Virus record (IMG/VR): IMGVR_UViG_3300018080_000061
Location: 1-40,682 of that record
Reading direction: 5' to 3' (one strand)
Source of the DNA: a virus
Length of the DNA stretch: 40,682 nt
In this document: in pieces, positions 1 to 40,682 of the stretch
Position numbering within the stretch: position 1 is the first letter of the stretch
How the letters are laid out: every line of letters begins with the position of its first letter
Made by a program: the position numbers and the translations under genes
Notes under the pieces: model-generated
What the model was told of the DNA's origin: nothing
What the model saw: only the letters and a program-made list of their open reading frames with translations
Databases searched by the model: none

Positions 1-123
1 ACGTCTTTGTCTTCTAAATTAATATAGATAGTCATAGCCTTACCTCTTTCTTGGTTAATTTTCCCCTATTATCTAACAACGTTATATTTAATGCAAGTTT
101 TTATTGTAAAAAATATAACATCG
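1..123. repeat. left copy of 123-bp terminal direct repeat
   Basis: Bases 1-123 are identical to 40560-40682. This is the usual mark of a circular or circularly permuted genome assembled with a k-mer overlap, but true short direct terminal repeats are also possible. The copy includes, on the minus strand, the first codons (from 35 leftward) of the small gene that is complete at 40451-40594, together with the divergent early promoter region. Confidence 0.95.
68..96 (-). promoter_or_regulatory. leftward early promoter with operator in spacer
   Basis: On the minus strand TTGCAT (96-91) is followed after exactly 17 bases by GATAAT (73-68), a near-consensus sigma70-type promoter. The spacer contains ATAACGTTGTTA, a partly dyadic motif that recurs in the rightward promoters at 104 and 1571. 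The same promoter lies at 40627-40655 in the right repeat and points into the recombination operon (small gene, ERF, YqaJ). Binding by the XRE repressor is inferred. Confidence 0.75.
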
Positions 124-132
124 TGTTATCTT
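104..132 (+). promoter_or_regulatory. rightward early promoter with dyad operator
   Basis: TTGTAA (104-109), a 17-base spacer and TATCTT (127-132) form a sigma70-like promoter 22 bases upstream of the XRE gene. The perfect dyad ATAACA-TCG-TGTTAT (115-129) overlaps the spacer and -10, as expected for a repressor or Cro operator. It is divergent from the leftward early promoter, with about 8 bp between the two -35 boxes. Confidence 0.7.
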
Positions 133-154
133 TCATGAAATTAAAGGATTTACT

Positions 155-355
155 ATGGATTTAAAGACTTATCTCAAAAGTATTAAAAAAATGCAGACTT
201 CTTTTGCTATAGAATTAGGCGTGACTCCGCAAACTATTTATCATTATTGCAACGGGAAAAGAAACCCAAGCAAATTTGTAAAAGAAAAGATTGAAGAATT
301 AACGGATGGTAATGTGAAAGCTGATGAATGGAAGAACAAAAAAGATTATAATTAA
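155..355 (+). CDS. XRE/Cro-like helix-turn-helix repressor
   Basis: This 66-residue protein has a single helix-turn-helix. The segment FAIELGVTPQTIYHYCNGKR (about residues 17-36) matches the XRE/Cro pattern of helix 2, a GV turn and a Gln/Thr-rich recognition helix, followed by P-S-K. It is preceded by AAAGGA and by a promoter with a dyad operator, so autoregulation and control of the divergent early promoters is the natural role. The last 32 bases overlap the resolvase gene. Its small size is more like Cro than a full CI repressor with a dimerisation domain. Assignment as Cro-like is inference; the DNA-binding fold is well supported. Confidence 0.8.
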   Translation: MDLKTYLKSIKKMQTSFAIELGVTPQTIYHYCNGKRNPSKFVKEKIEELTDGNVKADEWKNKKDYN

Positions 356-722
356 TCAAAAACCTGTTGCCCAACCAAGAGCTAGAATTACTCGTTTTGT
401 CTCTTATGATCCCTCTAAAGATAAAAAGAATTGGGCTAGAATACAAATTGCAGAACAGATTGATGAAACTTTAGAGTGTCCTATTGAAATGGAAGTAACT
501 TTTTATTTACAAATACCAAAAAGCATATCAAAAAAGAAACGTAAATTAATGCTTTCAAATGAACTTAAACACCAGAAACTGGGGGATTTGGATAACTTTT
601 TAAAGTTTTTATGCGATAGCATGAATGAATTGGTTTTCAAGGATGATAAGCAAGTTTGGAAAGTTAAAGCACAGAAATTATACTCTGAAACTCCAAGAAC
701 GGAAATAATATTAAGGTGGTAA
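324..722 (+). CDS. rusA: RusA-like Holliday junction resolvase
   Basis: The protein has 132 residues. It shows the RusA family layout: an N-terminal strand with PVAQPRARITRF, a central P-x-S-x-SKKK-R-x-x-ML segment, then the acidic catalytic block around residues 88-108 (D88, D90, N91, D98, D107, D108; local sequence GDLDNF and FKDDKQ). RusA enzymes are dimeric endonucleases that resolve four-way junctions before packaging or after recombination. The gene overlaps the repressor gene by 32 bases and is followed two bases later by the next gene, so it belongs to the rightward early operon. It complements the ERF/YqaJ recombination genes on the divergent side. Confidence 0.88.
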   Translation: MNGRTKKIIINQKPVAQPRARITRFVSYDPSKDKKNWARIQIAEQIDETLECPIEMEVTFYLQIPKSISKKKRKLMLSNELKHQKLGDLDNFLKFLCDSMNELVFKDDKQVWKVKAQKLYSETPRTEIILRW

Positions 723-723
723 A

Positions 724-1161
724 ATGAAATACGTAAAAATAAAGGTCGGATTTAAATCTGGAAAAGAAAAATCTTTTATATATCCTTTCAAAGAAAATTT
801 AGATTATTACTATCAACTATTAGCATTAGCTAATAATCCAAAAAAGAAAGAAACAACATCTACATTAACTAATATTAATGATCATTGTATTTCTATTGTG
901 TGGTCTGAAGTTGAATGGTTTGAAGCAGAAATTATGGAACACTCATTAGGTGACGAAGAACCAAGAGTTAATATTATAAAAAAAGATGGAAATATAAAAA
1001 AAAATAAAGCTAAATGTCTACATTGTGGAGATGAAATAGAAAGTTTCCATAAATATGATTTTAAACAATGTTCTTGTGAGAACATATTTGTAGATGGTGG
1101 ATTAGAATATATAAGACATGGTTTTGTAAACTTTGAAAAATATCAAGATCTATCTGAATAA
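724..1161 (+). CDS. conserved phage protein with C-terminal Cys-rich domain
   Basis: The protein has 145 residues. The first 95 residues show no recognised domain. The C-terminal third (about residues 97-137) has CLHCGDEIES-FHKYDF-x-x-CSCENIFVDGGLEYIR, a small Cys-rich module seen in many phage and bacterial hypothetical proteins (DUF7695-like, from memory). The four Cys suggest a zinc knuckle. It starts two bases after rusA, with GGTGGTAAA upstream, in the same operon. The function is unknown. Confidence 0.75.
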   Translation: MKYVKIKVGFKSGKEKSFIYPFKENLDYYYQLLALANNPKKKETTSTLTNINDHCISIVWSEVEWFEAEIMEHSLGDEEPRVNIIKKDGNIKKNKAKCLHCGDEIESFHKYDFKQCSCENIFVDGGLEYIRHGFVNFEKYQDLSE

Positions 1162-1172
1162 AGGAGATTATA

Positions 1173-1325
1173 ATGCCTCTCAAAAAAGGTAAGAGCAAAA
1201 AAGTAATTTCAAGCAACATTCGTGAAATGATGAGAGCTGGGAAGCCGCAAAAAGTAGCAGTTGCAGCTTCTCTTAGTAAAGCCAGGAAATCCGGTGCCAA
1301 AATCCCAAAGAAGAAAAAATATTAA
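1173..1325 (+). CDS. small basic conserved phage protein
   Basis: This 50-residue, Lys/Arg-rich protein is preceded by a strong AAGGAG site. The pattern is MPLKKGKSKK-VISSNIREMM, then GKPQKVAVAASLSKARKSG. It matches the widespread small phage family with S-x-NI-x-E-x-x-x-GxPQKQAVAIAL (DUF6496-like, from memory). The function is unknown; the high charge suggests nucleic-acid or polyanion binding. It is the last gene of the early rightward operon and overlaps by four bases the end of the opposing HTH gene. Confidence 0.75.
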   Translation: MPLKKGKSKKVISSNIREMMRAGKPQKVAVAASLSKARKSGAKIPKKKKY

Positions 1326-1504
1326 GTTAATTTATTCTCGGTTATTTTTTTTTGTATCCAGTCATCCAAAGATTTTTTCTCAAATTTCCACATTCTTCCA
1401 ACTTTAAAAGCTGGAATTTTTTTTTCTTTAGCTAATTTAGCCAAAGTAAGTCTGCTCATTTTAAGAATTTTACAAACTTCTTGTGTTGTCAAAAGATCGT
1501 CCAT
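1322..1504 (-). CDS. excisionase-family helix-turn-helix protein
   Basis: The protein has 60 residues with the HTH_17/excisionase pattern: LLTTQEVCKILKMSRLTLAKL, then KKIPAFKVGRMWKFEKKSLDDWI. The winged part with VGR-x-W-x-F and a final DDW is diagnostic of the MerR/Xis-like domain. The start at 1504 was chosen because GAGG lies six bases upstream; an in-frame start at 1528 exists but has no ribosome site. No integrase is present, so this is more likely a transcription regulator of the neighbouring divergent promoter at 1571 than a true excisionase. Confidence 0.8.
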   Translation of the reverse strand: MDDLLTTQEVCKILKMSRLTLAKLAKEKKIPAFKVGRMWKFEKKSLDDWIQKKITENKLT

Positions 1505-1570
1505 GCATACCTCATAATACATTGTCATGCATTATCTTATGTTAAACTAATTTATTACACAACATTTTTA

Positions 1571-1599
1571 TTGCAAAAAGTATCACGTTGTTATATTAT
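1571..1599 (+). promoter_or_regulatory. rightward promoter with shared operator motif
   Basis: TTGCAA (1571-1576), 17 bases, TATTAT (1594-1599). The spacer AGTATCACGTTGTTA resembles the spacer of the early promoters (ATAACGTTGTTA). The upstream TTTTTATTG is also shared with the promoter at 104. It drives the gene at 1634. Common control by the same repressor is inferred. Confidence 0.7.
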
Positions 1600-1633
1600 T
1601 TCAATTTTCATTAACCCTAAAAAGGAGATTTTT

Positions 1634-1936
1634 ATGAGCATTTCAAGTTTACCAATAAATAATACTTCAGATAGTTTACAAAGAACAGAAACTACTAATG
1701 AAACAAGATTAAGACCTTCCATTTCTGGTATGACAAGAAGAGTAAACAGTGTAGCAGTTCCTATCGTAGCTGTTGCTGCTCTTTCTAACATTCCAGGAGC
1801 TGGTGCGTTAGATTGTATGTCAATATGCGATCCTCTACCTAGTGTATGGGCTCAGGTTCTTTGTTATATAGCATGTTTTATACAAGATGGGGCAAGTTCT
1901 AATGTTATTTCAAACGTTATTTCATATTTATTATAA
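1634..1936 (+). CDS. small protein with hydrophobic Cys-containing C-terminal half, unknown
   Basis: The protein has 100 residues, starting at the ATG after AAAGGAG. The polar Ser/Thr/Asn-rich N-terminus (1-35) leads into a basic TRR at 33-35. A hydrophobic segment follows (VAVPIVAVAALSNIPGAGAL, about 40-59), then a Cys-rich stretch with DCMSICDPLP and CYIACFI (60-84). The pattern suggests a membrane or secreted peptide, possibly an expressed accessory factor acting on the host envelope. It has its own repressor-type promoter and starts a run of three small membrane-type genes. I recognise no family. A lysis or superinfection role is possible but unproven. Confidence 0.6.
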   Translation: MSISSLPINNTSDSLQRTETTNETRLRPSISGMTRRVNSVAVPIVAVAALSNIPGAGALDCMSICDPLPSVWAQVLCYIACFIQDGASSNVISNVISYLL

Positions 1937-1960
1937 ATTAATTTAAACAAAGGCAAAGAG

Positions 1961-2179
1961 ATGAGTTTTGTAGATATCATGAGGAGTCCAATAGGTACAT
2001 TTTGTGTTCTTATAATTAGGATGATCATATGTTCTATCACTATAAGTGCTGGTATTAATATGTTTAACTTTAAAAAGTTCTCTCCATTTTTTACTTTTAA
2101 AAGAATTGTTAGTATTTTTTTATTATTATTTGGTGGAAGGCTATTATTTGATATTCTGTTATATTTTATGTTTAAATAA
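1961..2179 (+). CDS. small membrane protein with two predicted TM segments
   Basis: The protein has 72 residues. Residues about 13-32 (TFCVLIIRMIICSITISAGI) and about 48-69 (RIVSIFLLLFGGRLLFDIL...) are hydrophobic, with basic residues between them. AAAGG lies seven bases upstream of the ATG. A two-TM protein of this size is compatible with a holin or pinholin, but there is no adjacent endolysin. An overlapping minus-strand ORF spans 1864-2193. The plus-strand reading is preferred because of the ribosome site and the position in a plus-strand run. Confidence 0.5.
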   Translation: MSFVDIMRSPIGTFCVLIIRMIICSITISAGINMFNFKKFSPFFTFKRIVSIFLLLFGGRLLFDILLYFMFK

Positions 2180-2211
2180 TTATACAGTAACAAATGAACT
2201 TTTTTAACTTT

Positions 2212-2236
2212 ATGGCACTTCCAAGTGGAGTGCCAT
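2212..2236 (+). terminator. hairpin after small membrane gene
   Basis: ATGGCACT (2212-2219) pairs with AGTGCCAT (2229-2236) around a nine-base loop, 33 bases after the upstream stop codon. The following sequence TATAAAAT is a poor T-tract, so it may be a weak terminator or an mRNA 3' stabiliser. Confidence 0.45.
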
Positions 2237-2274
2237 TATAAAATATCTTAGAACTCGTTTTAAATAGTCAAATT

Positions 2275-2303
2275 TTGCATTAAACAGAAAAGAGGCATAA
2301 TAT
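2275..2303 (+). promoter_or_regulatory. rightward promoter, TTGCAT-17-TAATAT
   Basis: TTGCAT (2275-2280), a 17-base spacer and TAATAT (2298-2303) lie 30 bases upstream of the start at 2333. The -10 overlaps an imperfect hairpin AGAGGCA-TAATA-TGTCTCT, a possible regulator site. The -35 hexamer is the same as in the leftward early promoter. Confidence 0.7.
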
Positions 2304-2332
2304 GTCTCTTAAATAAATTAAAGGATAAAATT

Positions 2333-2551
2333 ATGGCTCTAGTGATTTGTAACGCAGTTATTGTTTTAGCATTAGGATTAATAATTTTGATATTTATCGA
2401 TTCTACGCATCAAAAAATAATATCCCAGAATCAAAAGTATTATGAACGAAGCAAAGAACTTATGGAATTACAAGAAAAACATTATGAATTAATATTATAT
2501 GAAATTGTAAAACTTAGAAAAGAAATAGAAAATTATAGCCTTAAAATCTAA
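2333..2551 (+). CDS. small TM plus coiled-coil protein
   Basis: The protein has 72 residues. An N-terminal membrane segment of about 20 residues (VICNAVIVLALGLIILIFI, residues 4-22) is followed by a highly charged helix to the C-terminus (QKYYERSKELMELQEKHYEL...) with heptad character. AAAGGA lies upstream. The architecture is that of an inner-membrane spanin or a membrane-anchored coiled-coil. The protein at 15512 has the same plan. Without a partner lipoprotein gene adjacent, spanin function is only a suggestion; the lipoprotein at 31129 is a distant candidate partner. Confidence 0.6.
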   Translation: MALVICNAVIVLALGLIILIFIDSTHQKIISQNQKYYERSKELMELQEKHYELILYEIVKLRKEIENYSLKI

Positions 2552-2633
2552 GGTTATTATTCTTAAAAAGACAAGCTATAACTAATACTATAGCACAAAC
2601 AATTAAACTGAGTCCGATTTCTAAAGTAGTCAT
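2541..2633 (-). CDS. possible tiny membrane peptide
   Basis: A 30-residue ORF reads MTTLEIGLSLIVCAIVLVIA followed by CLFKNNN, a single hydrophobic helix with a basic end. The ribosome site is weak (GGATTAAG upstream) and it overlaps the end of the plus-strand gene by 11 bases. It is reported because it and the next ORF are the only coding content in the gap 2552-2766, and both are TM-like. It may be spurious. Confidence 0.3.
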   Translation of the reverse strand: MTTLEIGLSLIVCAIVLVIACLFKNNNLRF

Positions 2634-2648
2634 AATAAACTTAATCCA

Positions 2649-2747
2649 TTAAGTTGGAAGCAATTGACTTTTGGCATAATATATTATAAACAGTAAAATA
2701 CTAGAAAAGAATACTGTTACTGTGATCCATGTTAATAATTTCTTCAT
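2649..2747 (-). CDS. possible tiny membrane peptide
   Basis: A 32-residue ORF reads MKKLLTWITVTVFFSSILLF then IIYYAKSQLLPT: a positively charged N-terminus and one hydrophobic helix. No clear Shine-Dalgarno site is visible. It directly follows the receptor-binding gene ending at 2767 on the same strand, so it could be the last gene of the late transcript and a candidate holin-like peptide. The evidence is limited to composition. Confidence 0.3.
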   Translation of the reverse strand: MKKLLTWITVTVFFSSILLFIIYYAKSQLLPT

Positions 2748-2766
2748 AATGTTTTTTAATTTTTCA

Positions 2767-3264
2767 TTATACAAGTAAAGCTCCTGATACAAAACTATCA
2801 GTAGTAGTGTCTACAACTAAAGTTCCATTACTTACTGTTAACGTAAATGTAGCAGTATCGGCAGCATCCATGTCAGCTGTAGCTGTGAAAGACAAGTTTT
2901 CTTCACCATCACTATTTTTCATTTGGTCAGCTTCATATCTCGTGCATATATAAGTCAAATTAGATGTTACTACTTTTATTTCAACTTTTGTATGAGCAGC
3001 TAATATACCACCAAAACTATGAGTACCACAAAAAAAACATACACCAGTTATAGGACATGTAAATGTTCCGTTTGTATTGAAGTCAGCATTTTGATCTACT
3101 ATTTCTGTATAGGCATTTCCAGAGCCCATAGTAAAAATTGTTCCGTCACCTGTAACATTTGAATCTGCACCGCTTAAAATACCCAAAAAACATGGTTGTT
3201 TAGTATTTACTACTTCATATGTAGAAGGTGCGTTTATAGAGATTCCTACTGCATTTTGTGTCAT
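2767..3264 (-). CDS. tail receptor-binding-like protein, paralogue 3 (C1q/TNF-like fold suggested)
   Basis: The protein has 165 residues. It shares its plan with the next two upstream genes: M-x-TQNAxx at the N-terminus, a central TGDGT, a D-x-x-A/F-N-T-x-G-T-F/Y-T-P/A core, then AAHTKVEIKVVTSN (about 92-105) and DMDAADTATFTLTV (about 132-145). The central strands resemble trimeric C1q/TNF-like jelly rolls common at phage fibre tips, though this is inferred from pattern only. AAGGTAATAAA precedes the ATG. It is the terminal gene of the late tail block. Confidence 0.65.
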   Translation of the reverse strand: MTQNAVGISINAPSTYEVVNTKQPCFLGILSGADSNVTGDGTIFTMGSGNAYTEIVDQNADFNTNGTFTCPITGVCFFCGTHSFGGILAAHTKVEIKVVTSNLTYICTRYEADQMKNSDGEENLSFTATADMDAADTATFTLTVSNGTLVVDTTTDSFVSGALLV

Positions 3265-3273
3265 TTTATTACC

Positions 3274-3771
3274 TTAACAAATAAAAATTCCTTGAACATA
3301 AGTACGGGCAGCAAACAAATCTACGGTTTTAGTACCATTGTACACTGTATAAGTATAAGTAGCAGTATCGGCAGCATCCATGTCAGCAATAACCGTCCAA
3401 AAATAGCTACCAAAGCCACTCTTTTCATAAAATTGCCAACTGAAAGAGTTGTTTACATATGTTCGATTGCTTGTAACAACTTTAATTTCTGTTTTTGTGT
3501 GTGCAGCTGTCAATCCACCGTTACCATAAAAATTTCCTGAAAAATAAAACATACAATCTACAGGAGCGGTATATATTCCTGTTGCTGAAGCAAAATCACT
3601 TCCTATATCGTACCATTCAGTAAAACCAGCAACAGTATAGGCTGTTCCATCACCTGTAATATTAAGTGCATTATTTGTTAACGTAGCTCCATAAGCAGGC
3701 TGATTTGGCTTAATCTCCCCTGTTGTCGAAGAGTATGTAGAGTAGGTATTTATACAATTTTGGGTTACCAT
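3274..3771 (-). CDS. tail receptor-binding-like protein, paralogue 2 (C1q/TNF-like fold suggested)
   Basis: The protein has 165 residues, the same length as its neighbours. It shows NITGDGTAYTV, GIYTAPVDCMFYFSG, LTAAHTKTEIKVVTSN and DMDAADTATYTYTV, nearly matching paralogue 3 in the central segments. A stretch of about 28 bases around 3362 and 2852 is identical, so the duplication is recent or kept alike by conversion. The ribosome site is weak, implying coupling to the gene four bases upstream. Likely virion surface, trimeric; inferred. Confidence 0.65.
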   Translation of the reverse strand: MVTQNCINTYSTYSSTTGEIKPNQPAYGATLTNNALNITGDGTAYTVAGFTEWYDIGSDFASATGIYTAPVDCMFYFSGNFYGNGGLTAAHTKTEIKVVTSNRTYVNNSFSWQFYEKSGFGSYFWTVIADMDAADTATYTYTVYNGTKTVDLFAARTYVQGIFIC

Positions 3772-3774
3772 AAT

Positions 3775-4272
3775 TTACTGCATTTGGGTTATTGCAAAAG
3801 AGAAATCAACACTAAAGTCAACAGATTTAGCACCACCCCTCACATTTATATACATATCACTTGTATCAGCAGCATCAAAAGCTAATACATATGTTGGAGA
3901 AAATGCAGCATGACCACCATTGTCTGCTACATCACCAATTTGAGTTCCCCACATAACGTAATATTCTTTAATACCAACGTTTTTAATTGAACATAAAATA
4001 TCATGCGCTGCTGCCAATCCTTCTATATTGAAATTAACAGTTACTAAAGCTTTACTTCCTACAGGAGCAGTATATGTTCCAGCTCCATCATAATCAGCAT
4101 TTTGATCGTACCTTTCGCTATCTACTACAACTGGTTCAACAACAGTTGAATCTCCAGTAGCATTAAGTTCTGCAGGAATAACTTGTGCAAGAAATGCAGG
4201 TTGCAGAGTCTTAGTTAACTCTTGGTTGCTTCCTACCGTATAAAATGAATTAATAGCATTTTGTGTTACCAT
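3775..4272 (-). CDS. tail receptor-binding-like protein, paralogue 1 (C1q/TNF-like fold suggested)
   Basis: The protein has 165 residues, the most diverged of the three tandem paralogues. It retains MVTQNAIN, LNATGDST, YDQNADYDGAGTYTAPVGS, LAAAHDI and AFDAADTSDMYINV at the same positions. The start codon overlaps the stop of the preceding 193-residue gene (TAATG), and GGAGGA lies upstream. Three genes of identical length in tandem suggest diversification of receptor specificity or a hetero-oligomeric tip. Confidence 0.65.
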   Translation of the reverse strand: MVTQNAINSFYTVGSNQELTKTLQPAFLAQVIPAELNATGDSTVVEPVVVDSERYDQNADYDGAGTYTAPVGSKALVTVNFNIEGLAAAHDILCSIKNVGIKEYYVMWGTQIGDVADNGGHAAFSPTYVLAFDAADTSDMYINVRGGAKSVDFSVDFSFAITQMQ

Positions 4273-4853
4273 TAATCCTCCAATTCTTCTTCTAGTTGAG
4301 CTCTATTCTTATATTCAGGACGAGTTACAACAAACTCAATAAAATCATCAACATCAGATGGATAAGATTCAACTGAAGGATCATTGTTAAATCTCTCTGT
4401 CCATTGCTTTACCATTCTTTCTTTACAACGGGCTATTTTATTATCTAAGAGCTCTGCAAGATATTCTTCTGGATCATTCCAATGTGAAATTGCAGCTTCA
4501 TATTCATGATCTTCTACATCTATACCATTAGCTAAAATCTTTTCATCTCTAGGTTGAGATCTAAAAGGTTTAATTAAATCTTTACTCCTATGACTTTCAG
4601 ATTTAAAAGAAGACATCCCTTTAATTTCATTAACGATATCAGAATCATTAGCAGGAATAGGTTGAGCTACTTTAGCTTTTTCTTCTCTAAGTTTATCCAT
4701 CCATTTAGCTTTCATTGCTTTGACAGGTTTTCCTGACATATGGAATTTAGGGCCTTTCATAGCCCAATCTTCCAAAGGGTCTAAAAGCTCATTTGCTATA
4801 GCTAGTCTGTCGGCTCTAGAAATAAAAAACCCATCTTTAAGAAATTTCTTCAT
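4272..4853 (-). CDS. unknown charged late protein
   Basis: The protein has 193 residues, hydrophilic, with many Lys/Glu/Asp. No domain is recognised. The N-terminus MKKFLKDGFFISRADRLAIA is amphipathic, the middle is rich in Ser/Lys, and the C-terminal half is acidic with several Trp (ISHWNDPEEY, VKQWTERF). AGGAG precedes the ATG. It lies between a tail-fibre-like gene and the receptor-binding paralogues, so a tail assembly or fibre-linker role is plausible but unproven. Confidence 0.6.
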   Translation of the reverse strand: MKKFLKDGFFISRADRLAIANELLDPLEDWAMKGPKFHMSGKPVKAMKAKWMDKLREEKAKVAQPIPANDSDIVNEIKGMSSFKSESHRSKDLIKPFRSQPRDEKILANGIDVEDHEYEAAISHWNDPEEYLAELLDNKIARCKERMVKQWTERFNNDPSVESYPSDVDDFIEFVVTRPEYKNRAQLEEELED

Positions 4854-4867
4854 AACTTACTCCTATT

Positions 4868-6649
4868 TTAGGTAACAGTAATATTACCTACAGAATTTAT
4901 AACTTGCCATCCTAAATCTGTTTCAGTGCAAATACAATATACAGTATCTCCTAAAGCAACAGAATCTAACGAGCCACCAGCACCAACAGTTGTTATCTGA
5001 TTTCCGAAGCGTATATATTGATTAGCTCCCTGAGCAATTTGCCAGCCTACAGCTTGTTTAAAATTAGTGATCGCAAACTGTTCTCCTACTTCCGATGCAG
5101 CGGGTAAAGTCATTGTTAACACTCCAGCTTTATTAGCTATGTAACCATTTCCGGCAACAATATTGGCATTAACTGCAATAAGAGCCCATGATAAGCCAGG
5201 AGCGCTTGCAGATAAGTCTATAGTACCAGCTCCATTTGTTATAGTTACTGAACTATCTGCAGAAGCTAATGTTGCTAATACTGGATCTGCTCCTGTAGAA
5301 CCAATTATTAACTGACCGTTAGTTGCCGCTGCTAATGGTGTAATAGCTCCTGTTCCTGATCCTACTAAAACTCCATGATCTGTTAAAGTTGCTACTCCAG
5401 TGCCTCCTGAAGGAACATCCAACGGAGCAGTAGGAAATGATGGGGCTCCAGCTGCTGTTATCTGGAATAAGACGTTTCCGGCACTTGGACTAGCTCCATC
5501 TGTAAGCTTTAGAATATCACTATCTGAATTATCAATTCCAAAAGAATATTCTTGAACTGAGTCTACTTCTACATGTAAGAATGGGTCTCCACCATTAAGA
5601 CCTCCTGTCAAAGCTTGAAAAGCAGCGTCTGAAGCAGCATCAGTATTGTCCGTATTAGAAACAAAATTGCTAACAGCTCCACCAACATTAGCTATCTCTT
5701 GAAGAAAAATATTAATAGGAAATTCCCATCTGGAAGCAGGAATGTCTAAAAGCATGTATTCAGTTCCTAAACTTGGACTATCTCCATCTGTTAGTTTTAA
5801 AGGATCACCTGCAACACTATTGTCTATACCGAGCGAATACTGTTGAGTTACAGCTCCTACTTGCCACTGAATATATGGATCACCACCACTAGTTCCACCG
5901 GGTAATATTTCTAAACAAGCATTAGATCCAGTATTAGAATTATCTGTGTTTTGTATTCTGGTAAATACAGTTCCTCCTGCCCAATCATTTGATTGATATA
6001 GCTGTCCACTGTAATGCCAGAAAGAAGTTAAGGCGCTATCAACCATAAAAATATCAGTAGCTGCTGAAGGATTTGCTCCAGTATTGAATTTAAATCTATC
6101 TCCATCTGAATTATCTATACCAAAAGAATAATCATATGTTCCACCTACAACATCAAAATGTATAAATGCATCGCCTCCAGCATCTTGAGTGTCAATATTC
6201 AAAGCTGAAGAAGATGCTGGATCATTATCATTGTTTACTATGCCTAAATCCAATGCTGTAGCTGCTGTATTATTCTCAAAATTGAAGTCTCCAACAAATG
6301 GGGACTGCATAGAAGTATCCCACTGATTGAGACCACCAGTTGTGATAATACCATTGCCCCCAACGATTGTTATTTGGTTGGTAGCTGTTGGGACTACGGG
6401 AGAAGTTCCAGCGTCTGGAATGAAGGTCTCGGCAGCAGCCGAAGTTCCCGACATTTTTGACCATATCCCTTGAGTGGAATCCTTATATGAAAGCTTCCAA
6501 AAGTCATTAGAAGATGTGTCGAGCCATTCGTCTGTGACAATGAAGTTTCTGAAATCAGCAGCAGTAGGAGCTCTGTCATCTTGAAATGTTCTGATAGGAT
6601 TGTAAGCATTAACTGGATAATTTAATGGATTCTTGTTAATAAACGGCAT
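4868..6649 (-). CDS. tail appendage protein with three repeat modules
   Basis: The protein has 593 residues. The N-terminus (about 15-70) has DDRAPTAADFRNFIVTDEWLD and NDFWKL, a motif shared with the spike at 10823 (RAPTANDVG, TQWLDE, DDIWQL) and probably the virion-attachment domain. Residues about 130-400 hold three copies of a module of about 80 residues marked by NTDN, GGDP(F/Y), YSxGIDNS and LKLTDG-x-SPS; a fourth copy lies in the protein at 6983. Then come GxLTDHGVLVGSGTGAITPL and a C-terminal strand-rich domain (LTMTLPAASEVGEQFAI). It starts at the ATG after AAGGAG. Virion location is inferred. Confidence 0.75.
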   Translation of the reverse strand: MPFINKNPLNYPVNAYNPIRTFQDDRAPTAADFRNFIVTDEWLDTSSNDFWKLSYKDSTQGIWSKMSGTSAAAETFIPDAGTSPVVPTATNQITIVGGNGIITTGGLNQWDTSMQSPFVGDFNFENNTAATALDLGIVNNDNDPASSSALNIDTQDAGGDAFIHFDVVGGTYDYSFGIDNSDGDRFKFNTGANPSAATDIFMVDSALTSFWHYSGQLYQSNDWAGGTVFTRIQNTDNSNTGSNACLEILPGGTSGGDPYIQWQVGAVTQQYSLGIDNSVAGDPLKLTDGDSPSLGTEYMLLDIPASRWEFPINIFLQEIANVGGAVSNFVSNTDNTDAASDAAFQALTGGLNGGDPFLHVEVDSVQEYSFGIDNSDSDILKLTDGASPSAGNVLFQITAAGAPSFPTAPLDVPSGGTGVATLTDHGVLVGSGTGAITPLAAATNGQLIIGSTGADPVLATLASADSSVTITNGAGTIDLSASAPGLSWALIAVNANIVAGNGYIANKAGVLTMTLPAASEVGEQFAITNFKQAVGWQIAQGANQYIRFGNQITTVGAGGSLDSVALGDTVYCICTETDLGWQVINSVGNITVT

Positions 6650-6659
6650 TTATATCTCC

Positions 6660-6968
6660 TTATTCATCTTCTGCAAAAAACGACATATAATCAACCTGTC
6701 CTAATGCTTCTAAGCTGTTAGCATCTAATATTGCTGCTTCCATAGAATCCACATGAGCTATAATAGCAGCTCTTTCTGTAGCAATAGCAGCAGGTATAGC
6801 CACGCTTCTTTCTGCTAAGCGAGTTACATACCAGTCTGTTTTAGACAAAACTTTATAAGCTCTGTCTTTTAAGATTTTTACAGCTATTGGCTTTTCTTCT
6901 TCTAGGACTCTTGTATCAATAACATTGATAAGCTCGCCGTTTTCATAAAATTCTTCTCTTGTGCCCAT
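6660..6968 (-). CDS. tail fibre assembly chaperone-like protein
   Basis: The protein has 102 residues. The motif LKDRAYKVLSKTDWYVTRLA followed by ERSVAIPAAIATERAAI matches the phage tail-assembly chaperone pattern: R-x-x-LL-x-x-TDWYV-x-R-x-x-E-x-x-x-xIP-x-x-I-x-x-xR. These proteins help fold or attach fibre tips. It lies between two tail appendage genes, as expected. AAGGAG precedes the ATG. Assignment is by motif memory. Confidence 0.7.
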   Translation of the reverse strand: MGTREEFYENGELINVIDTRVLEEEKPIAVKILKDRAYKVLSKTDWYVTRLAERSVAIPAAIATERAAIIAHVDSMEAAILDANSLEALGQVDYMSFFAEDE

Positions 6969-6982
6969 GGTTTTCTCCTTTT

Positions 6983-9049
6983 TTATGTCATTAGATAAAA
7001 TATAGTAGGCGGTTCTAGCGCTGAAGATACGCTAGCAGTTCCTCCTAATGTATAATTTGCAGGCAAAACTCCAAAAGCAGTAGGATCAAAAATTACATTA
7101 TAAGCTGGGCTTCCTGTTGCTACGGAATGACCAATGGTATTTCTAGATATACCAGTTCTTCTAAGTGCAATATTTGCAACATCTACGACGTATAATATCC
7201 ATATCACTCCATGAGGTATATCAACAGCTCCAGCGACCCATTTAAAGCCAATAGCACTAGCATCTAGAATACCGGATTCAAAAAATCTAGTTCCTGGCAG
7301 GCCATCATTATCATCGTATAAACCCACTCTAAGCTGTGCATTAACTTGTGCTGTAGAAACATAAACTCCTAATTGTGCAACTGTAATTGCTCCATTAGAG
7401 GTTATGCAATGTGCATATATTCTATCTGCTGTAGTAACGGCGTCAACCTGTGTGTTAGAACTATCATTATAACATATTTGAGGACGGGCTAAGGTTATTA
7501 ACCCATCACCAGCAGGGCCTAAATTTTCCATTCCACCTGCTGCTTGCCAAGAAACAGCTCCACCACCATCTGTAGTAAGAACTTCTCCAGCTCCACCATC
7601 AGCAACAGGAAATGTATAAGCTTCACTAAATGTTATAGCACCTGTAGCTGCTGCTATCTCAAAGGATGATGTTCCAGTAGACGGATCAACATTAGGTCCT
7701 ATCTTAAAAGCATCAGTATCACTGTTATCAATACCTGCACTAAATGCCGTTGAACCTGTTATTAACCATTGGACATACGGATCACCTGTTGAAGTTGTTC
7801 CTCCAACACTTATATTCAATGCAGCATCTCCAGCAGTCGCAGTATTATCAGTATTCATTATATTTATTTGCTCAACATCTGCGGGTCTTAGACTTCTACA
7901 AGTAAAGTCTCCGTCTATCAATGAGCTTGCACATGTAAAGTTCCCTGTTCCAACAATATTAACTCCATTAGCAGCTATGATATCGTCAAACTGAGAAACC
8001 ACAGTTGAAGTATTTCCCACATGGAATGAATAAGCAGTATTTGCAGTAATATGTATGTGATTATAAAAGAATCTAGAAGAAGTAGCTGTATCATCAGAAA
8101 AAAAGCCATAACAGTTACCATTACCAGTTATATGGATTGTGTTTCTAAAATATTCATGGTCTACTCCTGTGCCACCAATATAGGCTAATCCAGCAATATT
8201 CGTAGCTGTTGTATCATCTATAAAAATAATACAATCATGAATTTGAAAGTTACCTGTCGTTGCTAAGTCTATTCCTATGGAAGAAACCAAAGAAGTTCCG
8301 GTATTAGCAATATCTATTTCTTCTATAAGTTGAAGTTGGACTAGCCCTCCATTTGCAACACTAAATGCTGCTTTCTGAGCTGTTCCACCTCCATCACCTG
8401 TATGGTAATAGAAAACTCTTCCAAATATTACAGTTAATGTTCCTGCTCCTGTTACCCTTCCAACTCCTGGTTGATTTACTGCTGCTATGTCAGCTGCTGA
8501 GGTCATACTTATTTGACACTCCTTTAAAACACATTGTCCTGTTGTTCCTTGAATTGTCCAAATAGCAGATGTTGCTGCAGTAACAGAAATTCTAAAGTTT
8601 TTGTATTGAATTCCAGTATAAGCACCAAAGTTTATAACATTAGCATCAGCTTGTGTAATGATACATGTATTAGGTTTTCCATGAGCTATAAGCGTTACAT
8701 CATTTGCAGCATGAGTAATCGTTTCTGTATAGGTTCCTGGTGAGACTAAAATTGTATCTCCGGCATCGGCTGCTGTTACGGCAGATTGAATAGTAAGCTT
8801 AGCATTCTCTATGTTTAGACCGCTATTTGCATCATTACCATGTTTTGCAACATAGATAATATTCTCTTGAGCGTCGACTTCCATTGTAAGTTGATTGCTT
8901 GCAGGAACACCGGTCATTGTTAAACCTACACCACCAAGTAAATCTATGTTGAATGCACCATCAGGTCCGACTGCACCTCCAGCATCTCCTGTTAAAAACT
9001 CAATATCCGGAAGAGGTGTGTTGTCTGGAAAAACTTGAAATTGTGACAT
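6983..9049 (-). CDS. beta-helix tail spike protein
   Basis: The protein has 688 residues. After an N-terminal region (1-75), the segment IYVAKHGNDANSG followed by AKLTIQSAVTAADAGDTILV and SPGTYTE (about 76-120) is the start signature of a right-handed parallel beta-helix. The repetitive helix continues to about 385. A copy of the module shared with the neighbouring 593-residue protein follows (NTDN, GDPYVQW, FSAGIDNSDTD, about 395-470), then a C-terminal jelly-roll-like domain (about 510-688; SSALEPPTIFYLMT at the end). Such spikes bind or degrade host surface glycans. Catalytic residues cannot be assigned by eye. Confidence 0.75.
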   Translation of the reverse strand: MSQFQVFPDNTPLPDIEFLTGDAGGAVGPDGAFNIDLLGGVGLTMTGVPASNQLTMEVDAQENIIYVAKHGNDANSGLNIENAKLTIQSAVTAADAGDTILVSPGTYTETITHAANDVTLIAHGKPNTCIITQADANVINFGAYTGIQYKNFRISVTAATSAIWTIQGTTGQCVLKECQISMTSAADIAAVNQPGVGRVTGAGTLTVIFGRVFYYHTGDGGGTAQKAAFSVANGGLVQLQLIEEIDIANTGTSLVSSIGIDLATTGNFQIHDCIIFIDDTTATNIAGLAYIGGTGVDHEYFRNTIHITGNGNCYGFFSDDTATSSRFFYNHIHITANTAYSFHVGNTSTVVSQFDDIIAANGVNIVGTGNFTCASSLIDGDFTCRSLRPADVEQINIMNTDNTATAGDAALNISVGGTTSTGDPYVQWLITGSTAFSAGIDNSDTDAFKIGPNVDPSTGTSSFEIAAATGAITFSEAYTFPVADGGAGEVLTTDGGGAVSWQAAGGMENLGPAGDGLITLARPQICYNDSSNTQVDAVTTADRIYAHCITSNGAITVAQLGVYVSTAQVNAQLRVGLYDDNDGLPGTRFFESGILDASAIGFKWVAGAVDIPHGVIWILYVVDVANIALRRTGISRNTIGHSVATGSPAYNVIFDPTAFGVLPANYTLGGTASVSSALEPPTIFYLMT

Positions 9050-9058
9050 TGCTTACTC

Positions 9059-9391
9059 CTATGCTCTTATTATTTCTACGTGTACATTTCCTGCGGTAGC
9101 TGCTCCTACTTGCTGTCTTACATAAATAACAGTTCCTTCTGCTATAAAGAACCCATCATCACGGACTTTATTTGCTGTTATGTCAAGAACCTCTCCTCCG
9201 CTTGGAAGTAATGTACTGTGTACGTTTACTCCATCGAATGAAAATTCCATAGCTGCATCTGTAAAGTTTTTGATTTTGATTATTCTTGGTGGACTAGCGA
9301 CTGCTGCTCCAACTGCTGCGAATGCTGCTCCAATTGCTCCGAAAGCTAAGGTGCGTGTAGCATCAAATATAGCTCTGTTATTATAAGCCAT
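9059..9391 (-). CDS. small beta-rich virion protein
   Basis: The protein has 110 residues. The N-terminal part is Ala-rich and hydrophobic (AFGAIGAAFAAVGAAVASPP, about 16-35). The rest looks like a beta-sandwich: IIKIKNFTDAAMEFSFDGVN, LLPSGGEVLDI, GTVIYVRQQVG. This resembles small phage head or tail decoration proteins, and the neighbours support a tail-associated role. GAGG precedes the ATG. The specific function is unknown. Confidence 0.65.
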   Translation of the reverse strand: MAYNNRAIFDATRTLAFGAIGAAFAAVGAAVASPPRIIKIKNFTDAAMEFSFDGVNVHSTLLPSGGEVLDITANKVRDDGFFIAEGTVIYVRQQVGAATAGNVHVEIIRA

Positions 9392-9490
9392 TTTCTACCT
9401 CTTGTTTAATGGGCCTCTTTTTTTGTATAGCGATTTTGGCTAGCCCTGTTACTAATAATTTTACTTAACATTAATCGTATGAAACAATTG

Positions 9491-9518
9491 TTGCAAATAT
9501 ATTTTTTATTTATAAAAT
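9491..9518 (+). promoter_or_regulatory. promoter of plus-strand moron gene
   Basis: TTGCAA (9491-9496), 16 bases, TAAAAT (9513-9518), in an extremely AT-rich stretch. The sequence AACAATTGTT (9484-9493) is a perfect dyad at the -35. TTGCAA is itself palindromic, so a minus-strand promoter for the tail genes could share it. Confidence 0.5.
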
Positions 9519-9577
9519 ATTTAGCAGACAGTAAACTGAAGTGCTAACAAATTAACCCCTAAAATAAAGGATTCTAT

Positions 9578-9859
9578 ATGTCAGAAGAAATTAAAAAAGA
9601 ACAACCTCAAGCACCTGAAAAGAAACTATTTGCCAGACCCGCTGGTATTTACGATTACCACGATGGTAAAAATATTACACATTTTATATTTCCTTCAGCA
9701 AACAGTTTAGCAGAAAACTATGCAATTTTATCTTTTATTCGAGACGAAATTTGGAAAGCTTTGGAAGCCCAAAAAAAAGCTGAAAAACAAAAGGATGAAA
9801 AAGAAAAAGCTAAAGAAGATAAAAAAGAAGTGTCAAAAGAAGAAAAATCAGATAAGTAA
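9578..9859 (+). CDS. small charged moron-like protein
   Basis: The protein has 93 residues. Residues 1-65 include a compact region (KKLFARPAGIYDYHDG, ITHFIFPSANSLAENYAIL). Residues 66-93 are almost entirely Lys/Glu/Asp, a flexible highly charged helix. It is the only plus-strand gene between two minus-strand tail genes and has its own promoter (9491) and terminator (9902). That is the classic layout of a moron expressed independently of late genes. AAAGGA lies upstream. The function is unknown. Confidence 0.7.
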   Translation: MSEEIKKEQPQAPEKKLFARPAGIYDYHDGKNITHFIFPSANSLAENYAILSFIRDEIWKALEAQKKAEKQKDEKEKAKEDKKEVSKEEKSDK

Positions 9860-9901
9860 CTTCGGTTCAAGGAAACAACCTTGCCAATGAAGTGAATGTG
9901 C

Positions 9902-9931
9902 AAGCTCAGGCTGATATACCTGGGCTTTTTT
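9902..9931 (+). terminator. rho-independent terminator of moron gene
   Basis: AAGCTCAGG (9902-9910) pairs with CCTGGGCTT (9919-9927) with one G-U pair and an eight-base loop, followed by a run of T to 9931. Upstream, ACTTC (9859-9863) with GAAGT (9889-9893), enclosing CAAGG/CCTTG, could form a second 3' UTR hairpin. Confidence 0.8.
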
Positions 9932-10010
9932 GTTTATGGGAAAAATTCCCATCTGTTCCCATCTTCTTGTCAAAAGTGTTCACCACTGTGACGATTGGGA
10001 AATGTTTGGG

Positions 10011-10739
10011 CTAGGGGGTATTTTTCTCCTTCTTTTTTAGCTTGATAGCCTCTATTGCCTCTTTATGGATTAAGCCTTTGCGTAGATAGTTATGGATATA
10101 ACGATGACACGATTTGCATAATGGTATGAGATTTGTTATATCATTATTAGTTCTATCCTGATCAATGTGATGAACATCTATTTTTTTAATATTTTCTTCC
10201 TTACATATAAAACATTTTGGTGAAAAATATTTTAAAGCTTTTTTTCGAAATGACCCGATTCCATTCTTATATTTTAAAGGACCTGTTTCTTTTCCTATTT
10301 TTTTATATATTTCAGAAGTAGAACAATGCTTACATAATTTTGTTTTATATTTAAAATCATTTCTTACAATTCTTTCTAAGCCACATTTAGGACATTTAAT
10401 TTTATATCCTCTTTGTCTTGCTTTGCCATGTATTACAAAAACTTCATTATCTTTAACACATGATTTTTTATGTTTTTGACTGCATGAAGAGCAATATTTT
10501 GCATTATTAGATAATCTGACTGTTTCTTTCTTCCCACAATCTAAACATTTACGGACTCTACCAGTATATTTTTTCCCTTTAGAATAATAGATTATTTCTC
10601 TATAAGACCTTTTACATTTTAAACAAACTTTTCCTAAATTATTATCACGGACTATTTCTTCATTTCCACATTTTTCACAAACACGAACTCTTCCTTTATA
10701 TTTCCTTCCTTTAGAATCAAAATAAAAAACTGACTCCAT
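10011..10739 (-). CDS. free-standing HNH endonuclease with three zinc ribbons
   Basis: The protein has 242 residues. Three CxxC...CxxC ribbons come first: C21/C24/C39/C42, C65/C68/C83/C86 and C116/C119/C136/C139. The first two share a duplicated lead-in, KGRKYKGRVRVC and KGKKYTGRVRKC. The HNH domain follows with C176/C179, H190-H191, N and C208/C211/H212 (local DVHHIDQDRTNND and LCKSCH). These are freestanding homing nucleases that cleave and convert neighbouring alleles. It lies between two tail genes, outside any intron I can see, with GAGG upstream of the ATG. Confidence 0.85.
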   Translation of the reverse strand: MESVFYFDSKGRKYKGRVRVCEKCGNEEIVRDNNLGKVCLKCKRSYREIIYYSKGKKYTGRVRKCLDCGKKETVRLSNNAKYCSSCSQKHKKSCVKDNEVFVIHGKARQRGYKIKCPKCGLERIVRNDFKYKTKLCKHCSTSEIYKKIGKETGPLKYKNGIGSFRKKALKYFSPKCFICKEENIKKIDVHHIDQDRTNNDITNLIPLCKSCHRYIHNYLRKGLIHKEAIEAIKLKKKEKNTP

Positions 10740-10822
10740 ATTTACCTCTTAGTATTTATGGAATCAGCTTATCTGTTTTATCAGATTATATCAATATTTA
10801 ATTTACTTTTTTCATAAGTCAC

Positions 10823-13800
10823 TTAAACCCAAGATTGATATCCGCATTTGAAACTTTGCATGGTTATTGCGCTTGGAGCTCCTCCCGCTGCAATAAATAA
10901 ATGGTGCACAAATGGAATAACAACATCTCCATTATCAAATGTTAATGCTTGTGTTGAACTTGGTGCAACGCCATCTATCAAATACGTGCAAACACCCGCA
11001 TCTGAAACATTCATTCTTAAAACATGAGTTTCATTATCAGCAAATGCATCAGTTGTATTTACATATGCCCAACCACCAGCATTTAAATTACTACCGATAA
11101 TAACTGTATCAGCATTAGTGGTTTGATGTAATCCAATAACTCCGGCATCGGTATAATTCGCAAAGACTGCATTAGGGGCACCTCTTTTTCTAAAACCAAC
11201 CCATAAAGGATCTGAGGAACCAGCATCTACCACTTTAAAACTTGCTTCGACAAAAAATGCTGCATCTGTTCCTATAGTAAAACTATGTCTAGAACGTGTT
11301 GTGTGGCCAAAATATAGCTCACAACCTTCTGCGTTGGTAAGGTCTAGAGAAATCAACAATCCATCATCAGTTAAACGAGGAGCTATAATTGTCTCGCCAC
11401 CCGCTGCAATGATAAATTGTTCCATTACAGTACGATCTTGCATATACATGATGTTATAATCGCCATTTGCTCCGGTTGGTACACCACCAGTATTTGCTTT
11501 TGACTGAAGTATCACATCAACATCAAAGCTTTCAATATTGGTATTTGTTGGATTACTAGACCTAGTCGCCACATCCCCACTGAAAGTCACGCCTTCAGTA
11601 TCCACAGCAATAGTACTAGAATTCTGGAATCTTACATCAGCATTAGTAAAGCCACTTGTAGAAGCGGCAAAATCTAAACCATACAAAAAGTCTGGAATTG
11701 CATTTGTTCCTTGAACAGTACCAAATGCCGCAGCCGCAGCAACACCAGCAGAACCTGTTGGTGTGTCCAATCTAGAAACAAGAACACCATAAGCTTTAGA
11801 ATCCATATAAGCATAGTATTCAAGAAGAGAAGCAACACCAGCAACCATTCCAGCAGGTACAGCAGTTCCTGCTGTTCCATCTAGATAACCTTTTACACCA
11901 CAAGCAAGATATGCCGGTAGATCGGCTATATCAGTTTCTTCAAGATTTAACCAACCTTCAGCTCCAGCAGCTGTTGAAGCAATGACAGAACCGTCGCTTT
12001 GCTCGCAATAGCCTTGAACACCAAATGTAGTAAGAGCGTTTGACCCTGAAATCATATCTAAGGCACCTGTAACAGCAACAGGAGAATGTGATCCATCTCC
12101 ACTAGAAACAGTCATATTTCCTTCAACAGCACTTAAAGCAGATGCACCTGATGCCGTAGCATCATCGCAATAAGCTTGAATGATATTACTATCTAATCCA
12201 AAGACATTAACACGATAAGTGCTATCACCTGCTATGATTTTGGTTGTTCTTGTCTCAGGACCATAGTTCATAGTTAGCGTTGCAGCTAAGTTTGAACCAT
12301 CTAGAAATTCAACTCCAGATAAGTAAACTTCTCCAGCACCAGCTCCTGCAATACATGGGTTAGCAGAAGAGTCAATCGTTGTATTTGTCAACTGTATGAT
12401 ACCAGTAGAACTTTGTGTTACGGCAGCATTAGCTCCTGTCACAAAGGAAGAATTACTTACTTGTAAAGTAGAAGTATCTGCAACAGTAATCATGTCAGCA
12501 AAATAATTGCCTTGATGAGCAGCAGTAGTTGTAGCACCAGCTACTATAACAGGAATGTTTATTCTAGAGCTTCTAAAGTCTAATGTTCCTCCAGATTTTG
12601 CAATATTAGTTGCACCAGCTCCAAGAGAAGAATCCCAGATATTAACAACAGATGTGCCTTGGTTATTAACAATACCGTTAATAGTAGAGTTATCACCACA
12701 TTGAATAATATCAATAGTTCCTGTCCAGTTAGCACAATCTACGATATATCCATTATCAGTATTAAAGGCTACATTGTAGAAAGTCATTCTGGTTGTCCCA
12801 GCAGCTGCAGAAGTAACAATGTCTGTAGTTGAAGTCATTGTTAAGTCATTAAATGCAATAGTACCGGCATCAGGAGGTGTCACAACACCTGTGATAACAG
12901 TATCTAAGCCGCTTCCTTGAATGGTTTGTCCATCATATAGGGTAAGGTCTTCAGTAAAAGTTCCTGGTTGTACAATAATCAATGCATCGTTACCAATGGT
13001 ATTAGCATCATTGATTGCAGCTTGGATAGTTTCATAATTTCCAGTATCTCCAACAATAAATGGAGAATTTCTATCTGTTGCTCTTGAATAAGCAACTGTT
13101 AAAGTTCCTGCTATAGCACTATTTTGTGGAAAAGTTACACTTCCCAAAGTCATAACACCAGCACCGGCTCCTCCAATAGGAGTTGCATTAGAACTATTAA
13201 TAACAACTTCACTCAAACTTATTACACCAGCAGATCCATGAGAAATTGCAGCATTAGCTCCTGTAGCAAATCTACTATTAGTTATTGCTAATGTAGCAGT
13301 AGCAGCAGTAGTTAAAGTTTCATCTAGCCAACTTCCACCATTAATAACATTTGCTCCAGCTCCCTGAATAGTAATAGGACACTGAAAATGTATATTAAAA
13401 AATGTACAATTTCCTGAAACAATCATTGTATTTCCGACACCTGCTCCAATAGTAGCATCAGTCATAAATACATCTGCACCACCTGTATTATTAACTACAC
13501 CGTCATTTGTAGACGCTGACCCTATATCAAAATATACAAAAGACCCAGTCCAGTTAACTAAATTAAACACATATCCGTTTGTTACATTAACAGCACAATC
13601 TTCCATTATAATATCAGTTGTTCCTGCTACTGCACTGTTAAATATATCTGTAGCACTTTGAAAAAGGCATCTAAAAATATTTAAAGTTCCTGATGCAGGA
13701 GGGGTATGGGTTCCTGCTATCACTGTTCCGCTTTCATTGTCCCCTTGAAGCCAAATGTTATCGTAGAAAGTTAAATTTTCCGTATATGTCCCGCTTCGCA

Positions 13801-14134
13801 CATACACGAGAGCTGCTACTCCTGCTGCATTAGCAGCATCAAGAGCAGCCTGAATTGTGACATATCCAGCTGTTCCTGCACTATCTACGACGTATCGTGA
13901 AATAGGGCTAGTCCCAGGTCCCATAGAATTTAAAATGTCCCAAGAAGCAACACCTCCTGCGACCTTGGTAAGTTGCCAAATATCATCATTTGGTTCGTCA
14001 AGCCATTGAGTCATAATCTCATAGCCCACGTCATTTGCAGTAGGAGCTCTTTGAGCAATAATCGGAGCTGGATTTAGATTAGGAGTGGGACCTCCTAAGC
14101 CTAAGCCATATGCCGATCTAGGTTGTTTAGCCAT
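10823..14134 (-). CDS. large tail spike with duplicated beta-helix
   Basis: The protein has 1103 residues. The N-terminal attachment motif (about 27-60: RAPTANDVG, TQWLDE, DDIWQL) is shared with the 593-residue tail protein. Two long copies of a beta-helix unit follow, about 85-345 and 365-640. Both copies open with TIQAA(L/I)-x-DA, (L/I)-V-x-P/R-S/P-GT-(Y/F)-TE(N/D)LT(F/L)YD and contain TT-(D/R)-x-x-(M/F)-(E/Y), NLVNWTG/DCANWTG and GAGAG(V/E). The middle (650-880) is Ala/Gly/Ser-rich. The C-terminus (about 890-1103) looks like a lectin-type jelly roll (NVSDAGVCTYLIDG, HHLFIAAGG). Likely host-surface binding or depolymerase; catalysis not assignable. Confidence 0.75.
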   Translation of the reverse strand: MAKQPRSAYGLGLGGPTPNLNPAPIIAQRAPTANDVGYEIMTQWLDEPNDDIWQLTKVAGGVASWDILNSMGPGTSPISRYVVDSAGTAGYVTIQAALDAANAAGVAALVYVRSGTYTENLTFYDNIWLQGDNESGTVIAGTHTPPASGTLNIFRCLFQSATDIFNSAVAGTTDIIMEDCAVNVTNGYVFNLVNWTGSFVYFDIGSASTNDGVVNNTGGADVFMTDATIGAGVGNTMIVSGNCTFFNIHFQCPITIQGAGANVINGGSWLDETLTTAATATLAITNSRFATGANAAISHGSAGVISLSEVVINSSNATPIGGAGAGVMTLGSVTFPQNSAIAGTLTVAYSRATDRNSPFIVGDTGNYETIQAAINDANTIGNDALIIVQPGTFTEDLTLYDGQTIQGSGLDTVITGVVTPPDAGTIAFNDLTMTSTTDIVTSAAAGTTRMTFYNVAFNTDNGYIVDCANWTGTIDIIQCGDNSTINGIVNNQGTSVVNIWDSSLGAGATNIAKSGGTLDFRSSRINIPVIVAGATTTAAHQGNYFADMITVADTSTLQVSNSSFVTGANAAVTQSSTGIIQLTNTTIDSSANPCIAGAGAGEVYLSGVEFLDGSNLAATLTMNYGPETRTTKIIAGDSTYRVNVFGLDSNIIQAYCDDATASGASALSAVEGNMTVSSGDGSHSPVAVTGALDMISGSNALTTFGVQGYCEQSDGSVIASTAAGAEGWLNLEETDIADLPAYLACGVKGYLDGTAGTAVPAGMVAGVASLLEYYAYMDSKAYGVLVSRLDTPTGSAGVAAAAAFGTVQGTNAIPDFLYGLDFAASTSGFTNADVRFQNSSTIAVDTEGVTFSGDVATRSSNPTNTNIESFDVDVILQSKANTGGVPTGANGDYNIMYMQDRTVMEQFIIAAGGETIIAPRLTDDGLLISLDLTNAEGCELYFGHTTRSRHSFTIGTDAAFFVEASFKVVDAGSSDPLWVGFRKRGAPNAVFANYTDAGVIGLHQTTNADTVIIGSNLNAGGWAYVNTTDAFADNETHVLRMNVSDAGVCTYLIDGVAPSSTQALTFDNGDVVIPFVHHLFIAAGGAPSAITMQSFKCGYQSWV

Positions 14135-14165
14135 AATTTTTCCTTGTTTTAATTTTGTTAATTTG

Positions 14166-14193
14166 TTACAATGAACTTTTGTTCACCTAAATA
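14166..14193 (+). promoter_or_regulatory. promoter with TGAAC/GTTCA operator
   Basis: TTACAA (14166-14171), 16 bases, TAAATA (14188-14193). The spacer is occupied by a perfect dyad, TGAAC-TTTT-GTTCA (14172-14185). The predicted transcript begins only a few bases before the ATG at 14206, so translation may be nearly leaderless; no Shine-Dalgarno is visible. The ribbon-helix-helix product just downstream is the obvious candidate binder. Confidence 0.6.
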
Positions 14194-14205
14194 AAAGTTT
14201 GACAT

Positions 14206-14364
14206 ATGAAAGAGATAAAAGAAACAAAAAAAAGATTATCTATTGAACTAGATGAATATAAACATATGGAAATTAAACTTGCAGCAGCTAGTAGAGGAAT
14301 AACAATCAAAAAATTTATAGAAAATGCACTATGTGCTTATGGAAAATTGTTAAGGGAAAAGTAA
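14206..14364 (+). CDS. ribbon-helix-helix DNA-binding regulator
   Basis: The protein has 52 residues, with KKRLSIELDEYKHMEIKLAA followed by ASRGITIKKFIENAL. A beta strand with alternating residues, a helix, a G-I-T/S turn and a second helix is the Arc/ParD/CopG fold, which dimerises and reads the major groove with its strand. It heads the plus-strand cassette containing the two alpha-CTD-like proteins. A dyad operator lies in its promoter, so autoregulation is likely. No toxin gene is recognisable next to it. Confidence 0.8.
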   Translation: MKEIKETKKRLSIELDEYKHMEIKLAAASRGITIKKFIENALCAYGKLLREK

Positions 14365-14378
14365 AGAAGGAGCAAATA

Positions 14379-15053
14379 ATGGAAAAATTACCAGACAAAG
14401 ATTTTATACGATGCAAGAAATGCAATAAACCTATTAACAAAGCTATGATAGATTTCAATCTATATAATCTTCCTAGATTTGTAGACCAATGTAAGGATTG
14501 CGAATTTCAAGATAGAAAACTATTAGAAAAACCTAAAGAAGACTTGATTAATAGCATAAAAATAGCTGAGACATTTTATAAATTTTCTGAAGGAAAGCTT
14601 CAAGATTTAGAGATTAGATTTGCTGAATTTCAACGTACACTTAAAACAGATTTACAAACTCAACATAAACAAATCGCCCACGATCACTATACCTTAAACA
14701 ATAGACTATCTTCTTTAGAGGACAATTGGAATAAAAAGTATGTGAATTTAGAGGATTATAAAAATAACGATAAAGTAATTTCTGAAACGCTAGAAGATCA
14801 TGAATGTAGATTAAGTTATTTTACGGAGTTTTTGGAAAAGTTCTCTAAATCTAAAAACCCTGAATTTATCGATTTTTCAAAGTTTCCAAGCGCATTACAA
14901 TCTGTACTTAAAAATAGATGTATTTTCTTGATATCACAGCTTAAAGATATCGCTTCCAGAACCATATATGTTGATAGACTAGGTAATAGAAGTCTCTCTA
15001 AGATTAAAGATTATTTAAAAGAATTAGATAAAAACAAAAAGGAGAGAAGATGA
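14379..15053 (+). CDS. zinc-ribbon, coiled-coil protein with alpha-CTD-like C-terminus
   Basis: The protein has 224 residues. The start at 14379 follows AAGGAG; an in-frame start at 14331 has no ribosome site. C12-x2-C15 and C38-x2-C41 form an N-terminal zinc ribbon. Residues about 45-160 are a long charged helical region. Residues about 168-217 (FPSALQSVLKNRCIFLISQL, then YVDRLGNRSLSKIKDYL) follow the helix-hairpin-helix pattern of the RNA polymerase alpha C-terminal domain, ending LGxxSLxxIKxxL. It overlaps by four bases the next gene, which has a much clearer alpha-CTD. Interaction with host RNA polymerase or DNA is inferred. Confidence 0.7.
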   Translation: MEKLPDKDFIRCKKCNKPINKAMIDFNLYNLPRFVDQCKDCEFQDRKLLEKPKEDLINSIKIAETFYKFSEGKLQDLEIRFAEFQRTLKTDLQTQHKQIAHDHYTLNNRLSSLEDNWNKKYVNLEDYKNNDKVISETLEDHECRLSYFTEFLEKFSKSKNPEFIDFSKFPSALQSVLKNRCIFLISQLKDIASRTIYVDRLGNRSLSKIKDYLKELDKNKKERR

Positions 15054-15499
15054 ATGAAGAAAATTTCAAAAAAGCTATCGGTAAAATGACATCGACAGCA
15101 AACCTTGTAGAAAATGCTATAGATCAATTAATTCATTGCTTAGATATTCTTAAAAAAGATCTTAATGAAATGTTATCAAGTTATTCTCAGAGGATGGATC
15201 AAATAGAAAAAGAATATTTAATTAACTTATTAAACAAGTCTATTGCAAGTTTTGAGTTAAGTGTCAGAACTACAAATAGGTTACATGAAATGAATATAAG
15301 GACTATTTCGGATTTGGTTTTACGCACAGAGACAGATTTAAAAGAAAATAAGCTATTAGGGAAAAAATCAATCATTGAAATAAAACTGCTTTTAGAATCC
15401 TTAAGTTTAACATTAGGCATGAAATCTTATTTAGAAAGCAGAAGAATAGGGTTTATACCGGCTGAACTTAAAAAATTGAAGGAAGGGGATATTTTATGA
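15050..15499 (+). CDS. phage protein with RNA polymerase alpha C-terminal domain
   Basis: The protein has 149 residues. Residues 1-57 form a charged helical arm. Residues about 60-125 match the bacterial alpha-CTD throughout: LNKSIASFELSVRTTNRL, NIRTISDLVLRTETDL, LLGKKSIIEIKLLL, SLTLGMK. Against E. coli alpha, R265, N268, G296, K298 and S299 correspond to R73, N76, G104, K106 and S107, so the DNA UP-element contact surface is largely kept; N294 is Leu. There is no alpha N-terminal domain. It starts in the ATGA overlap with the preceding gene. A role in redirecting host RNA polymerase is inferred; the domain call is strong. Confidence 0.85.
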   Translation: MNEENFKKAIGKMTSTANLVENAIDQLIHCLDILKKDLNEMLSSYSQRMDQIEKEYLINLLNKSIASFELSVRTTNRLHEMNIRTISDLVLRTETDLKENKLLGKKSIIEIKLLLESLSLTLGMKSYLESRRIGFIPAELKKLKEGDIL

Positions 15500-15511
15500 A
15501 AAAAGGAGCAA

Positions 15512-15727
15512 ATGATGGAATGGCTACAAGTATTAACAATAGTAATAGCAGTCTTTGGAATGTTCTTATATTTGTTTCGCAAGATGGACGAGTTTCAAAA
15601 ACTGTTTTACCAAGAGACTAAGGATTTTCATGGAAGACTATGTGCTTTAGAAGAGAAGTATTTAAAGACAAGTTCTGCAAAAAAAACTGGAAGGCCTACT
15701 GGGTCTAGAAGTAAGAGGAGCAAATAA
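15512..15727 (+). CDS. membrane-anchored coiled-coil protein
   Basis: The protein has 71 residues. A TM segment (WLQVLTIVIAVFGMFLYLF, about 4-22) is followed by a charged helix (KMDEFQKLFYQETKDF) and a very basic Gly/Arg/Ser/Lys tail. AAGGAG lies just upstream of two adjacent ATG codons (15512, 15515). The plan resembles the protein at 2333. The basic tail could bind nucleic acid at the membrane. The function is unknown; spanin- or holin-like is one alternative. Confidence 0.6.
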   Translation: MMEWLQVLTIVIAVFGMFLYLFRKMDEFQKLFYQETKDFHGRLCALEEKYLKTSSAKKTGRPTGSRSKRSK

Positions 15728-15846
15728 TGGAAAAAGGAGAATATAAAGAAATTGTTAGGGAAGAAATAGAAAGAGAAGCAGATGCATTTGCAAGTTCATT
15801 TTTCTTTGTAGGAATAATTATAGGTATAATTAAATGCTTTTTTTAA
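15727..15846 (+). CDS. tiny TM peptide ending the plus-strand cassette
   Basis: The ORF has 39 residues: MEKGEYKEIVREEIEREADA, then a hydrophobic end FASSFFFVGIIIGIIKCFF. It is an acidic amphipathic N-terminus with one C-terminal membrane helix. GAGG is upstream, and the start overlaps the preceding stop (TAATG). Its stop codon overlaps by four bases the end of the opposing ejection-protein gene. The coupling supports real translation. Confidence 0.5.
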   Translation: MEKGEYKEIVREEIEREADAFASSFFFVGIIIGIIKCFF

Positions 15847-18581
15847 GCTGCTTCTTTTAGCCATTTATTCCATGTAGCTTGAGTTCCACCACCCTTCATG
15901 TAACGTCTATACTTAGCATCTATTCCTTTGTTGTCGTTTCTTTTCCTCATAATTCTTATTTGCTGTATGTGATATTGCTTGGTAAGAGTTCTAATAACAC
16001 CTCTCAGCGTGGTTATTGAAGAATATCCAGACAATAACAGTCCAGCCCTAACTAGTTCTGGTGTTGCAGGTATTCCCATTCGATTTAATAAAGCCGATAT
16101 TGCACTTGGGGTTGATAGAAACTTTTGCCAGCCCTTTCCCTTTTTAGCTTTAGGGTCTTTAGACTTAGCAGCATCATCCATCTTTTCATAAGCGTCTTTA
16201 GTTTTTTCTTCTAAGGTTTCAGAATCTTCAGACTTGATAGCATCTTCCATTGTATCAACAGCCTCTACTGTCTTTTCTCCATCCATACCACTTTTCTCAG
16301 CAGCATCTTTTAGATTCTCATTTGTTGGATTCTCCTTGAATTCTTTCCAAGCTTCCTGTGCTTTAGCTTCTGTTTGACCAAGAACTTTCTTGGCTTCAAA
16401 TATAACCCTTTCATGCCTTCCAAGGTTGTGCCCCATGTCTTTTAACATCTTGGCAATGAAAGGCTTTCTAACTGCCTCTTTAACGCTTCTATAGCGTTCC
16501 CATACAGCTCTCTTGTTTCTGTTGATCTTGGAGTTTGTTTCTATGTTCTTTAGCAATCTTTGAAGCATAGCTTTTTCTTTTCCCTTGGCAGTTTTTAACT
16601 GTTCTTTAGAAAGTCTTTTCAATGCTTCATATTCACTCATATATCTGTCTAGTATCTTAATATTCTCACCAACATATTCAGCTCCCGGTATTTTTCCTCG
16701 CTTCATCATTTCTTCATGTTGCTTTTGATACTTTTGATCCTGCTTGAACATCTTATTCCAGTCTTCGGCTACATCTCCTTTTGGCTCCATCGACATTTGC
16801 TTTAATTCTCTCATATGTTTGTCAAGATAAAACTGTTGTTGCTCAGGTGTCATTTTCTTTCCAGGCTTAGGGGCAACTGCTTTAATTTCTTTTCCGATTT
16901 GCTTTAATCTCTCTTGAGCTTCTTTTAATGACAATGTTCTTTGTTCAACTAGATTTTCTAACGTATTTTTAGTCCATTTTTGAAAATCCGTTTTTTTCTT
17001 GCCAGTATCTTTTTTTAAACGATCCACTTCCTTTTGATATCTTGAAATTTCTTTTTCTAAGGCTTTTACTTTGCTTTCTGTAGAAGCTCTTTCTTTGAAT
17101 AACTCTTTTTCCTTTATTGTCATTTTTGGCTTAGTGATATATTCTTCTACAGGTTCTTTTCCAATAGCTTCTGCATATTCTTTCCTTTCAATTTCTTTTT
17201 TTTCTAAAGCTTTCTTACCAACATCAGCTACTCTTTTTTCTGCTTTTGCTACTTTTGCTGCTTCAGGAATTAGTTCTTTTGTTATGTCATTGACAGCTCG
17301 ATTAAGAAGATTTGTATCTTTAGTTTTTTTGCCTTTTAACCCTTCCTCTGTTCCTCCTATTTCTTCGAATCGAGACTTTACCTTCTCTGCGAATTTCGTT
17401 GGATCTACGCCGCTTTTAGAGGCCTTCTCGTAAATTTTGCTCTTAAGACCAGGAACTGCATGCATTAAGTTGAAACCGAAGACTTGAGCAAATGTATTGG
17501 CTACATCTGCTTTTGTAGGAAGTTCTCTTTTGGCAACAGCTTCAGCTCCCGTAAGACCTAAAGCCTGAACCATTGATGTGCCAAGGTACTCTTTTAGCTT
17601 TGGAAGTTTTTTAGCTTCCATAAAACCTTTTATTGCTGGATTAGCTGCTTTAATAGCAGGTATTGCTGATCCTAAAGTACCAAATAAAGAGCCTGCTGCT
17701 CCTCCCATTAAACTTTCTGAAGCCACTTTTCCTGCACTATCCAAGTAATCTTCAAAAGACCCTTTCCATCCGTTTTGTTTATGCTTCATGAATTCTTCTA
17801 ATGAGGAATTAAGTAATCTTGGTAATGCAAAAGCTCCTGCTGCTCCAGTTGCTGGTGCAAAAGGACCCCCTCCTGCTGCACCAAGAGCACCTCCAACTAA
17901 ATATGCCGGAGAATCAGCTACGTAATTACCAATAGCATGTAGAAAATTATCCCAAACACCTGCTTTATCATCTAAAGCTGTAGCTTTTTGATATTCATCT
18001 AAAGATTGTCCACTAGCTAAAGCGGAAGCTTTGCCTAAAAACCCTGAATGAGTTCCTCTTGCAAAAGGACTATCCGGCCCAAAGTCTGTTAATATATTTC
18101 TTTCTCCTTTTCCTCCAATTGGAGGGCCTGCTTTACCTCTTGGAACTTCTTCTTTTGGACGTGTTACTTGTCCAAACAGATCTTGCCATAATGTAGTCGC
18201 TTGCTGTCCTGGACCTTTTCTTCCTGGTTCTGGAGTGCCAACTCCTGTAGCTAACATCTGTTGATCTATTTCATTTATTATTTGCTCAACCGGAGCGCCT
18301 TCCATGACTCTTTGTTTATAATAGGCTTCATATCTGGTCTGTTCAGGAATAGACATGCCTTCCCAATTACTTCCAAATCTGCTTTTTAAATCTTTATAAG
18401 CTCCTGTTGCAAGTTTAGCTTTTGCTGCTGCTTCAGCTTTCTGTTGAGTAAGCATTTGTTGTAACATATAGGTGCCACCCTTCTCAGCACCAGCTCCAAG
18501 ACCAGTTCCCATACCACCAAGAAAACTTGCTAAAGGGTGTTCTTGTGGAAGAGTTATCCCTTCAGGTAATGTTATTGACAT
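15843..18581 (-). CDS. large internal virion / DNA-ejection-type protein
   Basis: The protein has 912 residues. The N-terminal 70 residues are Gly/Gln/Ala-rich (FLGGMGTGLGAGAEKGG, LQQMLTQQKAEAAAKAK). Residues about 210-310 are hydrophobic and Gly/Ala-rich (YVADSPAYLVGGALGAAGGG), and about 400-780 is a long Lys/Glu-rich coiled-coil. The C-terminus is basic. Podovirus ejection proteins that form the trans-envelope channel have this mix of amphipathic, Gly-rich and coiled regions. It follows the smaller Gly/Gln-rich protein by one base, as such genes usually pair. No lysozyme or transglycosylase motif is evident. Confidence 0.65.
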   Translation of the reverse strand: MSITLPEGITLPQEHPLASFLGGMGTGLGAGAEKGGTYMLQQMLTQQKAEAAAKAKLATGAYKDLKSRFGSNWEGMSIPEQTRYEAYYKQRVMEGAPVEQIINEIDQQMLATGVGTPEPGRKGPGQQATTLWQDLFGQVTRPKEEVPRGKAGPPIGGKGERNILTDFGPDSPFARGTHSGFLGKASALASGQSLDEYQKATALDDKAGVWDNFLHAIGNYVADSPAYLVGGALGAAGGGPFAPATGAAGAFALPRLLNSSLEEFMKHKQNGWKGSFEDYLDSAGKVASESLMGGAAGSLFGTLGSAIPAIKAANPAIKGFMEAKKLPKLKEYLGTSMVQALGLTGAEAVAKRELPTKADVANTFAQVFGFNLMHAVPGLKSKIYEKASKSGVDPTKFAEKVKSRFEEIGGTEEGLKGKKTKDTNLLNRAVNDITKELIPEAAKVAKAEKRVADVGKKALEKKEIERKEYAEAIGKEPVEEYITKPKMTIKEKELFKERASTESKVKALEKEISRYQKEVDRLKKDTGKKKTDFQKWTKNTLENLVEQRTLSLKEAQERLKQIGKEIKAVAPKPGKKMTPEQQQFYLDKHMRELKQMSMEPKGDVAEDWNKMFKQDQKYQKQHEEMMKRGKIPGAEYVGENIKILDRYMSEYEALKRLSKEQLKTAKGKEKAMLQRLLKNIETNSKINRNKRAVWERYRSVKEAVRKPFIAKMLKDMGHNLGRHERVIFEAKKVLGQTEAKAQEAWKEFKENPTNENLKDAAEKSGMDGEKTVEAVDTMEDAIKSEDSETLEEKTKDAYEKMDDAAKSKDPKAKKGKGWQKFLSTPSAISALLNRMGIPATPELVRAGLLLSGYSSITTLRGVIRTLTKQYHIQQIRIMRKRNDNKGIDAKYRRYMKGGGTQATWNKWLKEAA

Positions 18582-18582
18582 A

Positions 18583-19224
18583 TTAACTGCCTCCTAAACC
18601 CATTTTTTTACCAAGATATCCCATACCTAACATGCTAGCTCCAGCACCAATTCCACTTCCTAATCCACCTAAAAGCTGTCCTAAGCCACCTTGAGTTCCT
18701 GGTATTTGCATGTAGTTGAATGGAGACTGCATGCCCATACCTAACATGCCCATTAATTGCTGTAAGCCCTGAGATTTAAGCCCTTCACGTTGCATAGCTA
18801 AGTTTTCAGCAAGACCGGCTCCAGCCTGTCCAAGTTGTTGACCAAAGGCTGATGAACGTTGAGCACCAGCTCCCATACCAGAGAATCTTTCGGCTATTCC
18901 AGGAACAATCTGTTCTTGAAACTGTCTCATTGCAGGTGCTTCAAATGCTTCTCCTCCCCCTGCTAACATTTGTTGAAGGTTTTGCAAACCTCCAGCTAAT
19001 GGACCACCTTCACCACCTAATCCACCAACCATTTGACCTAGAAGACCTTGTTGTTCAGGACTAAAACTTGGCATAGCTTGAATGCTACCAGGTGTTCCAC
19101 TAAAAATATTTTGTAATGTAGACGGGGTAGAACCTTGCTGTGTTCCCCCTTGCTTATCACTAAAAAGTTTTTGTAACAAGAATGGCAAAGCTGCCATTGC
19201 TGCCTGACCTGCGAATGCTGCCAT
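18583..19224 (-). CDS. Gly/Gln-rich ejection or internal virion protein
   Basis: The protein has 213 residues. The N-terminus is hydrophobic (MAAFAGQAAMAALPFLLQKL). Low-complexity Gly/Gln/Met segments follow, with RFSGMGAGAQRSSAFGQQL and AGAGLAENLAMQREGLKSQG (about 112-150). That motif is frequent in podovirus internal virion proteins. The C-terminus is Gly-rich (GLGSGIGAGASMLGMGYLG). AAGGAGG precedes the ATG. It is probably ejected or lines the channel together with the 912-residue neighbour. Confidence 0.65.
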   Translation of the reverse strand: MAAFAGQAAMAALPFLLQKLFSDKQGGTQQGSTPSTLQNIFSGTPGSIQAMPSFSPEQQGLLGQMVGGLGGEGGPLAGGLQNLQQMLAGGGEAFEAPAMRQFQEQIVPGIAERFSGMGAGAQRSSAFGQQLGQAGAGLAENLAMQREGLKSQGLQQLMGMLGMGMQSPFNYMQIPGTQGGLGQLLGGLGSGIGAGASMLGMGYLGKKMGLGGS

Positions 19225-19285
19225 AATTGACCTCCTTTGTTTTCTTTCATATCAGTAAAAGAAAATTTTTATTTAATTCATAGCT

Positions 19286-19774
19286 TTAATTTTTCAAAAA
19301 TTCTATTACTACAGTTCCTGATGCAATATTAGGTGCAGCAGCTCCATTTGTGATTACTATATTAATTCCATTTCGCAAAATTTGAATTCCTTGGTTAGCG
19401 GCAACAACAGATGTGAAAGGGATAGGTCTATCATCAGGTACTGCTGTTATGCAATTTCCATAGAGTCTTGTAACTTGTGTAATGACTGCAATTCCATGCG
19501 GAATATTCAATACAGCTCCAGCTGCAATAGCTCCAAAATTAAAGACTTTTCTAAAAACACTTCTAAAAGTTCTAGAATCTCCAGCAGTAAAAAATAATTG
19601 ATCATTAAGTATCTCTTGTTCTAATGGATAGATAGCTCTTTCTTTTCCATTCACCTTTACAGCTAATTTTCTATAAAGATTTGTCCATTGCTCAAGAAAT
19701 TGTTCATAATCTTCTGCAAAGTTAATATTCTCGGGAAGAGCAGCTTCTAATGTACTAGGAGGTGAAAATGTCAT
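19286..19774 (-). CDS. tail-associated protein with beta-rich C-terminus
   Basis: The protein has 162 residues. An acidic helical N-terminus (ENINFAEDYEQFLEQWTNLY) is followed by a beta domain from about 70 (FNFGAIAAGAVLNIPHGIAV, ITQVTRLYGNCITAV, PNIASGTVVIEFLKN). The C-terminal half resembles small fibre or tail-needle knob domains. The ATG overlaps the stop of the 932-residue gene (ATGA), so translation is coupled. The family is not recognised with certainty. Confidence 0.6.
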   Translation of the reverse strand: MTFSPPSTLEAALPENINFAEDYEQFLEQWTNLYRKLAVKVNGKERAIYPLEQEILNDQLFFTAGDSRTFRSVFRKVFNFGAIAAGAVLNIPHGIAVITQVTRLYGNCITAVPDDRPIPFTSVVAANQGIQILRNGINIVITNGAAAPNIASGTVVIEFLKN

Positions 19775-22569
19775 AATCTACCTGAACTTTGAACATCTAG
19801 ATTCATTGCATGTATTTGAAAATCTTCTTGAGGATTAGCAGTTATAGTCATTTGATATTCTGACATTGTGAATTGAAGTTGGATAAAATCACTAGTTAAA
19901 TTAGAAAAGAAACGACACCAATTCTTTTCTGAATTTCTTCCAGTATAATCTTGACTAGAGCCTGGTAAAATATTTAAGGGATCACTACTATTTTGATCCC
20001 CATAGATATTTACAGTAAAATTTCCATCTGTAGTCTTTAAGAACGCATCAAAATGAGACATGCGGAATTTTTGATCTTCTTGAATAAAAGGAGAAAATCT
20101 TTTTGTTGTTATATTGAAATTATCTACTACAGTAACTTGACCAGAACCTTGATACGGGGCTCCAAATCCAGCTAGAGCAACAGGTGTAATTAAACCATTA
20201 GCGTCAACATCCCATAATGTAAAAGTATTAGCACTTGCCCATTGAACATAGAAATTACGGAAATTCAAAATATTATAATTATAATTTGCAGTAACTGCTG
20301 TATCTATTGCTAAAGCTCCAAAATTTACAGTAAAAGTTCCTGTCTCATAATCAATGGTAGAACCGCCAGTTCCACCAGTCATTGTTCCATCTCCCAAATC
20401 TGTAAATATATTAGCACCAATAGTTACAACTACTGTTCCAGGAAATACACCAGGATTGGTTAAAGTACCTGTAAATGCTGTTGTAGCAGCAAGAGCTGTT
20501 CCTACAGCTTCAGCAGCAACAACGACAGCAAAACCTGTAGTATTTGTTATCTTTACAAACTGTCCTGTTTGAAGATTATGATTAGTAACTTGACAAACTG
20601 GAGGAGTTGCATTAGTTATTGAATCAACAATTCCAAGAGTTACTACTAAATCCATACTGATTGAATTTTCTACGCGACCAGTACTTAGATTTAAAACAAA
20701 ACCACGCTGATTACCTGCTATAATATCAGGAAAATAGCTTTGTCCGACAGGAGAGCCCCAAGGTATATTCCAATCTGCCCAACTATCATAAGGAAGGGTA
20801 GCCCATGTATAATCCACAGTGAACTGCATGGTTCCAAAGCATGTAAAAGAATTATTAAATATAGAATACGATCCTTCATCATAATTCAAGGCTAATACTT
20901 TATCAGGAAATGTAGCATTAGCATCATCATTAGGAAAAGTCCAATAAATCATCTTTTTATAGAAATCTCTAATACCATGAACTCTTGTAGCACCCTGATT
21001 GTCATTATGAAAGTTAAATACTTCATCAGGAATCTTTTGGTCTATCCTTTCGACTCCTATAGTATTAGAAGTAATTATCGCTTTATCTCCTACAGCTAAT
21101 ACCCCTTTATCAAATTGAACAGAACTAAACGTACTTTCAGCTCCTAATTCCTCATTTATTCTTTCCCAATAAAAAGGAAGTACTTCATTTCCACTATAAC
21201 GTAATTGCCATGTTGATCTTTCAAAAAAGACAATCAAAGAATCTTTTATATAAGCTGCTGATACGATAGCTTCATTTGTAGGAGCATCAATATATCCACC
21301 TCTTCCGACATCTTCTGTCCATGAATATCCAGGATTTGGAACTCCAGCTACATAAACATTTGTTGTAGCATAAAATGGCGTTCCATTTTGACTCCATCTA
21401 GCTCTTTGAGGATGAGCTCCACCACCTCCAAGAAAAGGCCTTTCAACAGTATTTAATGCAATCATACGGTCTTTGAATGGAAGGACAATTAAAGCCCCCA
21501 TTAAATATTCTGGGACTGCTGTAGACTGAACAGGTGGACAAAAGTTTCTCCAACCAAGAGTCACACCAAACCCGTTATAATAACGAATGCCATCACCAGA
21601 TATTGTGCGCGTTAAAGCAAAAACAACCCCACCTGCTCCATAAGGAGTAAAAGCAGCAGAGTTTATATTAACAGTGATTGTGGCAGCAGCTATTCCAGTA
21701 ACAGTTCCTGTGAGTCCATTTATTTCTACCATTCCAGTAACTTCATTGATAAAAACGACATCTCCAACAATAAATGGATGACCAGCTCCAACTGTAATTA
21801 CAGCAGCAGCAGCCACTGTTATATTAGTAAGAGCTCTACCATGATTACCTTCTATATTGTTCGTTTCCCAAAATACATCATAATAGTTAGTAGTCCAAAA
21901 GAAATCACTATCGCTACCTGTCCATACTACAGCATTTTGAGGAGCTGCCATAGCATAGAAAGAAACATCTCTAAACCATCCAGTTCCTGCGTTATAATCA
22001 TAGGAATAATCCTCATCAAAAGCGATTAACTCTTCTTGGTTGATAGCTGATTGTTCATATACCCCAAGTCCCATAACAGACTGTCTCTCAACACGTTGGG
22101 CAGCTGTTAAAGCAACAGGTATAGCTGCACCTAAAGCAGGATCAAAATTTAAAGCAACTGCTCCTGTCTCATAATCTATTGTTCCATAGTTAGAATTAAC
22201 AACATTGGTAGAAAGAGTCCCGATTCCATTATAATGAGGATTAGGTCTACCAGACGCTGCTGCTTGATAATCTGTGAATGTTAAAGCTCCAGCAGTTATA
22301 GTTACTGTCCCAGGAGAAATAGGAAGATTAGCACCTGCAATAGTACCCGCAAAAGTAGCTCCAGCTCCAACAGTATTTCCTAATGCATCAGGAAGAGTAG
22401 GAGCTTCTCTATGTAGTCTTCCTACAAAGCTATATCCTTCTTTTTTTTTGACCCTTCCTCTCCAAACATATGCGTCTTCTAATGTGACGAATGCTTCGTT
22501 CGGCAGCATCCAAGGCTCAAGATTCTTCTGTAAACCCGATTCGTAAGGACCTATGAATAATTTAGGCAT
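19771..22569 (-). CDS. tail stabilisation protein (P22 gp10-like role)
   Basis: The protein has 932 residues, starting at 22569 in the TAATG overlap with the upstream gene; AGGA lies upstream and a longer start at 22593 lacks support. The N-terminus PKLFIGPYESGLQKNLEPWM, then PNEAFVTLEDAYVWRGRVKK, is typical of large podovirus tail-hub/stabilisation proteins. Inserted modules include two FCCH-like barrels (near 240-305 and 680-750) and two segments ending IDYETG-x-x-x-x-x-F. It sits just after the adaptor gene, in the order seen in P22-like phages. The role is inferred from order and length. Confidence 0.7.
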   Translation of the reverse strand: MPKLFIGPYESGLQKNLEPWMLPNEAFVTLEDAYVWRGRVKKKEGYSFVGRLHREAPTLPDALGNTVGAGATFAGTIAGANLPISPGTVTITAGALTFTDYQAAASGRPNPHYNGIGTLSTNVVNSNYGTIDYETGAVALNFDPALGAAIPVALTAAQRVERQSVMGLGVYEQSAINQEELIAFDEDYSYDYNAGTGWFRDVSFYAMAAPQNAVVWTGSDSDFFWTTNYYDVFWETNNIEGNHGRALTNITVAAAAVITVGAGHPFIVGDVVFINEVTGMVEINGLTGTVTGIAAATITVNINSAAFTPYGAGGVVFALTRTISGDGIRYYNGFGVTLGWRNFCPPVQSTAVPEYLMGALIVLPFKDRMIALNTVERPFLGGGGAHPQRARWSQNGTPFYATTNVYVAGVPNPGYSWTEDVGRGGYIDAPTNEAIVSAAYIKDSLIVFFERSTWQLRYSGNEVLPFYWERINEELGAESTFSSVQFDKGVLAVGDKAIITSNTIGVERIDQKIPDEVFNFHNDNQGATRVHGIRDFYKKMIYWTFPNDDANATFPDKVLALNYDEGSYSIFNNSFTCFGTMQFTVDYTWATLPYDSWADWNIPWGSPVGQSYFPDIIAGNQRGFVLNLSTGRVENSISMDLVVTLGIVDSITNATPPVCQVTNHNLQTGQFVKITNTTGFAVVVAAEAVGTALAATTAFTGTLTNPGVFPGTVVVTIGANIFTDLGDGTMTGGTGGSTIDYETGTFTVNFGALAIDTAVTANYNYNILNFRNFYVQWASANTFTLWDVDANGLITPVALAGFGAPYQGSGQVTVVDNFNITTKRFSPFIQEDQKFRMSHFDAFLKTTDGNFTVNIYGDQNSSDPLNILPGSSQDYTGRNSEKNWCRFFSNLTSDFIQLQFTMSEYQMTITANPQEDFQIHAMNLDVQSSGRL

Positions 22570-23141
22570 TATATTATTCCTATTGTGACCCAATTAACTT
22601 GAACACTATTTTCTGTATGTAAAGTCAATCCTCCAAGTGCTGATTGAGAAGAAACTTTTTGCACGTTTGCGTCATTTGCAGTAGCAATAGAAGTGAAAAT
22701 TGTTGTATATGCTGCAGGAAAAGTTACTGTCCCAGCTCCAGTAAAAGCATTAGTTTGACCACTAAAAATAGTAAATCCTAAAGGAGAATCAATTCTATAT
22801 AAAGTACCTCCAGCTGTTCCAGCATTAACTAGATTTGTTATGTTTAAATTTGTTAATTGTTGGACTAAATTAGCAGCGGCAGTGTTATCATACTTTTCAA
22901 AGAAAAGTTCACTATCTCCTGCTATTGTTTTTATATACAAACTACATTTAGGATCTGCAAGACCAGGGTCTGCCACTACAGAATTAAAAGTAACTTGTTG
23001 ATGTTCTCCGCCATCTACGGCATTAAATGCTAAATGATCTACAGCAAAGATAGTATTTAAAGCTGTAAAATTAGCTAAAAGTTGACCTTGAGATTGTGAT
23101 GGCAAATCTGTAGATGTTGGAATATTTGGGTTAAAGCTCAT
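22569..23141 (-). CDS. tail fibre-like virion protein
   Basis: The protein has 190 residues. The N-terminus has NIPTSTDLPSQSQGQLLANF and AVDHLAFNA, a pattern found at the head-proximal end of phage fibres. The middle has NLVQQLTNLNITNLVN (helical) and the C-terminus is beta-rich (PLGFTIFSGQTNAFTGAGTV, TVTFPAAYTTIF), like a small knob. AGGAGG precedes the ATG. It is translationally coupled to the stabilisation protein downstream. Confidence 0.6.
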   Translation of the reverse strand: MSFNPNIPTSTDLPSQSQGQLLANFTALNTIFAVDHLAFNAVDGGEHQQVTFNSVVADPGLADPKCSLYIKTIAGDSELFFEKYDNTAAANLVQQLTNLNITNLVNAGTAGGTLYRIDSPLGFTIFSGQTNAFTGAGTVTFPAAYTTIFTSIATANDANVQKVSSQSALGGLTLHTENSVQVNWVTIGII

Positions 23142-23150
23142 TCATTCCTC

Positions 23151-24107
23151 CTATAAGGTTGAACTAAAAGGAGTTTGACTAACAACTCCTTCAGTATAAA
23201 TAGTAGCTACTCTTTGATTCTTTAGTTGGCAAAGAGTCCGTCTTTCTACAAGACGCTTTTGTTTCTCAAATAAAACTTCTATCTTTTGATAACTTTCTAA
23301 ATCCATATTGTCACCAAATATTTTCAAAGAAGCCCCATAAGCAATAAGATTCCACCAGTCACGAACCATAGGCTGATCTCCAGCTTCTAAAGCATCAGGA
23401 ACTCTATTAACTTTGCAGCTGAATTCATAAGCTATATCTGGAACAGGATAAAATAATAAAGCTCCATCATAAAATAAGACTGCTTCAGGTCTTCCAGAGG
23501 CATACGTCATAGATTGAGCCCAGATAGGCTCTCCTACAGCTATGTTTCCAGCATCCCAAGTTAGGCCAGCTACTACCCCTGTCTGATAGTTTATAGTTCC
23601 ACCTGCCAAAACATCTCCAGCTAAAACCCCTGCATTATTAGCAGTACAATGCAAAGAAGCTCCAGCGTTATTTACTGCTGAAATAAAGATTCCCTGTTGA
23701 AGTATTGGCGTATCAGTAATTGTTCCACCATAAGGACCAGCAACTCCAGTTCCAGTAGAAAGTTGAGTTCTTCTAGTTCTAGTAGGAAAAATGTTAAAAA
23801 AAGCTTCTTGGTCTTGGAAAAGCTGAATTTCATAGCCACCTACATAACAAGGAGGTCCCATGTTAGTATATGTATTCCAATCATATACATAAATAGCTTG
23901 ATCAGGAATAAGTACATCATCAACACCAAAGATAGGAGGCAATGCAGTGGTTAAATTCCATGTCTTTAAATGAGCTGGAAAGTCATATTGATAGAAATCA
24001 TTAATATAATTGTCTAAATCATCGTTTGATAGCTGATTTACAGACAACATACCTGTTATCTTACGAACCTTAGTTCGTATTTGTTCTAAAGTACCTGTTA
24101 CTGCCAT
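23151..24107 (-). CDS. head-to-tail adaptor-like protein
   Basis: The protein has 318 residues. The opening helical part (LEQIRTKVRKITGM, NDDLDNYINDFYQYDFPAHL) and the closing part (DWWNLIAYGASLKIF, then KIEVLFEKQKRLVERRT) match the general form of podovirus head-tail connector/adaptor proteins. Between them lies an inserted beta segment (about 130-205) with GGTINYQTG, related to IDYETG segments in the 932-residue neighbour. Position between capsid and tail genes supports the call. Confidence 0.65.
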   Translation of the reverse strand: MAVTGTLEQIRTKVRKITGMLSVNQLSNDDLDNYINDFYQYDFPAHLKTWNLTTALPPIFGVDDVLIPDQAIYVYDWNTYTNMGPPCYVGGYEIQLFQDQEAFFNIFPTRTRRTQLSTGTGVAGPYGGTITDTPILQQGIFISAVNNAGASLHCTANNAGVLAGDVLAGGTINYQTGVVAGLTWDAGNIAVGEPIWAQSMTYASGRPEAVLFYDGALLFYPVPDIAYEFSCKVNRVPDALEAGDQPMVRDWWNLIAYGASLKIFGDNMDLESYQKIEVLFEKQKRLVERRTLCQLKNQRVATIYTEGVVSQTPFSSTL

Positions 24108-24119
24108 ATTTTTACCCCA

Positions 24120-24419
24120 TTATGCAATATTATCCACGGTTTCCGATATTGGAACACTCTCTGCTCTAGTCAGAGGAGTACCTGGAACAACAAATGGATC
24201 CATCAGTTGAGTGCTTACATTTAAAAAAAATGTATTAACATTGATCACAGTTATCTGAGTTTCAATGTTTCCAAGTCTCATTCCGTAACTTACCGGAACA
24301 TTAATTCTTACATATTCACCGGAAGTATATCCATGGTTTGCAGCGGTAGCAATAGCGTTCGTAGCATTAGTGATGGCAGTTATCACTCTTCTCTTAGGGA
24401 CAAAATCTGCAACGCTCAT
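24120..24419 (-). CDS. single FCCH-like barrel virion protein
   Basis: The protein has 99 residues. Nearly the whole chain is one module: RRVITAITNATNAIATAANH, GYTSGEYVRINVP, ETQITVINVNTFFLNV. The same N-A-x-ATxxxHGxxxGxxVxI pattern, resembling the small barrel called FCCH in E1 enzymes, occurs in the 313- and 932-residue neighbours. AAGGAGG is upstream. It is probably a minor head or tail decoration component. Confidence 0.65.
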   Translation of the reverse strand: MSVADFVPKRRVITAITNATNAIATAANHGYTSGEYVRINVPVSYGMRLGNIETQITVINVNTFFLNVSTQLMDPFVVPGTPLTRAESVPISETVDNIA

Positions 24420-24430
24420 GGAGCCTCCTT

Positions 24431-24802
24431 CTACATAAAGTCTGTAGAGATAAATTCGTATCTTTGGACAGGTTTACCTGCTCCTATCATAGGTTTTCCA
24501 TTTTTGTCTACTAAATGTGCACTTTTCGTATATTTACATTGTCTATTGATATGCCTAGCGACTCCCAATGGAATAGTATATTCTTCTCCATCTATAAAAT
24601 GATAAACTCTTATAGGGTCACCTTTATATCCACGATATGCGAATGTTAAATCGCCTCCGGATGATTCCCTGTTAGTAAATACTCCTTTTACCATTTTACT
24701 ATCTTCTTTGCGAGCAGCTTCTACTTTCTCAGAGGCTTTCTTTTTAGCTTCTGCTGAAAGTTTTTCTCTTTTTGTTGGTAAAACTTCTTTTACAAATGTC
24801 AT
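24431..24802 (-). CDS. unknown head-tail region protein
   Basis: The protein has 123 residues. The N-terminal 40 residues are a Lys/Ala/Glu helix (KREKLSAEAKKKASEKVEAA). Residues about 45-123 are compact (GGDLTFAYRGYKGDPIRVYH, EEYTIPLGVARHINRQCKY, KPVQRYEFISTDFM). Similar proteins occur next to capsid genes in phages with N4-gp56 capsids, but I cannot name the family. It is the first gene after the capsid-operon terminator and has its own promoter region at 24821-24885. Confidence 0.65.
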   Translation of the reverse strand: MTFVKEVLPTKREKLSAEAKKKASEKVEAARKEDSKMVKGVFTNRESSGGDLTFAYRGYKGDPIRVYHFIDGEEYTIPLGVARHINRQCKYTKSAHLVDKNGKPMIGAGKPVQRYEFISTDFM

Positions 24803-24820
24803 AAAAATCCTTATTTCAGT

Positions 24821-24885
24821 TGTACGGTATTATCGTACAGTTCACCTATCATTTTTACAATCATTTTGATAATCATTTTGATAGG
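24821..24885 (-). promoter_or_regulatory. late promoter region with dyad and three 12-bp repeats
   Basis: On the minus strand GATAAT (24834-24829) is a -10 candidate inside the perfect dyad TGTACG...CGTACA (24821-24826 and 24834-24839). No TTGACA-like -35 is at the right distance. Instead three tandem 12-mers (ATCATTTTKAYA on the plus strand: 24848-24859, 24860-24871, 24872-24883) lie upstream, bounded by CCTATC and GATAGG. This looks like an activator-dependent or repressed promoter for the head-tail genes. Confidence 0.55.
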
Positions 24886-24900
24886 CACTCTTTATCTTTA

Positions 24901-24925
24901 AAAAAAGGAAGGGGGCAACGCCCCC
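24901..24925 (-). terminator. terminator of capsid transcript
   Basis: On the minus strand GGGGGC-GTT-GCCCCC (24925-24911) is followed by TTCC and a run of T (complement of 24901-24906). It lies 15 bases after the stop of the 313-residue gene, ending the scaffold-capsid unit. Confidence 0.85.
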
Positions 24926-24939
24926 ATCCAAACTAATTA

Positions 24940-25881
24940 CTATATACTATAATCACGGCTAAATGCCATCCAATCCATCACATTAGTATTGGCTCCTACA
25001 ACGCCTGTATCAAGATACATGCCGTAGTAACCTACATTATCAAGTGAAGAAGTCAACTTAGTAGCTACTTCTCCAACATGTGTAACATGAGGGAAAGATA
25101 CTCCAGCAGCAGCAACAGCTGATGTTGGATAAGCAAATGCTGTAAATGCAGCACTGTTGATATCAGTTGTTATTGTGTTAGCAGTAACAGCTGTTATCTG
25201 GCCTCTTACGCCATCAATCTCAGGCATTCCAAAATTAGCATCCGGATTATGCACTACAATATAATCACCAACCAAATAGTTATGAGCTACAGAAACACTA
25301 ATTACAGCATTTGCTGCTGCAGTAATGTTTGCAATCCATCTTCTATATGGTGAGTAATATTTAGCTGGTATTACCCTGTAATCTGCATTTGTTGCAGCAG
25401 CAGCATATCCAGCACCAACAGCATACCCTAAGGTATAGTTAGTAGCAGCAGTTACAGCTGTTACTGTAAAATCTAATCCAGCTATTTGCAACATACCAGT
25501 AGTATTTAACATACGAACTATACTTCCAAGTGGAGGTGGGTTCGCATCTGTAACTACAATCGGTGTTGCATTTGTTGCAGCAGTACCTGTTGCCACCAAT
25601 GCTCCAGGAGCTTGAGAACTTAGATCTACAAATGTAAATCCAGCTCCACCAGCTGCTATTGCACCAGCACTAATATCATCAGCTGCATCTACTAGCAGCT
25701 GTGCTTGACCATCAGCCATACCATCAAACCATTCACCTTGGATTGTTACAGAAGCTGTAGCTCCCCATTGTGTACGGTTTCTGACCACAAAATAATGTGG
25801 GGCTTGTGGTAATTCAATAGTTGTCGCAGCACCATCTGATACGAAGGTACCTTGAGCAATTAAACCCATCGGTGTACTCAT
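24940..25881 (-). CDS. capsid-associated decoration-like protein with FCCH-like modules
   Basis: The protein has 313 residues. The N-terminal domain (about 1-95) includes MSTPMGLIAQGTFVSDGAAT and PHYFVVRNRTQWGA. Two FCCH-like barrels follow: about 100-165 (ATPIVVTDANPPPLGSIVRM, TTGMLQIAGLDFTV) and about 185-255 (AANAVISVSVAHNYLVGDYI, ITTDINSAAFTAF). The C-terminus ends VMDWMAFSRDYSI. AAGGAGG precedes the ATG. Immediately downstream of the capsid gene and before a terminator, it is well placed for a major decoration or head fibre protein. Confidence 0.65.
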   Translation of the reverse strand: MSTPMGLIAQGTFVSDGAATTIELPQAPHYFVVRNRTQWGATASVTIQGEWFDGMADGQAQLLVDAADDISAGAIAAGGAGFTFVDLSSQAPGALVATGTAATNATPIVVTDANPPPLGSIVRMLNTTGMLQIAGLDFTVTAVTAATNYTLGYAVGAGYAAAATNADYRVIPAKYYSPYRRWIANITAAANAVISVSVAHNYLVGDYIVVHNPDANFGMPEIDGVRGQITAVTANTITTDINSAAFTAFAYPTSAVAAAGVSFPHVTHVGEVATKLTSSLDNVGYYGMYLDTGVVGANTNVMDWMAFSRDYSI

Positions 25882-25893
25882 AATTTTACCTCC

Positions 25894-28800
25894 TTACCCT
25901 AGTGTTGCACGTAGACTTATTATCCACGCGTCGTTTGTTCGGTCTGTTACTTGTATGACCTGTTTATTCAACAGGCGGGGAAAACTCTTCGGATTTCCCT
26001 CTCGTGCTTTCGTCACGAGTGCAGACTTTCGCATCCTCTTTCGAGGTCTTCTTGTTAAGTCGTTCAGCGTGAAATTCATGGTTTCTATGGTTTGATATAT
26101 GACATGTAGGACATTTCCAAATAACATCAAGAGGCTTTGAATAATCTTCATGGTGTGCATGCGTTTTGCCAACACATTTACATACTTCACAAACATTAGA
26201 ACGAATAAGTTGCCCTTGAGCAATTGCGCGTTTGACTTTGTCATGCGCTTTAGCTTTTTCTTTATGTTCTTTACGATACATTCGATCATATTCATTCTTC
26301 TTATGTTTATATCCTTCTGTTTGTCTGTGTTTTAAAGCTCTCTTTCTTGCTTCTGATCGACTTTCTTCGAGATTGTTTGTGTGTCTCTCTCTTAGTCGAG
26401 CATTTAAAAGATCCTTTTTTTTCTTTTGCCATTCGGACTTATACCTTTTAATTTTATCTATCGATTCTTTAGATCGAATTGTTTCTTTATTCCTTATCCT
26501 ACAACATATTTTGCATTTTTGGTTTAAACCAAACTTGCCTTTTTTGTCTTTACCATAATCTTCAAATGGTTTTCCAATTCCACATCCTGTACATATCTTG
26601 AGCATTGTTTTCCTTCTGGTTCAAACAATATATGATACATGGAATTCCATTCTTTTTCCATAAACTTCTTCGCCCCTGTCACCATATTATGCAGCCTCCT
26701 GCATAACGTAGGTTTCCAAGTCAATTAAAGAAGATTTTACAAGGACAACATTCTTTATCCTTGGCACTTGCGCCATACGCCAAGCACATGTCTGACGTAA
26801 TTCAGCAGGATCATCGCCGTCAATTCTGTTACTTGTATGACCTGTTTATTCAACAGGCGGGAAAGGTTCTTCGACCTCTCCTCTCCAGGTTTCCTCTGGA
26901 GTTCAGACTGTCGCATCTCCTTACGGAGTCTCCTTGTTCAGTCGTTCACGCTGCCCACCTCTCGGTTGCTTGCGCCCTGTCACCCTCGGCATTTTCCGTT
27001 AGGGCCTCCAAGTCAATTAAAGGAGATTTAACCAGGATTCGGGTCTTTGTTGTTAGTCCTGGTGGGTGATATATGAACTTAGCACTCACCCCATTTTGTT
27101 CAATCTTTGCATATGCATCTTGTGCAGATATAAAACAATTATAAACATCTGCTCCAAGAAGAGACGCTGCAACTGTTACGCTTCCACGTGAAGATAGGAA
27201 GAAACGTACGTTTCCAATAGATCCCCATTCTGCTGGAGAAATATTTGCTTGATTTGGATACTGAGCTTTATTAATGAAGCCGTTAGCAGCTTCCAATTGC
27301 CCAATCATGCCTGTATCACACATACCAAAGTATGAGTCTCTTACAGGACCTGTTCCAAATTTATCCTGACCTTCAATAACGTTAGCTACAAAATCGCCAT
27401 CGTTACCTTGTAGGGTTGCTACTACTCCGTCGACATCTGCACGAGTGAGTTCTGTTGGATTGTCTCCATTTACTCCATTCACACAGTTTACGACAGAGGC
27501 TGTTCCTGCTAGCATGTCTCTTATCAATTGATCTTCTGTTTCTCGAAGTGACTGACCTAAGCGGGCAGCTGCTTCGTTTAAAACCAAACTGTTACTTTCA
27601 GCCACTGGGCTTACTGACCATATGATTAGTATGGCGAGGGAAACTCTTCGGATTCCCTTCACAAGTTTTCTTTGCCAACTATACCTGTGTTCAGACTTTC
27701 GCATCTTCATTATGAAGCCCTCTCGTTAAGTCGTTTACGGTGGCTTTCACCTTCCGCCTTGTCGTCCTGTTGTAGGACTTCCAAGTCAATTAGAGAGGAT
27801 TTATAGACCCCATTATTTGCTTTAACCAAATCTTGATAACATTGTTCTCTAAAAGAAGATTCTTTTTCTGAGACTCCAGCTCTACAATATTTAGTTCTCT
27901 TTATGTTTTTACAAAACTTTAACAGTATTTCAGCACTTTTTTTCTTTAAATGAAGATAAGGAATGCACTTTTCTAAGAAACTTGCTACCTCATCAAAGGA
28001 ATGAATACTAAACCTATAAGAAAAACCTGATTTACAAGTTTTTGCTTTTATCAATTTAATATTTCCTACAGAACAATATTTACCTACAAAAGCTATAGCT
28101 TCTAAATTTTTCATGCCTAAACTTATTATAGGATTATATTTGTAAGAATTATGAATATTTTTTACTTCTCTTTTAATAGAAAAAGAACCATCAGTATCGA
28201 AAAGACCTCCAATATACGCCCAAACTAAGGGATTATCACTTGGATTCTTTTTTATCTTTCCGATTGAAGACTTGCTAATACCGCTTTCAGCATTCATTTT
28301 TTTCATCTTCAAATAAGTTCTTTCTTTTCGCGCCAAGTTTTTTTTTGACACATCTCCTCTTTTATATAGAGAATTTTCAGACAAGTAACCTAAAAGACGC
28401 GTAGCCCTTTCTTTCTTTAGTTGTAGATATGGCAAAATTTCCTTTAGAAAACCTTCTGATTGTTTTTTTTCTAATACCCAACGCCAAGATTCTTTTCTCT
28501 TTCCACCGTCTTTGCCTATATATGATTTTCTATGAGAAACAGAGCCTCCGAACTCATCTTTAAAATAATAAACAAATTCTTTGTTTGTATGAGAAAGCTG
28601 CATAGCTGGATAATAATATGGATAAGGGGAGGAATTTCTTTTAAGCAAAGAAAAACTACCATCTCCATCCATTACTCCTGCCACATAGGCTAATCTTGTC
28701 ATTCTTTTTTGTCCTTTCATCTTATGCCTCCTTTTTTCTTCAGAGACATTTTACTTTAAAGTACCTTTATTATACAATGATTTCACACAGAAACCATTGT

Positions 28801-29141
28801 TAAGCTGCTAAAGCTGTAAATCCTTTATGGTTAGGGTCTTGATTGATTAATGAGACCTGCTTCGTTATTAAAACGTATGTAGCGTACCAGTCGATGCGGG
28901 CATCAATATCTATAGCCTGCAAAGTCTGTACAGGAGGATTCAACATAGCAGGTCCTAGAGGGACAGGTGCTGTGTTCAATCTTGTGTACCTTCGCATTCT
29001 GAGGATATCGCCGCTTCTTTCTTCCATCTCGTACGGAATAGCGCACATGCCATGAATTAGGCGAGCTTGCGGTGTCGCAAGTAACTTAGCGTTAAACTTT
29101 TGTTGCACGGGAGCGGGAAGTACTGTACTTGTTGTACTCAT
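25894..29141 (-). CDS. major capsid protein (N4-gp56-like), four exons split by three group I introns
   Basis: Joining complement 29141-28833, 27584-27055, 26816-26757 and 25939-25894 gives 945 bases in one frame, 314 residues. Exon 1 ends VSLINQDP; exon 2 starts VLNEAAARLGQSLRETEDQL and runs to SAKFIYHPPG; exon 3 gives the DDPAELRQ...AQVPRI part; exon 4 gives NDAWIISLRATLG. In sequence this is the N4-gp56 capsid family (KAQYPNQANISPAEWGSIGN, GADVYN). 5' sites of introns 1 and 3 are fixed by perfect P1 helices with the U-G pair. The intron 2 boundaries are less certain: an alternative 3' site at 26826 would add three residues. Exon 4 is only 46 bases. Confidence 0.88.
25940..26756 (-). ncRNA. 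group I intron 3 in capsid gene, with HNH ORF
   Basis: The intron is 817 bases. P1 is clear: exon CAAGGAU pairs with GUCCUUG (26741-26747), seven pairs with U-G at the splice site. P10 is supported: UGUU just 5' of that guide pairs with AACA at the start of exon 4, fixing the 3' site after ACCG (25940). The core has AATTGACTTGG, GGTGACAGGG, CTGAACGACTTAAC and GATGCGAAAGTCTGCAC. The HNH ORF is inserted between the P4-side and P7-side core segments and its 3' end overlaps the core. Confidence 0.88.
25964..26605 (-). CDS. intron-encoded HNH homing endonuclease
   Basis: The protein has 213 residues. An N-terminal Cys cluster (C5, C8, C31, C34) forms a zinc finger. A long basic helical region (40-130) follows. 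The HNH domain has C139/C142, H151-H152 (THAHHEDYSKPLDV) and C165/C168/H169 with H173. The family AHHEDYSKPLDVxWxCxxCH is known from phage intron and free-standing nucleases. AGAAGG precedes the ATG. The last about 35 codons (from ERLNKK on) are read from ribozyme core sequence, so the C-terminus is constrained by the RNA. It cleaves intronless capsid alleles (inferred). Confidence 0.88.
   Translation of the reverse strand: MLKICTGCGIGKPFEDYGKDKKGKFGLNQKCKICCRIRNKETIRSKESIDKIKRYKSEWQKKKKDLLNARLRERHTNNLEESRSEARKRALKHRQTEGYKHKKNEYDRMYRKEHKEKAKAHDKVKRAIAQGQLIRSNVCEVCKCVGKTHAHHEDYSKPLDVIWKCPTCHISNHRNHEFHAERLNKKTSKEDAKVCTRDESTRGKSEEFSPPVE
26817..27054 (-). ncRNA. group I intron 2 in capsid gene, ORF-less
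   Basis: The intron is about 238 bases, close to a minimal group I intron. The exon end ACCAGGA pairs with UCCUGGU (near 27030-27036), with an imperfect junction before the splice site. The core has AATTGACTTGGAGG, GGTGACAGGG, GTGAACGACTGAAC and GATGCGACAGTCTGAAC, then CTCCAGAGGAAACCTGGAG as a P9 hairpin. No separate ORF is needed, although the frame stays open from exon 2 through the core. Its last about 35 bases before the 3' site match intron 3. Confidence 0.8.
27585..28832 (-). ncRNA. group I intron 1 in capsid gene, with LAGLIDADG ORF
   Basis: The intron is about 1248 bases. The exon end AGACCCU pairs with GGGGUCU (near 27806-27812), giving seven pairs ending in the expected U-G. The endonuclease ORF lies inside the long P1 loop and runs on into the core. 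Core elements include AATTGACTTGG, AAACGACTTAAC and GATGCGAAAGTCTGAAC, the P3/P7-type segments of phage group I introns. The 3' end at 27585 (CAGTTTG) was chosen because it restores NQDP-VLNEAA. A 3' site at the shared AGTAACAG end, six bases later in one alternative, would give an extra residue or shift frame. Confidence 0.85.
27710..28720 (-). CDS. intron-encoded LAGLIDADG homing endonuclease
   Basis: The protein has 336 residues with two motif copies: LAYVAGVMDGDGSFSL (about 10-24) and WAYIGGLFDTDGSFSI (about 167-182). It is therefore a monomeric two-domain LAGLIDADG enzyme, each motif keeping its acidic metal ligand. AGGAGG lies six bases before the ATG, so it can be translated separately from the capsid. 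The C-terminal 35 residues (from SSLIDLEV) come from intron core sequence. It sits in the P1 loop of capsid intron 1 and presumably cleaves the intronless capsid site. Confidence 0.9.
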   Translation of the reverse strand: MKGQKRMTRLAYVAGVMDGDGSFSLLKRNSSPYPYYYPAMQLSHTNKEFVYYFKDEFGGSVSHRKSYIGKDGGKRKESWRWVLEKKQSEGFLKEILPYLQLKKERATRLLGYLSENSLYKRGDVSKKNLARKERTYLKMKKMNAESGISKSSIGKIKKNPSDNPLVWAYIGGLFDTDGSFSIKREVKNIHNSYKYNPIISLGMKNLEAIAFVGKYCSVGNIKLIKAKTCKSGFSYRFSIHSFDEVASFLEKCIPYLHLKKKSAEILLKFCKNIKRTKYCRAGVSEKESSFREQCYQDLVKANNGVYKSSLIDLEVLQQDDKAEGESHRKRLNERAS

Positions 29142-29143
29142 AT

Positions 29144-29851
29144 TTACCTCATATCAGGTACAGAAGCCGCCTTTTTAGAATAACTTTGCATCTCAGCCCA
29201 TAAATCAGCTTTAGACTGCGTAGCAAACGCTTGAGCTTGGGCAAGTGGCCCTTGCTTACCAATTGTGTTGCTACTTACAGGCTTTTGATTATTAGAAGCG
29301 ATCTTCTCCTGATTTTGACTATTCTCAACCTTTTCTTTATAAAACTTAGATTGTTTTATAAGATAATAAGCAGTCTCATAAGGATTAGGATCGTTCTTAA
29401 TTGTGTTTTCCCAAGCAGACCTTTCCTGTACCAATTTTTCAATATTTTCGTTAGTAACTACTTGATCGTAATCATTGTATTGCCCTTTCACTTTGCCCGG
29501 TAAAGCTGCCTGTTCTCTTTTAGCAAGTTCATCAGCAACGATTTGTCTAGCTCTTTGTTCAGCCAATTTATTTACTTGGCCAACGGTGATTAAGTCATCT
29601 TCTTGGAGCTGGGCTAATTCGTCTTTCTCTTCCTTTGGAGGAGCAACCTTTTCCTGCATGGCTTGAGACATTTCCTGATTTTTACGTTCAAGCTCTTGCA
29701 TCTTCTGTTCCATACGGCGCCAGTTATACTCTTTTGTGCCGGCTTCTGGCTCTTTTGGTTCAGTAGATACTGGAGGCTTACTTTCTGTTGCTTCAACAGG
29801 AGCGGCGGTTTCCTGCTCAATTACGCCTTTATTGTCTTCAACTTCTGTCAT
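29144..29851 (-). CDS. capsid scaffold protein
   Basis: The protein has 235 residues. The start at 29851 follows AAAGGATAGGT; a longer reading to 29893 has no ribosome site. The N-terminal 50 residues are acidic with many Pro/Glu/Thr. Residues about 55-90 are a coiled coil (WRRMEQKMQELERKNQEMSQ). The rest is charged and Gln-rich with a helical C-terminus (WAEMQSYSKKAAS). It lies immediately before the capsid gene, the standard scaffold position. Low sequence conservation is normal for scaffolds, so the call rests on composition and order. Confidence 0.75.
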   Translation of the reverse strand: MTEVEDNKGVIEQETAAPVEATESKPPVSTEPKEPEAGTKEYNWRRMEQKMQELERKNQEMSQAMQEKVAPPKEEKDELAQLQEDDLITVGQVNKLAEQRARQIVADELAKREQAALPGKVKGQYNDYDQVVTNENIEKLVQERSAWENTIKNDPNPYETAYYLIKQSKFYKEKVENSQNQEKIASNNQKPVSSNTIGKQGPLAQAQAFATQSKADLWAEMQSYSKKAASVPDMR

Positions 29852-29925
29852 ACCTATCCTTTGGGGTTGCGATTCCCTGTTTACGCTGATCATTAACGTT
29901 GATCAAACGTGTATTAAATAATTTA

Positions 29926-29954
29926 GTTTTACCTAGTAAAAACTTTAAATGCAA
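29926..29954 (-). promoter_or_regulatory. late promoter for scaffold-capsid unit
   Basis: On the minus strand TTGCAT (29954-29949), 17 bases, TAAAAC (29931-29926). The -10 side lies in the dyad AGTTTTACC-TAG-TAAAAACT (29925-29944). Two TGATCA hexamers (29887-29892 and 29900-29905) follow closer to the scaffold start. The gap 29852-29990 contains no gene. Confidence 0.55.
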
Positions 29955-29990
29955 AGGGAATTGTTTAGTAGAAGAATTTTAAGAAACAGT

Positions 29991-30416
29991 TTAAGGCGCT
30001 TTATAAATCTTAATCCACTTAGCCAACTGAGCATCGGTATCTGGATCATTTAACACGGCATCCATCATATCTTCTTGAGGAAGAGACCAAAGAAGTTCTA
30101 GCTTGTCTAACCTGTTGTTTACATACCAAAGGTCTTGCTCGCAATGCATCGGCGGAGGGGTCTTTCTAGCAAAGAAACGAAATAATATGACAGGTCTGTC
30201 TGCAAAAAGACGCTCTTTTGTACAAAAAACCTGAATGTAATATTCATCTGCTAGATCTCTATGATTCTCAATGGTATCTATCAACTCTCTCATGTAAGAC
30301 TTGCCACCTTCATGAGCAAGGTCCATAGACGCAACAGGATCGCTTTTAGCATGCTCTTCTTGAGTCTTTAAGATTTGAGCACCTAAAGTGTCTCTGTCGC
30401 CGTATTCTGATTTCAT
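29991..30416 (-). CDS. unknown protein between portal and scaffold
   Basis: The protein has 141 residues if it starts at the ATG at 30416; a TTG start at 30425 would add three. Conserved-looking segments are MDLAHEGGKSYMRELIDTIE and DEYYIQVFCTKERL, FFARKTPPPMHCEQDLWYV, LELLWSLPQEDMM. Similar proteins often accompany portal genes in podovirus contigs, but I cannot name a function. No Shine-Dalgarno is visible. The start lies next to the preceding stop, so coupled translation is likely. Confidence 0.65.
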   Translation of the reverse strand: MKSEYGDRDTLGAQILKTQEEHAKSDPVASMDLAHEGGKSYMRELIDTIENHRDLADEYYIQVFCTKERLFADRPVILFRFFARKTPPPMHCEQDLWYVNNRLDKLELLWSLPQEDMMDAVLNDPDTDAQLAKWIKIYKAP

Positions 30417-30426
30417 AAAGTTCAAT

Positions 30427-30726
30427 TCATTTTTTATTAAACATTTTCGTATGAGTATTTAATGCTTTGGCTAATTTTTCTTTCATTCTGTCACTTATAT
30501 CTTTAAGACCTCTTTCTATTCTACTAAGTGAAGTTACGGAAATACCAAGCAATAAAGCTAATTGCTTTTGAGTTAAATTTTCTCGACCTCTAAGACCTTT
30601 TATAACAACACATTCTTGAGGTAAAGAATATGTTTTAATAGCTTTTATTTTTAAAACTGTTCCGTCTTTTTTTTCAAGTTCAATAATTATTGGAGTCCTA
30701 TAAGTTCTTTGATAATTATATCTCAT
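30427..30726 (-). CDS. XRE-family DNA-binding protein within the structural block
   Basis: The protein has 99 residues from the ATG at 30726 (AGAGAAG upstream; an upstream start at 30759 is poorly supported). Residues 1-45 are beta-like (PIIIELEKKDGTVLKIKAIK). The HTH at about 47-80 reads LRGRENLTQKQLALLLGISV, TSLSRIERG, the classic XRE signature. Its position between virion genes suggests control of late expression, or an antitoxin-like element without a recognisable toxin. Upstream GGGAAGC (30751-30757) and GCTTCCC (30797-30803) form an inverted repeat around its 5' region. Confidence 0.75.
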   Translation of the reverse strand: MRYNYQRTYRTPIIIELEKKDGTVLKIKAIKTYSLPQECVVIKGLRGRENLTQKQLALLLGISVTSLSRIERGLKDISDRMKEKLAKALNTHTKMFNKK

Positions 30727-30818
30727 ATGCAACTTCTCTTCAAAGAAGCCGGGAAGCATACCTTAATAGGAGGATTTCGAAGGAAGGAGCATCATAGCTT
30801 CCCAGCTTTGGAGAAAAT

Positions 30819-31016
30819 TTAATATCTTGATCTATAACTTTTTTTTACTTTCATCTCACTTTCATTCTCAGGAATCAAAGAACTGCTATATCTTGACTTA
30901 TAAGCAGAACTTTGCTGCTTCTTCATATCAAGATCTGGACTACTTCCTTTATAACGAGAGGAATAATTACCTTTCGCTTTTTCTACTAATTTATTTGACT
31001 CTCGGTTCTTTCTCAT
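30819..31016 (-). CDS. small basic Ser/Tyr/Arg-rich protein
   Basis: The protein has 65 residues, low complexity, rich in Lys, Ser, Arg and Tyr, with the repeated motif (Y/S)-x-SRY (NYSSRY, YKSRY, YRSRY). GAGG precedes the ATG. It could bind nucleic acid or coat DNA. No family is recognised. It lies in the small-gene run after the portal. Confidence 0.55.
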   Translation of the reverse strand: MRKNRESNKLVEKAKGNYSSRYKGSSPDLDMKKQQSSAYKSRYSSSLIPENESEMKVKKSYRSRY

Positions 31017-31117
31017 AACCTCTCGTCTCCTTGTTGTACAACGTTTATAATGAGGAAGTCGGAAGTGCTAGCTATCTTCCTACAATCGCGGGTTAACCCC
31101 TTGAGAGATTCTTCCAT
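31013..31117 (-). CDS. possible small coupled ORF
   Basis: A 34-residue ORF (MEESLKGLTRDCRKIASTSD at the start) ends with TGA overlapping the ATG of the next gene, a coupling arrangement. No Shine-Dalgarno site is seen. It fills most of the gap 31017-31128, which has no other content I can identify. It may be a leader peptide or noise. Confidence 0.3.
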   Translation of the reverse strand: MEESLKGLTRDCRKIASTSDFLIINVVQQGDERL

Positions 31118-31128
31118 TAACTTATTTT

Positions 31129-31341
31129 TTACTTAAGAGTATTAAATTCTTGCTTTTCCTTACCAGTAATAGGAGTTAAATCCAAATCTCTACCAGTATT
31201 TTCTTTAATTGTATCTTCTATAATTTCTTCAAAAAAATTATCAGGAGCTTCTATTTGCCATTTCAAAAACGCAGAACAGCTACATAATACTAACAATGAT
31301 ATTAGTATTAATATTATTATTAAAAATCTTGCGTTTTTCAT
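31129..31341 (-). CDS. small lipoprotein
   Basis: The protein has 70 residues. A signal peptide (MKNARFLIIILILISLLVLC) is followed by a lipobox around LVLCSC, with the lipidated Cys at about residue 20 or 22. A short acidic mature part follows (IEAPDNFFEEIIEDTIKEN). GAGG precedes the ATG. Outer-membrane spanins (Rz1-like) are small phage lipoproteins, but they are usually Pro-rich, so a spanin role is only possible. Presence of a lipoprotein suggests envelope interaction. Confidence 0.7.
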   Translation of the reverse strand: MKNARFLIIILILISLLVLCSCSAFLKWQIEAPDNFFEEIIEDTIKENTGRDLDLTPITGKEKQEFNTLK

Positions 31342-31348
31342 GGCTACC

Positions 31349-31558
31349 TCAGCTCATTTCATTTATTTTACTGTTATATAACAAGTCTTCAATGGTATCA
31401 ATAATCTTTTCCCTGTTGTCCTCTTTCCAGCCTTTATTAAGCTCTCTAATATAAGATTGTATATCCCATAAAGAAGAAAACATATCTCCGGATATCTCAA
31501 AGAGATGTCTTTCTTCTCTTTCTTCAGGTTCTTTGAATTCATATCTAACTTTCATCAT
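31349..31558 (-). CDS. small acidic protein, unknown
   Basis: The protein has 69 residues, beginning MM, with KVRYEFKEPEEREERHLFEI, SSLWDIQSYIRELNKGW and TIEDLLYNSK. It is an acidic alpha-helical domain resembling small phage proteins that regulate or accompany replication genes, but I cannot identify it. It overlaps the preceding zinc-ribbon gene by 14 bases and precedes the lipoprotein by seven. Confidence 0.6.
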   Translation of the reverse strand: MMKVRYEFKEPEEREERHLFEISGDMFSSLWDIQSYIRELNKGWKEDNREKIIDTIEDLLYNSKINEMS

Positions 31559-31721
31559 CAGCCTCTTTTAAAAAACATGGAGCTGAGCCTTCTTCTTCTA
31601 TACAACGAATGATATAACAATCCTTACAAAGATAGATAGTCGGCTTTTCATTAGTAATCCACACTCCAACTTCTTTTGGTCTTTTACAATTGTGGCATAC
31701 TGGTATCTTGGGCTTTTTCAT
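31545..31721 (-). CDS. small zinc-ribbon protein
   Basis: The protein has 58 residues. C9-x2-C12 and C32-x2-C35 (VCHNCKRP, YLCKDCYII) form a treble-clef or ribbon zinc site, with C40 and C49 extra. GGAGGATTAG lies directly before the ATG. It overlaps the end of the portal gene by 38 bases and the next gene by 14 bases, a densely packed arrangement that supports expression. The function is unknown. Confidence 0.65.
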   Translation of the reverse strand: MKKPKIPVCHNCKRPKEVGVWITNEKPTIYLCKDCYIIRCIEEEGSAPCFLKEADDES

Positions 31722-33720
31722 CTAATCCTCCAGCTTTTGCTGATTCTCCCAGTCTCAACCTTTCAACAATATCTATTAGTTGTTGTAACTGAGATAAATC
31801 AATTCCTACAAGCTCTTTTGCAGCTTTAATTTTATCTAATGACGCTGCTTCAAGGTCTTTGATACTTTCAGCTCTTCTTTCAACCGCCAAAGCTTTATTT
31901 TCTTCTATGCGTGAGTATCTTTCAGCACTTAGTCCGAGATCCGCTTGTGACCTTGCATCAGCCAAGTTAGCCCGTGCTTCTAACTCTCTCATTTGAATCA
32001 TTTGTTGTTGTTCTGCCATCTTCTTCTGTTCTTGCTCTTGGGCCATAATAGCTTCTTTTAGCTCTTTCTTCTGAACAACAGGAGCAACATCTATAAGCAG
32101 ATCTGTAGGTACTGGAATTCCCATCTCTTTGAGATAGGTATATTGAATAAATTGAGTTTTTCTCTGGGTTTCGGTAAGCATTCCTTCTGCAATAACACAA
32201 TCATACTTTTGAAATGCTTTATTGTAAAATTGTTGGGAAGGTTGCTTGTTCAGGATTCTTGCTACTTTTCCAGGAGTAAAGTTTGATTGCATCATATCGA
32301 TAGTAAGTTCGCCGAGAAGCTTCTGTGACACGTCTAATTGATCGAATAGCTTCTGAAGGGTGGTAAGACCAGCCCCTTGCCTCAACATGCTCAAAATACC
32401 CGCTTTATCGTCTTCTGCAGCACCAAGCAGTTCTTCATTGACACCCGATATCTCCATCAGCTCATTAGATAAAGATTCTGACAGGGCTGCCATGCTTGGA
32501 GAAATGCCCGGCGGTGGCACTTGTTCTACGGAAGCCATTCCCTGAGGCGCATCTTTCTTTATGAATAAAGCTTTACCCTGACCGGACATAAAAGCATCAG
32601 AATCATCAACAAGAGAATCTTCCATCACTTTTAAACCTGAATTAATTTGGCTTTCTAAAATATCAAGCTCTATAACTTTTCTTCTATTGTAAAGGTATTG
32701 TGAGTCTCTTAAAGCTCTTACTACTCCCTGTATTTTCCACTCATAATATGGAATATCAGGTTCAAAATAAGCCATAACGGGAACAAAAGGATAGCGATCA
32801 ATATGATAAGGGTTAGGACCATCATAAAAGCAGCGTCCTCCAATAACAATAGCAAGTTTACAAGTCTGTTTTTGAGACTTTTTAACTTCGATTTGAGGAA
32901 ACCTCTGTTTAAACATTTTAAGCCTTTCATCGTCACCTGTCCATTCAATAGTTTCTCCGGAATTATTATCTATTAAAATCTCTTGATCACGATAGTCCAA
33001 ATACCAATACTCATCGTAGCTAAGCAAATCCGGGTTGTTAACATTGTAATTTTCTGGAAGAAATGAGAATTTATCATCTTTTTGACCTCCTGGAAGTTCT
33101 TGAATTTCTTTTTTTCTATCTGGCATTAAACTAATTGCCTGATTTTTTGAGAGATATCTTCTTGTCCAAATAAAGTTGCAGTCTGATAGATCTTGCTTCG
33201 TGAAGAATTGATCTATCATAAAGCCATTATAACTAAGATTGTCTAATCTTAAATCTCCAGAAAGTGGATCTGATCTATAATCCATCCACATAGAAAGAAG
33301 ATTCATGCCTGTTGTTAATGCCCCTTCAAAAGCAGAAGATATTGTTTCATATATATTAGCACGGTTAGAAACCCAATCTAAAAGAGCTCCAAATTGATCT
33401 GAGGTCTCTTCATCTGAGCCCTCTATTGGCATACAAGAAGTAGCTTTGCGGTTCTTTCTTTGATAGCCTGTTATCATATTTATAATTCTTCTAATCTTAT
33501 TAAAGTTGAATTGTTTTCTTTGATAAGATGGATATTGATTATAAAGCTCGTTCCATAAAGTCTGATCGCCGGCTTTAAACCGAACGTCTTTAGTTCCCTC
33601 TAGCCAATAGTTTTGATTAGCCTGGGCATTTTTAGAATATGCTTCTTGCATCATTTGATGAATAGTTCCATCATCCCCAGAAGTATAGAAAGATTCATTT
33701 AAACGTGTTTGATAAACCAT
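31684..33720 (-). CDS. portal protein, P22-like
   Basis: The protein has 678 residues, close to the P22 portal length of about 725. The N-terminal wing has RKQFNFNKIRRIINMITGYQ, RKNRKATSCMP, and SLSYNGFMIDQFFTKQDLSD-type segments with WTRRYLSKN; VPVMAYFEPD and GVVRALRDSQYLYNRRK are the stem/clip signatures of this family. The C-terminal about 100 residues form a coiled barrel helix (ELEARANLADARSQADLGLS). The portal dodecamer is the DNA channel and docking site for the terminase encoded just upstream. AAGGA precedes the ATG. Confidence 0.88.
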   Translation of the reverse strand: MVYQTRLNESFYTSGDDGTIHQMMQEAYSKNAQANQNYWLEGTKDVRFKAGDQTLWNELYNQYPSYQRKQFNFNKIRRIINMITGYQRKNRKATSCMPIEGSDEETSDQFGALLDWVSNRANIYETISSAFEGALTTGMNLLSMWMDYRSDPLSGDLRLDNLSYNGFMIDQFFTKQDLSDCNFIWTRRYLSKNQAISLMPDRKKEIQELPGGQKDDKFSFLPENYNVNNPDLLSYDEYWYLDYRDQEILIDNNSGETIEWTGDDERLKMFKQRFPQIEVKKSQKQTCKLAIVIGGRCFYDGPNPYHIDRYPFVPVMAYFEPDIPYYEWKIQGVVRALRDSQYLYNRRKVIELDILESQINSGLKVMEDSLVDDSDAFMSGQGKALFIKKDAPQGMASVEQVPPPGISPSMAALSESLSNELMEISGVNEELLGAAEDDKAGILSMLRQGAGLTTLQKLFDQLDVSQKLLGELTIDMMQSNFTPGKVARILNKQPSQQFYNKAFQKYDCVIAEGMLTETQRKTQFIQYTYLKEMGIPVPTDLLIDVAPVVQKKELKEAIMAQEQEQKKMAEQQQMIQMRELEARANLADARSQADLGLSAERYSRIEENKALAVERRAESIKDLEAASLDKIKAAKELVGIDLSQLQQLIDIVERLRLGESAKAGGLDEKAQDTSMPQL

Positions 33721-33788
33721 GATTGTTCCTTAGTACTGTTAAGGTTAAGATATAATTTACCCTACTGTAAGTATTTTCTTTAGAAAAG

Positions 33789-34163
33789 TTAAGAGAATTC
33801 TGTTAAATATTCCAACATTATTGTGTTTATAGACTCAATATGCGCGAGTGTTATTCGACTAGAATTATTAATAGAGAATAAAATATGATTAATTCTATTC
33901 TTAAATTCTGAAGGATTACCCTCAAAACTTTCAATTTTAGTCTCAATCATTAAATGTAGGTTAGATAACGAACGCTTAAAAGACGTCTCTATACCACCAG
34001 AGCTTCTTATAACTTTAAGAGTCTTATATTTTTCTACTGAACCTAAAGAATTTACATATACACGTTTATTAGAAGGCACTTCTTTATCGCAACACAAACT
34101 AGGGCGGCAACAATTGCAAGAGTCTTTGAATTTGAATGATATGTCTATAGGATTAGTTGTCAT
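33789..34163 (-). CDS. unknown Cys-rich protein between terminase and portal
   Basis: The protein has 124 residues. The N-terminal part has CNCCRPSLCCDKE (about 17-29), a dense Cys cluster suggesting metal binding. The C-terminal 60 residues are a predicted helical region (LHLMIETKIESFEGNPSEFK and on). The ATG overlaps the terminase stop (TAATG), so translation is coupled. No family is recognised. The gap 33721-33788 to the portal has no gene. Confidence 0.65.
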   Translation of the reverse strand: MTTNPIDISFKFKDSCNCCRPSLCCDKEVPSNKRVYVNSLGSVEKYKTLKVIRSSGGIETSFKRSLSNLHLMIETKIESFEGNPSEFKNRINHILFSINNSSRITLAHIESINTIMLEYLTEFS

Positions 34164-35413
34164 TAAAATATACCTGCCTTTCTTCTTAAGTTTTTTATGT
34201 CTTCTGGTGTCATTCGATCTTGAGACCCAAATGTCTTGCCGAATGCAGTATAGCAGAGGTACCTAAGAGCGTCTTGTAAATGATCATTCTTCTTCAACGG
34301 TTTGTCTTCACCGTGATCTTTTGCTCTTGAGTCCCATACATATGAGCTCATCTCTTTAATCAAGTTAGGACATTGCTTTGTGATCTTAAGAGTTCCGTTT
34401 GTTAACAGAGAAGCTACAAATCTTATACCGTCTAACACATCGTTCTCAGCATCTAGTATGTTTCTTATGCCATTACGTTGACACTCAAGCTTGAATGAGG
34501 CTGCACTAGGATCAATGTATATGGCTCTGACAGGTATACCATCTATAAACTTTTTTAGATCTTCAGCATATTCGGTGTCTGTCTTTTGTCGGTTAGTTTT
34601 AGAGCTGTCATAATAATATTCTTTTTCTATCCACATGTTAGGATATGTGTTGGGGTTGTGAGCTAATAAAAGAAATGCACAAGGATTGTTTGTTCCATAA
34701 TCGACACCAACGTAATATTCTTGAGCTAAGCCGGGTGCGTGGTTTATGCAATGGATAGCCTCATCAAAGAAATCATAGATAGTACCTTCAGCAAGGCACC
34801 ACTCACCGTCTATGTATCTGCGATACCATAACCCTCGATATTCTTGTTTAAGATTAGTCTTGAATTCCTCTGTTAAAGAAGGATTGTCATCTAATAAAAA
34901 CTTCCACAACTTAAGATCAAGATTATCTTTTCTATCAATGTAGTTCTTCTTGAGCCAATGAAATGGATTATCAGGATTTGTAGTAGTAAAGATCTTTGCA
35001 CCAGGAATAGATATCCTAGATAGTAGCATTGTCCAAAAGCTTTCTGGTATTAATGTAGCTTCATCAATGTAAGCCCCAGCAAATGTAGAACCTCTTATCT
35101 TTGTTTCTGCTCTTTCATCTGATGCGCCAATAAGATATATCCGCTTGCCCCATAGATTTAGTTCGTTCTTTCCACTGTAATAGCGTGCATCAGTGCCAAT
35201 AAGGCCGCAAATCTCATCAACTAAATTATGCTTTATTGTTGTTGCCGTGCGTCCTATCATTACAAGGTTGCCTTCGGGAGCTTCTTGTATATATTCCAAC
35301 CAACGAATAAGACTAGCAAAAGACTTTCCTGATCTTACTGCTCCTTCCCAAATGTTGATGCGGGAAGTTGATTCTTTAAGAGTTTTTTTTTGCTTAGGGC
35401 TTAGGTTTAGCAT
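34163..35413 (-). CDS. terL: terminase large subunit
   Basis: The protein has 416 residues. The ATPase part has a Walker A at about 24-31 (GAVRSGKS), Walker B at about 113-119 (GAYIDEA) and a coupling segment TTTNPDNP (143-150). The nuclease has D238 (VGVDYGT), D301 (YIDPSAAS) and D377/D381 (KKNDHLQDAL), the RNase H-like metal ligands. The sequence resembles the PBSX/XtmB-type terminases of headful-packaging phages. It packages DNA through the portal, whose gene follows. The TerS candidate lies about 700 bases upstream. Confidence 0.93.
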   Translation of the reverse strand: MLNLSPKQKKTLKESTSRINIWEGAVRSGKSFASLIRWLEYIQEAPEGNLVMIGRTATTIKHNLVDEICGLIGTDARYYSGKNELNLWGKRIYLIGASDERAETKIRGSTFAGAYIDEATLIPESFWTMLLSRISIPGAKIFTTTNPDNPFHWLKKNYIDRKDNLDLKLWKFLLDDNPSLTEEFKTNLKQEYRGLWYRRYIDGEWCLAEGTIYDFFDEAIHCINHAPGLAQEYYVGVDYGTNNPCAFLLLAHNPNTYPNMWIEKEYYYDSSKTNRQKTDTEYAEDLKKFIDGIPVRAIYIDPSAASFKLECQRNGIRNILDAENDVLDGIRFVASLLTNGTLKITKQCPNLIKEMSSYVWDSRAKDHGEDKPLKKNDHLQDALRYLCYTAFGKTFGSQDRMTPEDIKNLRRKAGIF

Positions 35414-35451
35414 TTAACAATTCCATTTTATCCACACGGTGAAAGTAACTT

Positions 35452-35655
35452 TTAATCTTCAGGAAGCCTGGGGATCGGAATCCAATGAGTCACATGCATT
35501 CTTACGGTTTGAAGGAAATTAATAGGATAAAAGCCGGGTATGCAACCTTTGTTTTCATACCAGCCTATAACAGGAATTCCATCTTGCCCTTTCTCTGCCA
35601 TTAAAACAGTCTGATCATCTCTAGGAAGTTTATCCTTAACGCTTATCCATTCCAT
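35452..35655 (-). CDS. DUF551-like small protein
   Basis: The protein has 67 residues. It matches the DUF551 pattern: WISVKDKLPRDDQTVLMAE at the start and THWIPIPRLPED at the end, that is W-I-S-V-x-x-x-LP...VL...HW-x-P-x-P. The domain is very common in phages and its function is unknown. AAGGAG precedes the ATG. Confidence 0.85.
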   Translation of the reverse strand: MEWISVKDKLPRDDQTVLMAEKGQDGIPVIGWYENKGCIPGFYPINFLQTVRMHVTHWIPIPRLPED

Positions 35656-35682
35656 ATTATTGCTCCTTAGAGTCTAATAATG

Positions 35683-35835
35683 TTAGATCTTCTTTAGGCA
35701 TCTTGATATTTCTATAATTTTATCTTTTAGTTTATATACTTTAAATACGTTAATTTGTGGAATTCTAGGTGTCATTTCATCACGCCATTTTTCTATAAGT
35801 TTATCTCTTTTTTTCTCTAGATTCCTCTTACTCAT
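35683..35835 (-). CDS. small basic helical protein
   Basis: The protein has 50 residues from the ATG at 35835 (AAGGAG six bases upstream; a longer reading to 35868 is rejected). It is Lys/Arg-rich: MSKRNLEKKRDKLIEKWRDE, IPQINVFKVYKLKDKIIEIS. It is likely helical. It lies 12 bases after the preceding small ORF. The function is unknown. Confidence 0.6.
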   Translation of the reverse strand: MSKRNLEKKRDKLIEKWRDEMTPRIPQINVFKVYKLKDKIIEISRCLKKI

Positions 35836-35846
35836 CGTTGCTCCTT

Positions 35847-35981
35847 CTAAAGTTGTTCTATTATCCACTCTAGAGCTTCTTTAAATAGTTCTTTATTATC
35901 TCTATAGTCATGCAAGATAGATACTACTTTGCTTTGTATATCCTCTATGGTTGAACACTCATCTATACTGCGCTCCTTCAT
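35847..35981 (-). CDS. small helical protein
   Basis: A 44-residue ORF: MKERSIDECSTIEDIQSKVV and then ILHDYRDNKELFKEALEWII-EQL. An amphipathic helical composition and tight spacing to the next gene support it. The Shine-Dalgarno is weak. A second tiny ORF (36000-36098, 32 residues, hydrophobic) precedes it and is not convincing. Confidence 0.45.
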   Translation of the reverse strand: MKERSIDECSTIEDIQSKVVSILHDYRDNKELFKEALEWIIEQL

Positions 35982-36117
35982 AAGTCCATTTTCATCTGTT
36001 TAGGTTTGCTCCTCAATAAAGCATGGGAATGAAGAAAAATATAAAAAGTTTGCAAAATTAATTAATAATATGCTATCCATCCCTACCAACCTATTCATTA
36101 AGAAAGCATGTTAAGAC

Positions 36118-36555
36118 TTAAGATTTTTTAGCTTTCTGTTCTTCCTTCCATGAATTAAAAGTACATTTATTTTCAGGCTCTTTAGGCTGCTCTTTTTGGA
36201 TGTCAGCTTTCCATTTTAAAAGCTCTTTATATTTTGAAGAATACATCGGTAATATCTTTTCTCCAAAGGCTGAATTTCTATCGCCTAACCAACAATGATT
36301 GCCTACCTTTCCGCCTATTAATTCTTTCGCAAATGCCAGAGCCTCTTTGACTTCGGGATGATGATCACCTAACTGATTAAGCCATGAAGGAGACTTTTTA
36401 TATGTCTTATAAATGTAAGATTCTAGAAAAATTCCTTCGCCCTCATGTGCCCATTCTAACAGATCTTCAATAATCTTTTGAATTTCTTTTTTTGTATGCT
36501 GAGGATTTACTTTTCTTTTTAATGTATAATCATTACCTTTATGTGCTGCGATAAT
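36118..36555 (-). CDS. terS: terminase small subunit-like, with ATT or ATC start
   Basis: The open frame gives about 145 residues. It begins I-I-AAHKGNDYTLKRK and continues with EIQKIIEDLLEWAHEGEGIF, SPSWLNQLGDHHPEVKEALA, GDRNSAFGEKILPMYSSKYK and ELLKWKADI. The N-terminal AxKGNxY and the internal ILPMYSxxYKELxxW pattern resemble phage small terminase subunits, which recognise DNA and load TerL. No ATG, GTG or TTG exists between the upstream in-frame TAG and codon 90. AGAGG lies three bases before ATT (36555-36553) and six before ATC (36552-36550). A sequencing indel is the alternative. Confidence 0.7.
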   Translation of the reverse strand: MIAAHKGNDYTLKRKVNPQHTKKEIQKIIEDLLEWAHEGEGIFLESYIYKTYKKSPSWLNQLGDHHPEVKEALAFAKELIGGKVGNHCWLGDRNSAFGEKILPMYSSKYKELLKWKADIQKEQPKEPENKCTFNSWKEEQKAKKS

Positions 36556-36620
36556 AAACCTCTATTGCTTATTAAGTTTAATTATTAATAAACTATTTCT
36601 TATAAAACAATACTTAAATA

Positions 36621-36926
36621 TTAAAAAGCATAAAAATCTTCATCTTCTTTAGATTGAGCAAAGGAGTTGCCAAAATGAACTTCCAAAGCTTTGAGAGCAT
36701 TAACAAGGATATCCTTATTGACCTCGGGGTTACGCTCATAGTAGGGAAGCCAATTATCTCCGCGTTTTGTATTGGGGAAACTTACCCATTTACGGTTTTC
36801 TTTTTCAAAGAACCCGAGCCCTCTGAAACACTCCCACTTTTCGACGCTATAAACGACTTTTATATCGACGAAACCTTTACGGAATCCTTTCGGGTTGTCA
36901 ACATATTCTAAGATTTCAATTTCCAT
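36621..36926 (-). CDS. small early protein, possibly SpoVG-like fold
   Basis: The protein has 101 residues. GFVDIKVVYSVEKWECFRGL and NRKWVSFPNTKRGDNWLPYY recall small phage proteins with V-D-I-x-V...GL-x-x-x-E...WVSFP, a pattern I associate with SpoVG-like or ssDNA-associated families; this is tentative. AGAGATCAA precedes the ATG. It lies in the early operon after the replication initiator. The 65-base gap to TerS contains no gene. Confidence 0.55.
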   Translation of the reverse strand: MEIEILEYVDNPKGFRKGFVDIKVVYSVEKWECFRGLGFFEKENRKWVSFPNTKRGDNWLPYYERNPEVNKDILVNALKALEVHFGNSFAQSKEDEDFYAF

Positions 36927-36940
36927 TTGATCTCTGTCAT

Positions 36941-37309
36941 TTAAGATGTATTAAGTTTATTTTTAAACATTTTGTGTGTTTCTTGCAATAAAGAATTAAA
37001 CTTATATGGTTCATATTCATAACCTATAGGCGCGGCTTCTAAACCTTTCTTGATGTTTTTAGCCCATAGAATGGCAAATTCAATGTGAGTATCGTAAGCC
37101 TTAATTCTCATTTGTGAGTCTTTTAATGGATTAAATTCTTTTAACATTTCTTCCGGAGTAATTACTTTACAAGCTAATTTTTCATTTATTTCATTCATTA
37201 AAGCTTTGTAGGGACAATTATTTTCTACAAACTTTCTGGCTGTTATTCTGTTTGTATTTATCCAATACCAATTGTGTTTGGGCTTTTCTTTTTCTTCTAT
37301 TAAGCCCAT
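36941..37309 (-). CDS. unknown early protein after replication initiator
   Basis: The protein has 122 residues, helical, starting at the ATG right after the TAG of the upstream gene (GGAGG upstream). Segments are KHNWYWINTNRITARKFVEN, NEINEKLACKVITPEEMLKE and TRIKAYDT-like MRIKAYDTHIEFAIL. In gene order it occupies the place of a helicase loader or Rep partner, but I recognise no motif for that. Confidence 0.6.
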   Translation of the reverse strand: MGLIEEKEKPKHNWYWINTNRITARKFVENNCPYKALMNEINEKLACKVITPEEMLKEFNPLKDSQMRIKAYDTHIEFAILWAKNIKKGLEAAPIGYEYEPYKFNSLLQETHKMFKNKLNTS

Positions 37310-38233
37310 CTAATCCTCCCAATTCCATCTATACCATTTTGCTACAATCTGAGGAAGGCCTGGATTATCCAAGTTACAGCTTTTAAAAAAAACGGAATCA
37401 ATGGCTTCATCACCTTGAATCTTTAAGTTACCTTTTTTATTTTTACGTTCCAAGGCATCTTGAATTTCTTTGATTATGCTGATGTTTCTAGCTTTTATGT
37501 TATTTTTAGCTTCTATTTTATTACGTTCATTTCTCATGGCTCCTATAACCCATTTTTTTATTGGTCTTATGTCTGAGCTATACTCTTGATTATAAAAAGT
37601 TTTGTATCTATTGAGTTTGTCCAATATCCAGTCAACCTCTTCTTTAGAATAAACACTTGATAAACCATCTAATTGCTTCTCGGTAAGTCTTACTTTTTTT
37701 CTTAATTGGATATATTTTGGTCCACCACCAGCCCGAATGGGCTTGTTATTCTTAATATGGTTCTTCTTAATTGGTTCTTCTTTTGGGATGTTCTCATCAC
37801 CTACCCTCGGCTTTCTCATCACCCACCCCTCGGCTTTCTCATCACCTACTAAAAATTCTTTTAATTTGTTTTCACGTTCTTTTTTTTTAAATTTAAAATA
37901 TTCAAAATTCTGCGGCCACCAATCTATGATTTGAATTAGTGTAGGTTTAAAAGACTTGTCTTTATTTTGTCTTATGGTGGTTTTAATCAAATTTCTTTCA
38001 ACTAATATTTTTTTTACTTTTTTTACTTTATCAATGCTCATACATGAAACTTTAGCCAAATATTTATTAGAAGCTTCAGCGTTTCCTTTATCCCCCGCAA
38101 TTCTTTTAAGATGAGAATATAAAGTAAATTCATATGGATCGAGACCCATATCAAGAATTATATTTGGTAATTCTGTTCGGTATTTATGTAATGAACTTAG
38201 GTCTTCTACTTGAAAAGTATCTGAATCAGACAT
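37310..38233 (-). CDS. replication initiator-like winged-helix protein
   Basis: The protein has 307 residues from the ATG at 38233 (GAGG six bases upstream; a longer start at 38245 is rejected). The N-terminal winged helix (about 15-85) reads DMGLDPYEFTLYSHLKRIAG, ASNKYLAKVSCMSIDKVKKV, LVERNLIKTT, like phage replisome-organiser proteins. A linker (about 125-155) has a short imperfect duplication of V-GDE-KAEG and RVGDENIP. The C-terminal part is basic and helical. It lies next to the structured gene-free region, a candidate origin. No helicase gene is visible, so host machinery is probably recruited. Confidence 0.75.
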   Translation of the reverse strand: MSDSDTFQVEDLSSLHKYRTELPNIILDMGLDPYEFTLYSHLKRIAGDKGNAEASNKYLAKVSCMSIDKVKKVKKILVERNLIKTTIRQNKDKSFKPTLIQIIDWWPQNFEYFKFKKKERENKLKEFLVGDEKAEGWVMRKPRVGDENIPKEEPIKKNHIKNNKPIRAGGGPKYIQLRKKVRLTEKQLDGLSSVYSKEEVDWILDKLNRYKTFYNQEYSSDIRPIKKWVIGAMRNERNKIEAKNNIKARNISIIKEIQDALERKNKKGNLKIQGDEAIDSVFFKSCNLDNPGLPQIVAKWYRWNWED

Positions 38234-38319
38234 ATGCATCCTCATAGTTAAATGTTATAAACTTAAGAGGTTCTACGTCTTACAAGTGAAAAAATCTTTC
38301 GTATTTTATTAAATTCTGA

Positions 38320-38415
38320 TATACGTTAGACTTTCTTACATAAGACAGTAAGACTTCTTATGTTTTATAATTGAGCTAGACGGTTTCCCGACTATCTAGC
38401 TCTTTCTTTTTTTTT
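38320..38415 (+). ncRNA. candidate phage small RNA with switchable hairpins and terminator
   Basis: A plus-strand promoter candidate TTACAA-16-TATTTT lies at about 38279-38306. The predicted RNA has ACATAAGA (38338-38345) pairing with TCTTATGT (38356-38363), and a mutually exclusive alternative TCTTAC (38334-38339) with GTAAGA (38348-38353). A perfect terminator stem GAGCTAGA (38373-38380) with TCTAGCTC (38395-38402) ends in a long T-tract. No ORF is present. The RNA is inferred, not shown. Confidence 0.55.
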
Positions 38416-38426
38416 ATTTAATTTAG

Positions 38427-38490
38427 AAATATAGCCTGTTCAAATTATTTGTTCTATCAAAATAAACATATAATTTAACAGGTTATATTT
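38427..38490 (+). other. 21-bp hairpin with one bulge
   Basis: AAATATAG, CCTGTT and AAATTAT (38427-38448, one bulged C at 38441) pair with ATAATTT, AACAGG and TTATATTT (38470-38490), leaving a 21-base loop. It is the longest helix in the window. The sequence is symmetric, so it may act as RNA or as a DNA cruciform or replication site. A short T-run follows on the plus strand. Confidence 0.65.
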
Positions 38491-38571
38491 TTCTCTATGA
38501 GACTGTTATTATTTTTTTTATATGCCTAGAATTGCTTGATTATTTATTTGATCTGAGATATCTCTTTTGAT

Positions 38572-38639
38572 GAACTTAAATATTAATTCTTAATATTTCA
38601 AGTTCTCCTCTGTAGCATCTTTATGCTCTGTTTTTTTTT
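38572..38639 (+). other. 14-bp hairpin followed by short terminator-like stem
   Basis: GAACTT and AATATTAA (38572-38586, one extra A) pair with TTAATATT and AAGTTC (38590-38605) around a TTC loop. Then AGCAT (38614-38618) pairs with ATGCT (38623-38627), followed by nine T (38631-38639). The palindrome GAGATATCTC lies at about 38555-38564 just upstream. Confidence 0.55.
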
Positions 38640-38651
38640 ATACATGTTCTT

Positions 38652-38679
38652 AAGCCTCTTAATTTTGAGAGGCTTTTTT
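38652..38679 (+). terminator. terminator 1 of a similar pair
   Basis: AAGCCTCT (38652-38659) pairs with AGAGGCTT (38668-38675) and is followed by TTTTTA. The stem sequence is nearly the same as in the terminator at 38765, about 110 bases downstream. Both point along the plus strand. Confidence 0.75.
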
Positions 38680-38764
38680 ATTTATATAACAATGTTACCT
38701 TGATATAAATTGATGTGTTGTTTAAACTGAAGCAATACCTCTAAGTGGGTATGTATGTTTTTTG

Positions 38765-38790
38765 AGCCTCTCTTAATTGAGAGGCTTTTT
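38765..38790 (+). terminator. terminator 2 of a similar pair
   Basis: AGCCTCTC (38765-38772) pairs with GAGAGGCT (38779-38786) and is followed by TTTT and GTTT. The about 85 bases between the two terminators could be another short plus-strand RNA. Confidence 0.75.
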
Positions 38791-38795
38791 GTTTC

Positions 38796-38857
38796 GTGCC
38801 GAAAAGTGTAAAATCCAGCGTTTATGTGGTACCAAAAAGTGTAAGGTTTAACATTTA
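38796..38857. repeat. imperfect direct repeat containing AAAAGTGTAA
   Basis: Two units of about 30 bases share GTGxxxC-AAAAGTGTAA and TTTAT at matching spacing (38796-38825 and 38826-38857). They could be iterons for the replication initiator, operator sites, or an old insertion-sequence end; no transposase remains. Confidence 0.45.
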
Positions 38858-38962
38858 TTCGTTCGTAAAAAGCAAATTCTTATTTTAAAGGCAACGGAAA
38901 GGCCTATCTATTCTAAGATGACTCAAAGTACCTAAAAGAAAAGATAAGCCATATTTGGTATG

Positions 38963-39847
38963 TTATTTCTTGATTAGAGTTATTCTAGGATATCCAATAG
39001 ATTGCTTTCTGAAAGCTTCCAGTTCATGTTCATCAATCTCCCATTTGATACAGACTTTCTTCCAATCTACTGCACCTTGCTTATGAACTCTTTCGACACG
39101 AACTCCAACAGATGGGAAAATACAAGCGCCATCATCTGTTTCTTCCAATAAAAACTTCTTGGCTTCTTGTTCGGCTATTTTGGCTTCATCTAAGATTTCT
39201 TTAGCCTTTTTCCAACGTTTAGCTGCTTTGTTAGCTTCTGTAGAATCTATGACAACGTAATCTTTTTCTCCTAATGGAGGAGGAGTCATATCTTTAAGGC
39301 ATTCATAGAATTCTTTTTCTTTCTCAAGAAGAGAAGCCATATAATCATGGTCATAATTAACTGTAATTATAATCGGATTTTTATCAACGCGATAGCTCAT
39401 ATAAATACATTGAGATTTCCCGGAGGCAAATAAAGCATGTTGTATTTGGTCATAAGAATATGGAGGTATTTTATCCTTTTCGGCTAGTTCATATGCTTTA
39501 ATACCGCATTTAATCTCAAGAATGTAATCTTCATGCTCATTATAACCATCTAAGCTCGCCATAATCCATTGGTGTTCAGAATTAAGGAAAATAGCTGGTT
39601 TCATCGAAACCTTTCTAGATTCATTAAACCAATTTCTAGCTGTCTCTTCTAATATCGAGCCTTCTATCATTGCTGCGTTAACAGGTTGTTCGTCAGCAAG
39701 CCCTAATTTTCGCTGCCATAATTTATATGGAGAATTACCATTGAAGGTATTAGTTCCGTTAATGATAGAAGCGTCTGTTGATGTTATTTTGGTCTTTCTC
39801 ATCTCAAGCCATTGAGGTGAGCCCTGTTTCATGTCTTTAATTTCCAT
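38963..39847 (-). CDS. YqaJ-family (lambda Exo-like) recombination exonuclease
   Basis: The protein has 294 residues from the ATG at 39847 (GGAG six bases upstream; ATGs at 39859 and 39877 are alternatives). The motifs are QGSPQWLEMRKTKITSTDAS, NSPYKLWQRKLG, the catalytic set E68 (SILEET), D100 (MASLDG), E111 and K113 (LEIKCG), and YDQIQHALFASG. This is the PD-(D/E)XK toroidal exonuclease that makes 3' ssDNA for the ERF annealing protein. It overlaps the ERF gene by 11 bases, the standard pairing for this system. Confidence 0.92.
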   Translation of the reverse strand: MEIKDMKQGSPQWLEMRKTKITSTDASIINGTNTFNGNSPYKLWQRKLGLADEQPVNAAMIEGSILEETARNWFNESRKVSMKPAIFLNSEHQWIMASLDGYNEHEDYILEIKCGIKAYELAEKDKIPPYSYDQIQHALFASGKSQCIYMSYRVDKNPIIITVNYDHDYMASLLEKEKEFYECLKDMTPPPLGEKDYVVIDSTEANKAAKRWKKAKEILDEAKIAEQEAKKFLLEETDDGACIFPSVGVRVERVHKQGAVDWKKVCIKWEIDEHELEAFRKQSIGYPRITLIKK

Positions 39848-40454
39848 TGTTTTCTCCATTTGTTCTTTTAATTGCATTGTCTATGAGCCTACACACAGGT
39901 TCAAATTTATCTGCTTTGATTTCATTTAAATTACCTGTGCCCATTGCTTTAATAACGGAGGCTCTATCACCATTCTTAAGCCCAGTAAGTTTTTTAGATA
40001 ACTCTTGGACTTGTTCAGATGTTATATACTTGGACTCTTCTTTGGCCGCAACATTTCCATCATCATCATCATCGGCAACGATTCCTAATAAAGATGATAA
40101 ACTATAACGCTTTGCATAAGTAAGAGCTGAACCTAATCCTTGAATTGTATTCTTTTCAGCTTTCAATCCAAATGAACTTTCTATAAATTGTCCACTAGAA
40201 TGGGCCAATCTAGTTATTAAAAACATTTGCCCTTTGTCGTCTGTTTTAATGATCTGTAATATACTTAATCCATTGTCACTTAATGGTTTTTTACATGTAT
40301 CCATTATGGAAGAAAGGCTAGCATAATTATTGCGAAAATGAGGATTTACTTTATTAAATTTAGCACTTCCCATTTCTCCTTGGGCTTTTGCTAAAGCAGA
40401 GTAGAGCTTGGCATTTTCTACAACACTTCCATATTCTGTTTTTTGTATTGTCAT
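39837..40454 (-). CDS. erf: ERF-family single-strand annealing protein
   Basis: The protein has 205 residues. The core reads NPHFRNNYASLSSIMDTCKK, NGLSILQII, LITRLAHSSGQFIESSFGLK, TIQGLGSALTYAKRYSLSSL, LGIVADDDDDGN (about 38-134), the ERF family pattern with QG-x-GSALTYA-x-RYSL. The C-terminal 60 residues are a separate charged helical part. It pairs homologous ssDNA for recombination and circularisation. Its ATG overlaps the stop of the 47-residue gene upstream (ATGA), and AAGGAG lies in that gene's end. AGGAG spacing is good. Confidence 0.92.
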   Translation of the reverse strand: MTIQKTEYGSVVENAKLYSALAKAQGEMGSAKFNKVNPHFRNNYASLSSIMDTCKKPLSDNGLSILQIIKTDDKGQMFLITRLAHSSGQFIESSFGLKAEKNTIQGLGSALTYAKRYSLSSLLGIVADDDDDGNVAAKEESKYITSEQVQELSKKLTGLKNGDRASVIKAMGTGNLNEIKADKFEPVCRLIDNAIKRTNGENNGN

Positions 40455-40594
40455 TTTTGTTCTCCTTCTTTATTTAATTCTTTTACTACTTTAATAAGAT
40501 CAAAGTTTTCATTTTCTTTTTTTAAAATTTCATTATATTTTGAGACGAATCTTTCGAAAACGTCTTTGTCTTCTAAATTAATATAGATAGTCAT
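40451..40594 (-). CDS. small first gene of recombination operon
   Basis: The protein has 47 residues: MTIYINLEDKDVFERFVSKY, NENFDLIKVVKELNKEGEQK. It is acidic and helical. It starts after AGAGGTAAGGCT, 33 bases downstream of the leftward promoter, and ends in a four-base overlap with erf. The location of such leaders is typical in ERF/YqaJ operons. The function is unknown. Its first 35 bases are duplicated at the left end of the window. Confidence 0.7.
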   Translation of the reverse strand: MTIYINLEDKDVFERFVSKYNEILKKENENFDLIKVVKELNKEGEQK

Positions 40595-40682
40595 AGCCTT
40601 ACCTCTTTCTTGGTTAATTTTCCCCTATTATCTAACAACGTTATATTTAATGCAAGTTTTTATTGTAAAAAATATAACATCG
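40560..40682. repeat. right copy of 123-bp terminal direct repeat
   Basis: Identical to bases 1-123. It includes the leftward early promoter (40627-40655). Removing one copy closes the genome into a circle in which the ERF operon and the XRE gene are divergent neighbours. Confidence 0.95.

Follow-up and report, generated by a model that had tools for sequence, protein, structure and literature searches.

How an intact capsid protein can be obtained from a gene whose parts lie in different reading frames, and what may become of the product when the interruptions are left in place, are the questions raised by a locus in the IMG/VR virus record IMGVR_UViG_3300018080_000061, the whole of which (40,682 nucleotides, referred to here as the window) was analysed. 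The initial annotation proposed that the major capsid gene is divided into four exons by three group I introns. Judged from its sequence, this is almost certainly the case, and every structural feature that could be tested, as well as an intronless homologue, agrees with it. The broader explanation, in which the three introns are mobile and also furnish unspliced products with Ala-Ala tails that serve as a degron, is considered likely as a whole.

Exons and junctions of the capsid gene

The gene is located on the minus strand (29141-25894; 3248 bp), flanked by genes at 29893 and 25881, and among the neighbouring genes are those of a P22-type portal and of a large terminase. In the unspliced genome, its parts are found in different frames. 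Joining 29141-28833, 27584-27056, 26820-26757 and 25939-25894 restores one frame, as had been claimed, although its length is 315 codons plus a stop (948 nt) rather than 314 codons. Exon 1 (28833-29141, 309 nt) comprises codons 1-103, from MSTTST to NQDP, and is continuous in the intronless relative L003, whose alignment also delimits exon 2 (27056-27584, 529 nt), exon 3 (26757-26820, 64 nt) and exon 4 (25894-25939, 46 nt), the last of which encodes the C-terminal end, TNDAWIISLRATLG, followed by the stop. The end of exon 1 after NQDP (28833) and the resumption of capsid sequence at VLNEAA (27584), 1248 nt apart, are thereby confirmed, as is the size of exon 4, whereas exon 3 had been taken to be 60 nt long.

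The family best matched by the joined exons is PHROG 1357, "major head protein" (E 1.6e-24, residues 3-310), for which exon 2 alone reaches only E 4.6e-14; the spliced product also scores just under the cut-off of the family Phage_capsid_4. Among these matches to capsid families, a relationship to N4-gp56 was not found.

Exon 2 was used as the query of a scan, by which 50 relatives were found. L003, which shares 94% protein identity with the spliced product, has 847 of 948 nucleotides identical and zero gaps across all three junctions; instead of continuing through the proposed introns, this homologue matches the joined exons gap-free. Because L003 encodes the capsid without any intron, it fixes all three junctions, which read GACCCT/GTTTTA, CCAGGAC/ACGGCG and CCAAGGAT/AACAAA. 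The second of them cannot be shifted to the left or to the right, and therefore exon 2 truly ends in C. When junctions were placed from the protein alone, most introns fell within 0-2 nt of the P1 rule; sites in L034 (s3), L007 (s3) and L058 were missed in this way and are fixed by the guide helix.

Ribozymes, splice sites and probable mobility of the introns

All three introns are on the minus strand. Intron 1 (27585-28832, 1248 nt) carries in its P1 loop an ORF for a LAGLIDADG homing endonuclease (27710-28720; Pfam PF00961, E 3.4e-9), which has its own ribosome-binding site (AAAGGAGG) and whose 3' end overlaps the ribozyme core (27689-27811), located at the 3' end of the intron. Its guide helix is formed by exon AGACCCU and the internal guide sequence (IGS) GGGGUCU, with 7 bp including the U.G pair, and its last base is G. 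Intron 2 (26821-27055, 235 nt; core 26901-27038) is without an ORF of its own and pairs exon CCAGGAC with IGS AUCCUGG, a P1 of 6 bp plus a C.A at the splice site. Intron 3 (25940-26756, 817 nt) has an endonuclease ORF in its P6 loop (25964-26605), which is matched by the endonuclease PHROG 2340 (E 8e-28, residues 3-181) and by no Pfam family; its exon CAAGGAU and IGS GUCCUUG form 7 bp with U.G, its P10 is AACA/UGUU, and both halves of its core are matched by model R1. The guide helices reported earlier for introns 1 and 3, with a U.G at the splice site, hold, and intron 2 has one as well; similarly, the P10 noted for intron 3 is not limited to it, as all three introns have a P10 of 3-4 bp together with a terminal (omega) G.

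The three core motifs that the initial annotation had noticed occur in three copies each, only inside the three introns, and neither elsewhere in the window nor on its plus strand. The pairings were evaluated in 21 introns, the three of the window and 18 of its relatives, at fixed offsets that were not chosen by pairing, except for the P4 partners, which were chosen by eye. Cognate exon-IGS pairing amounts to 141/147 positions compared with 59% in shuffled combinations, and P3 pairing to 146/147 compared with 77%, which excludes chance for the guide helices and P3; P7 is paired in all 21, and 20 of them have the U.G at P1. In 11 contiguous cores aligned with MAFFT, 97.4% of the P3-P8 cells are paired, and 20 of 28 core pairs show changes on both sides. 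The covariation score is 0.608, a value attained by 0/500 shuffles, which give 0.205, and the score is at most 0.152 when the alignment is slid. RNAalifold recovers P3, P4, P5, P6 and P8 unaided. The G-binding G-C pair of P7 is invariant (11/11 aligned cores, columns 135-175); a swapped G-binding site, considered for the AGCA/UGCU P7 variants of L017, L034, L046 and L047, was rejected, as the alignment keeps the G-C pair with one base inserted. P10 is present in all complete introns tested, and the last base is G in all but one. The introns have little or no P2 and neither P7.1 nor P7.2.

Rfam model RF00028, a match to which had been put forward as a check, detects introns of T4 and not those of the window, where nothing was matched at the gathering score or even at E 10. 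In the T4 control, nrdD scores 105 bits, and td (40 bits) and nrdB (36 bits) are both below the cut-off of 50, so that the silence of RF00028 is weak evidence and the negative outcome uninformative; such a match is a matter of database coverage and does not define a group I intron. Model R1, in turn, yields no convincing match with T4 td. Because Rfam overlooks these introns, misannotation is probable for many split capsid genes.

The C.A pair of intron 2 differs from the site-2 intron of the relative L020, which pairs CCAGGAU with GUCCUGG, where the window has CCAGGAC and AUCCUGG; therefore, both partners changed together. In the P10 of intron 2, too, CCA has been replaced by CCG on the upstream side of the guide, in agreement with a different 3' exon. 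Since the intronless L003 and L007, which is uninterrupted at site 2, have GGAC there, intron 2 appears, from these comparisons, to have become adapted to a target that ends in C. The geometry of the U.G wobble is similar to that of C.A, and laboratory work has shown C.A to be usable at the 5' splice site. Doudna, Cormack and Szostak reportedly found in 1989 that this site is defined by wobble geometry and not by the bases; the pair in intron 2 would be a natural counterpart of that laboratory result.

Introns are found at 13 or more capsid positions in two clades of the capsid family, which are, in approximate window numbering, 12, 88, 103, 143, 213, 280 and 301 in the first clade and 15, 19, 222, 227, 253 and 290 in the second. 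Interrupted genes have from one to three introns, three being present in the window and in L002, in L034 and in L135/L136. Model R1 also finds the family in the P22-type coat gene of MW202674, which is annotated as two separate coat coding sequences, and in the class III ribonucleotide reductase gene of Desulfovibrio phage 7757. The presence of endonuclease ORFs in L1 and L6, the absence of the introns from L003 and many other relatives, and the variation in intron presence at many sites among close relatives are consistent with mobile introns, which would home by means of the two endonucleases. Assigning a host from metagenome-assembled genome bins was abandoned, as the bins (Lokiarchaeota, Syntrophaceae, Simkaniaceae and Saccharibacteria) disagree, and no host is claimed.

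Read-through tails ending in Ala-Ala

In vivo, the introns would be spliced out of the capsid transcript in two transesterification steps, with P1 and P10 as guides and with exogenous G, and the four joined exons would give the 315-aa capsid protein of an uncultured tailed phage. If the pre-mRNA were translated unspliced, ribosomes would continue past the splice site in the exon frame and add a short peptide. Exon 1 would continue into intron 1 (28800-28832) as NHKGFTALAA, exon 2 into intron 2 (26946-27055) with the end LTTKTRILVKSPLIDLEALTENAEGDRAQATERWAA (RAQATERWAA) and exon 3 into intron 3 (26687-26756) as IKNVVLVKSSLIDLETYVMQEAA (ending TYVMQEAA), each followed by a stop. An in-frame C-terminal Ala-Ala is thus found in all three introns of the window, and the truncated capsids with intron 1, 2 or 3 retained would be 113, 315 and 323 aa long.

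Ala-Ala is the key element of the ssrA degron, the bacterial tag for protein destruction. By analogy, the tails would be recognized by ClpXP or a similar protease, and truncated subunits would be cleared before they poison the assembly of the shell, a form of poisoning that is plausible and that would give the tag its value. The tag would be kept in frame by a P1 loop whose length is matched, site by site, to the codon phase at which the intron is inserted. That the tail pattern is real and under protein-level selection is very probable from the comparisons that follow; that the tails act as a degron is a reasonably well-favoured, less secure reading of the same sequences.

Introns were fetched by the core pattern regardless of gene, and a second, independent set was fetched by another motif; the exon frame was defined as the longest upstream open frame, of at least 60 codons and clearly the longest. 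Tails end in Ala-Ala in 38/74 introns of the first set compared with 2/148 of the other two frames, and in 16/30 compared with 0/60 in the replication set, giving 54/104 introns against 2/208 control frames, counts in which the introns share ancestry, so that rows are not independent, and in which misassigned rows (the endonuclease frame of intron 1 and exon 3 of L002, and the donors of L358 and L420) were kept. Among 1974 ORFs of at least 150 aa from the same loci, 3.2% have this C-terminus.

At 46 of 63 distinct sites, the exon frame leads into the only frame in which the core is open (expected, one third; p = 1e-10). The spacing between splice site and guide is a multiple of 3 for phase 0 and leaves a remainder of 2 for phase 1 and of 1 for phase 2 (p = 8e-12), and it is this change of the spacing, the P1-loop length, with the codon phase that brings the two frames into register. 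An earlier count of frame 0 among core-crossing tails only was discarded as circular, since both remaining frames of the conserved core contain stops, and was replaced by the unconditional test and the table of spacing by phase.

About half of the introns are without Ala-Ala; some of these tails end in VS, IS or FS, and several stop at once. The introns of ribonucleotide reductase genes mostly stop at the splice site, and those inserted after only 12-15 codons, as well as one of two after codon 19, have an early stop and no tag.

A doubtful alternative, though the best of those considered, is that these are three ordinary group I introns in which Ala-Ala is a by-product of conserved RNA structure, whose exon-frame reading is GCN GCN stop by coincidence. 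Structured RNA does contain the Ala codons of some introns, several tails ending in the P6/J6-7 segment GCAGCGUGA or in the P5 hairpin GGCTGCATAA, and the introns are of common descent. Such a by-product is difficult to reconcile with the spacing of Ala-Ala from the preceding core motif L-I-D, which takes about 15 different values, and with its occurrence in 39 distinct hexapeptides, with Leu as the commonest residue at -3, and in 17 combinations of codons and stop that include all three stop codons. Endings in -LAA, -LTA or -LVA are also present in tails that stop upstream of the core (YQDAYFLLAA, AANSAFFALTA, IENNSVALLAA, SLAA, YQEAYLLAA and VANDSSFALVA), which are without ribozyme constraint. 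The alignment of frames, moreover, requires an L1 length that compensates for phase, and among introns with an unaligned exon frame, Ala-Ala terminates that same intron frame in only 2/22 cases compared with 48/76 in aligned introns (Fisher 6e-6, with lineage as a partial confounder).

A second alternative, quite improbable, is that the in-frame stop serves splicing, termination being what times or helps folding, so that the last residues would affect termination and not stability. In the literature, in-frame stops are seen as stalling the ribosome and aiding folding (PMC3984707), and the splicing of T4 introns depends on translation (PMC11878797). This role predicts neither Ala-Ala at widely varying stop positions nor the -LAA and -LVA endings upstream of the core, and in T4 td the stop is at the splice site itself. 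Finally, the genomic reading frame is broken by frameshifts and stops, but a decayed pseudogene, or a misassembly, into which endonuclease genes have been inserted is hardly credible, given the exact guide helices, the restored frame, exons that are conserved with respect to intronless relatives, and the identical 3248 bp of L002, a second contig that makes an assembly error unlikely unless it comes from the same reads.

Relation to known systems

The initial annotation called three introns in one capsid gene unusual, a statement that has to be tempered by published cases. In the crAss-like phages, the major capsid gene of a Zeta-group genome (cMAG OLRF01000054) is in five fragments, split, like that of the window, by group I introns with endonuclease domains; in the passages of that paper devoted to it, neither guide helices nor exact junctions nor read-through tails are described (PMC7886860). 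Three group I introns are also found in Twort orf142, another late structural gene, which encodes a tail tube protein and not a capsid (Landthaler and Shub 1999, cited in PMC11878797 and PMC6669764). Capsid and tail genes with more than one intron, and genes with three, are known already. What is new, as far as the open-access literature shows, is a family to which Rfam is silent and which occupies many capsid sites, a C.A splice site with a co-varying guide, and degron-like tails; no precedent for an intron-encoded degron was found in that literature.

The introns of T4 td, nrdB and nrdD resemble introns 1 and 3 in having an endonuclease ORF inside the intron. The P7 sequence A-(bulged C)-G-A-C-U and the U.G at P1 are features that we take to be shared with td, in which, as a difference, translation stops at the splice site. 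The likeness to the ssrA tag (AANDENYALAA) consists of the C-terminal Ala-Ala, often as LAA, in tails such as NHKGFTALAA, AYFLLAA and SSFALVA, which are mostly without the SspB-type AANDENY element. The ssrA tag is added in trans by tmRNA, whereas the putative degron described here would be intron-encoded and translated from the pre-mRNA. The usual view is that group I introns are tolerated by virtue of their splicing. If the degron reading is true, a selfish RNA would have evolved a second limit to the harm it does, acting on the protein made when splicing has not occurred, and this would help to explain how introns live in dominant, stoichiometry-sensitive capsid genes.

Exon skipping, a further feature of Twort, is also known in SIOphi (PMC11878797). 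In the window, the end of exon 2 pairs at 6/7 positions with the guide of intron 3, and the end of exon 3 at 6/7 with the guide of intron 2; because of these cross-pairings, the 64-nt exon 3 could conceivably be skipped. Joining exon 2 to exon 4 would cause a frameshift and a product ending in YHPPGQQTTRG.

A stretch common to introns 2 and 3

Near their 3' ends, introns 2 and 3 of the major capsid gene share about 37 identical nucleotides (26821-26861 and 25940-25980; CCCGCCTGTTGAATAAACAGGTCATACAAGTAACAGA). In relatives, by contrast, the site-3 introns carry TTAGAGATAAGG at the same place, a pattern that points to gene conversion from one intron to another within a single gene.

Variation within the intron family

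The site-4 intron of the related locus L047 (3881-5001) would end in A, unless the junction is moved by one position, by which the U.G wobble of P1 is lost; it is possibly a natural omega-A intron. In L017, L034 and L046, the core helix P7 contains one extra base after the G-binding G-C pair (AACGnAGCA/UGCUCU). The family is also present in the tail tape-measure gene of L226 (IMGVR_UViG_2541047086_000003), where the in-frame read-through peptide, or tail, ends in ..QGASVIAA. In a subgroup comprising L292, L327, L224, L256, L270, L406 and L419, the terminal Ala-Ala of the tail is replaced by VS, IS or FS, as in ..AYGVS and ..VVAFS.

Ribozyme searches and endonuclease genes

The proven td (143595-143825, 40 bits) and nrdB (138508-138748, 36 bits) introns of T4 (NC_000866) both score below the RF00028 gathering score of 50. 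The capsid gene of L198 (308-1341) is interrupted near codon 34 and was not matched by model R1, which describes the ribozyme core of this family; the split is perhaps due to another intron type. Between the tail/structural genes of the window lies an HNH endonuclease ORF (10011-10739), which has no ribozyme core nearby and looks free-standing. In Stenotrophomonas phage StenR_269 (OR838459.1, 1940-2510), a LAGLIDADG-type endonuclease gene has a near-copy of the beginning of the capsid gene (MSFSGM..) on either side, as if its insertion had brought a duplication of the first few capsid codons.
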